This document shows, in pieces, positions 1 to 64,000 of a DNA stretch of 64,000 bases. A program made the translations under genes and the position numbers. Every line of letters starts with the position of its first letter. Position 1 is the stretch's first letter. Origin of the DNA: a virus. The notes under the pieces were generated by a model that ran no database searches, was not told the DNA's origin, and saw only the letters and a list, made by a program, of their open reading frames with translations. The stretch lies in IMG/VR virus record IMGVR_UViG_3300042889_001540, positions 1 through 64,000 of that record; one strand, 5' to 3'.

Positions 1-155
1 TCGTGTCCTTTATCATGATTGTCACATGAGAATTTTCTCAACATAGAGTAAAAATCACTTTCTTTATCTTTAGGAACTAAACTGAGTAAATCCTTTGGAT
101 TATCCTTAAAGAATTTAATTAATCCACTTAAATATACTTCAATATCTACATTCAT
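1..155 (-). CDS. Conserved small phage protein, 3' part beyond the window
   Basis: The start codon is at 153-155 and the frame stays open to the left edge, giving the first 51 residues (begins MNVDIEVYLSGLIKFF); the rest is outside the window. The visible part is charged, with an N-terminal amphipathic stretch followed by NPKDLLSLVPKDKESDFY. From memory this resembles short proteins of unknown role found in many large T4-like phages, but that cannot be tested here. It starts 13 bases after the stop of the leucine-rich-repeat gene, so it is probably the next gene of the same transcript. No function is assigned. Confidence 0.65.
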   Translation of the reverse strand, partial: MNVDIEVYLSGLIKFFKDNPKDLLSLVPKDKESDFYSMLRKFSCDNHDKGH

Positions 156-168
156 ATTTTTTTCTTAA

Positions 169-1497
169 TTAGTCTTGTAAATCCCACATACCACCGCCCA
201 TGTCGGTTCCTTTTTCTCTAATAGCTTGAGGTACATCAACATTTGGACTACCTTTCAAGTTAAGGAATAATAATGCTGGTAAGTTTGAAACACATTCAGG
301 AATTGATTTAAGTTGTTTATTATTAATCAAAGCTAAAAACTTAAGTTTTGGTAAGTTACAAACAGAATCCGGAATACTATCAACACAATTATCCAACATA
401 ATCATATTTAAATCTTTAAATCTTCCAATATCTTCGGGAATAGTGATAACAATATTATTATTAGCATCTTTATTTTGGATTTGGAATTCTTTCAAAGTTG
501 CAGGTAAATTACCAATTAAATCTTCTAATCCATAAAGTGCGATGAATTTACCAACAGCACCGTGAGTGAAACTATCAATAACTAATTTCTCACCACCGAC
601 TGTAAGCCCTTTAGCGAACTCGGGTTTGAAGAAGTCTTTCAATTCAGACATAGGACCAGTCAATAACTGAACTAAATCTTGTTGACGGTCATCCTTATCC
701 ATAAACTGATTTGATGGAAAGTGAAACTGATATCTATTTTTAGGTAAACCTGTTGTTGTTGAGATGTCAGTATCATTAGGATTATAAATAACATATAATG
801 GACCATCTTTAATATATCTATTAAACCATTGGTCAGTTCCCGGAGTTGAGGTACACCACCTAGTTTCTACGTTATTACCTCCATAGAAACAAGCTGCCTC
901 TTTACCTACCGGTCCTTTATCTTCAATTTCAATAACTCTCCAATCAGACCCATCGTAGACTAACTTAGACCCAGGATGAACATCCGCAGACTTTCTCTCC
1001 GACTTAGTTGTTGACGCTAATGTTAAATCAAAATCTTTAACCGCATCATATAATTGGTCCACAGTTAATTTATTAATATCTTTCTCCCCTTGGATTCTAT
1101 TTTTAAATCTTTCAAATTTCTTCAAGTCATCCGTAACTTTATAAAGGTCTTCCATGAAAGTTTCTCTCACGTTTGCAAGTTCACGGTCATATCCGTTTTC
1201 TCCCGGTTGTCTTTCAGTTTTAAGAGTCAAATATTGTCTAATTAACCATTCGACATATTTACCCGCCTTGATTTTATTAAAATCTTCTTTAGACATACTA
1301 TCCAACTCAACATCATTTAATCTTGTTGTTGGGTCAGCTAAAACTAAATCGTTTAATTCTTTTTTTGTTAATTTTGGTTTTTGTTTTTTACCTTGCTTAT
1401 CAAGTGAAGGTTGAGTAAGGGCGTCATATAGTATTTCAAATCTTGTTTTTTTTGATTGTTCTAAAATAATTGACTTTAATATCGGTGTGAATTTCAT
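169..1497 (-). CDS. WCT-motif protein with C-terminal leucine-rich repeats
   Basis: A 442-residue soluble protein of unknown function in three parts: a lysine-rich N-terminal helical region (about 1-175), a middle domain with the motif TRWCTSTPGTDQWFNRY followed by LYVIYN (about 185-275), and a C-terminal run of about four leucine-rich repeats (about 325-425, units such as IPDSVCNLPKLKFLAL). The same WCT core (TRWCTA, then FNNY) occurs in the protein at 22139-23026, so the two share a domain. Leucine-rich repeats usually bind proteins; the WCT core is known to me only as a recurrent, uncharacterised element of phage proteins. The ATG at 1497 is preceded by a good Bacteroidota-type promoter, so this may be an independently transcribed early gene. 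A role against host defence is possible but is only a guess. Confidence 0.85.
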   Translation of the reverse strand: MKFTPILKSIILEQSKKTRFEILYDALTQPSLDKQGKKQKPKLTKKELNDLVLADPTTRLNDVELDSMSKEDFNKIKAGKYVEWLIRQYLTLKTERQPGENGYDRELANVRETFMEDLYKVTDDLKKFERFKNRIQGEKDINKLTVDQLYDAVKDFDLTLASTTKSERKSADVHPGSKLVYDGSDWRVIEIEDKGPVGKEAACFYGGNNVETRWCTSTPGTDQWFNRYIKDGPLYVIYNPNDTDISTTTGLPKNRYQFHFPSNQFMDKDDRQQDLVQLLTGPMSELKDFFKPEFAKGLTVGGEKLVIDSFTHGAVGKFIALYGLEDLIGNLPATLKEFQIQNKDANNNIVITIPEDIGRFKDLNMIMLDNCVDSIPDSVCNLPKLKFLALINNKQLKSIPECVSNLPALLFLNLKGSPNVDVPQAIREKGTDMGGGMWDLQD

Positions 1498-1530
1498 GTT
1501 ATTTTAATTTAATTATAAATATATCGAATG

Positions 1531-1561
1531 CAAATATAATCAATAATTTATTACCTACAAT
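1531..1561 (-). promoter_or_regulatory. Bacteroidota-type promoter for the WCT/LRR gene
   Basis: On the minus strand the sequence reads ATTG (1558-1561), 19 bases, then TATATTTG (1531-1538). The Bacteroidota consensus is TTTG, 19-21 bases, TAnnTTTG; the -7 box matches fully and the -33 box in three of four bases. The expected transcript start is near 1527, leaving a leader of about 30 bases to the ATG at 1497. Confidence 0.6.
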
Positions 1562-1579
1562 CGTTTACTTCTTTTTTTT

Positions 1580-2431
1580 TTAATAATTTATAATTAAAAG
1601 TTCCTCACCTTTAGTTTGACTTTGGCCTTTTTTTGCACCAGCAGCTTTAGAAAATTCTTTTCTCTCCCATCTAAATTCATCTTCAGGAAACCACTCATGT
1701 AGTTGGGGAAAGTCATAATATGATAGTGAGAACTTACCTTGGACACCTTTTAGACAATTTGCTAATCTTACATGGTCTTGTCTTCCAAAATCGTGATTTG
1801 AATAATAACTACCTTCCCCTACGATGTGGTAGGGTGGGTCAACATAAAAATAAGTTGTTGGACCATCATATTTTTTAATCACTTCCTGAAAATCCATATT
1901 TTCCACAAAAGTAATTCTTTCAAACATTTTTTGCCATTCCGGTTTTTTTAATTTGTTTTTAAATGAAGTAAATTTTGAGTGATACTTACCTTTTAAATCA
2001 ATAAATTTTGATTTAGATGGGTTAGCACCTGAAAATACTTGGGTTAAAACATAAACATATTTTGCCGCAACAACGTAATCGTAAGGATGTACTTTAAAAT
2101 TTTCATCAAATATTTCAGACTGAAACCTAATAAACGTCTCCTCACAGATTGGATTTGTTGGGAATACATCTTTTTCTTGAACTATTAGTTTTTCACATTC
2201 TTCTAACAATCTTTGATGGTTTTGTAAACATTGATACATATTATAATTTAATGGATTAAAATCATTATAAACTACTGTTTTAAGATTTGGATAATCTTCT
2301 AATTTCATTTTAAAAAATGTCCAAAATTGACCACTAAAAGGTTCAACAAATATTTCAATATCTTTTGGAATATTTGGGATTATTAATTGTGGGGCGATTT
2401 TAGATTTACCCCCGACATAAGATACACACAT
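1580..2431 (-). CDS. dam: D12-class DNA adenine-N6 methyltransferase (Dam type)
   Basis: Transfers a methyl group from S-adenosylmethionine to adenine N6 in DNA. At 283 residues it has the usual length of this family. It shows the N-terminal YVGGKSK motif (5-11), the AdoMet-binding EPFSGQF (about 30-36) and the catalytic DPPY (198-201), in the order expected for the alpha/D12 class. No restriction partner lies beside it, so it probably protects phage DNA against host cleavage or marks DNA, as T4 Dam does; the target site cannot be read from sequence. The gene follows the homing endonuclease by one base and both are intact, so the endonuclease inserted between genes and not into this one. Confidence 0.93.
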   Translation of the reverse strand: MCVSYVGGKSKIAPQLIIPNIPKDIEIFVEPFSGQFWTFFKMKLEDYPNLKTVVYNDFNPLNYNMYQCLQNHQRLLEECEKLIVQEKDVFPTNPICEETFIRFQSEIFDENFKVHPYDYVVAAKYVYVLTQVFSGANPSKSKFIDLKGKYHSKFTSFKNKLKKPEWQKMFERITFVENMDFQEVIKKYDGPTTYFYVDPPYHIVGEGSYYSNHDFGRQDHVRLANCLKGVQGKFSLSYYDFPQLHEWFPEDEFRWERKEFSKAAGAKKGQSQTKGEELLIINY

Positions 2432-2432
2432 A

Positions 2433-3212
2433 TTATTTAAATTTTTCTTTTTTTCTTTTTAGGTAATAATCATTAGATGAAGTATATAAAATATTTTGAA
2501 TTAGTTCAATATCCGATTTTGAATTTACTTGAATTGAATGGATATTTTTATTTTTACTAATTTTGGGGGTTGTTTTCATTCCTTTATTTTTAAAATAATT
2601 TAAAATCCAACTTAACAAATCATTTGTCCCCAATAAACTAAATTTAAGTCTTCCATTGTATCTACCAATAGACCCGTCACCGTCAAAATAACCTCTAATA
2701 AAATGAGGGATAAAATCATCAGTTAAATTAGGGGGTAATAATACTAAACTTTTATTTGGGACACAACCTAAATTAATCAAATCATCGGTCATTTTTGAGC
2801 TATTAACTTCTAACTTATAACTTAAAAATTCATCTTTAATTTGTTTAGTGAGTTTATATGTTGACTCCAAGTCAATAATTAATTTCTCTAACAAATATTC
2901 ATCCCCATTTTTTAATGATATCCCAACAATTCCACCTTGTTTGTGTTTCCCATTAAATTGTTTTCGTTTTCTAACACACCCGTCCGCAAATAACAAACCT
3001 AACCAATACGCCTTCTCATTACTATTTATTTTTTCAAAATAATTTTCATTACAACTATGTTTACGGATTCGACTTTTAATATTATTTTTTCTTAAAACAT
3101 TACCAATACTCCAAGTACAAATATTATATTTTTCTGATAATAAATTATAGGACAAACCTAACAAATAATCATCACAAATACGACTACAATCAATTTCAGT
3201 CAATTTTCTCAT
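2433..3212 (-). CDS. Free-standing LAGLIDADG homing endonuclease
   Basis: A 259-residue protein with two LAGLIDADG helices, YWLGLLFADG (69-78) and FIRGYFDGDG (171-180), each ending in the acidic residue that binds catalytic metal; this is the single-chain double-motif form. An N-terminal segment (about 10-50) looks like a helix-turn-helix. Such enzymes cut a long DNA site and spread their own gene by repair. It is not inside an intron: Dam downstream and the genes upstream are complete. Its first 17 bases overlap the end of a small RHH gene, and the overlap includes ATGAGAAAA, the same bases that open the HNH gene at 25770. The gene is very AT-rich, in keeping with mobile origin. Confidence 0.92.
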   Translation of the reverse strand: MRKLTEIDCSRICDDYLLGLSYNLLSEKYNICTWSIGNVLRKNNIKSRIRKHSCNENYFEKINSNEKAYWLGLLFADGCVRKRKQFNGKHKQGGIVGISLKNGDEYLLEKLIIDLESTYKLTKQIKDEFLSYKLEVNSSKMTDDLINLGCVPNKSLVLLPPNLTDDFIPHFIRGYFDGDGSIGRYNGRLKFSLLGTNDLLSWILNYFKNKGMKTTPKISKNKNIHSIQVNSKSDIELIQNILYTSSNDYYLKRKKEKFK

Positions 3213-3357
3213 AATACTCTTTAACTAATTTTTGAATAAACTTGGAGATACTACCCCCCTCGTTTTTCATTTTATCGAAAAGATATCGGTCAATACTTAT
3301 CCCATATTTAACTTTTTTATCTTTGTCTTCTTTATTAGGTCGTCCTATCTTTCCCAT
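3196..3357 (-). CDS. Small ribbon-helix-helix protein paired with homing endonuclease
   Basis: A 53-residue frame starting at ATG 3355-3357 (MGKIGRPNKEDKDKKVKYG...) and ending in TGA at 3196-3198. It has a basic N-terminus, a short beta-strand-like KYGISID, then two predicted helices ending SISKFIQKLVKEYYEKID, the pattern of CopG/Arc-type RHH DNA-binding proteins. It overlaps the LAGLIDADG gene start by 17 bases. A second protein of the same form (25754-25912) overlaps an HNH endonuclease by the same 17 bases. It may repress or target the endonuclease; that is inference. RHH assignment is from pattern only. Confidence 0.75.
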   Translation of the reverse strand: MGKIGRPNKEDKDKKVKYGISIDRYLFDKMKNEGGSISKFIQKLVKEYYEKID

Positions 3358-3404
3358 ATATTATAAATATCACAAAGTATAGTAAAAGTGCGTTAAAAAG
3401 TAAA

Positions 3405-3596
3405 TTAATTAAACAACGATAATAAATTTTTTACCATCACAATAGTACCATAAACCGCAGCACCCATAATATAAATTCCTAAAATAACTGACCCCATTTG
3501 CCCCTTTTTAATACCTTTTTGTTTACAAGATGAACATCCTCCACCATCTCGATTAACTTCGTTCTCTTCAATAATTTTTCCTTCAACTGTTTCCAT
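3405..3596 (-). CDS. Small single-span membrane protein with CxxC
   Basis: A 63-residue protein: a polar N-terminus containing GGGCSSCKQKG (a CxxC pair that could bind metal or form a disulphide), then a glycine-rich hydrophobic segment (about 33-58) likely to span the membrane once. I start it at the ATG of 3594-3596, just after the dnaJ stop, because the longer frame would need a TTG start inside dnaJ. It is therefore the gene directly following dnaJ in one transcript. No family is recognised; function unknown. Confidence 0.7.
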   Translation of the reverse strand: METVEGKIIEENEVNRDGGGCSSCKQKGIKKGQMGSVILGIYIMGAAVYGTIVMVKNLLSLFN

Positions 3597-3597
3597 A

Positions 3598-4521
3598 TTA
3601 ATTTCTTTCAAATTTCACATTTAGTTTAACATACATATCACCGCCATTATATCCCTTACCTTTCAGTCTTAATGGTTTTGACGTATCAAATATTTTAGGT
3701 TGACCTATCATTAATTCACCATCCGGGTGAGGTACTTTTAATTTATCGTCTTTTATTCCTTCTAAGTCAAGAAATAGACTATAAATTAAGTCATTATTCA
3801 TTTTTTCAAACCCATCTTTTTCAATTAATTCTATTTGAATAACTAAGTCACCAATTTCTCCATTTTTAAAATCCCCAAAGTTTTCTAATTTTAAAAATTG
3901 ACCACTATCAACCCCTTTAGGTAATTTAAAATTAACGGTACTCATTTCACTCTTAGTTCCATGTCCATTACAAGTTTGACATTTATGGACTAAAGTATAA
4001 CCTCGACCACCACAACTCGTACATGATTGTCTTATTTGTTGAACCATAAATCCGGTTCCAAATGTTTTAATTTGAAATCCGGCACCGTTACATCCGGTAC
4101 AAGTTTGTTGTTGTCCACCATTACCACTACATCCCCCACATTGGATATCCTTCAAATATTGTATTTTCTTTTCAATCCCTTGATATGATTCAATGGGGTC
4201 TATAAACACTTTAACTAGTTTATCAGGTACAGATTTTCTTCGAGTTCTTTGAGCGTTACCTCGATTAAACATTTGATTAAATATGTCTTCAAATGTATGA
4301 CCTCCGGTATTTGCAAATGGATTATTCTTAGTTTGGTCATATTGCGCCCGTTTTTGCACATCACCTATTATATCATAAGCTTCAGCAATATCTTTAAATT
4401 GTTCTCCACCCTCAGGATTTATATCCGGGTGATATTTCTTAGATAGAGTACGATAACTCTTTTTTATATCTTGTTGTGAAGCTTTCTCTTCAACTTCTAA
4501 AATTTTGTAGTAATCTTTCAT
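3598..4521 (-). CDS. dnaJ: DnaJ-type co-chaperone with zinc-finger domain
   Basis: A class A (type I) J-protein of 307 residues. The J-domain (1-65) contains HPD at 31-33, the motif that activates DnaK ATPase. There is a short G/F-like linker, then four zinc-binding pairs (C128/131, C141/144, C167/170, C181/184) and a C-terminal substrate-binding region that is shorter than in bacterial DnaJ (usually about 375 residues). No DnaK or GrpE is present here, so it would have to work with host DnaK, as lambda phage and others exploit it. A complete zinc-finger DnaJ is unusual in a phage. Its start codon lies 2 bases from the start of a divergent plus-strand gene, leaving no intergenic promoter. Confidence 0.93.
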   Translation of the reverse strand: MKDYYKILEVEEKASQQDIKKSYRTLSKKYHPDINPEGGEQFKDIAEAYDIIGDVQKRAQYDQTKNNPFANTGGHTFEDIFNQMFNRGNAQRTRRKSVPDKLVKVFIDPIESYQGIEKKIQYLKDIQCGGCSGNGGQQQTCTGCNGAGFQIKTFGTGFMVQQIRQSCTSCGGRGYTLVHKCQTCNGHGTKSEMSTVNFKLPKGVDSGQFLKLENFGDFKNGEIGDLVIQIELIEKDGFEKMNNDLIYSLFLDLEGIKDDKLKVPHPDGELMIGQPKIFDTSKPLRLKGKGYNGGDMYVKLNVKFERN

Positions 4522-4523
4522 AT

Positions 4524-5168
4524 ATGGTAAACTATGTTGTTGTCTTGTTTAAAAATAAGAAACGTAAAAAAATAATAAATAAGTTCGTAACCTTTTCACG
4601 AGCTAAACAATATTACGACAAATTATTAAAAGAATCAAATGATGTCATTTTTAATGTTGAAATTGAAAATGGTATGGACACCAGATATGAATTAGGTTTA
4701 ATTGAGTTGAGCGATAATCAATTTATCCCTGTATATATGACTGACGAATATGGTAGAAGTTCTAAAGTTAAACTTGAAGAGGATGGGATGACATTATTTA
4801 ATATTGGGTATTATAAAAAAGAAGAAAGGGTTTATGACTTAACTAAAAACAAAAAAATAACTACTCAACAACTAATTAAAACTTATTTAAAAGGAGATGG
4901 GTTAAAAATGATATCAAGTCTCAATAATAAAATTATTATCCAAGAGGATGAGAAAATTAACCTTTTCACTTTAAAATCGGAATTCGAATCGTTAAGATTT
5001 ATCGATAGTCTTTCATCGTACTTTTTTAAAATAAAAAGAGGAGATTGTCTTTTTGTTAAAGACCACTCCTCCGCTCAAAGAAAATACCTTTTTAGTGTGT
5101 TAGAATCTTATGGTATTGATAAGAAAATATTATATCGAAAATTTACTTCTCCACTTCAGTCAAAATAA
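4524..5168 (+). CDS. Conserved large-phage protein of unknown function, plus strand
   Basis: A 214-residue protein on the opposite strand from almost everything else. The ATG at 4524 is chosen because it clears dnaJ; a longer frame from 4476 would run through the dnaJ start. It begins MVNYVVVLFKNKKRKKI, then a mixed alpha/beta region with AKQYYDKLLKESNDVIF, DGLKMISSLNNKIIIQ and DHSSAQRKYLFSVLE. From memory, similar proteins occur in T4-like marine phages, always without known function. Its 3' end overlaps the minus-strand gene at 5143-5373 by 26 bases. With its start 2 bases from that of dnaJ, any promoter must lie inside the dnaJ coding region. Confidence 0.8.
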   Translation: MVNYVVVLFKNKKRKKIINKFVTFSRAKQYYDKLLKESNDVIFNVEIENGMDTRYELGLIELSDNQFIPVYMTDEYGRSSKVKLEEDGMTLFNIGYYKKEERVYDLTKNKKITTQQLIKTYLKGDGLKMISSLNNKIIIQEDEKINLFTLKSEFESLRFIDSLSSYFFKIKRGDCLFVKDHSSAQRKYLFSVLESYGIDKKILYRKFTSPLQSK

Positions 5169-5373
5169 AATGGAATTCGGTTCCGGAAATGTCTAAGGAA
5201 AATTGTTTGTGATGCCTATCTATTTCTCTAAAATGATTAATTACGCTAGTGTACTCACCGATTGGTAATTCAAAGACTATCGTCCCTTTCCCACTAAAAA
5301 TAGATTGACATGACTCAGCAATTAACGCCAATTTTTCTAACTCCCCAAGAGCAATATTTTTATTTTCGTCCAT
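5143..5373 (-). CDS. Small protein of unknown function
   Basis: 76 residues starting at ATG 5371-5373. It is soluble and mildly acidic, with an N-terminal helix (ALGELEKLALIAESCQ) and a strand-rich C-terminus (TIVFELPIGEYTSV, HFILTEVEK). It shares 37 bases with the end of the preceding gene (5337-5531) and its 3' end crosses that of the plus-strand gene at 4524-5168. The tight overlap suggests translational coupling in a four-gene cluster (5143-5922). No family recognised. Confidence 0.6.
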   Translation of the reverse strand: MDENKNIALGELEKLALIAESCQSIFSGKGTIVFELPIGEYTSVINHFREIDRHHKQFSLDISGTEFHFILTEVEK

Positions 5374-5531
5374 AATGTTATTTTTTTAGGTTGAGGAAAC
5401 ATATCCTCTTTCTTTATATTTTTAATCTCCCAAATAAGTCGTTTTTTACTATTTTCAAGTTGTCTATCGTCCTTCTTCTTCTCGCTCGTCAACCAATTCA
5501 ATAGTTGTTGGCTCTTGTCCGTTTTGCTCAT
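5337..5531 (-). CDS. Small basic protein of unknown function
   Basis: 64 residues, highly charged in the middle (SEKKKDDRQLENSKKRLIWE) and ending in a short hydrophobic/basic tail KITLWTKIKILLLGS that could touch a membrane. It overlaps both neighbours: 68 bases with the gene upstream (5464-5922) and 37 bases with the gene downstream. Such dense overlap is common in phage accessory clusters but also lowers confidence that every frame is used. No function can be given. Confidence 0.5.
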   Translation of the reverse strand: MSKTDKSQQLLNWLTSEKKKDDRQLENSKKRLIWEIKNIKKEDMFPQPKKITLWTKIKILLLGS

Positions 5532-5922
5532 CTAAATCTAAATTTGGTGTGGTATCCGTTTCAAAATCAAAATAAAGATTTTGTAATTTATCCAAATCAT
5601 TTTTCTCAAATGTTTGTTTTAATTGGTCAATTGTCTGTTTAAAAAGTTGTTCTTTCAACTCTCTTTCCTTGTTCAATTTAATTATTTTAGCAATTTTAAT
5701 CAACATCGTTGAAATATCATTCTCATTAATCTGAGAAACAAAAGTTATTCCTTTTGAATTTTGGTTCTCAACATTAAATGAAATTGATTGCCCCTCTTCA
5801 ATTATACTTTTAGGTAATGACCATTTAGTTGGAAATACCATGTCGAAACTCAAATAGTTCTCTAATTTTCTTATTGAATGTATGTATTGCACAAATGGCG
5901 CTAATTCTTTATAAAAACTCAT
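5464..5922 (-). CDS. Protein of unknown function with acidic C-terminus
   Basis: 152 residues from ATG 5920-5922. The N-terminal part is globular (YKELAPFVQYIHSIRKLENY), the centre forms a likely helix with many Lys/Glu, and the last 35 residues are strongly acidic (FDFETDTTPNLDLDEQNG and EREEEGR). Acidic tails of this sort often serve as flexible binding or DNA-mimic segments, but nothing specific is indicated. It overlaps the small membrane-protein gene upstream by 4 bases, consistent with coupled translation. Confidence 0.65.
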   Translation of the reverse strand: MSFYKELAPFVQYIHSIRKLENYLSFDMVFPTKWSLPKSIIEEGQSISFNVENQNSKGITFVSQINENDISTMLIKIAKIIKLNKERELKEQLFKQTIDQLKQTFEKNDLDKLQNLYFDFETDTTPNLDLDEQNGQEPTTIELVDEREEEGR

Positions 5923-6104
5923 TGTAATATGTATGTAATTAAATAACTTAATGATAATCCAAGGAAAATAAGTTCCCTATTATTATAAACCAATAGTTTT
6001 GGTTCTGATGATAACAGGGCTCTTATAAACTTTGTGATGTTTTTTAACACCACCAATATTGTAAACACAAATATAAAAAGATATATTGTTTCAATATTAT
6101 GCAT
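5919..6104 (-). CDS. Small two-span membrane protein
   Basis: 61 residues with two hydrophobic segments (about 6-24, IYLFIFVFTILVVLKNI, and about 45-60, LIFLGLSLSYLITYIL) separated by a short charged loop. This predicts an inner-membrane hairpin. It overlaps its neighbours by 4 and 8 bases, so it belongs to the 5143-6282 cluster. It could be a small holin or superinfection-exclusion type protein by shape, but it is not beside the amidase and no motif supports either idea. Confidence 0.6.
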   Translation of the reverse strand: MHNIETIYLFIFVFTILVVLKNITKFIRALLSSEPKLLVYNNRELIFLGLSLSYLITYILQ

Positions 6105-6282
6105 TCACATCCCCTTTTTTACTATGTTCAAGTATCTCAATTCTAAATTCTTGAAGTAAGGTTTTTAATTCTTGAGCGGATTTTCTAGTTCTTGTACCAG
6201 CACTTTTATTTCCGTTATAGAATTTTGTCGCGTCTACTGATAATTGTTCTGTCAACGCTTTGATTTTTTCTAATGTTTCCAT
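6097..6282 (-). CDS. Hc1-like histone H1-family DNA-binding protein
   Basis: 61 residues, with the pattern of the small Hc1-like proteins common in Bacteroidota: an N-terminal helix (METLEKIKALTEQLSVDATKF), the hallmark NKSAGTRTRKSAQELKTLL and a final amphipathic helix. In host bacteria such proteins bind DNA without strong sequence preference and are linked to nucleoid packing. In a phage it could compact its own genome or silence or remodel the host nucleoid; this is inference. The full family length is present, with no truncation. It is the first gene of the 5143-6282 cluster and its stop overlaps the next gene by 8 bases. Confidence 0.8.
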   Translation of the reverse strand: METLEKIKALTEQLSVDATKFYNGNKSAGTRTRKSAQELKTLLQEFRIEILEHSKKGDVNA

Positions 6283-6363
6283 TTTTAAAAAGTTATTTTG
6301 TTTATTGTTATAGAGGAATATTAAGTTTTTTTACTCTGGTGTAAATACCAATAAGGTTTTTTT

Positions 6364-6831
6364 TTAATCAACATACCTTTGGAGTATTTTATAAAATTCA
6401 GTTAATATATCTAAATCAGGTTTAACAAAAGTTTTATCAACATTAAAAATATCTATTAAAAAAGTATCAATAGACTCTCGAACTTTTTTATCTGATTGAT
6501 TATAAAAAGTGTCATGGAAAAAAGATATAAAATAGTCTCTATGTTCACCATACTCATCAATTATAATATTTTCTTTACGAAAATCATCAATCATTTTAAT
6601 CCAACACCATGCAAAATGATTTTCATTATCTTCTTTAGTTAAGATAATTTTAGTTTCACGGTGCTCATCTCCCATATAAGTCCCAACAATAATATAATTT
6701 AGTGATTTAAATATGTCACCATATAATTCGATTTTTTCATAATACATATTATGTATATTAAACCAAATTATTATTTCGTCTTTTGGTATTGTCTTGGTCA
6801 TATAATTAAAAAAATTCTCCATAGAGGTCAT
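6364..6831 (-). CDS. Protein of unknown function; start overlaps a terminator
   Basis: Up to 155 residues, rich in aromatic and acidic residues (EIIIWFNIHNMYYEKIELYG, NHFAWCWIKMIDDFRKE), suggesting a compact mixed fold. Three in-frame ATGs exist, at 6831, 6822 and 6801. The first two sit inside the hairpin of a strong terminator for the upstream gene, so the third (MTKTIPKDEIIIW, 145 residues) may be the real start, unless the hairpin folds over the start as a control device. No promoter was seen, so expression may rely on read-through. No family recognised. Confidence 0.65.
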   Translation of the reverse strand: MTSMENFFNYMTKTIPKDEIIIWFNIHNMYYEKIELYGDIFKSLNYIIVGTYMGDEHRETKIILTKEDNENHFAWCWIKMIDDFRKENIIIDEYGEHRDYFISFFHDTFYNQSDKKVRESIDTFLIDIFNVDKTFVKPDLDILTEFYKILQRYVD

Positions 6832-6842
6832 CTATGGAGAAT
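6806..6842 (-). terminator. Rho-independent terminator of the 6871-7998 gene
   Basis: A perfect inverted repeat, TCTCCATAGA (6816-6825) and TCTATGGAGA (6831-6840) with a 5-base loop, extends two further pairs on each side and is followed on the minus strand by a run of T (6807-6814). This is a textbook intrinsic terminator downstream of 6871-7998. It also contains two candidate start codons of the next gene. Confidence 0.85.
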
Positions 6843-6870
6843 ATAGTATAATCATTCGAAATGTGAATTT

Positions 6871-7998
6871 TTATTGTGTTTTTCTATTGTACCCGATTAA
6901 GTTTTTCATCTTAGCCATCTCTTCAGAAACAATTTTGTCTTTTTTGTTTTCAGTTGATTCGAGTTTGTTTAAAATACTATTAGCCTTAGCAACTGAACCT
7001 TTTTTTGAACTTAACGAACCACTTTCAGTTTTTTCACCAGCAACATCTACAGGTTGTGGCACTCTTTTATACGAACCGTTCATTTGTTCCGCCCCATATA
7101 AGTTTTCATCATAGTTCTTTTTAAATCTATCCCCAACTTTACTTTTAGTAACATTACCCAAAGCCTTACCATCTTTATCTGTTACAGCGTTTCCAGTTGT
7201 TGAGTCACCCTTAAGGTATTTATCTATCTTTTCATCATCCGGTTTAATTTCATCATAAACAAGATTTGTCATACCAGGATATGAAAACGCTTCAATATAT
7301 TCTTCAACCGCATCCGATGGATTATATTTCATAACCTTTTCATCTTTGTCAATATCATAATTACTTCGTGGGAAATCTTCAGGATTCTCATTGTAATCCG
7401 CTTTAGTCATATCTTTAAGATATTCTTTCATCTTTTTAACAACTTCCTTTGTGTGGTCATCATTTACCTTTTTATTTTGTGTTAAAACTCTATCAGTGTC
7501 TTTTAATCCTTGAGGTGTTTTTTTACTAATATTTTCTTTCTCATCAATATCCTTAACTTTCTGTTCCATTACTATTTTTTCAATCATATCTATTAACTCA
7601 TTTTCAGTTAATTTCAACGACCCTTTATTTTCTTTAACCGAATATTTTTTACCGTCAACTTCAAAAGAATCTTTACCGCTTTTCTTTGCATCTGCCAAAG
7701 CCCCTGAAAAAGCGTTTCCTTCTTCTGTTTCTTGTTCTCCCATACCGTATTTACCACCATATTTCTTACTAACTTCAGATTCCTTAGTTTTTCTAAGTTT
7801 TTTAAAATCAGCCCCTGTTATTTTACCTTTTGGTTTTGCAACATCAAGTTTCTTTTGACCACCTTTAAGACCTTCTCCCATTTCAATTTCAGTCCATTCC
7901 CCACTCATCTCTTGGGTGATTTGTTTAACTTTACTTTCAATTTCCTCATTAAGTACTTTTGAAACTAACTTATCAATATGATTTTTAAAATTATCCAT
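6871..7998 (-). CDS. Lysine-rich virion-like protein of unknown function
   Basis: 375 residues, very hydrophilic, rich in Lys, Glu, Asp and Gly. Segments of note are a start that looks like a helical anchor (HIDKLVSKVLNEEIESKVKQ), then GQKKLDVAKPKGKITGADF, a central LTENELIDMIEKIVMEQK, and a C-terminal EEMAKMKNLIGYNRKTQ. These short motifs recur, from memory, in abundant structural or head-associated proteins of large uncultured phages, but the function is not known. Low-complexity charged composition fits a scaffold or internal head protein. It ends at a strong terminator and is the last gene of the transcript that includes 8025-9324. Confidence 0.75.
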   Translation of the reverse strand: MDNFKNHIDKLVSKVLNEEIESKVKQITQEMSGEWTEIEMGEGLKGGQKKLDVAKPKGKITGADFKKLRKTKESEVSKKYGGKYGMGEQETEEGNAFSGALADAKKSGKDSFEVDGKKYSVKENKGSLKLTENELIDMIEKIVMEQKVKDIDEKENISKKTPQGLKDTDRVLTQNKKVNDDHTKEVVKKMKEYLKDMTKADYNENPEDFPRSNYDIDKDEKVMKYNPSDAVEEYIEAFSYPGMTNLVYDEIKPDDEKIDKYLKGDSTTGNAVTDKDGKALGNVTKSKVGDRFKKNYDENLYGAEQMNGSYKRVPQPVDVAGEKTESGSLSSKKGSVAKANSILNKLESTENKKDKIVSEEMAKMKNLIGYNRKTQ

Positions 7999-8024
7999 TC
8001 GTGTATTTTATTTAATAAATATCT

Positions 8025-9086
8025 TTATTTGTGTCTTTTATTAACTTTTTCGTATTCGTGTTCCAAAATAGTTATAATAATGTTTTCATTAACCCCCATT
8101 TTACTTGCAACTTGTTTGATAGCCTCTTTAACTGATTCATTTTTAGTTATTTTAAGTGCGTTGATATCCCCTTGGTTACAATATGGGAACTTAGTACACT
8201 TTTTCTTAACTTTAACAAAACCCCCACCAGGTATTTGAGTCTTTCTACTTGGTCCCCAATCTTTTTTCTTAGTCGATTTTGCCCACATAGCGGGACTCTC
8301 ATAACCACCACTTGAACCTGAACCTGTCGCTTCTGTTGCTTCGACCTTTTCAATTTGTTCTTTAACATTGATTGACTCATCATAATGAGTCATGGTTGGT
8401 TTGTTACCTTTACCAATTTTTGGGTTTTTTCTCTCCGCTCTTCTTTTTTGTTGAGTCATTTTTTCTTTCTCATCTTTATCATAGGATGATACGACTTTTG
8501 GAGTATCTTTGGATACTTTTTTAGATGGTCTACATTTAGGGTATGACTTACCGTCAGCATCTTTTCTCCCACAAGGAGGATGTTTACCATCAACTTTTTT
8601 ACTAACATCAACCCATTTTTCTTTAAACCATCGCCCAAGGTCCTCAGTAACTCCTTTTTTCTCAGAATTACTTTTCTTAATATATTCATCAGAAAACCCA
8701 ATAGGGCTTATACGTCCATTTGGAGATTCCTTTGTTTCAACTTTATCTAAATTAGGTTCTTCCCCAGAAAACATTGGAGCTGAATAAGCCCCTGATGAGC
8801 CTGAGCCAGTAGCTTCATTAGGTTCCCCTTTAGATTTAGCCCTTTCTTTTTTTTGTTCTTGGTCAACCTTAGTACCTTTCATGAGTTGTTTTCTTAATAA
8901 AGGTATCATATCTTGAATGTCTAAATATTTTGTTTCTTTTTCTCCTTCATCGTCATTCTCTTTGAATGATTGTTTGTATTTTGTTATATCTTTCATTGTA
9001 TCACTATTTAATGACATCCCCGGACTGGTATAGGCCTTTTCCAAACTTTTTTTAAATAAATTAGCTGATGAATCCATGTTACGCAT
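8025..9086 (-). CDS. DUF5872-like protein with duplicated Gly/Ser motif
   Basis: 353 residues, basic and hydrophilic. The centre (about 145-195) carries LGRWFKEKWVDVSKK followed by PPCGRKDADGKSYPKCRPSK, the conserved Trp/Cys pattern I associate with DUF5872, a family seen in phages and large DNA viruses. Two copies of a short motif flank it: EATGSGSSGAYSAPMF (about 91-106) and EATGSGSSGGYESPAMW (about 250-267). The duplicated motif suggests two equivalent docking or cleavage sites. Function unknown; probably virion-associated from its neighbours. It overlaps the gene at 9079-9324 by 8 bases. Confidence 0.75.
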   Translation of the reverse strand: MRNMDSSANLFKKSLEKAYTSPGMSLNSDTMKDITKYKQSFKENDDEGEKETKYLDIQDMIPLLRKQLMKGTKVDQEQKKERAKSKGEPNEATGSGSSGAYSAPMFSGEEPNLDKVETKESPNGRISPIGFSDEYIKKSNSEKKGVTEDLGRWFKEKWVDVSKKVDGKHPPCGRKDADGKSYPKCRPSKKVSKDTPKVVSSYDKDEKEKMTQQKRRAERKNPKIGKGNKPTMTHYDESINVKEQIEKVEATEATGSGSSGGYESPAMWAKSTKKKDWGPSRKTQIPGGGFVKVKKKCTKFPYCNQGDINALKITKNESVKEAIKQVASKMGVNENIIITILEHEYEKVNKRHK

Positions 9087-9324
9087 TTTTTAATCTTGGT
9101 TCCCAATAACTTCTATTCATCCACATAAATTGATAGAACTCACGGAACATTCTTAATGTGATGTCTTTAACATCACCTTCGAGCTTTCCTCGTTTTATTT
9201 CTCGACCAATTCTATCCAACAATTTGTCCTCAAATTGTTTTAAAGTACTATTACCCATAAAGTCTCTAATTTCTTTACGAATCATTGTCTCAATTTCTTT
9301 CTTATCCGTGGTTGTTAACGCCAT
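9079..9324 (-). CDS. Small conserved phage protein of unknown function
   Basis: 81 residues, mainly helical and charged: MALTTTDKKEIETMIRKEI, a central GREIKRGKLEGDVKDITLRM and an aromatic C-terminus FREFYQFMWMNRSYWEPRLK. The aromatic tail is striking and looks conserved in my memory of T4-like phage small proteins, though its role is unknown. It starts 2 bases after the stop of the spanin-like gene and overlaps the following gene by 8 bases, so all belong to one operon. Confidence 0.75.
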   Translation of the reverse strand: MALTTTDKKEIETMIRKEIRDFMGNSTLKQFEDKLLDRIGREIKRGKLEGDVKDITLRMFREFYQFMWMNRSYWEPRLKNA

Positions 9325-9326
9325 AA

Positions 9327-9731
9327 TTATTTAACTATTATTAGATATGTTGTTGTTATAACTCCAAGAAAAGTCCCAACTTTCCATAAGAAAGTTTTAT
9401 TTCTCTGGCCTTTAAGTTCTTTATGTAAACTATTTGTTAATTCTTCAGACACTTTTAATTGTTCGTCTTTTTTACCTAACATAAAATTATTATTCTTATC
9501 TTTCTCTTCAAGAAAAACAATATGAGAATCTTTTTCTTTTTCTCTTTCTTCCGTTTTGATTAATTTTTTTTGAGTTTCTTTCAACTCCAACTGACATCCA
9601 TCACCTTTAATAATATCTTTTATTGCTAATTTAGCAACCGGAACTTTTAACCTAACCTTAGTCGTATCTGTTTGTGAAAAACTGCTCAAGCTCGTTAGTA
9701 GTAAGAGTGTCAACACTATTAACTTTTTCAT
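9327..9731 (-). CDS. Exported coiled-coil protein, spanin-like partner
   Basis: 134 residues. An N-terminal signal peptide (MKKLIVLTLLLLTSLSSFSQ, cleavage probably after Ser-Gln region) is followed by a short basic strand region, a long charged coiled coil (about 50-105) and a C-terminal hydrophobic segment (about 112-132). This architecture, downstream of an amidase and overlapping another coiled-coil membrane protein by 74 bases, resembles a spanin pair that fuses inner and outer membranes at lysis. There is no lipobox cysteine as in a classic o-spanin, so the assignment is inference. Its first 25 codons lie within the upstream gene in another frame. Confidence 0.7.
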   Translation of the reverse strand: MKKLIVLTLLLLTSLSSFSQTDTTKVRLKVPVAKLAIKDIIKGDGCQLELKETQKKLIKTEEREKEKDSHIVFLEEKDKNNNFMLGKKDEQLKVSEELTNSLHKELKGQRNKTFLWKVGTFLGVITTTYLIIVK

Positions 9732-10005
9732 TCGTTTGTTTTTTAATTATTGTTATGTTATTATCTATTTGGTGAATTTCTTTTGTAATTTTAAACACGT
9801 TACCTTTTACCGAATCAATTTTAATATCAATTCCTTTATTAACCGCCTTAGCAGAATCAACATCCTTTTGGATTGATTCAATCTGTTTTTTGTATAATTT
9901 AACATCTGTTTTAACACCATTAGTTGTCAAAATATTCCATCCCGCCAACACAATAACGATAATTAATAATATATTTTGCTTGTTATTACTTACAATATCT
10001 TTCAT
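9658..10005 (-). CDS. Membrane-anchored coiled-coil protein, i-spanin-like
   Basis: 115 residues with a single N-terminal membrane anchor (about 10-28, NILLIIVIVLAGWNILT) and a long periplasmic helical region rich in Lys, Asp and Ile, the layout of an i-spanin such as lambda Rz. The downstream exported gene starts inside its 3' end in a different frame, as in Rz/Rz1-type nested pairs. The adjacent amidase and multi-span membrane protein make a lysis role plausible. No sequence motif proves it. Confidence 0.7.
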   Translation of the reverse strand: MKDIVSNNKQNILLIIVIVLAGWNILTTNGVKTDVKLYKKQIESIQKDVDSAKAVNKGIDIKIDSVKGNVFKITKEIHQIDNNITIIKKQTNEKVNSVDTLTTNELEQFFTNRYD

Positions 10006-10580
10006 TATTCAGGTGATTCTGATGTTTTCTTTCTATTAGACAAAACTCTACCCCATTTAGATTTGAATTTTTGGTAATATTGTTGAAGTTTATTAATTGT
10101 ATCTATGAAGTCTTTATCTAATTTAATCATTTGACCATTAATATACACCCCACTATCTTCACCAATTGTAAAAATAAAGTCAATATCTTCATCAATTAAT
10201 TTACCGGACCATTCAACATTAATAGGATAAACATTCAAAGTATTAAAATCTACAAGTCCGGATACTTCATCAAGAAATTCATCCATAGTTTCTTGAAATG
10301 CCAATTTCTCATCAGTAGTTATATCTAATTCACTTCGGTCTTTTCCGTGAAGAGCCAATATCCCTCCTGATATTCTATATTTCTGTTGTTTATCTCTTGG
10401 TGACGATATTTCATCACCTATTTCAACTCCATTGTCTGCAGTTTCATATTCTTGGTCTTGTTGAAGACGTGATTCCACATCTTTCGCAACATTTATTTGT
10501 CCGCCCTGTTCTATAATCATTCTTGATTTTTGTAACAGAGATTTCATTTCATCGTATCTTTCGTTAATTAAATTGCTCAT
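10005..10580 (-). CDS. Protein of unknown function, probably virion-related
   Basis: 191 residues. N-terminal helix (INERYDEMKSLLQKSRMIIE), a polar linker with NVAKDVESRLQQDQEYETAD, then a strand-rich domain (LNVYPINVEWSGKLIDEDID, FIFTIGEDSGVYINGQM) and a basic C-terminal helix. It shares one base with the gene downstream and 17 bases with the amidase gene upstream. Its place between endolysin and spanin-like genes is odd for a structural protein, so a lysis-related or regulatory role cannot be excluded. Family not recognised with certainty. Confidence 0.65.
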   Translation of the reverse strand: MSNLINERYDEMKSLLQKSRMIIEQGGQINVAKDVESRLQQDQEYETADNGVEIGDEISSPRDKQQKYRISGGILALHGKDRSELDITTDEKLAFQETMDEFLDEVSGLVDFNTLNVYPINVEWSGKLIDEDIDFIFTIGEDSGVYINGQMIKLDKDFIDTINKLQQYYQKFKSKWGRVLSNRKKTSESPE

Positions 10581-11169
10581 TTTCTAAATGTTTTATAAAG
10601 GTTTCAAAATTGAATGATGGATTTAAATCCGTATAGGTTGAGTCATAATTACTCTTACTTACGATTCCCTCGTAGTTAGACACCCCTTCGAACCGGGTAT
10701 TGTGACCAACACATCTTTTTTCAATGTTAAGGGATTCTGACAAATGTTTACATAACTCAGCAGTCATTTCTATCTGAATCGGTGTATATGGTTGCCAAAA
10801 AAAGAAATCTCTCCATTTTTTTTCAAACGCTTTCTCATTATAAATACTTCCTTTCCAGTTAATATAATAGTTTGTTAATGGTTTCTTTTCTAACCAACCT
10901 AAATTTTCCAAACAGATAATAATTGAGTTCTTATTAATTTGTTCATTATTGGTATAGTTTGAATAGGTATTGTCGGGTAATAGTTGTAGTATCTCACCCT
11001 TTCTAGTTAAAACATAATTCGGTATTTTATCATAATGACCATTATACCTATGTTTAAGGGAGGTTAAATATTCTTGAACCTCCCTCGTAGTATGACACAG
11101 GATTATTTGTTTTTTCCTTTTTTGTTTACCTTTTGGTATAAAATTTCCAAATTGGATTATGTTAGGCAT
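10564..11169 (-). CDS. N-acetylmuramoyl-L-alanine amidase (endolysin)
   Basis: A 201-residue zinc amidase of the Amidase_2/PGRP fold, which cuts the bond between N-acetylmuramate and L-alanine in peptidoglycan to release progeny. Likely zinc ligands are H26 (IILCHTT), H156 (CVGHNTRF) and D181 (TDLNPSF), the His-His-Asp pattern of AmiD-type enzymes and unlike the His-His-Cys of T7 lysozyme. Supporting elements are NYVLTRKGEILQLLPDN and SIIICLENLGWL. It has no signal peptide or binding domain, so it needs a holin; the multi-span membrane protein directly upstream is a candidate. Overlaps of 8 and 17 bases with neighbours indicate a lysis operon. Confidence 0.85.
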   Translation of the reverse strand: MPNIIQFGNFIPKGKQKRKKQIILCHTTREVQEYLTSLKHRYNGHYDKIPNYVLTRKGEILQLLPDNTYSNYTNNEQINKNSIIICLENLGWLEKKPLTNYYINWKGSIYNEKAFEKKWRDFFFWQPYTPIQIEMTAELCKHLSESLNIEKRCVGHNTRFEGVSNYEGIVSKSNYDSTYTDLNPSFNFETFIKHLENEQFN

Positions 11170-11905
11170 CCCTTCTTAAATAACTTAATCTTTTAATTTC
11201 ATTAGTTGGAATCTCCCCTACTTCAAAAAGAGACGAATTATCAGAATCATTATTCCCAATTGGTCCTTCTTCAAGAACTCCAAATTTTTGTTCATTTAAT
11301 TTTATTAACTCAATTTCCAATTTCTCCAATTCTTCTATGGTTGGAGTATATTTTTCTTTATCAAACTCAGCCTCTTGTTTACCAATGACAGTACTTAACT
11401 CCTCAATATTAATTTCTTTTGGGGGGTGAACTTCTTTTTTTTTATCTTCTTCTTCAAATTTTACTAACATATGTAAAAAAGACAATGAGATTATTGGGAG
11501 CATTCCCCCGGAAAATAATGATAAGAATCTTTTATGACCAAGAGGGTCTCCTGATTCAACACCCAAGAAACTTACAATAGGGTCAACTAAATCCATCCAA
11601 TCTTTAAAAGATTGAGAGTCAACATTAATATATTGATAAGCGAAGAAAATATTACCAATAAATTGAATTAAGGTCACAATTCCAAATGGGAAATAAACTT
11701 TTTTACCCATCTGTGCAGATATTGCTGCAAGAGCGGACAACGCAGCAATCTCAATACCAACAGATAAATAAATTGCCCAACTAAAAGGGTTCGATAAACC
11801 ATACCACGAAGTAACATGTGATATTGAAACGAATGCGACTGTTAGTATCGGTACTAAGAACGCAACATAAATTATCGATTTAAAATTTTTTTGAAACCAA
11901 TTCAT
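11162..11905 (-). CDS. Four-span membrane protein, holin candidate
   Basis: 247 residues. Four hydrophobic segments are visible: about 11-31, 42-64, 70-95 and 130-150. After the last comes a 95-residue cytoplasmic-like tail rich in Glu and Lys (IEELEKLEIELIKLNEQKFG). It overlaps the amidase gene by 8 bases and the upstream gene by 1 base (TAATG). Holins are usually shorter, but the position next to the endolysin makes a pore-forming or lysis-timing role the simplest reading. It could equally be an unrelated inner-membrane protein. Family not recognised. Confidence 0.65.
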   Translation of the reverse strand: MNWFQKNFKSIIYVAFLVPILTVAFVSISHVTSWYGLSNPFSWAIYLSVGIEIAALSALAAISAQMGKKVYFPFGIVTLIQFIGNIFFAYQYINVDSQSFKDWMDLVDPIVSFLGVESGDPLGHKRFLSLFSGGMLPIISLSFLHMLVKFEEEDKKKEVHPPKEINIEELSTVIGKQEAEFDKEKYTPTIEELEKLEIELIKLNEQKFGVLEEGPIGNNDSDNSSLFEVGEIPTNEIKRLSYLRRDA

Positions 11906-12189
11906 TATTTGTTTGTTTTTAGTTTTTTTATCTCTTCCTCGATTTGAGTTTGTCTTTGAACGTCCAGCAGTTTTCGGTCAGTTGCTTGAATCATTCTCTT
12001 TTCAGCTTCTAATCCCATAAGTTTTAATTCAATGTTTAATTCTTTTTTAGTGTAAGTAGAATCATTAATAGTTTCAACTTCTTTTCTTAGTTTAGATAAT
12101 TCTCTTGAGTCTCCACATCCTTTAAAGAAGGTTAGAAGTGTAATTACTAACACAATAACAATGAAGTTTTTTTGAATGAAATTTTTCAT
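11905..12189 (-). CDS. Membrane-anchored coiled-coil protein near lysis genes
   Basis: 94 residues: an N-terminal anchor (about 8-23, NFIVIVLVITLLTFFKGC) followed by a charged coiled coil to the end. A cysteine sits right after the hydrophobic stretch, but the preceding residues are a poor lipobox, so lipoprotein status is uncertain. Its shape is that of a third spanin-like or Rz-like protein in this cluster. It is the first gene of the run 9079-12189 and follows the sigma-factor terminator by about 30 bases. No promoter of the host type was seen upstream. Confidence 0.6.
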   Translation of the reverse strand: MKNFIQKNFIVIVLVITLLTFFKGCGDSRELSKLRKEVETINDSTYTKKELNIELKLMGLEAEKRMIQATDRKLLDVQRQTQIEEEIKKLKTNK

Positions 12190-12218
12190 AAGTATGTTTT
12201 TTTTTATTTATCTTTAAA

Positions 12219-12250
12219 TATAAAAGGTGTATCATATAAATACACCCTTT
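12219..12250 (-). terminator. Probable intrinsic terminator after the sigma-factor gene
   Basis: On the minus strand AAAGGGTGTAT and ATACACCTTT pair around a 7-base loop (12223-12250) with one bulged base, followed by TTTTATAT. It lies directly downstream of the sigma-factor stop at 12259 and separates that gene from the lysis cluster. Confidence 0.65.
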
Positions 12251-12258
12251 AATTTATT

Positions 12259-13056
12259 TTATAAGTATTCAAATAAGTCCGCAGTCTCATTCCTTAATTT
12301 TCTAAGGGATTTCTCTTTTATCTGTCGTACCCTCTCTTTTGTTAAATTAAAATCATTACCAATATCCTCTAATGTTCTTGTCGAACCCGATAACCCGAAA
12401 TAATCTTGTATGATTGTCTTCTCTCTATCGTCTAATACATCCAACATATTCAATAATTTATCCTTTAAAGTGTCCTCTGTTGATAGACCCGCATCCGGAG
12501 CCTCAGCATTTGGATTATTCAAGATATCAACCAAAGTATCACCTTCCTCATTTAGTGGGTTATCCAAATTAATGGTATAAGGTAAATTCGCAAATTTATC
12601 AGGTAATTCCATTCCACCTCTCTCTAACTCTTTTTTCGCTTTATGTAACTCTTGAACCACATTAACCGGGAGACGAATGGTACGGGCATTTTCATTTAAC
12701 GATTGTAATATCGATTGTCTCACCCACCAAACAGCGTAAGAGATAAACCTTAATTTTTTAGACCAATCAAAATTTTCAATTGCCTTCATAAGACCAAGAT
12801 TCCCTTCCGCAATTAAATCCGGAAAATCTAATCCTTGGTTTTGATACTGTTTTGCAACGGTAATAACAAATCTCAAATTACCCTCCAATAACTCCTTATG
12901 GATTTTTTTTATTTCACTTTCCGTGATATTATCCGATAGTATTCTTTCGGATAAGTGTCGTTCTCTTTCAGGTGTCATAACCTTTATCTTACGGATATCC
13001 TTAAGATAATGACTAATTTCTTCCTGATTGATTGGCATCCCTGCTTTTTCCTTCAT
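12259..13056 (-). CDS. RpoD-like sigma-70 family sigma factor
   Basis: 265 residues with sigma regions 1.2/2, 3 and 4 and no region 1.1, the same plan as the short primary sigma factor of Bacteroidota. Region 2 shows LRFVITVAKQYQNQG, DLIAEGNLGLMKAIENFD and the promoter-melting FISYAVWWVRQSILQSL; region 3 begins ARTIRLPVNV; region 4 (about 205-260) has LEDIGNDFNLTKERVRQIKE for -35 recognition and flap binding. T4 gp55 is much shorter, so this is a nearly complete, host-derived type. It likely redirects host RNA polymerase to phage (probably late) promoters. It follows the acidic-protein gene by 3 bases and would share its promoter at 13618-13650. Confidence 0.93.
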   Translation of the reverse strand: MKEKAGMPINQEEISHYLKDIRKIKVMTPERERHLSERILSDNITESEIKKIHKELLEGNLRFVITVAKQYQNQGLDFPDLIAEGNLGLMKAIENFDWSKKLRFISYAVWWVRQSILQSLNENARTIRLPVNVVQELHKAKKELERGGMELPDKFANLPYTINLDNPLNEEGDTLVDILNNPNAEAPDAGLSTEDTLKDKLLNMLDVLDDREKTIIQDYFGLSGSTRTLEDIGNDFNLTKERVRQIKEKSLRKLRNETADLFEYL

Positions 13057-13059
13057 AAT

Positions 13060-13593
13060 TTAGTTTTGACTATAAGTTTCTAATATATTTTTTTCTTTTG
13101 AACTCAAGGAATCAATTCCCTCCGAGTATAACTTGTCTAATATTTGGTCTAAGGTAGGGTTGGGGTCAGTGGTTTTATTTTTGAAGATTAATGACATAAT
13201 ATCAGCAGCATCGTCTTCATCATCGTCTTCATCATCAAAAGAAAAATCTAAATTTTTCTTTATTCGTTCCATATCTAATTTCATTGTTACGTTTTCACCG
13301 ACATTTTCTAAATCAAAAAGATGGTCTTTAATGTCATCAGGTAAAGATATTGAAAAATCATCAACAACTTCAGTTAAAATAAATATTTCAACAAGACCAT
13401 GTAGAATTCCCTTAATGTATTCAAATATTTCGTCTTTTGGTGTTTCAGTTCCAAACGAAAATATAATTTGGTTTCTTGTATAATGAAACTTTAAATTCGG
13501 TGAGTCAACAATTGGACTAATCGATAAGGCAATTTCTTTACACATCTCTTCAGACGCAAAATTATCGGTGACAGATAATAAGTAGTAATTCAT
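13060..13593 (-). CDS. Acidic protein upstream of sigma factor
   Basis: 177 residues from the ATG at 13591-13593 (MNYYLLSVTDNFASEEM). A longer frame would need a TTG at 13620 that coincides with the -7 box of a promoter, so the ATG is preferred. The N-terminal 110 residues look globular; then comes a very acidic stretch (FSFDDEDDDEDDAADIM, about 117-133) and a helical C-terminus LDQILDKLYSEGIDSLSSKE, a motif resembling the end of Bacteroidota DUF6576-type proteins. It is co-transcribed with the sigma gene 3 bases away. A role as a transcription partner, like T4 gp33, is a guess from position only. Confidence 0.7.
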   Translation of the reverse strand: MNYYLLSVTDNFASEEMCKEIALSISPIVDSPNLKFHYTRNQIIFSFGTETPKDEIFEYIKGILHGLVEIFILTEVVDDFSISLPDDIKDHLFDLENVGENVTMKLDMERIKKNLDFSFDDEDDDEDDAADIMSLIFKNKTTDPNPTLDQILDKLYSEGIDSLSSKEKNILETYSQN

Positions 13594-13617
13594 ATTTATT
13601 GTATTAATTTTATTTGA

Positions 13618-13650
13618 CAAAGGTAATTAAACTCTTTTGGAATACCCAAC
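13618..13650 (-). promoter_or_regulatory. Promoter candidate for the acidic-protein/sigma operon
   Basis: Minus strand: GTTG (13647-13650), 21 bases, TACCTTTG (13618-13625). The -7 box fits TAnnTTTG fully; the -33 box has three of four bases. The transcript would start near 13614, about 20 bases before the ATG at 13593. This supports host-polymerase reading of the sigma gene. Confidence 0.5.
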
Positions 13651-14154
13651 AATTTGGTAAAAATCTTTCTTTCCTTCACAGTATTCTTTTACTAATGTTA
13701 GTAATCCTCTGAACATAAATGCTCCCGTTGTTTGTTTTTCACATATTGAAAATAATTCAATGAAAGCCGTTAGTGTTGAAACGCTATAATACCCATGTTG
13801 ATTCAATACGTTATACTTATCATTAGCAACCGTATGATGTCTCAAAACATACTCATCCCTCTCTTGAACAGAACTCACAGGTACGGTATTATCGTACAAC
13901 TCAATCAAATCATTAACATAATTTAAAACAATCGTCTTATTATATTCACACTTAACAAGTAAATCGACAATCCAATGAGTGTGGGATGGAGTTCTTAATC
14001 TCTTACCCTCCTCCTTGTATTTTACAATAAAATCAAGGTCCGGGTTCTCACCTCTAACACCTTGATAAATTGCAATTGTTGTTTTATCATCAGTTTGCCA
14101 GTAAAGGAGGGGAGTATGTGACTCCCCTTTTCTATTATATGTTAGTTGTTTCAT
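13627..14154 (-). CDS. Protein of unknown function next to the methylase-nuclease gene
   Basis: 175 residues from ATG 14152-14154. It is soluble with several aromatic and His residues (RTPSHTHWIVDLLVKCEYN, EYVLRHHTVANDKYNVLNQH) and a hydrophobic C-terminal half (TLTAFIELFSICEKQT). It overlaps the stop of the type IIG-like gene by 4 bases (ATGA), indicating translational coupling, and ends just before the promoter of the sigma operon. It may assist or control its upstream partner, but no domain is recognised. Confidence 0.7.
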   Translation of the reverse strand: MKQLTYNRKGESHTPLLYWQTDDKTTIAIYQGVRGENPDLDFIVKYKEEGKRLRTPSHTHWIVDLLVKCEYNKTIVLNYVNDLIELYDNTVPVSSVQERDEYVLRHHTVANDKYNVLNQHGYYSVSTLTAFIELFSICEKQTTGAFMFRGLLTLVKEYCEGKKDFYQIVGYSKRV

Positions 14155-16454
14155 CTTTTCCTATAATTTAAATTATTCATAAACTCATCAATAAATTCAA
14201 AATCGACATCTCCGTTAGTTGATGGAAGAAATATTTTACTTTTTTTCATTAACCCACTTGTCCATTTCCTACCATAGTTAAATCTAAACTTTTCATTTGT
14301 TATTATGGATGAAATAAAAATACCTCTTAGAGTATTTAATTCAAATTTTGAGTATAACACATTAACACTATCTAGTGCCCAAAAATTGAAAGGTTGGTAA
14401 AAAGACTCCGCAACTGAACCATCATAATTTACAGTCAAACAATTACCACTGAAAATTGGTTCTTCAGAAATTTTACCTGTCAACCCATTGTTAAATTCCG
14501 AAGAACTTATAAAATAATTATTGCCAGGATTCATTTGAAATTTAGTTAACCTTTTTCCTTTATTAATCTCAAATAAATCAGATAAATTAAATTCTTTCCA
14601 AGATTTTACTCCAGAAATACAAATTTCATCCAATTGTGAACTTATAGCAATATTGTCAAACAAATCAAAATGATTTTCTTTAATTAAAAAAGAAAGGTAA
14701 TTGCGAAGTCTTTGACTAAAGATATTATTATTTAATTTAGAAATATCTGTAGGTAAGTGAGCTTCAGCACACCAATCGTCATCAAACGAAATTTCTTTAA
14801 AAACAGATATACCTAACTTCTCTTCTCTATTTCTATAAGTACTAACCCAAAATTCTTTTATTTTTTCCCATTTTTTATTAACATCAATCCTTCCTTTATT
14901 TTTTCTTTTTTCAAACCCATCATCTTTAAAATACCCAAAGAAAGTTTTGTAATTTTTTGGATGTGGAATGTGAGCCTGAAAAATCATAACACAAGTAACA
15001 ACAGTTGCAGTTGTATTATAGAAAAGTTCATCCGGATTTGAAAAACAAGCCAACAGTTTATGTTTAGATAATAATCGTTTTTTTAACTCCGTAATTTTTC
15101 CATTTGGATTTAAAGCACTACTCATAGGTAAAACCGCAGCAACAACACCACCACTTCTCATTTCCTCTAATTGATTTATAACAAATTCTAATTCCTCTCT
15201 ATCATTTTTTTTATCTGATTTATAAGGAGGATTAAGGAATCCAATGTCTGGTTTTATCTTTGAGACTTTTTTTATGATTTCCTCATCGAAAGTATCTCCA
15301 CTGTAAATATATGGTGATATAACCCCATGTAATATAAAATTAAACATAGATAAAGCCCATATATGTGGTTGATACTCGATTCCAATAAAATTTTCACTAA
15401 ATTCTTCAAGTGGTTTATTTGGATTTTGAGTCCTCATTTTTTTTAATCCACTAATTAAAAATCCTGCAGTTCCACAACATCCATCAAGTAATATTGAATT
15501 TTCATTAACATCAAGAATATCACATAAAAAATCAGTGTAATGATGAGGAGTTAAAACAATTCCAAGACCTTTTTCATTATTAGCATATTGTAGAGTTTGA
15601 TTATGAAAGTCCATTAATATGTCATTATATTTATAAGTTTCAACATATCTTTTAATATTTTTTTCAACACCAATAATAATGTCTTTTAAGATTGAATAAT
15701 TAAATAACCCATCATCTTTAATAAAATTAAGATGAGATATTAATTTTTGTTTTTGAAAATCATTAATCTTTAATTTACCTAATATTAAATCAACAGATTG
15801 AATTAAAAGGTCAGGAAGATTTTCGTTATAACATATAAAATTATCTCTAAATTCTTTATTGTCCAAAGCAATTAAAACGGCGGAAATTAAAAAACTTCTC
15901 TGCATTTCCATGATTTTCTTACCATGTAGTTGATTATTCAGTTCACCTAAATATTTTAATAACTTATCATAATCTTGAGATAGTTTATACTCACTTTTTT
16001 TATAATTTTGAATTAATTCTTCTATTGTTAATGGTACATTTGTTTCAATTTTTTCTATTTTACAATTTTTAGGTTGAAAAAAATAACTTATCTTTAAATT
16101 ACTTTCTTTATCTCCTGAAAACGCAATTGAGATTACATCGTATTCTTTAGAAACAAATGATGAATAATGAATAACTCCGTCAACCGCGTATTCTACAGGG
16201 TAATTTAATTCATTACTTTCATGTTTTAAATTATTTTTTTTTCCTTCAGTAATAATTAATAAATCGGGTGTTAGCTTATGTTGTATAATGTGTTCCGGTT
16301 TTCCGGTACCACCTTTATTTGTTTTTGACGCACCTTTTAGTAAATTTCTAATACTTTCATAATTTGATGTTTGATATTCAATAATCAAATCATCATTAGT
16401 TAAATTAATATCAACTATTCTTTCAAATATTCTTTCAGTTTTCGCTTCGCTCAT
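14151..16454 (-). CDS. Type IIG-like nuclease-methyltransferase-specificity fusion protein
   Basis: 767 residues from the ATG at 16452-16454 (MSEAKTERIFERIV); the frame extends 31 hydrophobic codons further up but that part looks non-coding. Domains in order: a PD-(D/E)XK-like nuclease core (PDLLIITEGK, 63-72), a helical linker, an N6-adenine methyltransferase with AdoMet motif LLDGCCGTAGFL (322-333) and catalytic NPPY (408-411), then an HsdS-like target-recognition domain (from about 600, SWKEFNLSDLFEINKGKRL). This is the single-chain layout of type IIG restriction-modification enzymes. In a phage it might attack competing phage or host DNA, or only methylate if the nuclease is inactive. The nuclease assignment is less certain than the methylase. 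Confidence 0.85.
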   Translation of the reverse strand: MSEAKTERIFERIVDINLTNDDLIIEYQTSNYESIRNLLKGASKTNKGGTGKPEHIIQHKLTPDLLIITEGKKNNLKHESNELNYPVEYAVDGVIHYSSFVSKEYDVISIAFSGDKESNLKISYFFQPKNCKIEKIETNVPLTIEELIQNYKKSEYKLSQDYDKLLKYLGELNNQLHGKKIMEMQRSFLISAVLIALDNKEFRDNFICYNENLPDLLIQSVDLILGKLKINDFQKQKLISHLNFIKDDGLFNYSILKDIIIGVEKNIKRYVETYKYNDILMDFHNQTLQYANNEKGLGIVLTPHHYTDFLCDILDVNENSILLDGCCGTAGFLISGLKKMRTQNPNKPLEEFSENFIGIEYQPHIWALSMFNFILHGVISPYIYSGDTFDEEIIKKVSKIKPDIGFLNPPYKSDKKNDREELEFVINQLEEMRSGGVVAAVLPMSSALNPNGKITELKKRLLSKHKLLACFSNPDELFYNTTATVVTCVMIFQAHIPHPKNYKTFFGYFKDDGFEKRKNKGRIDVNKKWEKIKEFWVSTYRNREEKLGISVFKEISFDDDWCAEAHLPTDISKLNNNIFSQRLRNYLSFLIKENHFDLFDNIAISSQLDEICISGVKSWKEFNLSDLFEINKGKRLTKFQMNPGNNYFISSSEFNNGLTGKISEEPIFSGNCLTVNYDGSVAESFYQPFNFWALDSVNVLYSKFELNTLRGIFISSIITNEKFRFNYGRKWTSGLMKKSKIFLPSTNGDVDFEFIDEFMNNLNYRKR

Positions 16455-16560
16455 AAATTTTAATTTTATACTATAAATATAGTTATTATTCATGATAAAT
16501 ACAACTATATTTGTATTTTTATATGAATTATAAATACTAAAATACAAAAATATTTTGATA

Positions 16561-16594
16561 AAACAAAAAAAAGTCCCCCATTATTGGGAGACTT
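16561..16594 (-). terminator. Intrinsic terminator at the end of the gp46-like gene
   Basis: On the minus strand AAGTCTCCC and GGGGGACTT (16571-16594) pair with one G-U around a 6-base loop, followed by TTTTTTGTTT. The stem overlaps the last codons and stop of the 16581-18953 gene. It separates the recombination operon from the type IIG-like gene. Confidence 0.8.
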
Positions 16595-18953
16595 TTGAAA
16601 CATTTTCTGTTTTTGTAATCTTGACGACCGTATTGGCCCAATTTGATATCATTGGGTTATGTGATATGACAAATATCTTTTCAAAGTAGGTTTTTAATTT
16701 ATCAAAAAATTCCCCAACCATATCGAGATTATCATTCGCAACCTTACCCCAAACCTCATCGTAAACCGATAATTGTGGTTTTGGTAAAGAACAGACTTTG
16801 GACAACACCGCCCGGATGGCCAACGCCCCCACCGTCTTCTCATAACCCGAACCTGATGTAATTGGTCGTTCAATTCCGGTAGAGTTATCAATCATAATAA
16901 AGTCCACCTCATTCTTATCGTTAATTCGAATCTCTAAGTTGAATAAACAAGAATCCTGAAGTAACCTCTGAAGTTCAGCGTTAATCACTGGCATCATTGT
17001 CTTCATAATAATCTTACTTATACCATTCTTTCCAAAAATCTCATTATAGATTTTATAGATTTTTTCTTTTTCAAATTCTTCGGCAATCTTTAACACAAGA
17101 CCATGGTTCTTTTCAATACGAGACAAGAGATTATCAATTTGATTTTGATTGGTACTTTGAATTTTCTCATACCCTCTCTTTTGACTAATCAACTCATCAA
17201 TACGAAGGTTCGCCTTAATCAATTTGGAGTCAATATCGTTGTTCTGTTTAATCTTATCCTGAACTTCTTCGTATCTTGTTAGTTTCAACCTTATCGCCTC
17301 TAATTTCAAGTTATTTGACTCCAAAGACACTTCATGTTTCTCTTTAATAAGTTTGTTTCTTTCATACTCATCGAATTCTTTCTTAAGTTGGACATAAGTC
17401 TTTTCTTCTTTATCCAATTCTTCAATCAACCCATTAAGAATTTTAACTTCTTCTTTTCTTCCGTCAAGTTCCCCAATCTTCTTTTTGGTGATTTCAGCGT
17501 CCATCAATTTAATCCCACAATGCTCACATTGAATACCGTCACCAAACTTTTTAACAAGGTCTTCAATTTCACCAACCTTATGTGTTGTATTTCCTAATTG
17601 AATCTTATGATTGGTTAATAATTCTTTAACCGCATCGTGTTTATCCTCATGGTAATACCCACTTGGTTCAACAACCTTAATATTATCAATTTGTAGTTGG
17701 ATGGTTTTACTATTTGAAACATAAGTGGTAATCTCTGTCTGTAGTTTAACCGGGTCCAAAATAATAAGTTCCTGACTCAAATCAGCATGTTTTGAATTCA
17801 ATAATCCATCTTTATAATCTTGACCTTTTTTCAATGAATTATCTACTTCACCAATACTTTCGGTTGCTGTTGTAATCTCACCCTTTAATCTTTCGATTTC
17901 AGTCGTTGATGTCTCATTATCTTGTTTCAGGGTCTCCGTGTTATATACATTGGAAATCATCCCTTTCGAGAACTCTGAATAGATTTCTTTTCCGGTTTCT
18001 TCTTTCTTTTTCAAGAACTCAAGTCCCAGGAATCTTGATAATACCTGACCTCTCGCAGTTGGTTTTGACTCCAATAAGTCCTCCAAGTTAGATGCCGTGG
18101 TTAGAATGGTCATTAAGAAATCGTCCATTGTCCCAATAGACCTTTTCATAAACGCTTCCGTCTCTCTCCTTTGCTCACCAGTGAAATTTTGTAATTGACC
18201 ATCAGATAGTTTTTTAAAGAACTCTAACTCCGTCTTTACATTCCATTCGCCAGCCTTGGACATCTTTCTTTCAATTTGACGAGCAATGATATACTCCTCA
18301 CCATCGATAAGAATATCCCCACGAACACTAACTTTGTTCTTGTCGGTAAACCTGTTGAAGATTTCTTCGGCTTTCTGTGTCTTAGTTGTTGTGTTAAAGA
18401 ATAAGAACAATAGTAAATCCACAGTTAGAACCGTTTTACCACCAAAGTTTGGGGGGTCGGATTCCACCACCGTAATTCCCTCACACTTATCAAAATCAAT
18501 AACTTGATTATCTCCATAAGATAAGAAATTACTAAACTCAATTTTCTTGATGTACCATTTTTTAAATGGTGTCACCTCAACTTCGTTGGCTGCCATTCGG
18601 TTTTCAACCATACTATCAATACTCATTACTTGGTCCAAGTATTGTTCTTGACCCTTACTTTCAAGTAATGATTTGATAAGTTCCTTTTGATAGTTCTTAT
18701 CCAGGATATTTACAGACACATCAATCGTTTGTTGAGTGTCCTCGGTCGTTTTAACCTTCGTAATTACATTCACATTGGTTGAGTTATACTTTTTGGTAAA
18801 GTATTGTTTTGTCGACTTAATTCTCTCTTGAGTGAAGTTTTCCGGTGTATCTTCCCAAACAACCTGAATGTATGGATTATCTAATGTATCCACATCTAAA
18901 TTGTGTTGCATTTCTTTTAAATTAAAAATTGGTGGTGGATTGAATAAATCCAT
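16581..18953 (-). CDS. 46: SbcC/Rad50-like recombination endonuclease subunit (T4 gp46-like)
   Basis: 790-residue SMC-type ATPase that with the gp47-like nuclease (21143-21928) processes DNA ends for recombination-dependent replication. The N-terminal head has a Walker A-like DPPNFGGKTVL (about 165-175); the first glycine of GxxxxGKT is replaced by proline. Two long coiled-coil arms flank a zinc hook, CEHC (about 477-480). The C-terminal head has the signature region RPITSGSGYEKTVGALAIRA, Walker B QLSVYDEVWG and the H-loop FVISHNP. There is an extra N-terminal region of about 140 residues before the head, longer than T4 gp46 (560 residues). Five small genes separate it from gp47. Confidence 0.93.
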   Translation of the reverse strand: MDLFNPPPIFNLKEMQHNLDVDTLDNPYIQVVWEDTPENFTQERIKSTKQYFTKKYNSTNVNVITKVKTTEDTQQTIDVSVNILDKNYQKELIKSLLESKGQEQYLDQVMSIDSMVENRMAANEVEVTPFKKWYIKKIEFSNFLSYGDNQVIDFDKCEGITVVESDPPNFGGKTVLTVDLLLFLFFNTTTKTQKAEEIFNRFTDKNKVSVRGDILIDGEEYIIARQIERKMSKAGEWNVKTELEFFKKLSDGQLQNFTGEQRRETEAFMKRSIGTMDDFLMTILTTASNLEDLLESKPTARGQVLSRFLGLEFLKKKEETGKEIYSEFSKGMISNVYNTETLKQDNETSTTEIERLKGEITTATESIGEVDNSLKKGQDYKDGLLNSKHADLSQELIILDPVKLQTEITTYVSNSKTIQLQIDNIKVVEPSGYYHEDKHDAVKELLTNHKIQLGNTTHKVGEIEDLVKKFGDGIQCEHCGIKLMDAEITKKKIGELDGRKEEVKILNGLIEELDKEEKTYVQLKKEFDEYERNKLIKEKHEVSLESNNLKLEAIRLKLTRYEEVQDKIKQNNDIDSKLIKANLRIDELISQKRGYEKIQSTNQNQIDNLLSRIEKNHGLVLKIAEEFEKEKIYKIYNEIFGKNGISKIIMKTMMPVINAELQRLLQDSCLFNLEIRINDKNEVDFIMIDNSTGIERPITSGSGYEKTVGALAIRAVLSKVCSLPKPQLSVYDEVWGKVANDNLDMVGEFFDKLKTYFEKIFVISHNPMISNWANTVVKITKTENVSKVSQ

Positions 18954-18959
18954 AGTTTA

Positions 18960-19154
18960 TTATTGTGATACTAACTCAACATTTTGAGTGTTTCCACTTT
19001 GGGCTTGAGCTTCAGCATATTTCTTCTTCAACTCTTCCATTTGTTGATTCATGATTGTTTGAAATGCTTTTGATTCCCCTTTAAGTCTATTATTTCTCTC
19101 TTGAACTTTCTTTGCGTGAGCCCTTACTCCACCTCTTTTTTTCGATACTCCCAT
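18960..19154 (-). CDS. Small basic coiled-coil protein
   Basis: 64 residues. A basic start (MGVSKKRGGVRAHAKKVQER) leads into a helix with KAFQTIMNQQMEELKKKYAE and a short polar tail. The basic N-terminus could bind nucleic acid. It ends 6 bases before the gp46-like gene and is probably in the same operon. No family recognised. Confidence 0.65.
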   Translation of the reverse strand: MGVSKKRGGVRAHAKKVQERNNRLKGESKAFQTIMNQQMEELKKKYAEAQAQSGNTQNVELVSQ

Positions 19155-19190
19155 AATTGTTTTTATTTATTAATGTTTATTTTTTCTAAG

Positions 19191-19718
19191 TTAAAATCCT
19201 TCACCGGTTATATCACCTGTGTTAATTTCATTATCAATTTCTCGTTGTAAATCCTCTAAAGTTATTCCCGGTTCATTCTCAACTTGGTCTCGAAGTCTTT
19301 GAGTTAACATATCAGTAATTCTTTGATACTGATTATTATCCTCGTTAATTGTTGCCTTTTTATTAGGGTCCTCTTCATCATCCATGTAATTATTTAACCA
19401 TGTCGGTCTTTCCGGGACTTTAATTGAATCTATTTTTTCAATCATCAGTTGGACTTCTGTTTTACTTCCTCTTAACATTCGACCCATCTTAACTTTATTC
19501 TCAAGTCGAACAAAATCTTTGTAAAATTGGTCACCACCTATAAAATTAATATCAATTTCATTATTCTCCAAATACTCGATAATGTCAATCATAAGTTCAT
19601 CATCATCAAGAATTCCCATGTTATTACATAAAGCAAACAAATCGGTTGCTTTAATAATCCATCTTTGGACTTTACTATCGCTAAGTTGTTTTATAATAAA
19701 TTCATTTAGTTTTTCCAT
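19191..19718 (-). CDS. Protein of unknown function in recombination operon
   Basis: 175 residues from the ATG at 19716-19718 (MEKLNEFIIKQLSDSK); the longer frame starts with TTG and would overlap the upstream gene. It is mostly helical and acidic, with VQRWIIKATDLFALCNNMG near the start and a charged C-terminus (RITDMLTQRLRDQVENEPG, LEDLQREIDNEI). It starts 2 bases after the stop of the membrane-protein gene, consistent with coupling. No domain recognised. Confidence 0.7.
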   Translation of the reverse strand: MEKLNEFIIKQLSDSKVQRWIIKATDLFALCNNMGILDDDELMIDIIEYLENNEIDINFIGGDQFYKDFVRLENKVKMGRMLRGSKTEVQLMIEKIDSIKVPERPTWLNNYMDDEEDPNKKATINEDNNQYQRITDMLTQRLRDQVENEPGITLEDLQREIDNEINTGDITGEGF

Positions 19719-19719
19719 C

Positions 19720-20064
19720 TTATTTTGGTCGGTTCTCTTCAAACCATTCTACTATTGCGTTTATCACCCATACCGCACCTGATGATAGAATCCCGTCAAA
19801 AAACCAACCAATCCATAGTGGAGTTCCAAACAATACAGATGTTGGTGAGAATACGGTTAATGATAGGAACCAACCTCCGTGAAAAGAAAAGCACATTGGA
19901 CAGGTTAATATACCTGAGATGAAGTGTCCTAATCCATTGAGTGGTGTGTATATATTATCACCCCATTTTTTAAAGAAGTCCCTAACCCCTTGAAAGATTG
20001 ACCCGTATACCATAATATTCATAAGCCCGTAACTTAAAATGAACCAAGTTAAAATGTTAGTCAT
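19720..20064 (-). CDS. DUF1360-like small membrane protein
   Basis: 114 residues with at least three hydrophobic segments (about 4-24, 45-65 and 75-103) and the motif ISGILTCPMCFSFHGGW in the middle, which matches the CPxCxxFW-type pattern of DUF1360 membrane proteins found in phages and bacilli. The cysteine pair faces one side of the membrane and may bind metal. Function unknown. It is one of several small genes between gp46 and gp47. Confidence 0.7.
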   Translation of the reverse strand: MTNILTWFILSYGLMNIMVYGSIFQGVRDFFKKWGDNIYTPLNGLGHFISGILTCPMCFSFHGGWFLSLTVFSPTSVLFGTPLWIGWFFDGILSSGAVWVINAIVEWFEENRPK

Positions 20065-20080
20065 ATTTTCTATTTTTTTT

Positions 20081-20599
20081 TTAAATTTTATTATCTAAAT
20101 TTGAACCTTTCAAATACATCGCTTTGGTTCCTTCATTATATTTTTGAATATCTTGAATTGTTTTCTCATATTCTTTTATTGTTCGGTCCTTCTCAATATT
20201 ATCAAGTTTTAATTTTTCAACTGTGTTTTGGAGAGCATCTAATTTAAGTTTTAATTTATTGTCGGATGTCTCTTTTTCAACAATAACTTCTTTATTTACC
20301 TCAACTATCTTTTCTATCGGAACCTCTTTTATCACTTCAACAAGTTTCTCAATCTCAACATATTCAATCTTGACAACTTCTTTTTCTTCAACCACAGGAA
20401 CCTCAACATACTTGATAACTTCTTTGATAACTTCTTTTTCAAAAACATTCCCCGAACCTGACAATAGTCCGTACTTCTCAATTGAAAATCCTTCTGAATA
20501 ACATTTCTTAATAATCTCTTCAGGGTTAAACTTATTAAGTTTACAATAACTTAATAAGTCCTTGTGTTCTCCGGAGGTTAGTTCAAGATTGATATTCAT
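20081..20599 (-). CDS. Val/Glu/Lys-repeat coiled-coil protein
   Basis: 172 residues. The first 45 look globular (SGEHKDLLSYCKLNKFNPEE). Residues about 60-120 form a low-complexity repeat of the VEVPVVEEKEVVKIEYVEIE type, followed by a true heptad coiled coil to about 165. Val/Pro/Glu/Lys repeats of this kind are common in large phage proteins and form extended or oligomeric rods. It overlaps the upstream gene by 4 bases. No function recognised. Confidence 0.65.
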   Translation of the reverse strand: MNINLELTSGEHKDLLSYCKLNKFNPEEIIKKCYSEGFSIEKYGLLSGSGNVFEKEVIKEVIKYVEVPVVEEKEVVKIEYVEIEKLVEVIKEVPIEKIVEVNKEVIVEKETSDNKLKLKLDALQNTVEKLKLDNIEKDRTIKEYEKTIQDIQKYNEGTKAMYLKGSNLDNKI

Positions 20600-21150
20600 T
20601 TTAATTTTCTTTTAGGTGTTGGCTCATAATAATCATTATCCCAATCAGGTTCGATAGTTGGTGTATATTGCATCCCAGTTTGATAGTTATTACCAAACCA
20701 TTTCCTATATCTTTCTTCGTAAGTCAATTCCTCACAACAATTCCCACCCCACTTTTGGTAGAAGTCATCGTCAAATAATAATTTATCAATAAATTGCCAT
20801 TTATCCCAAATTAAATCGGGGTCAGCATCCGGGTCAGGAGTATCCAAAAATGTGTGAAATAACCTATCTGTTGTATTCATCGGAATAATATCCGGATTCG
20901 GTTCACCACCTCGTAATTGATTTAGAATCTCTTGGTCAATTTCTTTTTGAACTTCTTTGAATATCTCAGAAGTTAATTCATCGTGTTCTTTTTGTTTTTT
21001 AATTTCTCTTTCAAAAGTTTCCGGAGTTAATTGATGTAAACTATCAATATGAAACCATTGAGTTGGAATTGTAAAAACCTTATACCCATCAGTTGGATTA
21101 CCACCAATTGTAATACCATTTCTTATGTATTCGTAAATCTTGTTATCCAT
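20596..21150 (-). CDS. Protein of unknown function between gp46 and gp47
   Basis: 184 residues, rich in Asp, Pro, Trp and Tyr. An N-terminal strand region (NGITIGGNPTDGYKVFTIPT) leads to a helical middle and an aromatic/acidic C-terminus (QKWGGNCCEELTYEERYRKW, PEWDNDYY-type residues) ending in a basic PKRKLK tail. It overlaps gp47 by 8 bases and the next gene by 4 bases, so it is tightly embedded in the recombination operon. No family recognised. Confidence 0.7.
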   Translation of the reverse strand: MDNKIYEYIRNGITIGGNPTDGYKVFTIPTQWFHIDSLHQLTPETFEREIKKQKEHDELTSEIFKEVQKEIDQEILNQLRGGEPNPDIIPMNTTDRLFHTFLDTPDPDADPDLIWDKWQFIDKLLFDDDFYQKWGGNCCEELTYEERYRKWFGNNYQTGMQYTPTIEPDWDNDYYEPTPKRKLK

Positions 21151-21928
21151 TATTCATAAGTTTTTCAGTTCCTTTTTCAATACAGTCAAACGAGTCTATC
21201 GAAAATTTAAGATATGGTTTTGAGTTAGGTAAATCAACAAAAGAGTACTTATCAGTATCAATGTCGTAAACTCCGTATCCATGTTTACCAACACTCTCAC
21301 CAAAATTTTGTTGTATTGTTGACCCAATCATAACACCTCTTTTCCCATTTGGGATATTAAAGGTCGCACGTTTGTGAATATCTCCACATAGAATAAGGTC
21401 TAGCCCATTAAATTTTTCAATATCGTATGCATGAGAACCAAAGTCAAACCCTAAATCCGTAGTTAATCCTACAACCGGGTCATGAAATAACCCTATTTTA
21501 AATCCAGTCGCAGTATCAATTTCCGGAGGAATGTTTCCTTGGAATTGTGAATATACACACCAAGACACATTCTCATCTTCATAAATCCCCCTATCTTTAT
21601 AATAAACAATATTAGGGTTATTTAAGTTAGAAATAATCGGGGTTAAACTATCCAATCTATCATTATTATTAATAAGAGCATCATGATTACCCGCAATCAA
21701 TACAGTTTTCGCAATCTTAGCACATTCGGTCAATAACCAAGACGCAACCTCAATTACTTCAGGCGTTAGTTGATTTTTTGAGTGTAGTAAATCTCCGGTG
21801 AAGGTAATTCTGTCCGGTTGTAATGTTTTCCACTCGTTCAGTGCTAATTGAAGAATTTCACGGTATAAATCGTGGTCTTTAAATAGTTTGAGGTGTAAAT
21901 CAGAGAAATGTATAATTCTGTTTATCAT
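21143..21928 (-). CDS. 47: SbcD/Mre11-like nuclease subunit (T4 gp47-like)
   Basis: A 261-residue calcineurin-like metallophosphoesterase, the nuclease partner of the gp46-like ATPase. Metal-binding motifs appear in order: D10 and H12 (HFSDLHL), D46 (FTGDLLHS), N81-H82 (AGNHD), H149 (GLFHD) and the final C-G-D-I-H (181-185), where the usual GHxH is GDIH. It is shorter than T4 gp47 (339 residues) and lacks a large C-terminal capping domain. Together the pair resects DNA ends and supports recombination-primed replication. It starts 1 base inside the zinc-ribbon gene stop (TAATG), so the two are translationally coupled. Confidence 0.93.
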   Translation of the reverse strand: MINRIIHFSDLHLKLFKDHDLYREILQLALNEWKTLQPDRITFTGDLLHSKNQLTPEVIEVASWLLTECAKIAKTVLIAGNHDALINNNDRLDSLTPIISNLNNPNIVYYKDRGIYEDENVSWCVYSQFQGNIPPEIDTATGFKIGLFHDPVVGLTTDLGFDFGSHAYDIEKFNGLDLILCGDIHKRATFNIPNGKRGVMIGSTIQQNFGESVGKHGYGVYDIDTDKYSFVDLPNSKPYLKFSIDSFDCIEKGTEKLMNNG

Positions 21929-22164
21929 TATTCTTTAATTAAAATTTTTTCTTCTTCCTCAAATGGATTAAACCCTTTGTTTATATGTCCACAAGAATCA
22001 CATTTGTAAATTGGGAACGGTACTGTAGTGTCTTCCGTTGAACCTGTCATTAGTTTTGGGACTCTCTTTAGGAAGATTACCTCTCTAAAGTAAATTCCAT
22101 CACAAGACTCACATTTTATCGTTGGACACTCTTTTAAATTAATTTTCGGTTGTTGTAATTCCAT
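21928..22164 (-). CDS. Small zinc-ribbon protein
   Basis: 78 residues from the ATG at 22162-22164 (MELQQPKINLKEC); the longer frame begins with TTG inside the upstream gene. Two cysteine pairs, CESC (about 18-21) and CDSC (about 57-60), separated by FREVIFLKRVPKLM, form a classic zinc ribbon. From memory such proteins sit near replication genes in T4-like phages, but their role is unknown. It overlaps gp47 by 1 base and the WCT-motif gene by 26 bases. Confidence 0.75.
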   Translation of the reverse strand: MELQQPKINLKECPTIKCESCDGIYFREVIFLKRVPKLMTGSTEDTTVPFPIYKCDSCGHINKGFNPFEEEEKILIKE

Positions 22165-23026
22165 ATTGTTTTGTATTAAGTTTTTTAAGAAAACCATCAA
22201 TGTTTTCCTTTAGATTAGAAATATACGAAGGTTCTACCGATTCTTCAAGTTTTTCCAAACTATCTTTTAACAAATCGAAATTTAAATTCTTCAATGTACG
22301 ACTAAACGCATTAATAGCGTCAACAGAATCTTTAATTTTCTTATAAGTTATAAATCTAACTCGATAAATTGTCATCAATTTAAAAAGTAATTCTTCATCC
22401 CAACCATATCTAATTATTGATTTATCATCAATAGTATTGTCACTAGCATTGTAAATAACGACAGGACTGTTAATTCCTGTCTCTGACCATTTCATATAAA
22501 AAGCAATCTTTCTATACGATATTGTTTTATCATCAGTTTTATCAATCAAATAAGCGAGTAAAGCATTTTTTGAGTAGTTATTGAATGTTGATATGTCATT
22601 TTTTGATGCAGTGCACCATCTAGTTCCCGCACCATATTTTAATGAACCTTTATGTGTTTTTGGAATAATAAAAAGAACTTTATCGTCTTCATATAAAACT
22701 TCAGCATGTTCTTCCCGACAGAACCCTTTTAATTCTTTATCAGTTTCTGCTTTATCCACAATTTCTTTTAAAGTAGGAATATGACCATATTTTTTATCGT
22801 AGATGTCTTTGTCTTGAATATAAGGTAATACCTCATCAAATCGATTAACCAAATCAATTAACATATCAATTGTTCTAACACACCCGTTACTATTTCGGTG
22901 AGTCCAAGATTTTAATAAAAATTCGGTATATTTTCTTGTTGGTGTTTTATCACCATTAACTAATCTATTGAAAGTTTCTATCTTTAACGACCAATACTTA
23001 ACTTTTAATTCATCTATTTTTGACAT
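22139..23026 (-). CDS. WCT-motif protein without repeats
   Basis: 295 residues. The core (about 120-200) reads VLFIIPKTHKGSLKYG, then GTRWCTASKNDISTFNNYS and a strand region AYLIDKTDDKTISYRKIAF, closely paralleling the middle domain of the protein at 169-1497 (TRWCTS, WFNRY, LYVIYN). N- and C-terminal parts are helical and unrelated to that protein. The shared Trp-Cys-Thr and Asn-Tyr residues suggest a common fold or active site; its activity is unknown. It has its own promoter (23047-23077), giving a leader of about 17 bases, so it probably heads the transcript leading into gp47 and gp46. Confidence 0.8.
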   Translation of the reverse strand: MSKIDELKVKYWSLKIETFNRLVNGDKTPTRKYTEFLLKSWTHRNSNGCVRTIDMLIDLVNRFDEVLPYIQDKDIYDKKYGHIPTLKEIVDKAETDKELKGFCREEHAEVLYEDDKVLFIIPKTHKGSLKYGAGTRWCTASKNDISTFNNYSKNALLAYLIDKTDDKTISYRKIAFYMKWSETGINSPVVIYNASDNTIDDKSIIRYGWDEELLFKLMTIYRVRFITYKKIKDSVDAINAFSRTLKNLNFDLLKDSLEKLEESVEPSYISNLKENIDGFLKKLNTKQYGITTTEN

Positions 23027-23046
23027 GTTTATTTATTTAGTGGAGA

Positions 23047-23077
23047 TAAAGGTAAATAAGTTTTTTACTTACCCAAA
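23047..23077 (-). promoter_or_regulatory. Bacteroidota-type promoter ahead of the recombination operon
   Basis: Minus strand: TTTG (23074-23077), 19 bases, TACCTTTA (23047-23054). The -33 box is perfect, the -7 box fits TAnnTTTG in all but the last base. It overlaps the 3' end of the 23065-23910 gene and points to the WCT-motif gene start at 23026. Confidence 0.6.
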
Positions 23078-23910
23078 TATTTGTTTGTATCCATCTCCAA
23101 AGTTGTTGTAATAACTTCTTTCGGAACCCGATATTCGTCAAATTCCGCATCTTCTTTTAAGTGAGTTACAATACACCCATATAACTTAATATTTTCGTAT
23201 TTAGTACCTTCCAACATTTTGATTAGTAATTTACCATATAATGGTAATTGGACAAAGTAGTGCCCCAACGCATTGTCAGGTTGTTTTTGATATGGTTCCA
23301 ACATTCTTTTTGTGTATCTTGTCTCAAGGAAGTTTTTTGGTTTGTTAGTCTTGTAGTCAGTAATAACTAAACCAAATTCATTTTGATGAATATTCATAAT
23401 TAACCACGCTTTATCAGGCTGACCTACGTACCCCAATTCCGGGTCACCCAATATCATCTCAGTATCAAGTAAGACAGCACCACGTTCTTCCATCAAATCA
23501 AGAAACTTTTTTCCCGCAACAATCATATTATCACTTTTAAATAATTGGACATTGTCACATTCAAAAATTGGTTGTCGGACTTCTTTATACGAGCCATTTC
23601 TATTGATGAGCTCTTTTTCAAGTTCATAATGAACTCTACTACCCATATTGGTCGAATAGAGTCCCGCTGCTGCCCACTCCTCAAGTAATTCTTTTTGTTT
23701 TTGTGGGTCGCCCTTGGCTTTAGTGTAGGACGCCTCCTCAACAGGAAACTCAGTATAAAACTTCTTTAACACTTTTGACACCGAAGGGTAATCAGTTTTA
23801 CCATTCATTGTATAAATGTGCTCTTCCTCCTCAAACGTCAATCCCAATGATTTTTGTCTTTGAGCGACTAATTCTCTTATTTCTTGTGCAATAGTTTTTA
23901 ATTCTATCAT
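23065..23910 (-). CDS. RecB/Cas4-type PD-(D/E)XK nuclease
   Basis: 281 residues. The conserved core is in order: H94 and E96 in SRVHYELE, E151 and D166 around LGDPELGYVGQPDKAW, then D185-x-K187 in VITDYKTNK, and the Q-rich helix YFVQLPLYGKLL. This is the RecB-family exonuclease pattern, without the iron-sulphur cysteines of Cas4. It likely degrades or trims DNA ends during replication and recombination, possibly host DNA as well. It lies between the small gene at 23917 and the gp47-gp46 operon, and its 3' end holds the promoter of that operon. Confidence 0.88.
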   Translation of the reverse strand: MIELKTIAQEIRELVAQRQKSLGLTFEEEEHIYTMNGKTDYPSVSKVLKKFYTEFPVEEASYTKAKGDPQKQKELLEEWAAAGLYSTNMGSRVHYELEKELINRNGSYKEVRQPIFECDNVQLFKSDNMIVAGKKFLDLMEERGAVLLDTEMILGDPELGYVGQPDKAWLIMNIHQNEFGLVITDYKTNKPKNFLETRYTKRMLEPYQKQPDNALGHYFVQLPLYGKLLIKMLEGTKYENIKLYGCIVTHLKEDAEFDEYRVPKEVITTTLEMDTNKYLGK

Positions 23911-23916
23911 ATTTTT

Positions 23917-24081
23917 TTATTTAAACATTGGTGTAAAATACTCAATTAGATATTTTGCGTAGTTAGTTAATAATTCGTGACCATCAAACATGAAAGTATC
24001 TTTTGAAGTATTAACGGCGTTTTGATACTCGTTTTTTAATCTTGAAAATGTTGATTTATCAACTGAAAGTGTATTTGACAT
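23917..24081 (-). CDS. Small conserved phage protein, 54 residues
   Basis: A short frame from ATG 24079-24081 to TAA 23917-23919, encoding MSNTLSVDKSTFSRLKNEYQ followed by a helix with GHELLTNYAKYLIEYF. It fills a stretch otherwise empty between primase and the RecB-type nuclease. From memory, small proteins with F-x-G-x-E-L-L-x-x-Y-A-K are common in T4-like phages, function unknown. A promoter with a perfect -33 box lies just upstream, and the leader would be about 20 bases. It ends 6 bases before the nuclease gene start. Confidence 0.75.
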   Translation of the reverse strand: MSNTLSVDKSTFSRLKNEYQNAVNTSKDTFMFDGHELLTNYAKYLIEYFTPMFK

Positions 24082-24104
24082 AGTTATTTTTATTATTTAT
24101 GGTA

Positions 24105-24136
24105 CAAATTAACAACATTTTTTTTATACTTCCAAA
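24105..24136 (-). promoter_or_regulatory. Promoter candidate for 54-residue protein and nuclease
   Basis: Minus strand: TTTG (24133-24136), 20 bases, TTAATTTG (24105-24112). The -33 box is perfect and the -7 box has one mismatch (second base) to TAnnTTTG. It lies in the gap between primase and the small gene at 24081. Confidence 0.5.
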
Positions 24137-24142
24137 TATTTC

Positions 24143-25039
24143 TTATAATATTTCAAAATAATATTCATCAATTTGACCTCTTAAGTCCGCAACATCCATA
24201 TCTTTAGGTGGTTTAATTATTTTTATTTTATTATACAATCGACCGCCATTGAGTTCGTGATATAATTTTAATCCATCTTGAAAAGCGTCTTCATCAAGAC
24301 AAATAATAATTTTACCCAATGCCTTCTCATATAAAGTTTCAAATAATAAATCACTCATTTGCTTACCTAACATCACTATTGAATTATCCAAGAAAAATCC
24401 ATCAAAAGCTCCCTCAACCAGATAAACATCTTTAAACCAATCAATACGATTTTCATTAAAAATTATTTGATTTTTTTCAGCCGTTGGATTTTTATATTTC
24501 ATTCTACCATTAACCCACGAACGAGCAACAAAATAATTTAACTTATTATTTTTATCAAATGATGGCACGATAACTCTATACGCAAATTCACCACTCACTG
24601 TATAACCTATTTGATATTTCTCAATTATTTCATCCGTAATCCCTCGAGAAGTTAAATATCTATAAGCCTCCGCGTGTGGAATGAATCTTGGGTTGGAATC
24701 TTTGAATTGGGTGTACCCCTCAGGAAGTTTTAATTGAGTTTTTTTGGATTCTTTAATTTTTAATTCCTCGGGTTTTACTAAGTTATAAATCTTTTTTTGT
24801 TCTTTAGTTCCATATCTATCAAATAATCTACCCAGAGGTCCGTGCATATTATTTTCATCATCACAAGACCAACAATGAAATAAATGTTTTTCTAATGAAA
24901 TTTCCAAATTACCTTTTTTTTGACCAACCCCACATTCAGGACAATTATACCCATATTGTAATTTTGAATCATACGTCTTTTCAGGGTCTCCCAAAATTTC
25001 ACATAAAATATCTAAAAGTATGTCTTTATCATCTACCAT
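24143..25039 (-). CDS. DnaG-type DNA primase (T4 gp61-like role)
   Basis: 298 residues from the ATG at 25037-25039; a GTG two codons upstream is the alternative. The N-terminal zinc-binding domain has C33/C36 (CPECGVGQ) and C56/C59 (CWSC), which read template DNA. The middle matches the primase core (YLTSRGITDEIIEKYQIGY). The Toprim domain shows VYLVEGAFDGFFL with the catalytic Glu, and IICLDEDAFQDG as the DxD-type motif. It makes RNA primers for lagging-strand synthesis. No helicase-binding C-terminal domain is visible, so it works with a separate helicase outside this window. Confidence 0.92.
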   Translation of the reverse strand: MVDDKDILLDILCEILGDPEKTYDSKLQYGYNCPECGVGQKKGNLEISLEKHLFHCWSCDDENNMHGPLGRLFDRYGTKEQKKIYNLVKPEELKIKESKKTQLKLPEGYTQFKDSNPRFIPHAEAYRYLTSRGITDEIIEKYQIGYTVSGEFAYRVIVPSFDKNNKLNYFVARSWVNGRMKYKNPTAEKNQIIFNENRIDWFKDVYLVEGAFDGFFLDNSIVMLGKQMSDLLFETLYEKALGKIIICLDEDAFQDGLKLYHELNGGRLYNKIKIIKPPKDMDVADLRGQIDEYYFEIL

Positions 25040-25080
25040 AAACACAATTATAAGAATAAAACACCATTATCCAAATTAAT

Positions 25081-25770
25081 TTAATCATTACCTTTACGTA
25101 TATTATCTGTAGCCCATAAAGGTTGTAAATTATTTAACGAATTCACAATTTTAGGGTCAGAACCTTTTTCAAACTTACTAACAGGGATTATATGGTCAAT
25201 ATGCCACTTACCCCAATTATCCCAAGACATTCCTTCAGTAAATAAATTTTCCAGATGATTTTTTAATTCTACCGCTGAATATCCTAAAATATCGTAGGTA
25301 GATGACTCTTTTTTACTGCCAAGTCGTCTAATAACCGAACCTAACATACTTCTCCAAGCATATATGTGAGGGTACCTAATATATCTTTTTTTGTAGTATT
25401 CGTTAAGTTTTTCATGATTATTTTTCGAATAGTTTTTAACTCTTTTTTTATGTGTCTCAGAAAACCCTGAAAAATTATTATAATTATATTTAAATTTATC
25501 ACTACGACATTTTTTACAGACAGACCTATAACCATCTTTACTACTAATATGTTTATGAAATTCACCAACACCTTTTTCAATTAAACAAATAGAACAAGTT
25601 TTACTATTTATAACAATCTTTTTATTTTTCCTATTTGTATGATATTCCTTCTTACTAATAATTTTACGACATTCTTTGCATTGATAATATCGTCCATCTT
25701 TCTCCCTAATATGATAATGAAATTCACAAACATCTTTTTCAATTAAACATTTACTACATATTTTTCTCAT
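25081..25770 (-). CDS. HNH homing endonuclease with two zinc fingers
   Basis: 229 residues. Two similar N-terminal zinc modules, CSKC...CKEC (about 4-36) and CSIC...CKKC (about 59-90), are followed by a basic region and a C-terminal HNH nuclease domain: WDNWGKWHIDHIIPVSKF and NSLNNLQPLWATDNIRKGN. The His-Asp-His-type core is complete. It is free-standing between primase and a small membrane-protein gene, both intact. Its start overlaps the end of an RHH gene by 17 bases, the same arrangement as at 3196-3212, and both nuclease genes begin ATGAGAAAA. The gene is markedly AT-rich. Confidence 0.9.
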   Translation of the reverse strand: MRKICSKCLIEKDVCEFHYHIREKDGRYYQCKECRKIISKKEYHTNRKNKKIVINSKTCSICLIEKGVGEFHKHISSKDGYRSVCKKCRSDKFKYNYNNFSGFSETHKKRVKNYSKNNHEKLNEYYKKRYIRYPHIYAWRSMLGSVIRRLGSKKESSTYDILGYSAVELKNHLENLFTEGMSWDNWGKWHIDHIIPVSKFEKGSDPKIVNSLNNLQPLWATDNIRKGND

Positions 25771-25912
25771 TACTAAAATACTTTATTAATAATTTATTAA
25801 CCAATGACGACAAATTAATAGATTTATCTCTAACAATTTTTTCAATATTAGGGTCTATAGTGATAGACATCCTAATTTTCTTTTCTTCTAACTTTATTTG
25901 TTTACGTCCCAT
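25754..25912 (-). CDS. Small ribbon-helix-helix protein paired with HNH endonuclease
   Basis: A 52-residue frame from ATG 25910-25912 to TAG 25754-25756. It begins MGRKQIKLEEKKIRMSITID and continues with two helices ending LSSLVNKLLIKYFSNEK. The strand-helix-helix pattern and the spacing MSITID/SLVNKLL match the protein at 3196-3357 (YGISID/KFIQKLV), so the two are probably homologous RHH DNA-binding proteins. It overlaps the HNH gene by 17 bases. Function inferred only: regulator or DNA-binding partner of the endonuclease. Confidence 0.75.
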   Translation of the reverse strand: MGRKQIKLEEKKIRMSITIDPNIEKIVRDKSINLSSLVNKLLIKYFSNEKNM

Positions 25913-25982
25913 TTCAATAAATATATTACTTTTTGTTAAAGTATCATTTTTTTTATAATAAAATTAATTTAATTTACCCTAA

Positions 25983-26129
25983 TTATGGTTCCAAATCTAC
26001 AATGTGTTTCTTCCACCATTTTTTTAAACGACTATTGTCATTAAGTTTTTCAATCCGTTTGTCTATTGGAAAAATTAATAACCATGACAACGCAATTACA
26101 CACCAAATTATAAAAAATACTATTTCCAT
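25983..26129 (-). CDS. 48-residue single-span membrane protein
   Basis: A short frame from ATG 26127-26129 to TAA 25983-25985. It has a hydrophobic N-terminal segment (EIVFFIIWCVIALSWLLIF, residues 2-20) followed by a basic tail with KKWWKKHIVDLEP. Its start lies 10 bases inside the end of the upstream gene (26120-26524), implying coupled translation. Function unknown; small anchored basic proteins like this are typical phage accessory genes. Confidence 0.6.
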   Translation of the reverse strand: MEIVFFIIWCVIALSWLLIFPIDKRIEKLNDNSRLKKWWKKHIVDLEP

Positions 26130-26524
26130 TTTATTGTTTTTATTTTCCAATTATTATCAATACTTACCGCAAAATAAGCCAGATGTTGATTAATGTCCGT
26201 TAATAAACTATTTCTCAAAAAGATACCAAGTTTAATCGGTGAAACCTTATGAGATTTATCTGTTTTTATATCCGACCTATACCATTTACTTTGATTTGCA
26301 GAAGTTACAACCACCACATTTAATTCACCATCAAACACTACATCAATTTCATTATAACAAGAATTAGGTGTTGTATCATAAACCCTATATCCCGTAATGG
26401 AAAAGACACCCCTATATCGTTTTCCAACAACAGGGATGTCTTTCGAATATTTTAAAATTGTTTTTCTAAGATTTTTGGTTTCAGTATCTCTTCGAATTGT
26501 ATTCATTCTGTCAAAATCATTCAC
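26120..26524 (-). CDS. Protein of unknown function under a strong promoter
   Basis: 134 residues with a GTG start at 26524; an in-frame ATG at 26506 would give 128. It is basic and strand-rich (VVGKRYRGVFSITGYRVYDT, EIDVVFDGELNVVVVTS, AYFAVSIDNNWKIKTIKW). A consensus-perfect Bacteroidota promoter lies 20 bases upstream, so it is likely transcribed by host polymerase soon after infection, which makes it a candidate host-takeover gene. No domain recognised. Confidence 0.7.
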   Translation of the reverse strand: MNDFDRMNTIRRDTETKNLRKTILKYSKDIPVVGKRYRGVFSITGYRVYDTTPNSCYNEIDVVFDGELNVVVVTSANQSKWYRSDIKTDKSHKVSPIKLGIFLRNSLLTDINQHLAYFAVSIDNNWKIKTIKWK

Positions 26525-26543
26525 TTCACATTAATTTGTTCGG

Positions 26544-26575
26544 CAAAGATATAACATTTTTTTCAATCTACCAAA
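26544..26575 (-). promoter_or_regulatory. Consensus-perfect Bacteroidota promoter
   Basis: Minus strand: TTTG (26572-26575), 20 bases, TATCTTTG (26544-26551). Both boxes match TTTG and TAnnTTTG exactly with ideal spacing. It overlaps the last codons of the RuvC-like gene and drives 26120-26524, with a transcript start near 26540 and a very short leader. Confidence 0.75.
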
Positions 26576-27170
26576 TTCCCATCATTTTCATATAACCTAA
26601 CGCACAAGTGTAACTATCTGTCATATCAAAATTTTCTTTTTTGAGAGTACTATTTCTAGTATATATCCAATTAATTTGAGGTTCTTTTTTAGCAACTAAG
26701 TCCCATATAATTTGTTTCTTGTCAATAGTTTTTGGTAATCCACCGAAAAGAACAAACTTATTTTTATCATTCTCTTGAACTAATTCCGGGAATGCAAATT
26801 TTCTTGAATTATATGTTGAGATAAATTGAGGTACGACACCTAAAATATCGTAAACTTCTTTACATACTAAGGTATTAAATCTCAATAAAGTTCCAACAGT
26901 ATACACATTATTTGAGTTCAATAAAGGTTCCTCAATAACAACATATTTAATACCCATCCCAACATAACTCTCCAATTTTTGTTTGAAGATATCACTTTTA
27001 AGCATTAACTCTTCAATCTTGTTTTCAACTTTTGGTTTTGGGACCGGTGAAACATGAGTTAATTCTAATAATTCTTGACTTTGAATATCAAATAACGCAA
27101 CTCCAACTGTTTTGGTTGACACATCTAATCCAAGGACTTTTGGGGAATCTTTCTTAATGTTTTTTGTCAT
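26568..27170 (-). CDS. RuvC-like Holliday junction resolvase
   Basis: 200 residues with the RNase H-like fold of RuvC. Acidic catalytic residues appear in order: D16 in VLGLDVSTKTVG, E80/E81 in KYVVIEEPL, and D182/D185 in FDMTDSYTCALGY. It would cut four-way junctions that arise during recombination-dependent replication, the role T4 gives to endonuclease VII (gp49), before packaging. RuvC-type resolvases are found in several Bacteroidota and large phages. Its length is slightly above bacterial RuvC (about 170). It is the first replication gene next to the tail cluster. Confidence 0.87.
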   Translation of the reverse strand: MTKNIKKDSPKVLGLDVSTKTVGVALFDIQSQELLELTHVSPVPKPKVENKIEELMLKSDIFKQKLESYVGMGIKYVVIEEPLLNSNNVYTVGTLLRFNTLVCKEVYDILGVVPQFISTYNSRKFAFPELVQENDKNKFVLFGGLPKTIDKKQIIWDLVAKKEPQINWIYTRNSTLKKENFDMTDSYTCALGYMKMMGIW

Positions 27171-27171
27171 A

Positions 27172-27972
27172 TTAAATAATTTTACTACCTTTTTTTATAT
27201 TGTCGATAGCCCACATTGGTTGTAAGTTAGTAAAATGACAGAGATTGTAAAGTTCTTCCTCAGTTTTGGCACTTGATAATGGTATTTTGTGGTCAATATG
27301 CCATCCATAATATCCGTAATTATCCCATGACATTCCTTCATTAAATTTTTGTTCTAAATGTTCTTTCAAAAATTCAGGAGAACAACCTATAATGTTAAAA
27401 CTTTTATTATTTTTTCTTACATCTTTTAATTTAACATAAAAAAGTAACCTATTTCTAAGATTATGTTTTAATCTTTCGATTGGACATTTTTTTCGTTTAT
27501 TTAACGAATTTGTAACCGACTTATTAATTAAATCTTTTTTATTTTTATCGTAATATTCTTTCCATCTTTTTGTTTCTTTTTCAATATTATTTTTTCTATA
27601 ATTTTTATTATATTCACCCCTTTTTTCTTTATTATTCGTATTTCTTTGTCTTGACTTCTCAATAAGAATTTCCCTATTTTTAGTATAATACTCTTTCCTT
27701 TTTATTAAAAGAATTTCCTTATTTTTTTCTATATATTCTTTCCTACCCTCTAAATTATTAACATAATAATCTTTAAAATATAACTTAGTAACATCTTTTT
27801 TACTTTCTCGATATTTTTTTATTTTTTCAATATTTTTGTCATAATATTTTTTACTAACATTTTTTCTACATTCTTTACAAATATTATTATACCCATCTTC
27901 CATACGACTATTCTTAAAAAAATATTCAACATTTTTTTCAAAGGCGCATTTATTACATTTTTTTGTATCCAT
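27172..27972 (-). CDS. HNH homing endonuclease at the tail/replication junction
   Basis: 266 residues. An N-terminal zinc module (CNKC at about 5-8, CKEC at about 32-35), then a long basic region built of degenerate repeats (YYDKNIEKIKKYRESKK, YYTKNREILIEKSRQ), and the HNH domain YGWHIDHKIPLSSAKTEEE with LQPMWAIDNIKKGS at the C-terminus. It is inserted between the RuvC-like gene (1 base away) and the tail-collar gene (6 bases away), at the border of two functional modules. Unlike two other endonucleases here it has no RHH gene. It is extremely AT-rich. Confidence 0.9.
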   Translation of the reverse strand: MDTKKCNKCAFEKNVEYFFKNSRMEDGYNNICKECRKNVSKKYYDKNIEKIKKYRESKKDVTKLYFKDYYVNNLEGRKEYIEKNKEILLIKRKEYYTKNREILIEKSRQRNTNNKEKRGEYNKNYRKNNIEKETKRWKEYYDKNKKDLINKSVTNSLNKRKKCPIERLKHNLRNRLLFYVKLKDVRKNNKSFNIIGCSPEFLKEHLEQKFNEGMSWDNYGYYGWHIDHKIPLSSAKTEEELYNLCHFTNLQPMWAIDNIKKGSKII

Positions 27973-27978
27973 AATAAA

Positions 27979-30207
27979 TTAAAAATCAAGTTTTATCACA
28001 TAAGATTGGATTCCTTGTCGTAATTCAGGTGATTGCAATTTAGATACAACCATAAGGTCTTTTTGTGAATTATATAACCCAATCTCCGTTACATATGAAG
28101 TTGTACCTGACATCCAAGTTGGATTCGATGTATTAGAAAACTGATTCCTACCTAAATTTACAAGATATTTCATTTCATATATGGTCGCAGATATATCGGT
28201 TTCAAGATTCGCATACAGATAATACTCATCGCCAAAATTTAAATTATTTGATTGCCCATTCTGTGGAAGGTCAATATAATTAGCCAAATTATAGATAGGT
28301 GCCGAATCATACATAACCCGGTCAATTTGGAAAGTAGTATTTGTAATACCACTCATAGTAATATACCCATTAATTGAACTACCTGTTAAATCAGATGTCA
28401 CATCAATTTCTCTCCAAGCGGTTGTTAATGGTCTAGTGTCACCTGTTGTCACTTGAACTAATAATTTCATTGAATTAGCCGAATATCCACTCAAATCAGC
28501 ACTTGTATATGTATTCAAAGGTTGATTTAAAAATTTAAATTCTGAACCAAATCTAACTGCAACATTTTTAGGGTCAGTAGTTACGGTATTATCCGCCCTT
28601 ATATTAGAATAATAATTACAATGTAATGAATCTGTAAACCCTGTTGAATCGAATCGATATGTCACCCAAACATTTTGAGTAATGTTCGTTACTAAAGGTT
28701 GAGTAGGGGTGTCACCAGGTGAACATATATTTGGTGTTAATAATGATAATTTTGGTGCCGGTAAAGTCCAATTTCTATTTGACTTGTACGACATTGCAGC
28801 AATAATTTCTTCGTCGTCAATAACAATAATTTCTTGGTCAGGAAAAACTTTACCAACCCGATTTAATTTACCATTCGTATTTGGATTGTTATCCCATAAT
28901 TGATAATATCTAATTCCCGGGTCATTCATATCGAGATTTTTAGTCGATTTGATATATTGAGGGACACATAAATCATAATTACCTGGTGGGTCAATCCAAA
29001 ATGTTTGCCCTATTGAACTACCCGAGGATTTATGCCACATTAGAGTAGGGATAGTTAATTTAAAGTGTCTTGCCAACCCTGTATTATCTGTTGGGTTTTG
29101 AGGGTCGTATGGTGTTGTTGCAAATTTTTCACCGTACACATTGTCAATATCTTGATTTGTATAATGGATGATAGCAATTGCCTTTTGATTTGATGGTGGA
29201 ACAATTATTGGTTCTTGATATGAATTATAGTAACCTACGAAACTCGTATCAGTTTGCCCACTAGCATTATTATACCCTAAGTATTCTTTAGTACCAATGT
29301 AGCTGACAGAACCATATTGAGTGTAATTTTCATAAATATTACTAAATAACCCAGCAGGACTTTCAGTCCATGGAATATTCATATTCCAAATCGGAGTATT
29401 TTCCCTTTGTGATACATCACAAGGACTTTCAAAATTAAATGCGTCTGTTTCCCAATAAGGTGCCGGAGTTATTGTATCATAAATTACTGTCATCCCCGAT
29501 GGGTAAACTAAAACACGAGCCATTTCACCACCTAAAACTTTTCCTGTATAATCAGGAACTGACCTATCTAAAGTCAATGTCCAAGTCGTAGTACCCGTAG
29601 TCCCCGTTGTAGGGCTCAAATCTTGTATTTTATAAGTTAAAACAGGAAATGTTCCAACATTAGTACAACCACCATTACCATCGTAAATAATTGTAATGAT
29701 ATCATTAATTGATGGTGTTCCTGTAGTTGGTGAACAAATTAATGTATCTAAAGTAATGTCAATCACTGTTTGACCAACTAAAGTAGTCATATCAACTTGA
29801 TAGTTTGATGTCATAGTATACGCAGAACTTATTTGAACATTCCAATTTCCGGGAGTTCCTCCTGTCATAAAAAACCCTTTGTTACCCGCAGAATTATAAA
29901 TTGGTTGAACTACACTGTCCATGTATGGAATACCATAGGTGCCTCCATTACTACCTTGAACATAATATGGATACTTGACATTCTGTTTGTTTGATTGAGG
30001 GGAACCCGTATCATTTTGAGCATTAAATGCCGGCATTAAAATGTTATTATTTGTTTGGTTATAGTTTGGAACCGCAGTATAACTTACCTCACTATCACCA
30101 ATTTGAAAGTAAGCAATATCAAAATTCCCTTGTGATAGATATCTTCTACCCACATCAGTTAATCTTGTGTTAATCAATCCCGCAGTATTTTTAATTATAT
30201 ATGACAT
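27979..30207 (-). CDS. Tail-collar-like fibre or baseplate protein
   Basis: 742 residues. The N-terminus (TRLTDVGRRYLSQGNFDIAY, FQIGDSEVSY) and the C-terminal YVTEIGLYNSQKDLMVVSKL resemble the two halves of the tail-collar fibre fold (DUF3751 type), with a long insertion of beta-rich sequence between them. Such proteins attach fibres to the baseplate. It is the last tail gene in the direction of transcription. The ATG at 30207 is preceded 4 bases away by the recurrent octamer TATTTATA. The large central part (about 60-690) is not recognised and may carry receptor-binding surfaces. Confidence 0.75.
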   Translation of the reverse strand: MSYIIKNTAGLINTRLTDVGRRYLSQGNFDIAYFQIGDSEVSYTAVPNYNQTNNNILMPAFNAQNDTGSPQSNKQNVKYPYYVQGSNGGTYGIPYMDSVVQPIYNSAGNKGFFMTGGTPGNWNVQISSAYTMTSNYQVDMTTLVGQTVIDITLDTLICSPTTGTPSINDIITIIYDGNGGCTNVGTFPVLTYKIQDLSPTTGTTGTTTWTLTLDRSVPDYTGKVLGGEMARVLVYPSGMTVIYDTITPAPYWETDAFNFESPCDVSQRENTPIWNMNIPWTESPAGLFSNIYENYTQYGSVSYIGTKEYLGYNNASGQTDTSFVGYYNSYQEPIIVPPSNQKAIAIIHYTNQDIDNVYGEKFATTPYDPQNPTDNTGLARHFKLTIPTLMWHKSSGSSIGQTFWIDPPGNYDLCVPQYIKSTKNLDMNDPGIRYYQLWDNNPNTNGKLNRVGKVFPDQEIIVIDDEEIIAAMSYKSNRNWTLPAPKLSLLTPNICSPGDTPTQPLVTNITQNVWVTYRFDSTGFTDSLHCNYYSNIRADNTVTTDPKNVAVRFGSEFKFLNQPLNTYTSADLSGYSANSMKLLVQVTTGDTRPLTTAWREIDVTSDLTGSSINGYITMSGITNTTFQIDRVMYDSAPIYNLANYIDLPQNGQSNNLNFGDEYYLYANLETDISATIYEMKYLVNLGRNQFSNTSNPTWMSGTTSYVTEIGLYNSQKDLMVVSKLQSPELRQGIQSYVIKLDF

Positions 30208-30338
30208 TATCTATAAATATTTTTTTTTATTTTCTTATTAAGTTATTAAAATAGGTTTTTATTATTTGTGGTAATCCCAACCTCTATTCTAATTAAGTAC
30301 ACCCTATTGGAGTACCGAGATTACGACCATTCCAATAT
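30208..30338. other. Structured intergenic region, 131 bases
   Basis: The gap between the fibre gene 30339-32657 and the collar gene. It contains several inverted-repeat pairs (TTGGA with TCCAA; GTAATC with GATTAC) and a minus-strand frame just past the fibre stop that reads VRYWNGRNLGTPIGCT before a stop, shifted by one base from the fibre frame. The T-poor stem region is not a clear terminator. TATTTATA lies at 30212-30219 on the minus strand. Confidence 0.4.
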
Positions 30339-32657
30339 CTAACAAGAACCTATAACATTCATTATTTCGGTACTACTAACAATACTTCTTGCACATACAT
30401 TATATGTACATATAGTGCTTAAGCAATACTCTGTGTCTGTTTGTTGAACTCCATCACAATCTATATATGTTATTTCAAAAAACTCGTCATAAGGTGCACT
30501 TTGATAACTTGAACATACAGGTATCGTACTTGTCGGTACATAAATAAAATCATTTGTTTGAACTTGTCTTGAGATTCCAATAACAGAACTACAATTATCC
30601 CCAATAATTGTTGGTGTTGATATCACTGAAGAAACTTGAGTTATAATATTTGTCGTACAGTTTGATTGAGATGCAACTTGCCCATCAGTAATTGTGTCCA
30701 CAGTCGTTGAATTTATTTGTATTATATCTCCATTGGTTATTGTTATTGAATTACTATATTGAATTGAAGTAATAATTTGGGTATTTGGAGAACAAAACGG
30801 CCTTGTCCCTTGAGATACCGGAGTTGTTGGACCAACGGTTGTGGTTATAGGTAATCCATTTTTGGTCACATTAAATACCACAGATGAATTACCACTACCC
30901 GGACCGTTTACCGTTATTAATGCGGTAGATATTAAATTAAAAGTCACACTAACACCAACCGGTAAAGGTGGATTAGATACTAAAGTCATCAATTGAGTAA
31001 CTGTTTGAGAAACATTTGGAACTGAAGTTGTTGTTGCAACACCAACATTCGCCAATGACAATTGATAAGTTACAGGTATCGAATCATACCCAATTGTCAC
31101 TGTAGTTGTTTGTGAATTATTTTCTGAATCATAAACAACTACGGTATATGTGTTTGGACATAAATTGGTAAAAGTATTATTTGAATTAGATGTTATCCCT
31201 CCATTAATACTATATGAATAAGGTGAAGTTCCATTCTGAGCAAATATTGATATACTACCATTACAATTTATGGTTCCTTGACAAGAACTGTTTGTTTTAC
31301 TAACACTAACTTGTAATGGAATTACCGGAGGACATCCCCCTTTACTCATTGTTATGGAATATTGTTCATCCCCTCCTAATACGACCCAAGCAGAATCAGG
31401 TATTACATCAACAGTAGTGCTAATAACTACACCACCGCCCAAGGTTAATGGATTGTTTGTACCAATAATGTAGATTTCCCATCTATTATTATTAATACTC
31501 CAAACAATATCGTACCCAACGCTTGACCATTTAAATCGACCATTTTGAGTTCCATTGCAAACAAATTGTATTGGACCGAAATTTGGAACGCCAGTTCCAA
31601 TTGCTATTAAACATAAATCAACACATTGAACTGGTGATGTTGGAGTCGGTGATGGTGTCATTGTTGGAGTTAATGAAGGAATTGGTCCGAGTAATTCACA
31701 AATTGTTGTTGCGGTATAATCAGGACTACCGTCAGGCCAATCATAATCTGTAACGACAACTTCATAAGTACCAGCCGGAACCCCAAATAAAGTTTGACTT
31801 CGTTGACCTCCTTCCCAAAAGAAAGAATATGGTGCTGTACCACCTGTAACATTTATTGATAAAATCCCCCCTAACGGATTGCTATCTGTTGGTGATTGTA
31901 TTATATTACAACTAATACCCATATCAAATAAAGTGATAACGTCACATTCATTCTTCAATCTTATTACCGGAGTATTTGATGGCGTTGGGGTAGAGGTATT
32001 AGTTGGTGTTGGTGTTACAGTATTTGTCGGCGTAATTGTTGGTGTTACAGTATTTGTTGGTGTAATTGTTGGAGTTGGGGTTGGGGTTGGGGTTGAACAA
32101 ATGACCGTTGTTCTCGTATTTAATTTCGTTACTCCTCCAAATGGTTTAGTATAATTAAACGATACTTCAAGACCAATTTGGATTCCTTGAACAAAGATAC
32201 CACAACAATCCGTATAATAATACGTTCCCGTTGTTATCCCTAACCCGCAAATAATTGGGGGACTTGAAGGTGTTTGCGTGTTTGTTGGTGTATTAGTTGG
32301 TGTTGGTGTATTAGTTGGTGTTTGTGTGTTTGTTGTCGTATTAGTTGGTGTTTGTGTCGAGGTATTAGTTGGTGTCGGAGTTACCCCAATAGAGCAAGGG
32401 TTTGTCATCTCCACAGTACTATTTGTGGCAAAAGACGCTGAATTATTTTTGTAATAAAAAATTACAGGAGTTTGTACATCACTAACACATATACTATTTG
32501 GGTAATACCCACTATCAGTATATGGGTCATCCTGATTAATATCAACACAATCAAAATAATTAACAAATACAACTCCATTAAGTAATGGGTCAGAATTGCC
32601 CGTCGCGTCTGCCAAATCAATAGCACTTATCGTTATGTCATAAAAACTACAAGCCAT
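30339..32657 (-). CDS. Tail fibre with paralogous N-terminus, Thr-Pro linkers and SprB-like modules
   Basis: 772 residues. The first about 92 residues (MACSFYDITISAIDLADATG...) are nearly the same as in the protein at 32978-35446, so this is a shared attachment module. It is followed by Thr-Pro linkers (about 93-130 and 188-230), a SprB-like module (GGILSINVTGGTAPYSFFWE ... GTYEVVVTDYD), a unique region, a second SprB-like module (GSISIFAQNGTSPYSYSING) and a Cys-rich C-terminus. SprB repeats are known from Flavobacterium gliding adhesins. The protein likely binds host surface polymers. Function is inferred from architecture. Confidence 0.75.
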   Translation of the reverse strand: MACSFYDITISAIDLADATGNSDPLLNGVVFVNYFDCVDINQDDPYTDSGYYPNSICVSDVQTPVIFYYKNNSASFATNSTVEMTNPCSIGVTPTPTNTSTQTPTNTTTNTQTPTNTPTPTNTPTNTQTPSSPPIICGLGITTGTYYYTDCCGIFVQGIQIGLEVSFNYTKPFGGVTKLNTRTTVICSTPTPTPTPTITPTNTVTPTITPTNTVTPTPTNTSTPTPSNTPVIRLKNECDVITLFDMGISCNIIQSPTDSNPLGGILSINVTGGTAPYSFFWEGGQRSQTLFGVPAGTYEVVVTDYDWPDGSPDYTATTICELLGPIPSLTPTMTPSPTPTSPVQCVDLCLIAIGTGVPNFGPIQFVCNGTQNGRFKWSSVGYDIVWSINNNRWEIYIIGTNNPLTLGGGVVISTTVDVIPDSAWVVLGGDEQYSITMSKGGCPPVIPLQVSVSKTNSSCQGTINCNGSISIFAQNGTSPYSYSINGGITSNSNNTFTNLCPNTYTVVVYDSENNSQTTTVTIGYDSIPVTYQLSLANVGVATTTSVPNVSQTVTQLMTLVSNPPLPVGVSVTFNLISTALITVNGPGSGNSSVVFNVTKNGLPITTTVGPTTPVSQGTRPFCSPNTQIITSIQYSNSITITNGDIIQINSTTVDTITDGQVASQSNCTTNIITQVSSVISTPTIIGDNCSSVIGISRQVQTNDFIYVPTSTIPVCSSYQSAPYDEFFEITYIDCDGVQQTDTEYCLSTICTYNVCARSIVSSTEIMNVIGSC
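32270..32390 (-). repeat. Thr-Pro minisatellite in fibre gene
   Basis: Tandem short units of the type GTTGGTGTTTGTGT (plus strand) encode [12 protein letters not shown]-type linkers. A second block of the same kind lies at about 31985-32095 in the same gene. Such arrays change length by slippage or unequal recombination. Confidence 0.8.
32380..32657 (-). repeat. Duplicated N-terminal fibre module (copy 2)
   Basis: Second copy of the module at 35170-35446, in the same orientation, encoding residues 1-92 of the 772-residue fibre. The similarity ends where the first Thr-Pro linker begins. Confidence 0.8.
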
Positions 32658-32759
32658 TATATTTTATTCATTTTATTCATCTTATTTTATAATTATAACT
32701 TTATTTTTTTTTTATGATAATATAATAACCCAAGTATAGTATTATTACTACTAATTGAC

Positions 32760-32978
32760 TTATATTACACTTTCAATTCCGCTTATTGTACAGTTATTTG
32801 CATCCACCACCTTCAACATATAAGATGATGATGTATCATATGGTGATGGTATATTAAACACATACGGCGTTGTGGTTATTGTTGTCACATAGAAACAACC
32901 ACTCCCATTACTTTGACATATGTAAAGGTTATAGGGTGATTGTCCTGTTATACTATTAATTGTTACTTGTATTGCCAT
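32760..32978 (-). CDS. Small SprB-like single-module protein
   Basis: 72 residues. The sequence follows one SprB-type module: VTINSITGQSPYNLYICQSN at the start, a middle strand region, and SSYMLKVVDANNCTISG at the end, where the closing VxDxNxC pattern matches the repeats in the protein at 46660-48795. It overlaps the upstream fibre gene by 1 base (TAATG), so the two are translated together and may assemble together. It could be an accessory tip or decoration protein of the fibre; this is inference. Confidence 0.65.
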   Translation of the reverse strand: MAIQVTINSITGQSPYNLYICQSNGSGCFYVTTITTTPYVFNIPSPYDTSSSYMLKVVDANNCTISGIESVI

Positions 32979-35446
32979 TATTTATTTTTTCTTCTTTTTT
33001 TCTTAGATGTGATAAATTCATAAACCATAAGTGAGAATTTATTACCAAAATAATGTATTACTTTTCCAAGTTTATTATCCTCAGGTAATACACCCATCAT
33101 ATATGCCATGTGTTCAGACCAAGGTTTTGTTATTAAATAGAAATATTTCGAATATTGTGGGTTCTTAGTTAAGAAATTAACCACGGGTTTAGCCCAAGTC
33201 AAATATCCAAACATTCCTTTTTTATTTGTTTTTAACATCAATCTACCAAACTTCTCATCCGCTTCCCAAATTTCTTTAGGTAAGTATCCTTGGTGATATA
33301 ACAAATCACATATGATTTTTTGTTGTGTACCTCCTCCCGGACCAGGGTCTATTGGACCAACATAAAAACAGGTACTACAATCAGGATATATGGTAGTATC
33401 AGATACACCAATTGAACTTGCAAAATAATCTCCGGTTTGAACAATAGGGACAAAATTACCCGGAATAGTATAAGTTTCAGGTACTTCCCCTAAATATGTA
33501 AAACAATTCCCAAAAATCTCAGGGCTTTTAATTACCTGCCCAATTGTTGTTATTCCAGGGTGTTGTACTGTTTGAACTACTTGAGTCTTATAAACATTTC
33601 CTGAAATAACATAACAACTTTCATATAAAAACTTATTAGTTGAAGGTATAATAACCGGAACTCCACAAGAGGTACAGTCACTAAATTTAGTCGTTATTGA
33701 ACTAAAATTATCCCCTTGGAATGTAATTGAAATTACATTTGTAGGTGGAATATATCCTGTATTATATCTACCAAGATAAGTCCAACAAGAACCAAGAATA
33801 TCTTTAATTGTTTCACCAACAATTAATGAACCGTGAGGTAATGTTTGTATTACCATTGAATTCTGTGTTTGGAAAAATACCGGTTGACAAGTTTGAAATA
33901 CATATACCCAATTTGGTGTTGGTGTTGGGGTTTTTGTTGGTGTTGACGTTATTGTTGGAGTAGGGGGAGGTGTCGTACCAAAAGTTGAGCTAGGGGTGGG
34001 TGTTTGAGTAGGGGTGGGAGTATTTGTAGGTGTTTGAGTATTAGTATTTGTTGGGGTTGGAGTTGGAGTTGGTAATATTGAACAATTACTACAATTACCA
34101 TAAACATTGTAAATATCTCCAACAGTAGTATTTGATGAGTAGTCGAAATCATCTCTAATATATGTTATACATTTTTGTTCTCCGTTCACCATCGCCAACA
34201 TTGTAGTACCTACACTAATTGGGAGTCCCATATAAACTAAACTATCTGAGGTATATACCTCAACCCCTGTTTCACAAATGATTAATACCTTAACGGACAC
34301 ACAACTGAAGACACTTTCTAACATATTAAAAGTTACTTGACCTCCAACAGGAATGTTAGGTGTCGGCATGACAGTAGGTGTAACTGTCACAGTAGGACTT
34401 ACCGGAGTATACCCACTTAAACTAAACGATACTGCGGTACCTAAACAAGGATTACTTGTTGGTGTTGGAGTGTTAGTTGGAGTGTTAGTTGGAGTGTTAG
34501 TTGGAGTAATGGTTAATGTTGGTGTTGGTTCCCAACCACAATCAAAATAAGCTTCAAAATCAAATGTCGTACAATCGATTGGTAATGGAGTTGGAGGTGG
34601 GCACTCTCCTACATTGAAATCCGTTGCTGAAATGTCGGGACATATTGATTTACAGGGTGTCGCACCTTGTAAAATACAATCGCCACCTAAACTATCACTT
34701 AAACACCAATATATTCCTGTGTAATAAATAAATGATGTTGTAATTGAATCTCCCGAGTAATATTGTTTATCATTATAGTATCCCGTCTCAGTATAATTTC
34801 CACTGTAACCCGTTAAAGCGGGTAATGTTGTGTTAAAACAATATATACTATTAGGACAAGGTAAATCGGGTGTTGTTGGACAAGCAATATCCTCACAACC
34901 TGAAGAAACTTGTACAAAACTAACTCCCGTCCCATTATATATTGGACCCGAACCATCATAAGTTATAACAGTTGCACATTCATTAAATAAAGTATCTGTA
35001 ATTAAATAAGTGGTACCAATAACAAGAATTGAGGGTAAATCGACAAACCTAAATTTAATTAACGGATTACTACAACTTTGAAATTGAACAATATTACCAC
35101 TTGTTGGGGTTGGAGTATTTGTTGGGGTTGGAGTATTTGTTGGTGTAGTCGTTGTGGTTGGTGTGGGTGTCACTTCAATGTCACAAGGACCTTGTATGTC
35201 CGTAGTACTATTCGTTGCAATTAAACCTAAATTATCTTTATAATAATAAATTACCGGAGTTTGAACATCACTAGCACATATACTATTTAAATAAACCCCC
35301 GCCTCGGAATATGAACCATTCTGATTAATATTATCACAATTAAAATAATCAACAAATACAACACCATTAAGTAATGGGTCGGAATTTCCTGTCGCGTCCG
35401 CTAAATCAAGGGCACCTATCGTTATGTCATAAAAATTACAAGCCAT
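32978..35446 (-). CDS. Tail fibre with Thr-Pro linkers and conserved C-terminal domain
   Basis: 822 residues. N-terminal module (1-92, MACNFYDITIGALDLADATG...) is paralogous to the fibre at 30339-32657. Four Thr-Pro linkers (about 93-115, 308-330, 455-480, 495-515) separate Cys-containing beta-rich modules, including two related ones with FQTCQPVFFQTQNS and YESCYVISGNVYKT that share the pattern GDxF...C. The last 115 residues (KIICDLLYHQGYLPKEIWEA, DEKFGRLMLK, PWSEHMAYMMG) match a C-terminal domain I associate with bacterial and phage surface proteins, perhaps an assembly or trimerisation element. It is strongly basic at the very end. Confidence 0.75.
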   Translation of the reverse strand: MACNFYDITIGALDLADATGNSDPLLNGVVFVDYFNCDNINQNGSYSEAGVYLNSICASDVQTPVIYYYKDNLGLIATNSTTDIQGPCDIEVTPTPTTTTTPTNTPTPTNTPTPTSGNIVQFQSCSNPLIKFRFVDLPSILVIGTTYLITDTLFNECATVITYDGSGPIYNGTGVSFVQVSSGCEDIACPTTPDLPCPNSIYCFNTTLPALTGYSGNYTETGYYNDKQYYSGDSITTSFIYYTGIYWCLSDSLGGDCILQGATPCKSICPDISATDFNVGECPPPTPLPIDCTTFDFEAYFDCGWEPTPTLTITPTNTPTNTPTNTPTPTSNPCLGTAVSFSLSGYTPVSPTVTVTPTVMPTPNIPVGGQVTFNMLESVFSCVSVKVLIICETGVEVYTSDSLVYMGLPISVGTTMLAMVNGEQKCITYIRDDFDYSSNTTVGDIYNVYGNCSNCSILPTPTPTPTNTNTQTPTNTPTPTQTPTPSSTFGTTPPPTPTITSTPTKTPTPTPNWVYVFQTCQPVFFQTQNSMVIQTLPHGSLIVGETIKDILGSCWTYLGRYNTGYIPPTNVISITFQGDNFSSITTKFSDCTSCGVPVIIPSTNKFLYESCYVISGNVYKTQVVQTVQHPGITTIGQVIKSPEIFGNCFTYLGEVPETYTIPGNFVPIVQTGDYFASSIGVSDTTIYPDCSTCFYVGPIDPGPGGGTQQKIICDLLYHQGYLPKEIWEADEKFGRLMLKTNKKGMFGYLTWAKPVVNFLTKNPQYSKYFYLITKPWSEHMAYMMGVLPEDNKLGKVIHYFGNKFSLMVYEFITSKKKRRKNK
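33905..34075 (-). repeat. Thr-Pro minisatellite in fibre gene
   Basis: Degenerate tandem units coding for [17 protein letters not shown]-like sequence, with a short SSTFGTTPPP interruption. Related shorter blocks lie at about 34455-34525 and 35105-35170 in the same gene. Confidence 0.75.
35170..35446 (-). repeat. Duplicated N-terminal fibre module (copy 1)
   Basis: Encodes the N-terminal about 92 residues of the 822-residue fibre. It is closely similar at DNA level to 32380-32657 (the start of the 772-residue fibre), with long identical runs near the start codon. The rest of the two genes is unrelated, as expected of module exchange. Confidence 0.8.
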
Positions 35447-35551
35447 TCAAATTTGTTTTACTATAAATAACCCAATAGTGAGTTTTATACAAAAGAAATA
35501 TAGTTTTATTGAAAAACAAATAAAGACAGGGTTAGGGAATATTTATATTAT

Positions 35552-35737
35552 ATGAAACTTCTTTCCACGATACAGAAAATTATTCAAGAATCTGAAGAAA
35601 ATTATAACAATGCTTGTGAGGGCGTTACGTCAATTGACGAATTAGATAGACTTGAGAAACAATATATTGATTCATTAAAACTTTTAAAATTTTATAAAGT
35701 TAATGAAAATCGAAAACCTCTTAAAGAGGACATTTAG
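35552..35737 (+). CDS. Small helical protein on the plus strand
   Basis: 61 residues, all-helical in appearance and charged (MKLLSTIQKIIQESEENYNN, SIDELDRLEKQYIDSLKLLK). It is one of only two supported plus-strand genes in the window. It lies between the divergent fibre gene (35446) and the convergent glycosyltransferase gene, and is followed after about 28 bases by a strong hairpin terminator, which supports it as a real transcribed unit. No promoter of the TTTG/TAnnTTTG type is visible upstream. Function unknown. Confidence 0.6.
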   Translation: MKLLSTIQKIIQESEENYNNACEGVTSIDELDRLEKQYIDSLKLLKFYKVNENRKPLKEDI

Positions 35738-35764
35738 GACCGTTATCAGTAATGGTAACAAAAT

Positions 35765-35803
35765 AAAGGGGGAAGCTCGCTACTACCCCTTTTTTATTTT
35801 TTC
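35765..35803. terminator. Bidirectional intrinsic terminator between convergent genes
   Basis: AAAGGGG (35765-35771) pairs with CCCCTTT (35786-35792), with an inner GAAGC/GCT part of loop, followed on the plus strand by TTTTTTATTTTTT and on the minus strand by TTTATTTTGTT. It lies between the plus-strand gene ending at 35737 and the minus-strand gene ending at 35850. Confidence 0.75.
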
Positions 35804-35849
35804 ATTGATGTACTAACTTCACCCTTAAAATCTTTAAAAATTATATTGT

Positions 35850-36725
35850 TTACAAGGATTTTATTGCGTTAATGATTATATCTATATCAAACATCTCATT
35901 CAAATCGTTATAAGGAATGGTCCCCAAATCTTCAAACAACAAATGTTTAGCATAATAATTATGTTCTAAATTTATTTCTCTTGTGGGAGCATTTGCAACA
36001 ATATTTTGGTTATTTTCATATCCAAATATTTTTGGATTAGTTCCTACCCACATAACTACAGATGAAAGTCCAAGAGCCTGAGCCATATGCATCGCACTTG
36101 AATCTATTAATAACCTTTTTTCAGATAAGGTTAAAAGAATTGCAATACTTCTAAAAGAATCTAACGCTTGTAAAGTATCCGGATAAGATAATTGGTCTTC
36201 TCGTTTAATATGAAGAATTGTGTATTTGTCTTTGAATTGACTAATAATTTCTTCAACAACTGTTTGTGGAATATCTCGAGTCCAACTATATTGTAATGGT
36301 TGACCTACTCCACCGCCATTAGTTTGAATAGCGAAAATTGGTTTGTCCGTCTTATAAAAATTTTCAAAATATTGTCTTTCCGATTTTGAGATGAACAGTT
36401 CGGGTTGTTCTCCGTTATAAGTAATACCAAACATCTCACACCAAATTTCAATTAAGTGTTTGGATTCTGTAATGTAATCACTAGTATTGTAGGGGTCAGA
36501 AACAAACACCTTACAATCTTTATTCATTATGTATTTTTTATATATCCCGTTGGTTTGTGTATGATTTAACACTTTATTTACATTTGGATTTGCAATAAAA
36601 ACATCCGGATATCCAGTAATAACAATAATATAGGCATTAGAGTATTGTTTTTTTATTGCGCTTAAAACCGCTGTACTCATAATGGATTTTCCTAATCCAC
36701 CATCGATAGTAAATATTATATTCAT
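35850..36725 (-). CDS. GT9 (heptosyltransferase-like) glycosyltransferase
   Basis: 291 residues with the GT-B fold pattern of family 9 (ADP-heptose:LPS heptosyltransferase type). The N-terminal domain has IIFTIDGGLGKSIMSTAVLS, the acceptor-side loop; the C-terminal domain has PIFAIQTNGGGVGQPLQYSW for donor binding, then LLIDSSAMHMAQALGLSSVV and WVGTNPKIFGY. It lies next to a sulfotransferase amid the fibre genes. Possible roles are altering host LPS or capsule to block later phages, or modifying the phage's own Thr-rich fibres. The substrate cannot be predicted. It overlaps nothing and starts 17 bases after the sulfotransferase stop. Confidence 0.82.
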   Translation of the reverse strand: MNIIFTIDGGLGKSIMSTAVLSAIKKQYSNAYIIVITGYPDVFIANPNVNKVLNHTQTNGIYKKYIMNKDCKVFVSDPYNTSDYITESKHLIEIWCEMFGITYNGEQPELFISKSERQYFENFYKTDKPIFAIQTNGGGVGQPLQYSWTRDIPQTVVEEIISQFKDKYTILHIKREDQLSYPDTLQALDSFRSIAILLTLSEKRLLIDSSAMHMAQALGLSSVVMWVGTNPKIFGYENNQNIVANAPTREINLEHNYYAKHLLFEDLGTIPYNDLNEMFDIDIIINAIKSL

Positions 36726-36742
36726 TTCTTATTTTTTATTAA

Positions 36743-37564
36743 TTATACATAACCAAAATAGTTGTAAAACCATTGATAATGTCGTTTTATTCTTTCACAA
36801 TTTTCATAACCTAAAATTTCATTAAAATCGTCCGGTTTTCTTTTAAATTCTGTTCGGAGTTTATGGTCCCCATATATTCCATGTACCACATCATTTTCGT
36901 GAGTAATTTGTTCAATAGTTTGAAAATTATGACCTTCATAGTAAGGTAATTCAATGTAATTGTAAAACTTTCTAAGTTCCTCTTCAGGATTATCCATTAA
37001 GTCTTCATAACGGATAAATAAGATATTAGAATCCAATCCTTGTTGGATTATATCTTGGAGTCGGTCAACAGAGATACCGACCGGTGCTCCTCCACCCCAA
37101 ATATCAATCCTTTTATTTAAGGTTGTCCCTATAAGTTCGTTAGGGTTTTGAACATGGTTTTCTTTGGTTGGGTTTTTTCTAAAGTTTTTTTCCATTGAAG
37201 AGTAGATACTTCTAATGTCTCTCACCATACACACAATTTTTGGTCTTTCTTGGAAAAGATTTATTAATTGGTAATGTATTCCCCACCCTCGACTTTTATC
37301 TAAAACAAAAGGTTTGTCAGTTAATGGTTTAAAGAAACCTTGCATCCCATCACGACAAAAATTAATAAACGCTTTATCCATTAAATCCGCATCTTGAGCT
37401 CTAATCTCTTGGGAATTGTTGTAATGATTTTTTGCTCCGAAAATTAATTCAATCAACCCTGAAGTAGGAGTAACATAAAATTCCGGATTTTGACCAATTA
37501 GGTTTTGGAATAATGTTGAACCCGCTCGTGGGAGTGATGAATTAAAAAAAATTGTTTTACCCAT
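36743..37564 (-). CDS. PAPS-dependent sulfotransferase
   Basis: 273 residues from the ATG at 37562-37564 (MGKTIFFNSSLPRAGSTLFQ); the longer frame starts with TTG and adds a hydrophobic leader that looks non-coding. The 5'-phosphosulphate-binding loop is SSLPRAGSTLF (9-19), and the 3'-phosphate-binding segment is KIVCMVRDIRSIYSSM. ILFIRYEDLMDNPEEELRKF matches the conserved C-terminal part of Sulfotransfer_1/3 enzymes. It transfers sulphate from PAPS to a hydroxyl on a sugar, protein or small molecule. Its position with a glycosyltransferase inside the fibre cluster hints at surface or fibre glycan modification. Confidence 0.87.
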   Translation of the reverse strand: MGKTIFFNSSLPRAGSTLFQNLIGQNPEFYVTPTSGLIELIFGAKNHYNNSQEIRAQDADLMDKAFINFCRDGMQGFFKPLTDKPFVLDKSRGWGIHYQLINLFQERPKIVCMVRDIRSIYSSMEKNFRKNPTKENHVQNPNELIGTTLNKRIDIWGGGAPVGISVDRLQDIIQQGLDSNILFIRYEDLMDNPEEELRKFYNYIELPYYEGHNFQTIEQITHENDVVHGIYGDHKLRTEFKRKPDDFNEILGYENCERIKRHYQWFYNYFGYV

Positions 37565-37698
37565 TATCTTTTTGTTTAAAAATAAAAAGATAATGGATAT
37601 TGTAAACAATTTTAAATAAATTAAGAATCAGTTTCTATTCTAATTAATATTAATTAATACGTATGTTTTTTACACTCATAGTGATTACCATTTTATTA

Positions 37699-39216
37699 TT
37701 ATAAACATGTTGACCCTTGAGGCTGAAGAGTTATTGTTATATCCGCATTTGTTGATAAATCTACTCCTATAAATTCTACATAACCTGGAGTTAAAATACA
37801 TTCATTGTACCCAGTATTTAATGAAAGATTTACGGGAGCATCTGTTGACACAGAAACAAATACCCCTACTGTAGAAAGTCCTGGTATTGCACCTCCATAA
37901 TTCCCTATAGCATTTTCTCCTCCTAATACTGGAAATGTTCCTGAGGTTGTAATAATGGAAATTGAGTTTACTTGTACATCACCAATACTTCCAAAAGTGT
38001 CAACATTATTAATAAAAACTTGTCCTGTTGAAGTTATTGATGTAGTTGTAGGAGTTGGGGTCGTTGTTGGTGTTGGTGTTGGTGTTTGAGTTTGAGTTTG
38101 AGTTTGAGTAGGAGTTGGCGGGATAATACAAGGTTGAACTGTAAATACCCCTGTTAATAAATTATACCCATATAAACCAACGCACTGGGTACCGGTACAT
38201 GTATTATTAAAAAGTGTTATGTCTACATCAGGGAAATCATAATTACCCAATAAGATTCCTCCAACATTATTAAATCCGTAATCACCATTACTAACCATTG
38301 TACCTCCCGAATAAGCAAACATTTGTAATCCAATCATACCATCACCTACTGTACTAAACCAATTAGCCTCGCAATTAATTTGAATACTATCAACAAGTCC
38401 GTTAATCCTTAAAGTTTCAACGTCAACATAAACACTTTCTGTCCCATATCCTCTATTATCTCCCCCCCACCATAAATTAGGGCCTACCCACACACCGGAA
38501 TTTAAAACACCATTAACACAATAACCCACAGGATTACTATTATTTGAATATGGCGTCGTATTTCCATTTACATATAATGTTGTTAAAGTATCTAAATCCG
38601 TCCCTGATGTTATTTCAAAATTATATTTAAAAACAAGATAATCCACGTCATTTATTATTGGTACATTAGTTGGTGTTGGTGTTTGTGTTGGTGTTTGTGT
38701 TGGAGTTCCTGTTTGACTTGGGGTATTTGTTGGTGTTTGGGTAGGAGTCGCTGTTTGACTTGGAGTATTTGTCGGTGTTTGGGTTGGGGTTTGGGTTGGT
38801 GTTTGTGTTGGTGTATTTGTTGGCGTTTGACTTGAAGTATTTGTTGGTGTTTGTGTTGGTGTATTTGTTGGTGTTTGACTTGAAGTATTTGTTGGTGTTT
38901 GTGTTTGTGTTGGTGTATTTGTTGGCGTTTGACTTGAAGTATTTGTTGGTGTTTGTGTTGGAGTTCCTGTTTGTGTTGGTGTATTTGTTGGTGTATTTGT
39001 TGGTGTTTGAGTATTTGTGGGTGTCGTTGTATTTGTTGGAGTATTTGTGGGTGTTTGTGTGTTAGTCGGTGTTTGTGTGTTAGTCGGTGTTGCCGTTGGT
39101 GTTGGAGCTGGTAATAAAACACCATTAATTCTAATGGTGTTCGATATAAGATTGTTGTTAACCCTTTTCATAGAGGTTAACAACACATCATCAAATTTTT
39201 TAAGTAATTGTGTCAT
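37699..39216 (-). CDS. Fibre-like protein with long Thr-Pro repeat linker
   Basis: 505 residues. Residues 1-37 form a short helical N-terminus ([20 protein letters not shown]) likely to attach to the tail. Residues about 38-190 are almost only Thr, Pro, Asn, Gln and Ser in [12 protein letters not shown]-type repeats. A beta-rich domain (about 195-375) with [17 protein letters not shown] and several Trp follows, then a second Thr-Pro linker (about 376-400) and a C-terminal beta domain. This is a rod-and-head fibre plan with flexible linkers. It starts 10 bases after the stop of the beta-roll fibre gene. Confidence 0.75.
38665..39105 (-). repeat. Long Thr-Pro minisatellite, about 440 bases
   Basis: The largest Thr-Pro-coding array in the window, built of units such as GTTGGTGTTTGTGTTGGTGT and a longer repeated block with TTTGACTTGAAGTATTTGTT (three to four copies, plus strand), which encodes [14 protein letters not shown]. 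Nested periodicity indicates growth by unequal exchange. Plus-strand open frames across it are by-products of the repeat. Confidence 0.85.
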
Positions 39217-39226
39217 TTATTTAAAT

Positions 39227-42200
39227 TTACAGTACTTCAACCCAACTATTATCCGGACAGAAATAGAGTATATCATTTATCGCGTCGGTACAATAACCAA
39301 TGATTCTAACATTATTACCGGATGCCGGTGGAGATGTTGAGCTAAACCCTCCCGCAGTTGTTGACACATATTGTATAGAACCTAAAGTCATACTAGTAAA
39401 TGACGTTGTACTAAATTTAGCATAACCTCGTAGTAATATTCCATCAGCAACTGTAGTGCCTAAAGCAATACCTAATAATCCTGTCGACCCAGAAACAGTA
39501 GTTGCATTTGCTGCTGTCCAAATACCTCCTGAACTGTAATAATAAACCGAACCAGCAACTAATGTGCCAGAACCGAAGTAAATGACCTCTCCCGCACCAC
39601 CATTAGTAGTTGGAACTGTAAATATTTTATTTTTATCAATATTAAGATTATTAACAAATGTTGTACAACTTCTGTTTGCCGTAAGATTATTACCTATAAT
39701 ATGACTATTATTAAATGATGAAGGGATTGTATTGCACATACCTCCAAGTATTGATGAATTTGTTGAATAAATGTTATTTTGAAATCCACCTCCGATAGTC
39801 GAATAGCAGGAAATTATATCAATTTTGTTACCATATCCACCCCCAATTGTTGACCCATTACCAAAAGACCTGTTGATACTACCACCTCCAACAAATGATT
39901 GGCAACCGGAAGCGGTATTACATTTACCTCCACCAATTGTTGAGAAGTACCCTGTTGCACAGTTTCTAAATCCACCTCCAATTGTCGATAGTCTACCGGC
40001 ATTACAACAAACAATTGCCCCTGATAATATACCTGTAGTTACATTAAATGTTCCACCCGAAGTATTGTGTCCAATACCACCACCAATTGTTGCGCCTAAT
40101 GAACAACATTCATTAGGCGTTGATTGAATTATATTTCTTTGTCCACCACCAATTTGTGAGAACCTTGCTCCCACACTATTACGACAACCACCGACAATAG
40201 TTGAGTAAACTCCTCGTGATGTGTTAAAACTACCTCCGCCAATAAAAGTATAACCAGCTGTTGCACAGTTTCTAAATCCACCTCCAATTGTCGATAGTTT
40301 ACCGGCGTTACAACAATTAATTGACCCAGTTAAATCTCCCGTAGTCGCATCAAATGTTCCACCTGAAGTATTATGTCCAATACCTCCACCAATTGTCGCC
40401 CCTAATGAACAACATTCATTAGGCGTTGATTGAATTATATTTCTTTGTCCACCACCAATTTGTGAGAATTTAGCGTTTGTAATATTACAATATCCGCCTC
40501 CGATAAACGATGTTAACCCTAATGATGAGTTACATCGACCACCACCAATGAATGAATTTTGTCCGGATGAAAGATTACAATAACCACCACCAATTGTTGA
40601 TTGGTAACCTAATGATGAGTTACATTTACCTCCACCAATTGTTGAATAATACCCTGTTGTACCGTTTTCTCCACCACCACCAATTGTTGAGAAATCACCG
40701 AAAGTTTGATTACATCGTCCCCCACCAATGGTTGTGAAACCAATATTAGGGGTTGAAGTATTACAGTAACCTCCAGATATTGTATTACCACCAGTACTTG
40801 CTGCGACACTATTATAAACATTAGTATTAATAGTATTCCTATTCCCACCATTAATAACATCACCTACTCTTGGGTAAGAGTAATTAAAATTTTGAGATGG
40901 AAAAATTCTGTTTGAATAACCACCACCGATAAATGATGTGGTACCTGATGATGAGTTACATCGACCACCACTGATTGTTGAGGTAGACCCTGAAACAAGA
41001 TTATTAAAACCTCCTCCGATTGTTGAACAAAATCCGTTAGAAATATTTTGACGACCACCACCAACGGTTGAATGAGTACAACAAGCCTTGTTATAAAACC
41101 CTCCACTAACTGTTGAACGGATACCATAAGCGGTGTTTTCCTGGCCACCCCCAACTGTCGAATAACAATTATTTGCAATATTATAATTACCTCCAGCAAT
41201 TGTTGAATAAGTACCACAAGCAGTGTTACAAGAACCACCACCAATTGTTGAATAATTATTTGAAGAAGTATTACCACAACCGCCACCGATAAACGATGTT
41301 AACCCTGATGATGAGTTACATTGACCACCACCAATGAATGAATTTTGTCCGGATGAAAGATTACAATAACCACCACCAATTGTTGATTGGTAACCTGATG
41401 ATGAGTTACATTTACCTCCACCAATTGTTGAATAATTATTTGAAGAAGTATTATACGAACCACCACCGATTGTAGAACTAAGTCCAGTAGCATCATTACT
41501 ATATCCACCACTAATCGTAGAATTAAGATTTGACGCAATATTATTAAATCCCCCCCCAACTGTTGAATAAGTATTTGAAGCACAGTTTTGATAACCACCA
41601 CCAATTGTTGACCAATTTCCAAGTGATGAATTACATCTTCCTCCACCAATTGTTGACGCACATCCAATAGTATTATTGAAAACCCCACCAGCAATTGTTG
41701 AACCATCACCAGACGCACCATTTGTTACACCCCCACCAATTGTTGAATATGCAGTTGATACGGTATTATTTCGGCCACCTCCAATTGTTGAACAAGCTCC
41801 TGTTGCACAGTTTTGATAACCACCCCCAATTGTAGAATTAACCCCATAAGCAAGATTAGAACTACCCCCACCAATTGTTGAGTAAGTACAAGAAGCGGTA
41901 TTACCACGACCTCCACCAATTGTTGAAGTATAACCATACGCACAATTTGTTACACCCCCACCAATTGTTGAATAATTATTTGAAGAAGTATTATACGAGC
42001 CACCACCAATTGTTGACCAATTCCCAAGTGATGAGTTACATTGACCACCACCAATGAATGAATTTTGTCCGGATGAAAGATTACAATAACCACCACCAAT
42101 TGTTGATTGGTAACCTGATGATGAGTTACATTTACCTCCACCAATTGTTGAATAATTATTTGAAGAAGTATTATACGAACCACCACCGATTGTAGAACTA

Positions 42201-43606
42201 AGTCCAGTAGCATCATTACTATATCCACCACTAATCGTAGAATTAAGATTTGACGCAATATTATTAAATCCCCCCCCAACTGTTGAATAAGTATTTGAAA
42301 CACAGTTTAGATAACCACCACCAATTGTTGATTGGTAACCTGATGATGAGTTACATTTACCTCCACCAATTGTTGAACAAGCTCCTGTTGCACAGTTTCT
42401 AAATCCACCCCCAATAGTTGATAATCTACCAGCATCACAACAAGTAATTACACCAGTTAAATTTCCAGTAGTAGTATTAAATGTTCCTCCATTAGTATTA
42501 TGACCAATACCGCCACCAATTGTTACCCCTAAAGAGCAATAAGGATTTGTAGGGGATTGAATTATGTTTCTTTGTCCTCCAGCAATAACTGAAAATCTTG
42601 AATTTGTTATGTTGCAACAACCAGCTCCAATTGTTGAATAAGTAGCAGAAGCGGTATTATTTGTTCCCCCTCCAATTGTTGAAAAACCATCAGAAGTAAA
42701 ATTACAAACACCACCTCCAACTGTTGAATTTGTTCCAGAAGCATAATTACATCTACCACCACCTACTGTTGAATACGCACCAGTAGCATCATTGGAATAA
42801 CCACCAGCAATTGTTGAACGACAACCAGAAGCAATATTTAATACACCACCACCAATTGATGAATGGTTCGAAGTAGCGTTATTAGAACTACCACCTCCTA
42901 TTGTTGCCTGACAACCAGAAGCAGTATTAAAAGAACCACCTCCAATTGTTGCATTACTTCCACTTGCAGAATTGTTATTACCACCTGATATTGTTGAAAT
43001 ATATCCTGTTGCACAGTTTCTTAAACCACCACTTATCGTTGATAATTTTCCAGCATTACAACAAGTAATTACTCCTGATAAAATACCTGTGGTCGCATTA
43101 AATGTTCCACCTGAAGTATTGTGTCCAATACCACCACCTATTGTCGTACCCAAAGAACAACATTCATTTATTGGTGATTGAATTACGTTTCTATTACCAC
43201 CACCAATAAATGACATTCTAGCGTTTGTTGTGTTTCCACTTCCACCTAAAGACGCAGAATAAGCACCTGACGCGATATTACTAACGCCACATCTAACTGA
43301 TGAGTTAGTGCCAGTTCCTGATATAATAACCGCGGATGGACGGGTATCAGCACTAACTTTCATAACTAAATCCGTATTTGTAATACCTGTATAATACCAA
43401 TATTCTAATATTCCTGTATTAGAGGTTACATATCTACCTCCATTATATGTTGTTGTTCCGGTTATAATACCAACAGATAAACCAATATACCTATTTGCAA
43501 TAATAATACTATTATTAGCTTCAGTGGTACTAGTCCACGGTCCGTATCGAGTGTCTAATGATTTAGGTGAAAATGTTTCTAAATTGTCATTAATTATAAT
43601 TGCCAT
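39227..43606 (-). CDS. Giant beta-roll tail fibre of 15-residue GGG repeats
   Basis: 1,459 residues. After an N-terminal attachment domain (about 1-115), some 60 degenerate copies of a 15-residue unit, STIGGGxxNxASGxx, run to about residue 1290. The regular Gly-Gly-Gly and Asn/Ser/Thr positions suggest a left-handed beta-roll or beta-helix like the YadA head, probably trimeric. Four Cys-rich inserts (CCSLGATIGGGIGHNTSGGT and CCNAG) interrupt the array. The C-terminal about 160 residues (IFTVPTTNGGAGEVIYFGSG ... SWVEVL) resemble a fibre-tip domain of other phage proteins. It is probably a long receptor-binding or enzyme-less rod fibre. Confidence 0.85.
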   Translation of the reverse strand: MAIIINDNLETFSPKSLDTRYGPWTSTTEANNSIIIANRYIGLSVGIITGTTTYNGGRYVTSNTGILEYWYYTGITNTDLVMKVSADTRPSAVIISGTGTNSSVRCGVSNIASGAYSASLGGSGNTTNARMSFIGGGNRNVIQSPINECCSLGTTIGGGIGHNTSGGTFNATTGILSGVITCCNAGKLSTISGGLRNCATGYISTISGGNNNSASGSNATIGGGSFNTASGCQATIGGGSSNNATSNHSSIGGGVLNIASGCRSTIAGGYSNDATGAYSTVGGGRCNYASGTNSTVGGGVCNFTSDGFSTIGGGTNNTASATYSTIGAGCCNITNSRFSVIAGGQRNIIQSPTNPYCSLGVTIGGGIGHNTNGGTFNTTTGNLTGVITCCDAGRLSTIGGGFRNCATGACSTIGGGKCNSSSGYQSTIGGGYLNCVSNTYSTVGGGFNNIASNLNSTISGGYSNDATGLSSTIGGGSYNTSSNNYSTIGGGKCNSSSGYQSTIGGGYCNLSSGQNSFIGGGQCNSSLGNWSTIGGGSYNTSSNNYSTIGGGVTNCAYGYTSTIGGGRGNTASCTYSTIGGGSSNLAYGVNSTIGGGYQNCATGACSTIGGGRNNTVSTAYSTIGGGVTNGASGDGSTIAGGVFNNTIGCASTIGGGRCNSSLGNWSTIGGGYQNCASNTYSTVGGGFNNIASNLNSTISGGYSNDATGLSSTIGGGSYNTSSNNYSTIGGGKCNSSSGYQSTIGGGYCNLSSGQNSFIGGGQCNSSSGLTSFIGGGCGNTSSNNYSTIGGGSCNTACGTYSTIAGGNYNIANNCYSTVGGGQENTAYGIRSTVSGGFYNKACCTHSTVGGGRQNISNGFCSTIGGGFNNLVSGSTSTISGGRCNSSSGTTSFIGGGYSNRIFPSQNFNYSYPRVGDVINGGNRNTINTNVYNSVAASTGGNTISGGYCNTSTPNIGFTTIGGGRCNQTFGDFSTIGGGGENGTTGYYSTIGGGKCNSSLGYQSTIGGGYCNLSSGQNSFIGGGRCNSSLGLTSFIGGGYCNITNAKFSQIGGGQRNIIQSTPNECCSLGATIGGGIGHNTSGGTFDATTGDLTGSINCCNAGKLSTIGGGFRNCATAGYTFIGGGSFNTSRGVYSTIVGGCRNSVGARFSQIGGGQRNIIQSTPNECCSLGATIGGGIGHNTSGGTFNVTTGILSGAIVCCNAGRLSTIGGGFRNCATGYFSTIGGGKCNTASGCQSFVGGGSINRSFGNGSTIGGGYGNKIDIISCYSTIGGGFQNNIYSTNSSILGGMCNTIPSSFNNSHIIGNNLTANRSCTTFVNNLNIDKNKIFTVPTTNGGAGEVIYFGSGTLVAGSVYYYSSGGIWTAANATTVSGSTGLLGIALGTTVADGILLRGYAKFSTTSFTSMTLGSIQYVSTTAGGFSSTSPPASGNNVRIIGYCTDAINDILYFCPDNSWVEVL
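39951..40160 (-). repeat. Cys-rich cassette in fibre gene (copy 4)
   Basis: About 210 bases coding for NIIQSTPNECCSLGATIGGG, a TSGGTFNVTTGILSGA part, CCNAGRLSTIGGGFRNCATG. Closest to copy 3 (40258-40465); both differ from copies 2 and 1. Confidence 0.8.
40258..40465 (-). repeat. Cys-rich cassette in fibre gene (copy 3)
   Basis: Same cassette, differing in the middle (TFDATTGDLTGSINCCNAGK). Long runs are identical to copy 4, including the segment around 40060-40140 against 40370-40450. Confidence 0.8.
41309..41579 (-). repeat. Exact 271-base direct repeat in fibre gene (copy A)
   Basis: Identical, base for base by eye, to 42029-42299. The offset is 720 bases, exactly sixteen 45-base (15-residue) units, so the reading frame and repeat phase are kept. 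The exactness implies a recent duplication or ongoing gene conversion. Confidence 0.9.
42029..42299 (-). repeat. Exact 271-base direct repeat in fibre gene (copy B)
   Basis: Second copy of 41309-41579. The flanks differ at once on both sides (for example GAAG against GAAA after the right end), which marks the limits of the duplicated tract. Confidence 0.9.
42384..42600 (-). repeat. Cys-rich cassette in fibre gene (copy 2)
   Basis: More diverged copy: SPTNPYCSLGVTIGGGIGHN then GNLTGVITCCDAGRLSTI. One of the paired cysteines is replaced by tyrosine (NPYCS for NECCS). Confidence 0.75.
43005..43215 (-). repeat. Cys-rich cassette in fibre gene (copy 1)
   Basis: First copy in reading order: SPINECCSLGTTIGGGIGHN, then GILSGVITCCNAGKLSTISG. 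It lies close to the N-terminal end of the repeat array. Confidence 0.75.
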
Positions 43607-43610
43607 ATTA

Positions 43611-45281
43611 TTATAAGTTTCTTAATTGCATTGATGTGTTAGTTGTTTGATAATTACTAATATATATATCAAAATTTATTCCTGACCAATACCCATCAGG
43701 ACTATTTACTGATTGTAAAACCGGTGATTGAAATAAATTTGTTAACCCCCCTATATTCCCGTTATTTAACGCATCTACATACCATTTAGTTTTATCCGGG
43801 TAATTATCAAATGTTGCAAACCACAAATATTTCGAAACCGCAGCAAATGGTATTATTATCGTTCCCGCAGCACTTAATAAAATTTTATTAGCACTCCCAC
43901 TTGAAATAAGTGACGCAATACTTGAAGTTGTCGGTTGTGTTGTGGATACCCCCCAAAAAAATGGGTATATATTATTATAAGTAAATGTTGTACTATCGTA
44001 ATTAGTTGATGCGGATTGTGGTGCATTAACACTTCTAACTTGTGAAGCTCTGACATCAGTTGAGCCTTTATTATTTTGTTTAGCCAATCCAGTAAAATAA
44101 TTACCATCAGATTTATATACAGTTAAGGTTGTTGTATTTAATCCTGTAGGCGCCGGTAGTGTATACACTTCAGAATAAGGTGTTGGACTTATAGTATATG
44201 ATATATTTGGATTATTGGGGTCTGTATATCCGAATTGACTAGGTATATTAGTTGTAAACCCACTAGTTAAAGTTGTGTCAGTGAAAATCGGATTACCGTC
44301 TCTTAATAATCGTAATTGAGTGTATCGTCCTGCATCATTTTTAACACCTGTTGCCGTCAATGATAACGAGATAGTTGAACCCACCTCAGCAAGAGTATTA
44401 GAAACCCCCCCTATTGAAATTGTCGGTATTGTATATGTTGGTAGTACTGTTGGAAATAATAAGTCATTAAATAAACTGACAAAAGTATTCCCACTTAAAC
44501 TACTAACTGTGGTTCCGGAGGGAATTCCCCCTACATCAGTTGGCATCACTAATGTTGGTGATAATAAAGTATTATAGGTTGTATATAATATAGTTCCCTC
44601 ACTAATACCTAACCCAGTATTTGCAGAAACACTTATCTCACCACTTGTAAATCCTGTAACAGGTACTGTTCCTCCCGTAACATTATATAATTCTAATGTT
44701 GAGGTTGCGGAAAAATAAGTCGCACCTGAGACTTGAGCTCCTCCCGCATAAAATATTTTCCAACGAGCATCATTTCTTGACACACCATTGACATTTTCAA
44801 TTGTTGATGCGGTCCAAGCATTGACAAACGCAGTTCCTTCCGTGGTATTACTTCTAACAATAGTCGAATAATTTGATTCAGTTACTGTTACAGGTGTTTG
44901 TCCGCTAACCGCAGCCCATAAAGATTCATAATTCGGTATATTATATTGGTAAACAGTATTTGTTTCTTGAACAAACACTAACATACCAAGTCTTCTTCTT
45001 CCTGAGGAAATATTATCTGAGTTTAAAGTAATAAAATCAGGTGAGGATAAAGGGTTAGACCCTTTTGTGAAATTTATTGGAATTGTATTTGCAGATAATT
45101 GAATATTTGATGGATATGTCGATGCAGTTAATATTAAATTAAGGTCATTTAAATTGTAAACTTCCATATACCCCCCAGTACTTAATACTGAAAAATTTGT
45201 ACCAAAAGTACTGGTTCTATCAGCACTTTGAGTACCGGATAATTGGGCTGAGGTTAAAGGGTTTTTATAAGGGAATGACAT
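43611..45281 (-). CDS. Fibre or fibre-associated beta-rich protein
   Basis: 556 residues, very rich in Thr, Ser, Asn and Gly with strand-forming repeats and no Cys. The N-terminus (MSFPYKNPLTSAQLSGTQSA) precedes a region with RRRLGMLVFVQETNTVYQYN, a recurring element in fibre proteins of large phages (a display module that begins a beta-sandwich). The middle has an Ig-like stretch (TIPTISIGGVSNTLAEVGST ... LSLTATGVKNDAGRYTQLRL). The C-terminus ends with WYVDALNNGNIGG and YISNYQ. It lies just upstream of the beta-roll fibre by 4 bases, so the two may form one fibre. Confidence 0.7.
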   Translation of the reverse strand: MSFPYKNPLTSAQLSGTQSADRTSTFGTNFSVLSTGGYMEVYNLNDLNLILTASTYPSNIQLSANTIPINFTKGSNPLSSPDFITLNSDNISSGRRRLGMLVFVQETNTVYQYNIPNYESLWAAVSGQTPVTVTESNYSTIVRSNTTEGTAFVNAWTASTIENVNGVSRNDARWKIFYAGGAQVSGATYFSATSTLELYNVTGGTVPVTGFTSGEISVSANTGLGISEGTILYTTYNTLLSPTLVMPTDVGGIPSGTTVSSLSGNTFVSLFNDLLFPTVLPTYTIPTISIGGVSNTLAEVGSTISLSLTATGVKNDAGRYTQLRLLRDGNPIFTDTTLTSGFTTNIPSQFGYTDPNNPNISYTISPTPYSEVYTLPAPTGLNTTTLTVYKSDGNYFTGLAKQNNKGSTDVRASQVRSVNAPQSASTNYDSTTFTYNNIYPFFWGVSTTQPTTSSIASLISSGSANKILLSAAGTIIIPFAAVSKYLWFATFDNYPDKTKWYVDALNNGNIGGLTNLFQSPVLQSVNSPDGYWSGINFDIYISNYQTTNTSMQLRNL

Positions 45282-45304
45282 ATTTTTATTTTATTATTTA
45301 ATTA

Positions 45305-46279
45305 TTATGATTTAATATCCCCTTTAATCCATAGGGTATTTGTTAATGGTGGCGACGATGGTTGTGAACATAATTCAATCATCCATAATATTCGATATAC
45401 CCCTGAAGGAATAACACAACCTGACGGTACTATAACATTGACAGATGCATTTACCGCATCAGGAATTCCGTCATTAATTATCGAAGTTGAACAAGCACTT
45501 CCAATACCAACATCTAAAGTCATATTATTAAGAGCACCACCAACTCCATTAAGCGGAATCCAAACGGTATAGGTGTATTGTATTGACGAATTTATTTGTG
45601 ATGGTAAAATTGGTACACTACCTAAAGTGTATTGATTTTGAGGACACCCGTATGAATCAGTTCCACCTCCTGATGATTGCATAATAGTCCCCGAAAATGT
45701 GGATATATTTGTAACAAAATTACCCGATGAACCAGTCCATCCCGAATATTGTACGTATAAAGCCATATCGTCAGCATAACTGGAACCTGCCGGTGTACCA
45801 CTGTTACCCCACCCAAAGAATGCAGTTGCACCAGTATTGTACATGTATGACCCTAAATCATTCAATGAAGTACTATCTTGTGGTTCAGGGAATATATAAC
45901 CTAAAAACGCAGCCCCACTTGGTGTTGGTGTTTGAGTTGGAGTATTTGTTTGAGTTGGAGTATTTGTTTGAGTTGGAGTATTTGTCGGAGTATTTGTCGG
46001 AGTTTGAGTAGGGGTAGGAGTTTGAGTAGGGGTTTGAGTAGGAGTAGTTGTCGGAGTCACACATTGAAGCTCAATAACTACTCCAATTAACATTTCTTCT
46101 AATGTTACACCGGAATAATAAAGTATATCATTAACGTAAATGTCAAAAGGGCCTAACGCCGGAGAATCCGGACTAACCTTAATAAGATAAGAAGAACATG
46201 AAGTTACTGCCAACGCTTGTACTATTTCATTATCACAACCGGACGCGGTATTAATTACGGTAATTGAATATATGGCCAC
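45305..46279 (-). CDS. Two-domain fibre protein with Thr-Pro linker
   Basis: 324 residues with a GTG start (46277-46279); no nearby ATG is in frame. The N-terminal about 75 residues (VINTASGCDNEIVQALAVTS ... PFDIYVNDILYYSGVTLEEM) look like a small SprB/Ig-like module and may attach to the tail. Residues about 76-122 are a pure Thr-Pro-Gln linker. The C-terminal domain (about 123-324, GAAFLGYIFPEPQDSTSLND, TAFFGWGNSGTPAGSSYADD) is beta-rich with several Cys and likely the receptor-facing part. Function inferred. Confidence 0.7.
   Translation of the reverse strand: MAIYSITVINTASGCDNEIVQALAVTSCSSYLIKVSPDSPALGPFDIYVNDILYYSGVTLEEMLIGVVIELQCVTPTTTPTQTPTQTPTPTQTPTNTPTNTPTQTNTPTQTNTPTQTPTPSGAAFLGYIFPEPQDSTSLNDLGSYMYNTGATAFFGWGNSGTPAGSSYADDMALYVQYSGWTGSSGNFVTNISTFSGTIMQSSGGGTDSYGCPQNQYTLGSVPILPSQINSSIQYTYTVWIPLNGVGGALNNMTLDVGIGSACSTSIINDGIPDAVNASVNVIVPSGCVIPSGVYRILWMIELCSQPSSPPLTNTLWIKGDIKS
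45915..46055 (-). repeat. Thr-Pro minisatellite in the 324-residue fibre gene
   Basis: Tandem GTTTGAGTTGGAGTATTT-type units (plus strand) coding for [17 protein letters not shown]. Three nearly identical copies of an 18-base block lie between 45937 and 45985. Confidence 0.8.
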
Positions 46280-46351
46280 TATTAATATTTTATAATAAAT
46301 ACCTCAAAAGTTTTAATTTAGCAACTAAAAATTGAATTTAAAAATTTAGTT

Positions 46352-46663
46352 TCACGGATTTAACTTAGAGATAGTCACATTCATTTCACAATCCGCCAAT
46401 ATTATAGTAATTTCAAATGCACATCCCTCACTACAATTTAGAATTTTGAAAACTTCACATCCGACAGAATCAACCATTAATAACATAACTTCGGGCGCCG
46501 TATCGAAAATAGAAGGAATCACAGTATTATAAGATACTGTCGGAGGGACTGGTCCTGAAAGAATAGCACCAATTAAAGATTTATTATTACCATAAACATC
46601 CGCAATGAAAATGTCAACAGGATATGTACCCCCCGAAATTTCATTTATTCTTACTTGTGTCAT
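46352..46663 (-). CDS. Small fibre-associated protein, SprB-like
   Basis: 103 residues from the ATG at 46661-46663 (MTQVRINEISGGTYPVDIFI); the longer frame begins with TTG. The start overlaps the stop of the SprB-repeat gene by ATGA, so the two are co-translated. The opening INEISGGTYPVDIFIADVYG and the closing LMVDSVGCEVFKILNCSEG are like a single SprB-type module with the final D-S-x-G-C pattern. It may be a chaperone or partner of the larger protein. Function unknown. Confidence 0.65.
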   Translation of the reverse strand: MTQVRINEISGGTYPVDIFIADVYGNNKSLIGAILSGPVPPTVSYNTVIPSIFDTAPEVMLLMVDSVGCEVFKILNCSEGCAFEITIILADCEMNVTISKLNP

Positions 46664-48795
46664 GTCAAACAAATTATATCATATTCAATTATCAAATCAA
46701 TTACAATTTCTTGACCTTGCAATGTATTATCACCTCTTGTAGTCTCAATTGTAATTAAATTTTCAGTTGGGTTAGTTTCCACCTTTCCAACTCCGGGTAT
46801 ACTCAACAGTAATTGAGTTATCGTATCATAATAAAGGTTATCTTGAGGAGCGTCGATTAATGACGTTGAAGTGTAAAATTCTTCACTTGTGGTTAAATTT
46901 AATGGTGTTACTGAGACTTTAGCAGTGAAAGTCGCCCCATTTAATTCACATCCAGTGTTATCCAATGTTAAATCATAAAAACCTTCATTTAACATTTGTA
47001 ATAAACCGAATTTAGTTGGTGATGTAATATTAAAAATTTCTGACCCCATAACATATGTTTGATATGATGTTAAATTTTCATAACAACTAATTGTTGTTGT
47101 ACGAGATAGTGAACACCCATTTCCACCGACAAGAATTAAACTATAAGTTCCCCCTGTTAATCCAGAAACTTGGATTTGTTGCGGGTTGCCAGGGACATTG
47201 TCTGACCAATCAAAATTAAATGGGGGAACACCTTGATTAATAAACGCAGTAATTTTACCTGAACTCCCTGTTCCACAAGATGTGCTATAAAGTGAGAAAT
47301 CTAATGGAACACTCCCATTTATTAAAACATTACTTGTTTGAATACAATTAGTTGCGTCAGAAACAGTAACAACATGATTACCAGCAACTAAATTATTAAA
47401 TGTCACTGATGTTAAACTAGTATCAATAATATCATATAAACCATTGTCAATTGAGTAATCAATTGGTAATGTAGCACCTGAAGTCGTACTTATAGTAATT
47501 GAGCCGTTCGATTGTCCACAAGTTGTTCCCGTAACTTGAGTTGAGATGGTGTATTTATTTTCCGCAATAATCGTTACTTCTTCAACATAAGAACACCCTA
47601 AACTATCACTAACTGCAACACTATAAGTTCCGGAAATTAAATTAGTATATATTTGAGTTGTTTGATTAGTACTAACATTAATAGTACTTCCACCAGGATT
47701 AATTAAAGTATACGTAAATGGTGATGAACCTCCAACAACAGATACCGTAATTTGTCCATTACTACTTGAACAAGTTGAATTAACCCCATTAATAGTAACT
47801 GATTGGATACCTGATGGAGACACTAATGTCGTTGTCGCAAAGGTCTGGCATAACCCTGCGTCGGTAACTTGAAATGAATAAGGTCCTGCAGATAAACCAC
47901 TAATACTAAATGTGTTAGAATATGAAATTGATACATCCCCTGTCGATGCCGAATAATAATATGGTGAGGTTCCCCCTGTAATGGTTAAACTTAACACACC
48001 ATCGCTAGAAAAACAACCCGGTGGGGTCGCAGTAAAAACACCAAACCCAATTGGGTTAATATTAGTTATCGTACCGTCTTTAGTCACCACACACCCATAG
48101 GAATCACTAACACTAACAGAGTAAATACCCTCCGTTAACCCTGTGATTGTTGACCCTGTTTGCCCGTTATTCCATAAATAACTATAAGGGGGAGAACCTG
48201 TTGTTCCTGTAATAGTTATTTTACCTATAGGTGTTCCACCACAGCTTGAATTTGGGACAACATATAAACCATAATTTAAAGGTATTGACTCCTCAATTAT
48301 AAAACTCGGACTTCTACCTAAACACCCTCCTAAATCCAATGAAGTTAAATAATAAGTGCCCGCACTTAAGTTACCAAAAACAATGTTTGAAACATTTGTG
48401 TTGGCGGACATTACAAAAGTATCTGTTGACGTGTAAACACTAAATATAGTAGAAGAGAAGTTAGAAGTTGAAGTTCCCGTAACCATTCCATCATCTCCAC
48501 TACAAGTAGTATTTTTAACCCCTAATATTGAACAACAAACCCCATTAGATATTGGTATATTGATATATTCTTGGTAATTTGAGGGGAGAGTACTATCGTT
48601 TACTAATAAAACATACGTTTCCGCGCTTAAGTTTGTTTGGATATATGAGTTATTAGTTAATACAGGTCCACTAACATATGGGCTAATAATTTGCACGGTA
48701 TATGGAGGTGTAGCTCCAGATAAAGATAAATTAAACGACCCTGTTTGATTATTAGTGCAATCACCCGTTACATTTATATTATAATTAAAATTCAT
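46660..48795 (-). CDS. SprB-repeat adhesin-like tail protein
   Basis: 711 residues made of about seven SprB-type repeats (about 1-565), each with a pattern like GKITITGTTGSPPYSYLWNN then GLTEGIYSVSVSDSYGC, and a distinct C-terminal domain (about 566-711) ending in VIDLIIEYDIICLT. SprB repeats are the hallmark of the mobile cell-surface adhesin of gliding Flavobacterium and relatives. In a phage tail cluster they probably form a fibre that binds polysaccharide, or they compete with host adhesin. There is no signal peptide or type IX secretion tail, as expected for a virion protein. Start overlaps the stop of the upstream gene (TAATG). Confidence 0.85.
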   Translation of the reverse strand: MNFNYNINVTGDCTNNQTGSFNLSLSGATPPYTVQIISPYVSGPVLTNNSYIQTNLSAETYVLLVNDSTLPSNYQEYINIPISNGVCCSILGVKNTTCSGDDGMVTGTSTSNFSSTIFSVYTSTDTFVMSANTNVSNIVFGNLSAGTYYLTSLDLGGCLGRSPSFIIEESIPLNYGLYVVPNSSCGGTPIGKITITGTTGSPPYSYLWNNGQTGSTITGLTEGIYSVSVSDSYGCVVTKDGTITNINPIGFGVFTATPPGCFSSDGVLSLTITGGTSPYYYSASTGDVSISYSNTFSISGLSAGPYSFQVTDAGLCQTFATTTLVSPSGIQSVTINGVNSTCSSSNGQITVSVVGGSSPFTYTLINPGGSTINVSTNQTTQIYTNLISGTYSVAVSDSLGCSYVEEVTIIAENKYTISTQVTGTTCGQSNGSITISTTSGATLPIDYSIDNGLYDIIDTSLTSVTFNNLVAGNHVVTVSDATNCIQTSNVLINGSVPLDFSLYSTSCGTGSSGKITAFINQGVPPFNFDWSDNVPGNPQQIQVSGLTGGTYSLILVGGNGCSLSRTTTISCYENLTSYQTYVMGSEIFNITSPTKFGLLQMLNEGFYDLTLDNTGCELNGATFTAKVSVTPLNLTTSEEFYTSTSLIDAPQDNLYYDTITQLLLSIPGVGKVETNPTENLITIETTRGDNTLQGQEIVIDLIIEYDIICLT

Positions 48796-51782
48796 TAAAT
48801 ACTATCACAATTTATGTTTATTTGTATACCTACATTTAATGTAAGTATTTCATTAATATTTCTTTGAGTACAAGTTAGACTTGTGACAGTTAAAATGTTT
48901 CCATTTAAAAAATATGTAAACCCATAGTCGTATAACAATGGAAGATATTCAATTAAAGCATTTCTCCACATGATATTTGTTGGGGCATCAGTATATCCAT
49001 ACCCAACATAAAATGGCTCCTTAATTAACAAATCATCATTAATTCTTAAATCCACGTACCATTCAGTTTGAACCGAATTTTGAATACAATCGTTTAAAGT
49101 ATACCCACTTTCAGCAATCATATTATTAACTCTATTCGCCAAAATACTATTAAAGTTTCCAACATTAACATCCCCATTTGACCAAGCATATATATTATAA
49201 TCAACATATTCTGTTGTACAAGTATAATCGAATATGTTTGAAATTATATAACAAGGGTCAACAGGAACCGGAATAAATTGACAACCTCGTTGTCTTCTAT
49301 AAACAAATTTTTGTTTATGTAAGATAGAGTTCTCCATTTTAACACCTGAATTCCAAATTGTTGTGGCAGGAATCATTTGTTCCGCTAACTTCATCCAGTA
49401 AGGACCAATACCATTTACATAATCAATTAATTTTTGATAAGTATATTTGTTATTTGGTAATCCAACAGTTTGTTCAGATTCTATGTATTTCCACCAAATT
49501 GATTGGAGTACCGGATATCCGCCTGTTTTACCGTCAGTAATATATTGTCGATTTCTAACATTAATCATATTTTCCCAAAATGTTTGTGAGAATTCAAAGA
49601 ATGTTTTCTTTTTTGGTTCAGGATTAATATATGTCCAATCCACTCCGCCAGGAACCGGATAACCAACAGTTAATCCCGATTCAGGAAACGGATAATCATA
49701 TTCAACAGACTCTTTCCAAACATCGTATAATAAACCTTGTGATGGATTTAAAAATAAATCAACATTCTTAACATTTAAGACTAATTTCTCATTATCAACA
49801 TAATAATAAGCATTGTAATCACCATTAACTGAAACTCTTATTTTATTATCTTCTTCTAACCACGACTTATTATTATCAATTACTTTTTGTAATTTAAAAC
49901 CTTCTGTCATATATGGGAAATCCCTAAATCGGTCTAAGTAAGGTTGTCCGTAAGTGAATGGTTGTAATTGTGTTTGAATATTATAATTTTGACCGGTATA
50001 AACGGCGCCCGTAATAACCACCTCATCAGGACTTCTATGTTGTGGAGTTGATTCATACCAACCGGCACCAATTTGGAAGTAATAATTTTCAGTATTAACA
50101 GGGGCCTTTGGATATCCAAAAATATCAATAGGATAATCAGATAATCTAATTGAGACATCCTCATATGTCGCATTTGAGGTATAACCTGAATATATGTGAC
50201 CACGAATTTTGTAAGTATCACCAGGTAAATAAGACGGAACTTTATTAACATAAGTCCCCCCCGAAATTGACGCCCACTGAGTCTCAAATTGCGTTAAATT
50301 AATTTTTTGGTCAGCCAAATAAATATGTTCATTAAATTCAATTAATGAATCAGGTGCACCAATTAATCTCAACATAAATTCAACAGACCTCCTAGTTCCT
50401 TTTGATTTAAAAAGATAAGAGGCATTAAGAATTAAATTACGATAAAACGAATAGTTTATCTCAGTTGGTGTAAGAGCCCTAGCGTAACCCGGATATGTTG
50501 GTGTTGCTGTATTCCCAAAAACAGAACTTAAGAAATCTTCATCTGTTATTGGAGAAAAATTAGAACTCCACCCTAATGTTTGAGCCAAATTAACAAGTAA
50601 TTGAGATGGTATATCATTGGATGGGTTATAATTAACCGAATTCATGTAAGCTAAAGCATCTATAAATTGTTTTATTTGGTCGAAACTTCTACCATAAATT
50701 TGAAATATTTTCTCAACTTTTTGACCCATAGTATCAAACTCTTTTAAAGAGTCCGTTACCAAAAATCTTGAAATTAAATTTGTTTTGAATGAATCTAAAT
50801 TAACCGCAATCTCATCAAGTTGGGTTAGATAATCGTCAAATAAAAATGAACGAATATCAAGATTCCACACACCGTCTTTAGGCCAAGTAACCTGTTGGTA
50901 ATTCGTGTAAAATTCACCACTTTCTGTTTGAGCAGGTACTTGAAAAACCGCAGTATATTCAGGTCTAATTAAACGATTTAATAAGAATTTTTCAACTTCA
51001 TCAAAACTTTCTGCAAAAATCTTATCAGCAATTAAATCATTTGGCCTAATTTGATAATCCTCATTTATTGTTGTGGCCGTTATTCCAAAAGGAGCTCCTG
51101 AAACATAAAACGAAATATAACCATCACTTAATGTTTGAGACGGTTGGAATGACACAATTTTAAAAATATTGTCATTTATACTTACGCAATAATCTAAATA
51201 AGTATTGTATAAATTTCGATAAGGAGATGTTACTATTTCTCGTAAATTTAAATTTGTTGAGGCACTAACCGAATAATCAATATCAAAAGGATTGTTAATT
51301 CTGTCGACATTAACTTCAAAATAAGTTTCATCATTAACTGAATCGTAAGATATGTTTATTGCGGTTGACCCTGTAACAAATTCCAAGTTACTAAACATAA
51401 CATCTAACGATGCTGGAAAATAATGAATTACCTTAGTTGCAGATACTTGTAACCTTTTACGTAATGAACCGTACATAGAAAAGTTAAGGACTTGTGAAAC
51501 ATCATAATTAGGATAAACCCTAAATTGTGTTGCCATAATCCTCCTACTCTCATTAACATCATCTATATTTAACGATTGTAAACTTAAGGGTTCCGAAAAT
51601 GCCCCTACATTAAAAGTTCTATTAACCTTCTCTGTAACCGAAGTAGTAAATTCAAAATTACCTTGCGTTAGACCTCCCCCTTCAACCGTTTGTAAACCTA
51701 CAATGTTGTCGGAAAAAGTCGCAGCCCCACTTCCGGGTCTTGGCGGATAAAAATATTTTGTCGTATTTACAGTTACTGCCAT
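48795..51782 (-). CDS. Large baseplate/tail protein with tail-protein-I-like segment
   Basis: 995 residues. The central region (about 350-480) has FDQIKQFIDALAYMNSVNYN, LVNLAQTLGW and FYRNLILNASYLFKSKGTRR followed by SVEFMLRLIGAPDS, the pattern of phage tail protein I (P2 gpI type) and related baseplate wedge proteins that join fibres to the baseplate. The N-terminal third is beta-rich and the C-terminal third carries Cys-containing repeats (PVPVDPCYIISNIFDYTC). It likely occupies the fibre-baseplate connection. It overlaps both neighbours by one base (TAATG). Confidence 0.8.
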   Translation of the reverse strand: MAVTVNTTKYFYPPRPGSGAATFSDNIVGLQTVEGGGLTQGNFEFTTSVTEKVNRTFNVGAFSEPLSLQSLNIDDVNESRRIMATQFRVYPNYDVSQVLNFSMYGSLRKRLQVSATKVIHYFPASLDVMFSNLEFVTGSTAINISYDSVNDETYFEVNVDRINNPFDIDYSVSASTNLNLREIVTSPYRNLYNTYLDYCVSINDNIFKIVSFQPSQTLSDGYISFYVSGAPFGITATTINEDYQIRPNDLIADKIFAESFDEVEKFLLNRLIRPEYTAVFQVPAQTESGEFYTNYQQVTWPKDGVWNLDIRSFLFDDYLTQLDEIAVNLDSFKTNLISRFLVTDSLKEFDTMGQKVEKIFQIYGRSFDQIKQFIDALAYMNSVNYNPSNDIPSQLLVNLAQTLGWSSNFSPITDEDFLSSVFGNTATPTYPGYARALTPTEINYSFYRNLILNASYLFKSKGTRRSVEFMLRLIGAPDSLIEFNEHIYLADQKINLTQFETQWASISGGTYVNKVPSYLPGDTYKIRGHIYSGYTSNATYEDVSIRLSDYPIDIFGYPKAPVNTENYYFQIGAGWYESTPQHRSPDEVVITGAVYTGQNYNIQTQLQPFTYGQPYLDRFRDFPYMTEGFKLQKVIDNNKSWLEEDNKIRVSVNGDYNAYYYVDNEKLVLNVKNVDLFLNPSQGLLYDVWKESVEYDYPFPESGLTVGYPVPGGVDWTYINPEPKKKTFFEFSQTFWENMINVRNRQYITDGKTGGYPVLQSIWWKYIESEQTVGLPNNKYTYQKLIDYVNGIGPYWMKLAEQMIPATTIWNSGVKMENSILHKQKFVYRRQRGCQFIPVPVDPCYIISNIFDYTCTTEYVDYNIYAWSNGDVNVGNFNSILANRVNNMIAESGYTLNDCIQNSVQTEWYVDLRINDDLLIKEPFYVGYGYTDAPTNIMWRNALIEYLPLLYDYGFTYFLNGNILTVTSLTCTQRNINEILTLNVGIQININCDSI

Positions 51783-52690
51783 TAAGTTGTTATATTTGTG
51801 AAGTTTTTACTAAAATCAATATTATTATTTCTATTCTGTCTAACTTCATATAACAACGCATTAAATTGGTCTCTAACCTCATATAAATTATATTGTCTAA
51901 AAATGTTATTTGCGGAATCATAGATTGTGTAAATCCCGTCGTCGATTGATTTACTTTGGTTTCCATAAAGAGCAATCGCAAGAGATGAAATATCATATTC
52001 AACCATTTCTATTTCAACAGTAACCGGGTTAAAGAACGTATTAGTAATAATAATATCTTGACTTGGTTGTCCAATAAACGGTGTTGCGTTTGGTTTGTTA
52101 GTCGGTGATGATGATGGTGATAAAGTTAAAAACAATAAGTTTGAAGACCCGTCAACATATCTATATCTAATCGCCTTTTGTTGTGTATTAACTTCATTTG
52201 TTACGACAGGTTCACAATAAAAACTTGAGGTAATTACTCTAAAGAAATTTGGTATTTTTGAACCGTCCGGATTTAAATATTCAATACGAAATCCAACCAA
52301 TCCTTGGGGTACAAATTTATTTTGATACTGAGTTGGGACATTAGCCAAATCAATAACTAAACCTTTGACGTTGGGTAACGAACTCAAAACACCGCAATCA
52401 GTAATTGTTGTTCTAATTTGTGCTGGTCTCAAATAAAGGGTGTAAAACCCTAAAGCGTTAAACTGACTTGCAGGTAAAGTTAAATTATATAACCCTCCTA
52501 AAACTTCAACACCGGCATTCCCACCCGTTTCTGAGTTTTCAAAGTAAGGTCGTAAAATAGTTTGAGCATCCAACTTCGTTAAAACGAATTGGTCTGTCAC
52601 ATCCCTACTTGGAGTGTAATTTAGTATAATTTCGACATCTGCAGGTGAGACATCGGAACCTCTGACGGTCCCATACGACGATATTGCCAT
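51782..52690 (-). CDS. Baseplate or tail structural protein of unknown type
   Basis: 302 residues. It opens with MAISSYGTVRGSDVSPADVE and is strand-rich; the middle has YTLYLRPAQIRTTITDCGVL and SSSPTNKPNATPFIGQPSQD; the end is helical with FRQYNLYEVRDQFNALLYEV. The position between the gpI-like gene and PKD gene, within a solid baseplate operon, marks it as a virion component. Its upstream neighbour is an inserted homing endonuclease. No family recognised. Confidence 0.7.
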   Translation of the reverse strand: MAISSYGTVRGSDVSPADVEIILNYTPSRDVTDQFVLTKLDAQTILRPYFENSETGGNAGVEVLGGLYNLTLPASQFNALGFYTLYLRPAQIRTTITDCGVLSSLPNVKGLVIDLANVPTQYQNKFVPQGLVGFRIEYLNPDGSKIPNFFRVITSSFYCEPVVTNEVNTQQKAIRYRYVDGSSNLLFLTLSPSSSPTNKPNATPFIGQPSQDIIITNTFFNPVTVEIEMVEYDISSLAIALYGNQSKSIDDGIYTIYDSANNIFRQYNLYEVRDQFNALLYEVRQNRNNNIDFSKNFTNITT

Positions 52691-52693
52691 TTT

Positions 52694-53461
52694 TTATATT
52701 GTCTTTAATATTTTATTTCCTTTTTTTAAATTATCTTCAGCCCATAATGGTTGAAGATTCGTATAGTAACTAAGTTGGTAAATTTCTTCTTCAGTTTTAG
52801 ATGAAGATAATGGTATTATGTGGTCTATATGCCACCCATATAATCCATAATTTTCCCAAGACATACCCTCCTTAAATTGTTTTTCCAAATGTTCTTTAAG
52901 AAATTCCGGAGTACATCCTACAATTTCAAAGGTTTTATTTTTTTTAGTTATAATGTTAAGTTTCAAATATTGACTTAATCTTCGTCTAATATTACTTGAC
53001 ATTTTTCTTTTTGGTTTTTGATTACTTTTCTTAAGGGTTTCTTTTATTTTTTCAGGATTGTTTTCTCGATATTTTTTGTGAGATTCCATTATTTTTTCAA
53101 TATTATTTTCTCTATATTGTTTACTATATTCCTTTATCTTTTCAATATTATTTTTTTTCCAAATTGATGAATTTTCAATAGATTTTTTAGAATTATTTTC
53201 ATACCATTTTTGACTATAATCTTTTACCTTATCAGGGTTATTTTTTTTCCATTCTCTACTTCTTTGGATTTCTTTTTCAGAGTTTATTTTATACCAATTT
53301 TGACTTGTCTCTTTTTTCTTCTCTGAATTAAGTTCCATCCATTTTGAAACACGTTTTATATTACACGTTTTACATTCACTCCTCCTATAAAGTTTTTTCT
53401 CTAAATAAAAATCATCCAATGATTTTTCAATTAAACATTTAGTACAAACTTTTGTTTCCAT
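52694..53461 (-). CDS. HNH homing endonuclease with tandem repeats
   Basis: 255 residues from the ATG at 53459-53461 (METKVCTKCLIEKSLDDF), chosen because the zinc module of the sister enzymes starts the same way; the longer frame would overlap the upstream gene by 41 bases. After the module (CTKC, CKTC) come about six tandem repeats of 14-15 residues (NNIEKIKEYSKQYRENN type), then the HNH core WHIDHIIPLSSSKTEEE and LQPLWAEDNLKKGN. It sits in the baseplate operon between two intact genes. The repeats probably form a basic helical rod that contacts DNA. The gene is strongly AT-rich. Confidence 0.88.
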   Translation of the reverse strand: METKVCTKCLIEKSLDDFYLEKKLYRRSECKTCNIKRVSKWMELNSEKKKETSQNWYKINSEKEIQRSREWKKNNPDKVKDYSQKWYENNSKKSIENSSIWKKNNIEKIKEYSKQYRENNIEKIMESHKKYRENNPEKIKETLKKSNQKPKRKMSSNIRRRLSQYLKLNIITKKNKTFEIVGCTPEFLKEHLEKQFKEGMSWENYGLYGWHIDHIIPLSSSKTEEEIYQLSYYTNLQPLWAEDNLKKGNKILKTI

Positions 53462-53492
53462 ATTCATAAATACCTTATCTCTTTTTTTTCTG

Positions 53493-54584
53493 TTAATTTT
53501 CTTTATTAATGACATTGAAGAACCCAAACCCATAGTTAATCATGTCACCAAGGTTATCTACCTCACCTAATCTTTGTATTCTCTCATACGCGGAGTTTTT
53601 ACCTCTTTCAACAAAAACATTAGTTTGAACCTGTGCTTGGTCAATAACTTTGAGTAATACCTCATCTTTAGTTATTGGAACCGCAGTTATATTATTTTCC
53701 GTAAGTCCTGATGATTGTACGAAATAAATTGTGGTACCATCAATGTAATCATAGTAATTAATTTCAGTAATTGTATAAGCAGTATAAATTGAAGTAACAT
53801 CTGTTATTGCTCCCCATATTTGACCATTACTAATCACAGGAACCCCAATTCGTTCATTAATTGTTGGATTACCATACATTTTTAACTCATTAATTCTCGA
53901 CTTAGTAATTCCTGATACGGTAAACGGTATTGAAACATAATTGTTAGAGGTTTGAGCAGATACTTCATTAATCGCATCCCCAGAAAATATATAATCATAA
54001 GATACCGAAGTCCCAACCCAATTCCCTGAAGAAGGAGCAAAAAATGCTTCACCCTGTGGGTTGTAAATTACAACATCACTAAATGGAACCGTTATTGTTT
54101 TTGAAACACTGGTAATGCCCCAAGGATTTGTTTGTTCTAATTTAATCGTATATTCTTTATTCTCAACAGGGTATGTGTGATTAATTGAATTAGGTGCGTA
54201 ATTAGTGATAGTTTGTTTTGGGGAACCGTCACCCCAATCAATCTTATATGAAGATAAATCTAAAAATTTTTGGAACTCATCCGACGTATTATAAACATTG
54301 TAAAGGTAAGGGGATGATGTTGTTGAAGAAAATATAAAATTTGCAACAACATTTTTTTGTAATACCGCACCATCAAATGGACTATAATACCCGGTATCAA
54401 CCGCACTTTGTCTAATCAAAATAGGTATAGTCAATCCGGTTAATAAGGAACTACCATTAACACCCGAACTAACAACTTGGGTCATTGCAGAATAAACACC
54501 AACGGGTGTCCCTTCATAATCAACAACGAATAAATCCCCAAGAATCGTTTCCGGTGATATTTTAATATTATAAAAATCTTCCAT
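53493..54584 (-). CDS. PKD-domain baseplate/tail protein
   Basis: 363 residues. A PKD-like domain (about 105-175) contains YKIDWGDGSPKQTITNY, NHTYPVENKEYTIKLEQTNP and ISTVSK-type strands; PKD domains are small beta-sandwiches that mediate protein or glycan contact. The C-terminus NVFVERGKNSAYERIQRLGE then VDNLGDMINYGFGFFNVI looks conserved and might anchor the protein in the baseplate. The start overlaps the stop of the upstream gene by one base. Baseplate assignment is from position. Confidence 0.75.
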   Translation of the reverse strand: MEDFYNIKISPETILGDLFVVDYEGTPVGVYSAMTQVVSSGVNGSSLLTGLTIPILIRQSAVDTGYYSPFDGAVLQKNVVANFIFSSTTSSPYLYNVYNTSDEFQKFLDLSSYKIDWGDGSPKQTITNYAPNSINHTYPVENKEYTIKLEQTNPWGITSVSKTITVPFSDVVIYNPQGEAFFAPSSGNWVGTSVSYDYIFSGDAINEVSAQTSNNYVSIPFTVSGITKSRINELKMYGNPTINERIGVPVISNGQIWGAITDVTSIYTAYTITEINYYDYIDGTTIYFVQSSGLTENNITAVPITKDEVLLKVIDQAQVQTNVFVERGKNSAYERIQRLGEVDNLGDMINYGFGFFNVINKEN

Positions 54585-55414
54585 TATACAGGTGGGTTAA
54601 TATATTCAAACCATTTTATGGGAATTGTTGTCCCGAGTCTTTGTCCATTAGTATTAACTACTTGATATGTTTGATTTTTATAGTCTAAATTTACGGTATA
54701 GTAAAAAAATGTGTTATTATCAAAAAAATATGGATTAGCCCCTGTAGCAAAATTTGCTTGTGGACCTTCAGTAGTGTCTAATGGGTCTGTACCATTACCT
54801 GTCATCATTTTAGTGAATTGTCCGGTTTTAGCATTATAAAATTTAGCGGACATATAAAATGTATTAATATCTAAAAACTCTCTCTTTTTTAACCAATAAA
54901 TAAAAAACCCTTCTTTATCTCCAACATAATCTAAAATAAATTTTGGTTTCCTAACATCTACCACAGTCCTCTGCATTTGAGTGGACATTTTTAATCCTTG
55001 TTGTGTTGGTATAATGACGGTTAAATAATTTGTTTGTTTTTTCTCATCCGTATTATCGTAAAAATCCAATTTAAAAAATGAATTTGTAAAATTATTAGTA
55101 TAATAATATAAATCTTGGGGAGTAAATCCCTCACCTATATAATTTATTTTCCAATTATTAATATTATTAATCGAACCTCCCGAATAAAAATAAAACTCAT
55201 AATTAATTTCAGTGTTATTTGTTGTAGTATCAGGTGCATGACTAAATCGACTAATCTCAAAATCACGACCTACTCCAATAACTTCAGTAATAACATCAGA
55301 CTCATATTCATCAATTGCCATATCTAAACCCAAATAGTCCCAAGTTAGTCTAACCGGAATATTTATTTGTTTATCAATACCATTTGGTACTATAGTGACT
55401 TTATTCACACTCAT
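54584..55414 (-). CDS. Baseplate-cluster structural protein of unknown type
   Basis: 276 residues. Strand-rich with many aromatic residues: INIPVRLTWDYLGLDMAIDE, EINYEFYFYSGGSINNINN, FFYYTVNLDYKNQTYQVVN, ending IPIKWFEYINPPV. It overlaps the upstream 565-residue gene by 14 bases and the PKD gene by 1 base. Its place two genes after the gp6/giant-protein pair suggests a baseplate wedge component. No recognised family. Confidence 0.7.
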   Translation of the reverse strand: MSVNKVTIVPNGIDKQINIPVRLTWDYLGLDMAIDEYESDVITEVIGVGRDFEISRFSHAPDTTTNNTEINYEFYFYSGGSINNINNWKINYIGEGFTPQDLYYYTNNFTNSFFKLDFYDNTDEKKQTNYLTVIIPTQQGLKMSTQMQRTVVDVRKPKFILDYVGDKEGFFIYWLKKREFLDINTFYMSAKFYNAKTGQFTKMMTGNGTDPLDTTEGPQANFATGANPYFFDNNTFFYYTVNLDYKNQTYQVVNTNGQRLGTTIPIKWFEYINPPV

Positions 55415-57098
55415 CTATTAATGGTTTAATTGTAACATCGGAACCATATAGGCTTTCGTTGTAGTTTATTCCTTCGGGTATTAATCTAAAAGTAATATCA
55501 GTAAAAGGATAATGAGATGTATTTAAAAACGGGTAATCAACCCCTCTTTCTAAATTATCCGTAAAACCATAAGTATATATATCCCTCCATCTAAACTCTT
55601 GGTCGGCGCTTGAATAAAAAGAATAATTAGGGATTTGGTCAATAATATTAACATCTCCCGTTTCAACATAATCAGAAAAAACCCTTAATGTCATTTTATT
55701 ATGTGGTTGATAATAATAACCTAATGAATTTGTGTCCGGTAAATTTGATGTTTGAAATATAGTTTGGTTATACTTTATTTTATGGTAATAAGGTGAAATT
55801 ACTCTTTCAATTTGTTCATAATCATTCCACTCACAAAAATCACCGTCCATTACATCTCCTTTCACTAAATTACTATTATAATAAAACGTCTTAGTCGCGC
55901 CACTAGTTTGAGTATATGAAGATAATGGAATTGTTGTGTTGGAGTCAGTATTAGTTAAATCCCAATATTGATTTACTGTTTTGGTTAAGTTAAACCCCCA
56001 ACCTTGTTTTAAACCGACCCCAGATGACGGCTCATTAAAATAACCTGAATATCCTTTATTAACAATTGTTAAAAAAATCTCACTTAATGGTCGTTTTTGA
56101 TTATCAATGTACCCCGCAAAATCTAAATCATACGCCGAAGTCATATTATATGCATTACTACTTGTTTTTTGAGAAATTCTTGAAATATGATTTGGTGTGA
56201 TAGAACTGTATTCGAATTTCATAGTCTCTTTAAATACATTTTTTTCAAACCCAATTTTAGTAACAATTAAATCATCTAAATTTGTAATCACTTTGTGTTC
56301 TCTCACATAATATTTTGATTTAGTCTCCGTTAAATTATCCGGGTTTATGACTCTTTTAAAAGTACCATTCACATTATCACCAAATGTAGTTCCGGTATAC
56401 CCAATATTTAAAACATTAAAAACATACTCTTCACTACCAAATAATCCATTACCTAATGAGTAAACTTGGAAAATGTTTGAATTTCGATAAGTTAATGATA
56501 ATTCAACATATTCATTTGTTGTTAACCCATGAGACCCAATACATTTAAAAGAAATTAATCCATTCCCATTAATTTCAATATTTTCAATACTAAAGGGAAT
56601 ACCTTGCTCCGCAACCCAATTAATAGTACCTAAAGTATCTGAATAGTAGTTTAATTTTTTTGTGTTATTATTTTCATGAGCATATGTTAAATAATACATC
56701 CAATTATAGGTATAAGCACTTTTGGATTTATAAACAAAGTGTTGATTATCAGTAATCGGTCTAAAAAAATCAAATTCATAAAACTGAGGGAATCCCTTCC
56801 AAGTACCACTATTAAATGATGTTTGAGGGTCAACATAATACAAATTATATTGAAATGGTAAGTAAGTAGTTGTGCCTGTATATGTGTTATCGTATAAATA
56901 TTTAACTTTAAATGTTGGTCTAAAAATAGTACATAACTGTCTTTCGTCATCATAAACTTGAGCCAAACTTATAGTTGTACTTCTATCGTATTCCGTTATT
57001 TGTTGACTTGTTTGGTCTAATGAGATAGAAACATTTTCATTAACAGAAGGCGCCCCCTTATATTTAAGGTTACTTGGTATTATAGTGTAATTATTCAT
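55401..57098 (-). CDS. Baseplate-cluster structural protein, 565 residues
   Basis: 565 residues, rich in Tyr, Asn, Thr and Phe, beta-rich and without clear repeats. Segments include TYLPFQYNLYYVDPQTSFNS, FSIENIEINGNGLISFKC and FRWRDIYTYGFTDNLERGVD. It overlaps the giant gene upstream by 8 bases and its successor by 14 bases. In T4-like order this is the place of gp8 or gp9, but sequence gives no confirmation. Probably a baseplate wedge or connector protein. Confidence 0.7.
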   Translation of the reverse strand: MNNYTIIPSNLKYKGAPSVNENVSISLDQTSQQITEYDRSTTISLAQVYDDERQLCTIFRPTFKVKYLYDNTYTGTTTYLPFQYNLYYVDPQTSFNSGTWKGFPQFYEFDFFRPITDNQHFVYKSKSAYTYNWMYYLTYAHENNNTKKLNYYSDTLGTINWVAEQGIPFSIENIEINGNGLISFKCIGSHGLTTNEYVELSLTYRNSNIFQVYSLGNGLFGSEEYVFNVLNIGYTGTTFGDNVNGTFKRVINPDNLTETKSKYYVREHKVITNLDDLIVTKIGFEKNVFKETMKFEYSSITPNHISRISQKTSSNAYNMTSAYDLDFAGYIDNQKRPLSEIFLTIVNKGYSGYFNEPSSGVGLKQGWGFNLTKTVNQYWDLTNTDSNTTIPLSSYTQTSGATKTFYYNSNLVKGDVMDGDFCEWNDYEQIERVISPYYHKIKYNQTIFQTSNLPDTNSLGYYYQPHNKMTLRVFSDYVETGDVNIIDQIPNYSFYSSADQEFRWRDIYTYGFTDNLERGVDYPFLNTSHYPFTDITFRLIPEGINYNESLYGSDVTIKPLIDECE

Positions 57099-60000
57099 TT
57101 ACTGAATATTTTGTTTTAAATTTATCTAAAGCACTCTCTCCTTTAACCGGACCAAAATAAAATTGATATGGCGCGCCGACTAAAAATTTAGGATTTCTAA
57201 CTAATGAAGCATTACTTGAATAATTACCATTATCATCCATCCCAAAAATATATCCTCGAGCCATTAAATCTTCACTACTAACGTCGACATTAGATGCCAA
57301 AAAATATTTAGTTGTTAAACTAGCTCTGTCTAATCCTTGGTAAGGGGTATTTTGGATTATGTCTTCGGTGTCTGTTGCCCAATTATTATATTGACCTCCA
57401 AATAAATTTGACGAGGAATTGTTGACAGGAATATCAAGTTCCCATTGATAAAATGGTACAACTTGGGATTTAATCCCATAAGGGTAGGGGTAAAACCCAA
57501 TATTGTCGTTACCTCTAAAATTAATCCTACCGGGAGTTAAATAATCCTTAGTTTGTAAATTTTCAGTTGTTGATGAAAACCATACTGCAATTGTTGGATT
57601 TTCTGAATTACCCAATATTGTTGTTGGTGGACCTCCTGTCGTTTCATAATATTCAGGTGAAAAATTAATATTACCAATTTCACAATTAATTGACATTAAT
57701 TGAGCTAAATCCCCATCAATTCTACGGCGCCTACCTAAAATGTCATTGGTTTCATTACGAGAAAATAACTGTTGTAATGAGTTATCTCCCAATGGTATTA
57801 TTTGAGCCAAAAAACCTTCATCGGTAATCCGTGAAATAACAAATAAATTAATTAAATCAGAGGTATCCCCATAACTAGTTGAATTAATATTAGGTAATAT
57901 ATACCCCTTAGTTGATGGGTCAAAAGTTATCTCAGAATAAAAATAATCTTTCATACCTAAATTAATAATTGTTGTTGGGAACATTAAATTAACTACGTTA
58001 ACTCCATAATCATTATTAGTCTTATTACCTACAAATCTATTACTAATGTAGTTGTATGGACTACTTCTATAATAAAAATTATTAGTATCCTCATCAAAAT
58101 AAGATAAATCCTTACAAAATTTTGGTGGTAAAGCTTTATTTTGACTATTATAAAAAGTGTCCACTTGAATCGGAAATGCGTAAAGAGAACCATTAATCCA
58201 ATTATTCATAAACGATTGTGATAACACTCCTCGACATATTCCATAGAAAAATCTAAAACGAAACCCCCATTCAGCAAAACTTCCAATATCTTTTAACATA
58301 TCAATTAAAGGTCGTCTCATAAACATATAACACCCATTTTCAACAGCATCATTATTTTCACAAGATTCGTTAATATCAAAATCGTCACCAAATCCTTTAT
58401 AACAATTTAAACTAACCATACCTTCACAATCAAAACTTCGTAAAACAGTACTGTCATTAGGTAATCCTGTTAAATCCGCAGTTACTTGGTCGGCACCTGT
58501 TGTATTACTTTGTGATGAAATAACACCTGATTCGGTATTAATTGAATAGATTCCAAAATTATTATTTTGTTGTAATAAAGAAGGGTTATTATCCCACGAA
58601 CCACCATCTAAAAAGTCAGAACTAGGTAGCCTATCCGTCCTTAACACATTTTGTTGCGAAGAATTAATAGTCATTATATTTGTTTGGGTAAAAGTTTTTG
58701 TATAGTAAAAATAATTAAAAGACCCATATGAAAAAGAAAGACTATTTCCTAATTGGTCATTATAATCATTGGATGACATTGCGGCAACTCCAGATACATT
58801 TTCAGTATTATCATATTTTGAACTATCGGGTAGTGACAACCAAAACCCATTTGAGGTTGTTGATATCACTTTATTACCCGAAATTTGAAATTTTAATGGG
58901 GGTGTTAAGCTACTATCCAACGAACTATAATATCTTGTCGCTGTTGTTGTAAATCCCGAATATTTATTTCCCGGATTAAAAAAATATGATTGGTAAAACA
59001 TACCGCTTTGGGTATAAGGTTGCACTGACAATGAAACATTGTCCAACTTTTGAATTGGAATATTAAGTCGTGTCGACGCAGTTACTGACCAATTTGAGTC
59101 ATTTTCATTTGTCCCAAATAAACCTCCTAATTTGTATTCATTTAAATATAACGGGGAATAAGGGTCAACACCTCTTTGTAAAACTAAAATGTACTGAGAT
59201 TCATAATCCTCCAAATAGTCAGTGGCGGTCATTGATACCACTGATTGAACCACACCAATGTTACCAGAAACTTTTTTATATTCAGTAATAACTGTTGGTG
59301 TTGATAATATATTTGGAAAAGATTGTGTTGTACCTGAATTCCATATCAATATCGCCTGAGAAACCGTAATTGCGGTTATAACTTGGTAATATTCAATATC
59401 AGAAGGAAATTTATAATTTGTTTCAGTTGAACCATAAGGTAAGATATAAGAGGTACTTAAATTACTATTTTGGCTGCCGTCATTAGGGTTAGCATAAGAT
59501 ATGTTCACAATTGTTTGTCCACTACCATTATATGAACTACCACTAATCCCTGTAGTTATACCAGATATAGTATTAGCAGTATATAAATAATTTTTATCCT
59601 CCGAATTACTAAAATTAACAAAACTTAATAAATCCCCGGGATTATATTGTTCTTGAGATAAAACGGTAATTGAATTATCGTAATGATATTTTCCAACATT
59701 TTCATTCTTAGAAACAGTAACTTTAATCTTATTGACCCCCGTAAAATAATTTGACCTTTGATTAAACAAGTTAATCCTTTCTCCAATTGGTAAATTTTTA
59801 CTTGCCAAAATACGCTCCCCATTAAGACTATACACGTTTGAAATTGGTAACTTATATCGTTGATTATTTGAAACCGTACTAACACTACCATAACCCGCCA
59901 AAACTTGTGAATAAACATCACTTAATTGTTCCGCGGTATCAGTATCTCCCGAAAATCTAATAGATTCCAACATCGCGGTATAGTTTTCTTGCAAAGACAC

Positions 60001-61836
60001 ATAAGTTAGAATTCCGGTACCATTTGGATTTCCTTCATTATACGTATTATTACTTTGAACTCCGGTCTCTTGTTTACAATCACAAGCCTGACAATCAGGG
60101 TATGTTATCATAGGTATCCTAAAAGTATAATCTCTTTTATCACATTTAATCCCTAAACTACGACAAATCCAACTAAACCACCTTTTTCTAAATATTCGAA
60201 TATTACAGATAGAACAAAGAGCACTAATCACTATATTATATAAAAATAAGACAATATGCATCGCAATTAAAATACCAATAAATGCCGGTTGTATTATTGT
60301 AAAAATAATTGAAAATAAGAAAAATAGTAAATCGAAATTTCTAAACCCGTCATTAACCGGAAATTTATTAACACTATTAGCACAATCATTATTATCAATT
60401 TCCTTAATCCCAATAAATTGACCTTTATTTCCTTTTTTGTATTGGTCAATTAATGATGAAACCGTATAAACTTTATTGAATTGGAATTCATAAAATGTGT
60501 CCTCACAATTAATAGACTCATTAAGTTTGTCGATTTTTTCTTGAGAAGTGAAACCATTAGTGTATCCACTCCAATCTAACCCAAAATAATATGAACTAGC
60601 CAGTTTTTCTCTATCAGCGGTTGTCCCCGAAAAATATGGGTCATTATTCTCGTTAATCCACCCATATTCTTTAACATTCGGAACTAAATAATATGGTCGT
60701 CTTGTTTGTAATGTTAAATCATTTGGTTGTTGCCATTTAATTTTAAATCGATATTTCCCTTTAGTTGGAATACCTACGCTTGGGTCGTTGGATATAACTT
60801 TTTCCCCAAATTCATTAGTAATGAAATAATCCAAATTCATTGGCATTTCAGTTAACCACACCCCATTACCGTCAATTATATTACCTGATTGTTCAAATTG
60901 ATATTGTTCTAAAATAGGATTACCATCTGAATCTTGTTGTATTGTTTGTCTAATTCCTAAAATTTGCCCCGGGCCTGTAGTTAAATCACATAAGTTACCT
61001 AAATTATCTTTTGGTTTACAATTTTTCCTAACCCTAAAAGTATCAGGTGATGAAAACATAGAACCCATAAAAACTGATGTCGGTTGTATATCAACATTTG
61101 CATCATTCCTAAGGTCAAAATCAACTCGATTAACTGCTATTTGACAAATATCAGGGTCACCCCATAATGGAGCAACTGATAAAGTTTTAGTTAATGTTAT
61201 TATTTGAGGTAATGATGATAAATCAGTTGAAGTTTTAAATCGATTACCAGAAACTTGTGATTCGGTTGCTAATCCAGTTCTAATTAAATCTTGAGGTGTT
61301 AATGAGAACTCCCCAATATCAGATAAATCAACATCCATTACTAAAGTTTGGGAACCTAATGGTACTCCCATTATCATATAATCACCACTATCATTAGTTT
61401 TTGTGGTATACTTATAATATTTGTCGTAAATTTCAACAACAGTACTATCAATTAATACATCACTTCTTGTTGGTAAAGTACCTGTCGCTGCGTGAACAGA
61501 ATATGATTTTTCGTAAGGTAATAAATTATATCGATACCCATCAGAATTTTTATCTGTTGGAGATTTATAAGGATATATACTTGAAATGATTGGATTAGAC
61601 TCATCAATTGGCTCAACGGGAAGAAACACAGACACACGAGCATTTGGAATACCAAATCCATTATTTGCTGTGACTCTTCCAACAACAACACCGTATTCCG
61701 AACAACTCCTACTATAAACGTCAGTTTGTTGTATTTTTAACGATAAGATTTCTAAAAACTCAAAATCTTGGTCTAACTGAACATTGATTGTTTTGTTTAC
61801 TCCTAATTCGGTTCTAATTCTATATGACTGACCCAT
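57091..61836 (-). CDS. Giant baseplate-region protein with membrane segments and Cys cluster
   Basis: 1,581 residues directly after gp6, the position of T4 gp7. Residues about 48-180 resemble a carboxypeptidase regulatory-like (CarboxypepD_reg) beta-sandwich, with GVVVGRVTANNGFGIPNARV and YMIMGVPLGSQTLVMDVDLS. At about 495-545 are two or three strongly hydrophobic segments (FDLLFFLFSIIFTIIQPAF, ILIAMHIVLFLYNIVISAL), followed by a Cys-rich stretch (CSICNIRIF, WICRSLGIKC, CQACDCK). The remaining 950 residues are beta-rich with one more Cys cluster (about 1150). Membrane segments are not expected in a baseplate subunit; they may be shielded in the virion or insert into the host membrane during DNA entry. 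No full-length family recognised. Confidence 0.78.
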   Translation of the reverse strand: MGQSYRIRTELGVNKTINVQLDQDFEFLEILSLKIQQTDVYSRSCSEYGVVVGRVTANNGFGIPNARVSVFLPVEPIDESNPIISSIYPYKSPTDKNSDGYRYNLLPYEKSYSVHAATGTLPTRSDVLIDSTVVEIYDKYYKYTTKTNDSGDYMIMGVPLGSQTLVMDVDLSDIGEFSLTPQDLIRTGLATESQVSGNRFKTSTDLSSLPQIITLTKTLSVAPLWGDPDICQIAVNRVDFDLRNDANVDIQPTSVFMGSMFSSPDTFRVRKNCKPKDNLGNLCDLTTGPGQILGIRQTIQQDSDGNPILEQYQFEQSGNIIDGNGVWLTEMPMNLDYFITNEFGEKVISNDPSVGIPTKGKYRFKIKWQQPNDLTLQTRRPYYLVPNVKEYGWINENNDPYFSGTTADREKLASSYYFGLDWSGYTNGFTSQEKIDKLNESINCEDTFYEFQFNKVYTVSSLIDQYKKGNKGQFIGIKEIDNNDCANSVNKFPVNDGFRNFDLLFFLFSIIFTIIQPAFIGILIAMHIVLFLYNIVISALCSICNIRIFRKRWFSWICRSLGIKCDKRDYTFRIPMITYPDCQACDCKQETGVQSNNTYNEGNPNGTGILTYVSLQENYTAMLESIRFSGDTDTAEQLSDVYSQVLAGYGSVSTVSNNQRYKLPISNVYSLNGERILASKNLPIGERINLFNQRSNYFTGVNKIKVTVSKNENVGKYHYDNSITVLSQEQYNPGDLLSFVNFSNSEDKNYLYTANTISGITTGISGSSYNGSGQTIVNISYANPNDGSQNSNLSTSYILPYGSTETNYKFPSDIEYYQVITAITVSQAILIWNSGTTQSFPNILSTPTVITEYKKVSGNIGVVQSVVSMTATDYLEDYESQYILVLQRGVDPYSPLYLNEYKLGGLFGTNENDSNWSVTASTRLNIPIQKLDNVSLSVQPYTQSGMFYQSYFFNPGNKYSGFTTTATRYYSSLDSSLTPPLKFQISGNKVISTTSNGFWLSLPDSSKYDNTENVSGVAAMSSNDYNDQLGNSLSFSYGSFNYFYYTKTFTQTNIMTINSSQQNVLRTDRLPSSDFLDGGSWDNNPSLLQQNNNFGIYSINTESGVISSQSNTTGADQVTADLTGLPNDSTVLRSFDCEGMVSLNCYKGFGDDFDINESCENNDAVENGCYMFMRRPLIDMLKDIGSFAEWGFRFRFFYGICRGVLSQSFMNNWINGSLYAFPIQVDTFYNSQNKALPPKFCKDLSYFDEDTNNFYYRSSPYNYISNRFVGNKTNNDYGVNVVNLMFPTTIINLGMKDYFYSEITFDPSTKGYILPNINSTSYGDTSDLINLFVISRITDEGFLAQIIPLGDNSLQQLFSRNETNDILGRRRRIDGDLAQLMSINCEIGNINFSPEYYETTGGPPTTILGNSENPTIAVWFSSTTENLQTKDYLTPGRINFRGNDNIGFYPYPYGIKSQVVPFYQWELDIPVNNSSSNLFGGQYNNWATDTEDIIQNTPYQGLDRASLTTKYFLASNVDVSSEDLMARGYIFGMDDNGNYSSNASLVRNPKFLVGAPYQFYFGPVKGESALDKFKTKYSVNE

Positions 61837-61931
61837 TCAATTCTTTTAATTTATAAATAGTTTATGAGTGATTTTTCAAAGAAATACACACCATATTTAA
61901 TTATAAACTAGTTGTCACAGAAATAAACCTG

Positions 61932-63770
61932 TTAAGAGAATGTAACTGATTGGAAATTTTTAACGGACACTTTAATATCTTTATTAGGGTATCTAACTTG
62001 GTACACTTGTGATGGTTGAGCAAAAATAGTATCATCAACAGTTGAAATTTCTTTTGTCTCAGCGTCAACATATTCCATGGATGTTTCCGCGGAAGAATAT
62101 TGACCCCCAACATTATTAAATACATTTACCCCAACTACTGTTAATACACCATTTTGATTTTGGATAATACTTTTCAATTCAGATAAATAAACATTTTGAC
62201 CTAATTCCCGTGTTTGAGGATTGAAATATGTTGAAATTCTATCAACGACATCCGCAATAACTTGACCGGAATTTTGAGCAGAATCTAAAACAATTTGAAC
62301 ATTAATACTTAAATCAATAACCTGAGCAGTTAAAATTGAAATATAATCGTTTATCATTCTATAATTCGACAAATAATTAGCAACATTTTGTCTTAATGTA
62401 TCTGAAACAATACTTGTTAGTTTTCCTGAAGTATCGTAGGATAATAACTGAATCAATATCTTATTGTTATTTTCAGTAATTGAAACTTTTGCAGGCGCCC
62501 CAAATTCTGCCGGCATATTTCGAATAATTGACTCGTAATCCTGTACTGTAACCGCTCTTTTTTGAGCCGAAAAGTTAAACGATACATAATTCCTAATTTC
62601 TTCTAATGATGGTACACCAGCACCTCCAATGGCTGCAGTAACATTGGTACATCTTAATGAATTCACAACAGATGAGTTAGTTAATTCAGATGGTCCATTA
62701 ACAAAGAAATTTACTGTACCAATTTGATTAATAACATTTGTTCCCAAGTTTGTCGCCAAACCACCACCCACTCTATATTGAATGAACAAGGTCGAGTTTG
62801 GAGTTAAAGCAGAACCCAATGAAAAGTTATTTGAATATCTTTGTAAATCAATTGTTGCACCAACCGTGGTAAATTGGTCTAAAGAATCTTGTGCTGTATT
62901 TGTACCACCACCAAATGTCATCTTTTTAAAACCTTCCGGAGTGTATTCCGTTATAAATCTATTAGATGTCTGAATATATTTTCCAACCTTAATACCCGGT
63001 TGGTCTGACACTTTTGTTGGGTCTTCAATGAATACTCGGTCTTCCGCAAGTGCATCGACTTCATACCATTTATTTGATACCCCCAAAAATTCAGCAGTTG
63101 ATGGGACATTTGTATATTCAGTACCACTTTTTAATAATACATTAGTAATCCCTAATACATTTTTCTCAGGTAAGAATAATTCGAAGAATGGTTTAACATC
63201 ATTTGGTGTGATGACTCTTTTAAACACTTTTGTTATACCATTAACAACTAATTCTCTTTTTGTAATCGTATAATTAATTAAGACATTATTTGCATTAAAA
63301 TTTGGTATTTTTAAACGATTTGGGAATCCTTGGGCGTTATATGGTGAAGTAAAATCAACATCATATATATTTTCAAATACTATTCCAGCCCCAACAACTT
63401 GGGAACCTCTCGTTAAAGTACCTAAGTATCTTTCATCCTCTTTATCCCCGAATGCGGGAACTGTTATTGAAAAATCAACTAAGGACACTGATGGTCTTTG
63501 TCCCGGTAATTTTAACCCATAGGTTCTAGCAATATTATAAATTGAAGACCTTTGTTGAGCATATTGTAAAACAGTTTCCTGAATACTTCTATCAATATGA
63601 TAATGTAAATTGTCTGCAACCGCAGCATTCAAGTCTAAGAATACTGAAAACACAGACGCATCGTTAAAATCCTGTATTAATTCAGGATAATAAGTTCTTA
63701 CATAGTTTAATAATTCAGTTCTTATTCCTTGATAATCTCTTGTAGTATAAGATATATTACGATTTGCCAT
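61932..63770 (-). CDS. 6: Baseplate wedge protein, T4 gp6-like (Baseplate_J)
   Basis: 612 residues (T4 gp6 has 660). The N-terminus matches gp6 closely in plan: SYTTRDYQGIRTELLNYVRT, YPELIQDFNDASVFSVFLDL and AAVADNLHYHIDRSIQETVL. The C-terminal half has the Baseplate_J features (RAVTVQDYESIIRNMPAEFG, ISTYFNPQTRELGQNVYLSE). In T4, six gp6 dimers form the continuous ring that holds the wedges together and transmits the contraction signal. It shows that the phage has a contractile, T4-type tail. It is followed by the giant protein after a 95-base gap with no terminator. Confidence 0.92.
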   Translation of the reverse strand: MANRNISYTTRDYQGIRTELLNYVRTYYPELIQDFNDASVFSVFLDLNAAVADNLHYHIDRSIQETVLQYAQQRSSIYNIARTYGLKLPGQRPSVSLVDFSITVPAFGDKEDERYLGTLTRGSQVVGAGIVFENIYDVDFTSPYNAQGFPNRLKIPNFNANNVLINYTITKRELVVNGITKVFKRVITPNDVKPFFELFLPEKNVLGITNVLLKSGTEYTNVPSTAEFLGVSNKWYEVDALAEDRVFIEDPTKVSDQPGIKVGKYIQTSNRFITEYTPEGFKKMTFGGGTNTAQDSLDQFTTVGATIDLQRYSNNFSLGSALTPNSTLFIQYRVGGGLATNLGTNVINQIGTVNFFVNGPSELTNSSVVNSLRCTNVTAAIGGAGVPSLEEIRNYVSFNFSAQKRAVTVQDYESIIRNMPAEFGAPAKVSITENNNKILIQLLSYDTSGKLTSIVSDTLRQNVANYLSNYRMINDYISILTAQVIDLSINVQIVLDSAQNSGQVIADVVDRISTYFNPQTRELGQNVYLSELKSIIQNQNGVLTVVGVNVFNNVGGQYSSAETSMEYVDAETKEISTVDDTIFAQPSQVYQVRYPNKDIKVSVKNFQSVTFS

Positions 63771-63776
63771 ACGATA

Positions 63777-63995
63777 TTAAATATTAATTATAACAAAATC
63801 ACTCGGACCAAAAGTTGTATTATTGGTTGAGTAATCTATTTTTATTTTTGCGGTATATTCCGAAGTTCCCTTACCCGGGAGTCTGTAAATTGATGATTCA
63901 CTAGAACCCACGGTTGCCGTTCCTGTCGCTAAATCAACTTCTTCCATTGGGTCGGCCGGACTTATAGTTATTTGATTTAATAATAAATTAGGCAT
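63777..63995 (-). CDS. Small protein upstream of gp6
   Basis: 72 residues (MPNLLLNQITISPADPMEEV ... SIYRLPGKGTSEYTAKIKID ... FVIINI), strand-rich and acidic, ending 6 bases before the gp6-like gene. It is complete in the window. In T4-like phages the gene before gp6 is often gp53 or gp25, but the sequence and size match neither. It may be a small baseplate component; unknown. Confidence 0.6.
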   Translation of the reverse strand: MPNLLLNQITISPADPMEEVDLATGTATVGSSESSIYRLPGKGTSEYTAKIKIDYSTNNTTFGPSDFVIINI

Positions 63996-64000
63996 AAAAG

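Follow-up and report, generated by a model that had tools for sequence, protein, structure and literature searches.

How free-standing homing endonucleases are controlled so that the phage carrying them is spared harm is only partly understood. The locus at 2433..3357 raises this question in a small space: a LAGLIDADG endonuclease gene starts there inside a gene of only 53 codons, and the same layout returns elsewhere in the window (the whole 64,000-nt stretch analysed here, taken from a 102-kb virus record) with an HNH nuclease.

Small genes overlapping homing-type nuclease genes

The sequence-only reading had paired a 53-aa ORF with a 259-aa LAGLIDADG ORF and a 52-aa ORF with a 229-aa HNH ORF, and both pairs were verified, each with a 17-nt overlap (ATGAGAAAATTGACTGA in cassette 1 and ATGAGAAAAATATGTAG in cassette 2). 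The small genes are called RHH1 and RHH2 here, after the ribbon-helix-helix (RHH) type predicted for their products.

2433..3212, minus strand: LAGLIDADG endonuclease gene, 259 aa (Pfam LAGLIDADG_3, 1.8e-8; phrog_4645 endonuclease, 2.8e-50)
3196..3212, minus strand: cassette 1 overlap, 17 nt, containing the nuclease start codon; +1 frame relative to RHH1
3196..3357, minus strand: RHH1 gene, 53 aa (relatives at 61 viral loci; family profile matches; AF2 model)
25046..25982, minus strand: whole inserted cassette 2 (promoter region, RHH2 and nuclease), ends approximate, flanked by a 48-55-aa ORF and the primase gene
25081..25770, minus strand: HNH / endonuclease VII-like gene, 229 aa (phrog_1035 endonuclease VII, 6.4e-28; Pfam HNH 1.1e-3, below cut-off)
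25754..25770, minus strand: cassette 2 overlap, 17 nt, containing the HNH nuclease start codon
25754..25912, minus strand: RHH2 gene, 52 aa (CcdA 1.3e-3; 269 relatives in viral contigs, best 80 kept)

Small ORFs overlapping a larger ORF number only a handful in the whole window, and a 17-nt overlap occurs in cassettes 1 and 2 only; as the layout recurs at homologous loci, the two pairs represent more than chance. A third cassette lies beyond the window in the same record (72.7-73.6 kb), with a 50-aa RHH, a 243-aa HNH protein and an 11-nt overlap, adjoining a RecA/UvsX-like gene and placed behind it. Cassette 2 is followed by a primase gene and cassette 1 by a Dam-type gene. The flanks of cassette 1 hold Dam-type methyltransferase and DnaJ genes (1580-2431 and 3598-4521, minus strand), and Dam-type genes were also seen behind the RHH1 loci L024/L208 and L031/L201. 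Membership in an anti-phage defence system was rejected, as PADLOC matched no known defence protein model to the proteins P0001-P0004. A tRNA gene search found none. Elsewhere in the window, a 1459-aa low-complexity, repetitive ORF (39227-43606, minus strand) probably encodes a tail-fibre-like repeat protein; several long shadow ORFs run in its other frames.

Taken alone, the RHH1 protein (P0001) gave no Pfam match and the RHH2 protein (P0003) gave the sub-threshold CcdA match listed above. Among family members, the CcdA profile was matched in 10 of 16 (best 8.8e-6), the BrnA antitoxin profile in four and RHH_9 in one, and in PHROGs the Arc-like repressor phrog_582 was matched weakly (0.036 for P0001, 0.0012 for the RHH3 family described below). 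In the AF2 monomer of P0001 (pLDDT 80), a conserved strand-like segment is followed by one helix at residues 24-32 and another at 37-52; the model of RHH2 was weaker (pLDDT 68). The best Foldseek matches were to the RHH protein CdbA, with poor statistics (E = 3.6), and a PDB sequence search with the RHH profile returned nothing meaningful. Profiles and models together make it likely, but not proven, that the small protein is of the ribbon-helix-helix (MetJ/Arc) type. Scans of bacterial and archaeal genome contigs gave no relatives; among named phages, P0001 had no match and P0003 a single weak one, in the 735-kb uncultured phage LR756501.

The CcdA and BrnA matches could point to an antitoxin-type or counter-defence function: the phage would profit from the RHH protein as a free antitoxin mimic, and the nuclease would offset its own cost by hitch-hiking behind so useful a gene. 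This was put forward as a second option for similar genes in moraphages (PMC12619734). The CcdA match, however, spans only positions 3-39 of the 71 in the profile, that is, the N-terminal DNA-binding part, and the protein stops there; by this comparison, the C-terminal region with which type II antitoxins bind and neutralise their toxins is absent. The RHH proteins are 49-55 aa long, and the residues past the second helix differ according to the nuclease behind.

A constant reading frame and exchange of nucleases at the start codon

The view that the pair is a reusable unit had been drawn from two copies. To place it on a broader footing, viral contigs were searched with P0001, which gave 61 loci, and with P0003, for which the best 80 of 269 were taken. 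After removal of near-duplicates, 96 distinct RHH1/RHH2-type loci were left, 95 of them evaluable and one ended by a contig edge; most loci come from RHH-keyed searches and they are phylogenetically non-independent. With RHH2 represented by the best 80 of 269, an overlapping downstream ORF was found at 90 of the 95 evaluable loci and a degenerate endonuclease at the other five, where the remnant is the nuclease's first 14-31 residues, its last part, or a methyltransferase just past the nuclease start. At L089, counted among the 90, the ORF is a C5 methyltransferase fused to a METK start. Conversely, a LAGLIDADG-keyed search with a 227-aa partner found an RHH gene upstream in 28 of 28 relatives. 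The idea of a reusable regulatory unit is thus supported well beyond its first two copies, the layout being widespread in large aquatic phages, and the RHH homologues, for which a check of their neighbours had been proposed, are not mostly found apart from endonucleases.

Among the 90 loci the overlap measures 8, 11, 14, 17, 20, 23 or 29 nt, and it is 2 mod 3 in all 90. The weak match in LR756501 led to a third family, RHH3, found in huge phages; its member there is 51 aa long and shares a 17-nt overlap with an EndoVII-like gene. The six overlaps of this family (8-26 nt) are again all 2 mod 3, and its other partners are GIY-YIG proteins (L351, L352 and L355), a truncated HNH-like ORF (L350) and, at L349, a PD-(D/E)XK protein that also has NUMOD3. 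The constant 17-nt overlap suggested by the window was therefore rejected, as 8, 11, 14, 17, 20, 23, 26 and 29 nt were all seen, and it is the reading-frame relation that is constant. The 735-kb phage also carries another RHH-like gene (L315, 1995-2865; 54 aa). The gene behind it starts 1 nt later, with no overlap, and encodes a homing-type nuclease of 234 aa whose end is DUF559/Vsr-like.

A leader before every endonuclease was likewise rejected, given the HNH genes without RHH in the window and at L293, L312, L313 and L154-L158. Those of the window (27172-27972 and 52694-53533, minus strand, EndoVII-like) stand directly behind their upstream genes, with no space for a cassette-type promoter. 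The gene at 52694-53533 overlaps its upstream gene by ~41 nt and has an internal METKVCTKC start like that of the nucleases behind RHH2.

Across the three families the partners belong to four nuclease folds, HNH/EndoVII, LAGLIDADG, PD-(D/E)XK and GIY-YIG, all from known homing families; they include NUMOD3 plus TnsA-like PD-(D/E)XK proteins behind RHH2 (L081/L085). Comparison of close relatives showed how they come to share one leader. Three loci (L188, L172 and L055) are 99% identical over the 140 nt before the nuclease ATG and fall to background (35-46%) from +12 to +60, where their nucleases are of two LAGLIDADG kinds and one HNH kind. L083, L081 and L089 show a like pattern, and across such loci identity is 94-99% up to the ATG and lost by ~12 nt past it, demonstrating that nucleases have been exchanged at their start codon. 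The start codon sits within RHH codons (for example TAT-GAG or AAT-GGA) and the RHH stop codon comes from the nuclease sequence (for example ATATGTAG, Ile-Cys-Ser), which explains both the fixed frame and the variable overlap length. Chimeric 281-aa nucleases with the zinc-ribbon N-terminus of HNH partners and a LAGLIDADG body (L026, L066 and relatives) indicate exchange inside nuclease genes too. C5-methyltransferase genes with an apparent intein-like insertion were seen directly behind RHH2 (L077-L080, L089 and L090); in L089/L090 the methyltransferase ORF begins with the METK of the lost nuclease. A programmed frameshift fusing RHH to the nuclease was set aside because the nuclease has its own ATG.

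These exchanges bear on the adaptor half of the proposed repressor/adaptor role, in which the RHH protein would be the nuclease's DNA-binding subunit and help to choose or avoid cleavage sites. A DNA-binding-type protein co-produced with a nuclease would suit such a role, and free-standing phage nucleases often have added DNA-binding modules, such as the NUMOD3 seen here. Near-identical RHH proteins, however, accompany unrelated nuclease folds at the same site, the partners own zinc-ribbon or NUMOD modules, and RHH tree and nuclease class are uncoupled (19 class changes on the RHH1 tree against 21.2 with shuffled labels). We therefore consider targeting by the RHH protein very improbable, and this half of the proposal is disfavoured.

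Promoter-like elements and a candidate operator

Upstream of the two RHH genes of the window, the following elements were recognised.

3363..3371, minus strand: GATATTTAT element just 5' of the RHH1 start, common to RHH1 and RHH2 cassettes
3376..3404, minus strand: promoter-like site of cassette 1 (TTTACT, 17-nt spacer, TATACT), from a consensus scan
3384..3393, minus strand: ACGCACTTTT box inside the promoter spacer, candidate operator of RHH1
25917..25924, minus strand: ATATTTAT element upstream of RHH2
25934..25947, minus strand: ATGATACTTTAACA element upstream of RHH2, candidate operator of its subgroup

The consensus scan of cassette 1 found one promoter-like site against 0.9 expected by shuffling, so its position counts more than its score; by inspection, the spacing is kept in several relatives. 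The box in its spacer is specific to one subfamily: ACGCACTTT is present in 45 of 45 RHH1 cassettes, mostly 35-38 nt upstream of the ATG, and CGCACTTT in none of the 51 RHH2 cassettes (drawn from the best 80 of 269). It is kept although the synonymous sites of RHH1 are near saturation (pS 0.71). The nine records having any copy, among 11 searched, have one or two each, and the exact box occurs once in the window and once in each record of 102, 308 and 309 kb; ACGCACTTTT as a general phage promoter element was rejected on account of this scarcity. When the box together with ATATTTAT was scanned for in the whole collection, an RHH gene was found by script at 29 of the 80 matches listed; the remaining matches, in unrelated flanks or genes, look like chance. 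The box could also be the site of a different regulator.

The other families differ in their upstream sequences. Tandem-repeat or palindromic operators were not evident in RHH1 promoters, and a tandem-repeat operator for RHH1 is unsupported (lag-11 z = 0.6); RHH3 promoters have 11-bp tandem repeats (lag-11 z = 5.3). In the RHH2 family, ATGATACTTTWACA is common to four cassettes with a KIR(M/L)S strand (L068, L072, L074 and L084). Two elements are probably of general use in the phage: GATATTTAT, as a start or promoter element, and the more widely shared ATATTTAT before the ATG. In the 30 nt before large minus-strand genes of the window, TATTTAT is enriched (6 of 52 against 0.7 expected) and Shine-Dalgarno-like sequences are rare (2 of 52), a pattern consistent with a phage promoter element and a host of the Bacteroidota type. 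The gene for a phage sigma factor lies at 12259-13056 (minus strand).

A conserved, cassette-specific site overlapping the promoter is what control of the I-TevI kind would lead one to expect, and the repressor half of the proposed role is favoured by it. The best explanation of the cassette, and in our judgement a probable one, is a portable module of autorepressor and promoter by which a homing endonuclease is kept in check. The unit would comprise a promoter with its operator, an RHH protein of ~50 aa and a predicted homing endonuclease whose ATG falls within the final RHH codons. The RHH protein would bind its own promoter sequences and repress the cassette, and this autorepression, along with coupled or low translation from an ATG inside the RHH gene, would make nuclease levels low and self-limiting. 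On entry into an unmarked phage genome, where the repressor has not yet accumulated, a burst of nuclease could follow at the moment when homing is useful. As the control part would be generic, recombination at the start codon could bring in unrelated nucleases behind it, the incoming sequence providing, in its other frame, the stop codon for RHH.

Selection, persistence and mobility of the unit

The RHH gene is under strong purifying selection, with pN/pS of 0.115 in the RHH1 core and 0.284 in the RHH2 core; the LAGLIDADG partner had 0.282 against 0.107 for RHH at those loci (all pairwise averages, non-independent). Synonymous divergence at those loci was lower in the nuclease (0.48) than in RHH (0.67), the pattern that would arise from nucleases spreading among RHH genes older than they are.

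Such selection weighs against the idea of a translational leader only, that is, a short ORF that loads ribosomes for the nuclease or throttles it via the overlapping ATG, its protein mattering little. The overlaps are short with a fixed +1 frame, and the T-even seg/mob genes offer a likeness, as they too are intergenic insertions and, in four T4 cases (segC, segF, mobA and mobC), share 11-24 bp with the ORF before them (PMC2988022). An arbitrary leader, however, would not retain the low RHH1 pN/pS and the conserved RHH pattern; the overlapped ORFs in T4 are ordinary resident phage genes, not element-borne dedicated regulators; and translational independence was found in tests of the PvuII overlap (PMC2997769). 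We regard a leader without a protein function as unlikely.

The RHH gene also outlasts its partners. It is intact beside a decayed nuclease at L023, L029, L077, L201, L208, L346 and L348, the last two having internally deleted nucleases, and stands without any nuclease at L353/L354. Simple autorepression alone does not account for RHH genes surviving beside dead nucleases. Exclusion, or immunity, would account for these loci if a resident RHH repressed incoming cassettes of the same operator class and blocked re-invasion, being kept after nuclease death for that reason; but this needs autorepression as well, and the surviving RHHs may simply be recent, so that exclusion seems quite doubtful. 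Intact RHH genes are equally expected if RHH is useful alone, as the antitoxin mimic would be. Against that mimic, partners are almost exclusively nucleases, where a generally useful antitoxin would need none, and the promoter box covaries with the subfamily; we think it improbable. A more far-reaching form of the autorepressor module can be entertained tentatively: promoter, RHH and embedded ATG may form an independent, selfish exchange platform that takes up nucleases of all four major homing families one after another, persists longer than any of them, and controls or excludes other cassettes of its own operator class.

Six relatives of the primase region (L283-L288) have the same flanking genes and no cassette 2, and these empty sites indicate joint movement of promoter, RHH and nuclease, the whole being present or absent at a single site between related genomes; the cassette ends are approximate because the relatives' flanks have diverged. 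At the same site, L293 carries an HNH gene without RHH. A cognate methyltransferase was sought as part of the unit, and the cassette missing from the empty sites has none; the Dam-type gene behind cassette 1 has its place taken by primase behind cassette 2, and the neighbour ahead of cassette 3 is the RecA-like gene.

Several known systems resemble the cassette in part, above all, among the nearest precedents (I-TevI, PvuII and the moraphage antitoxins), one paragraph on moraphages, which reports CcdA/HicB-like antitoxin genes beside PacI-like putative homing endonucleases and proposes that they regulate the nuclease (PMC12619734, Arch Virol 2025). These jumbo freshwater phages have predicted Bacteroidota hosts and DnaJ genes, and a DnaJ gene is also found beside cassette 1. 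The likeness lies in an antitoxin-like small gene paired with an HNH-type endonuclease, and for that reason RHH pairing with HNH nucleases is not new; no mention was found in the text of that paper of the overlap and frame rule, the promoter box, LAGLIDADG, GIY-YIG or PD-(D/E)XK partners, the exchange junction or the empty sites. In T4, the I-TevI nuclease represses the promoter of its own gene (PMC2988022). There, too, a selfish endonuclease's promoter is shut by a cassette-encoded protein, as shown for I-TevI, but the repressor is the nuclease itself, and intronic, whereas here a separate RHH protein is the putative repressor and the nuclease is exchangeable. In type II toxin-antitoxin systems of the CcdA/CcdB kind, an RHH-type first gene likewise precedes an effector, with probable autoregulation; the cassette differs in lacking the toxin-binding tail and in having a homing-type nuclease as effector.

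The C proteins of restriction-modification systems are helix-turn-helix (HTH) proteins. In the PvuII type, a small regulator gene overlaps the nuclease start by ~20 nt and is cotranscribed with it, with no translational role detectable for the overlap (PMC2997769). C proteins both activate and repress and a protective methyltransferase belongs to the system, whereas the RHH unit has no methyltransferase. The annotated regulator p099 of Rhizobium phage 16-3, whose gene overlaps one for EndoVII, was considered as a relative and rejected, since its sequence looks HTH, not RHH. The pair (L311) consists of a 69-aa HTH-like regulator (1299-1508) and an EndoVII-like gene (1462-2259) with a 47-nt overlap, 2 mod 3, and is possibly an independent regulator-plus-nuclease pair.

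Nucleases of four folds exchanged at a fixed ATG, the frame rule, a subfamily-specific box and RHH persistence were not found in the literature searched; there appears to be no earlier description of the exchange platform, of the frame rule or of the operator candidate. The cassette represents a recurrent, compact answer to the problem of nuclease control, made of an element-borne repressor-like gene, a candidate operator and a fixed start-codon junction. If this reading is true, control would be separated from cutting in these selfish genes, tiny antitoxin-like genes in jumbo phages would gain a new annotation rule, and the cassette would provide a design, taken from nature, in which the control part stays and the nuclease behind it is swapped.
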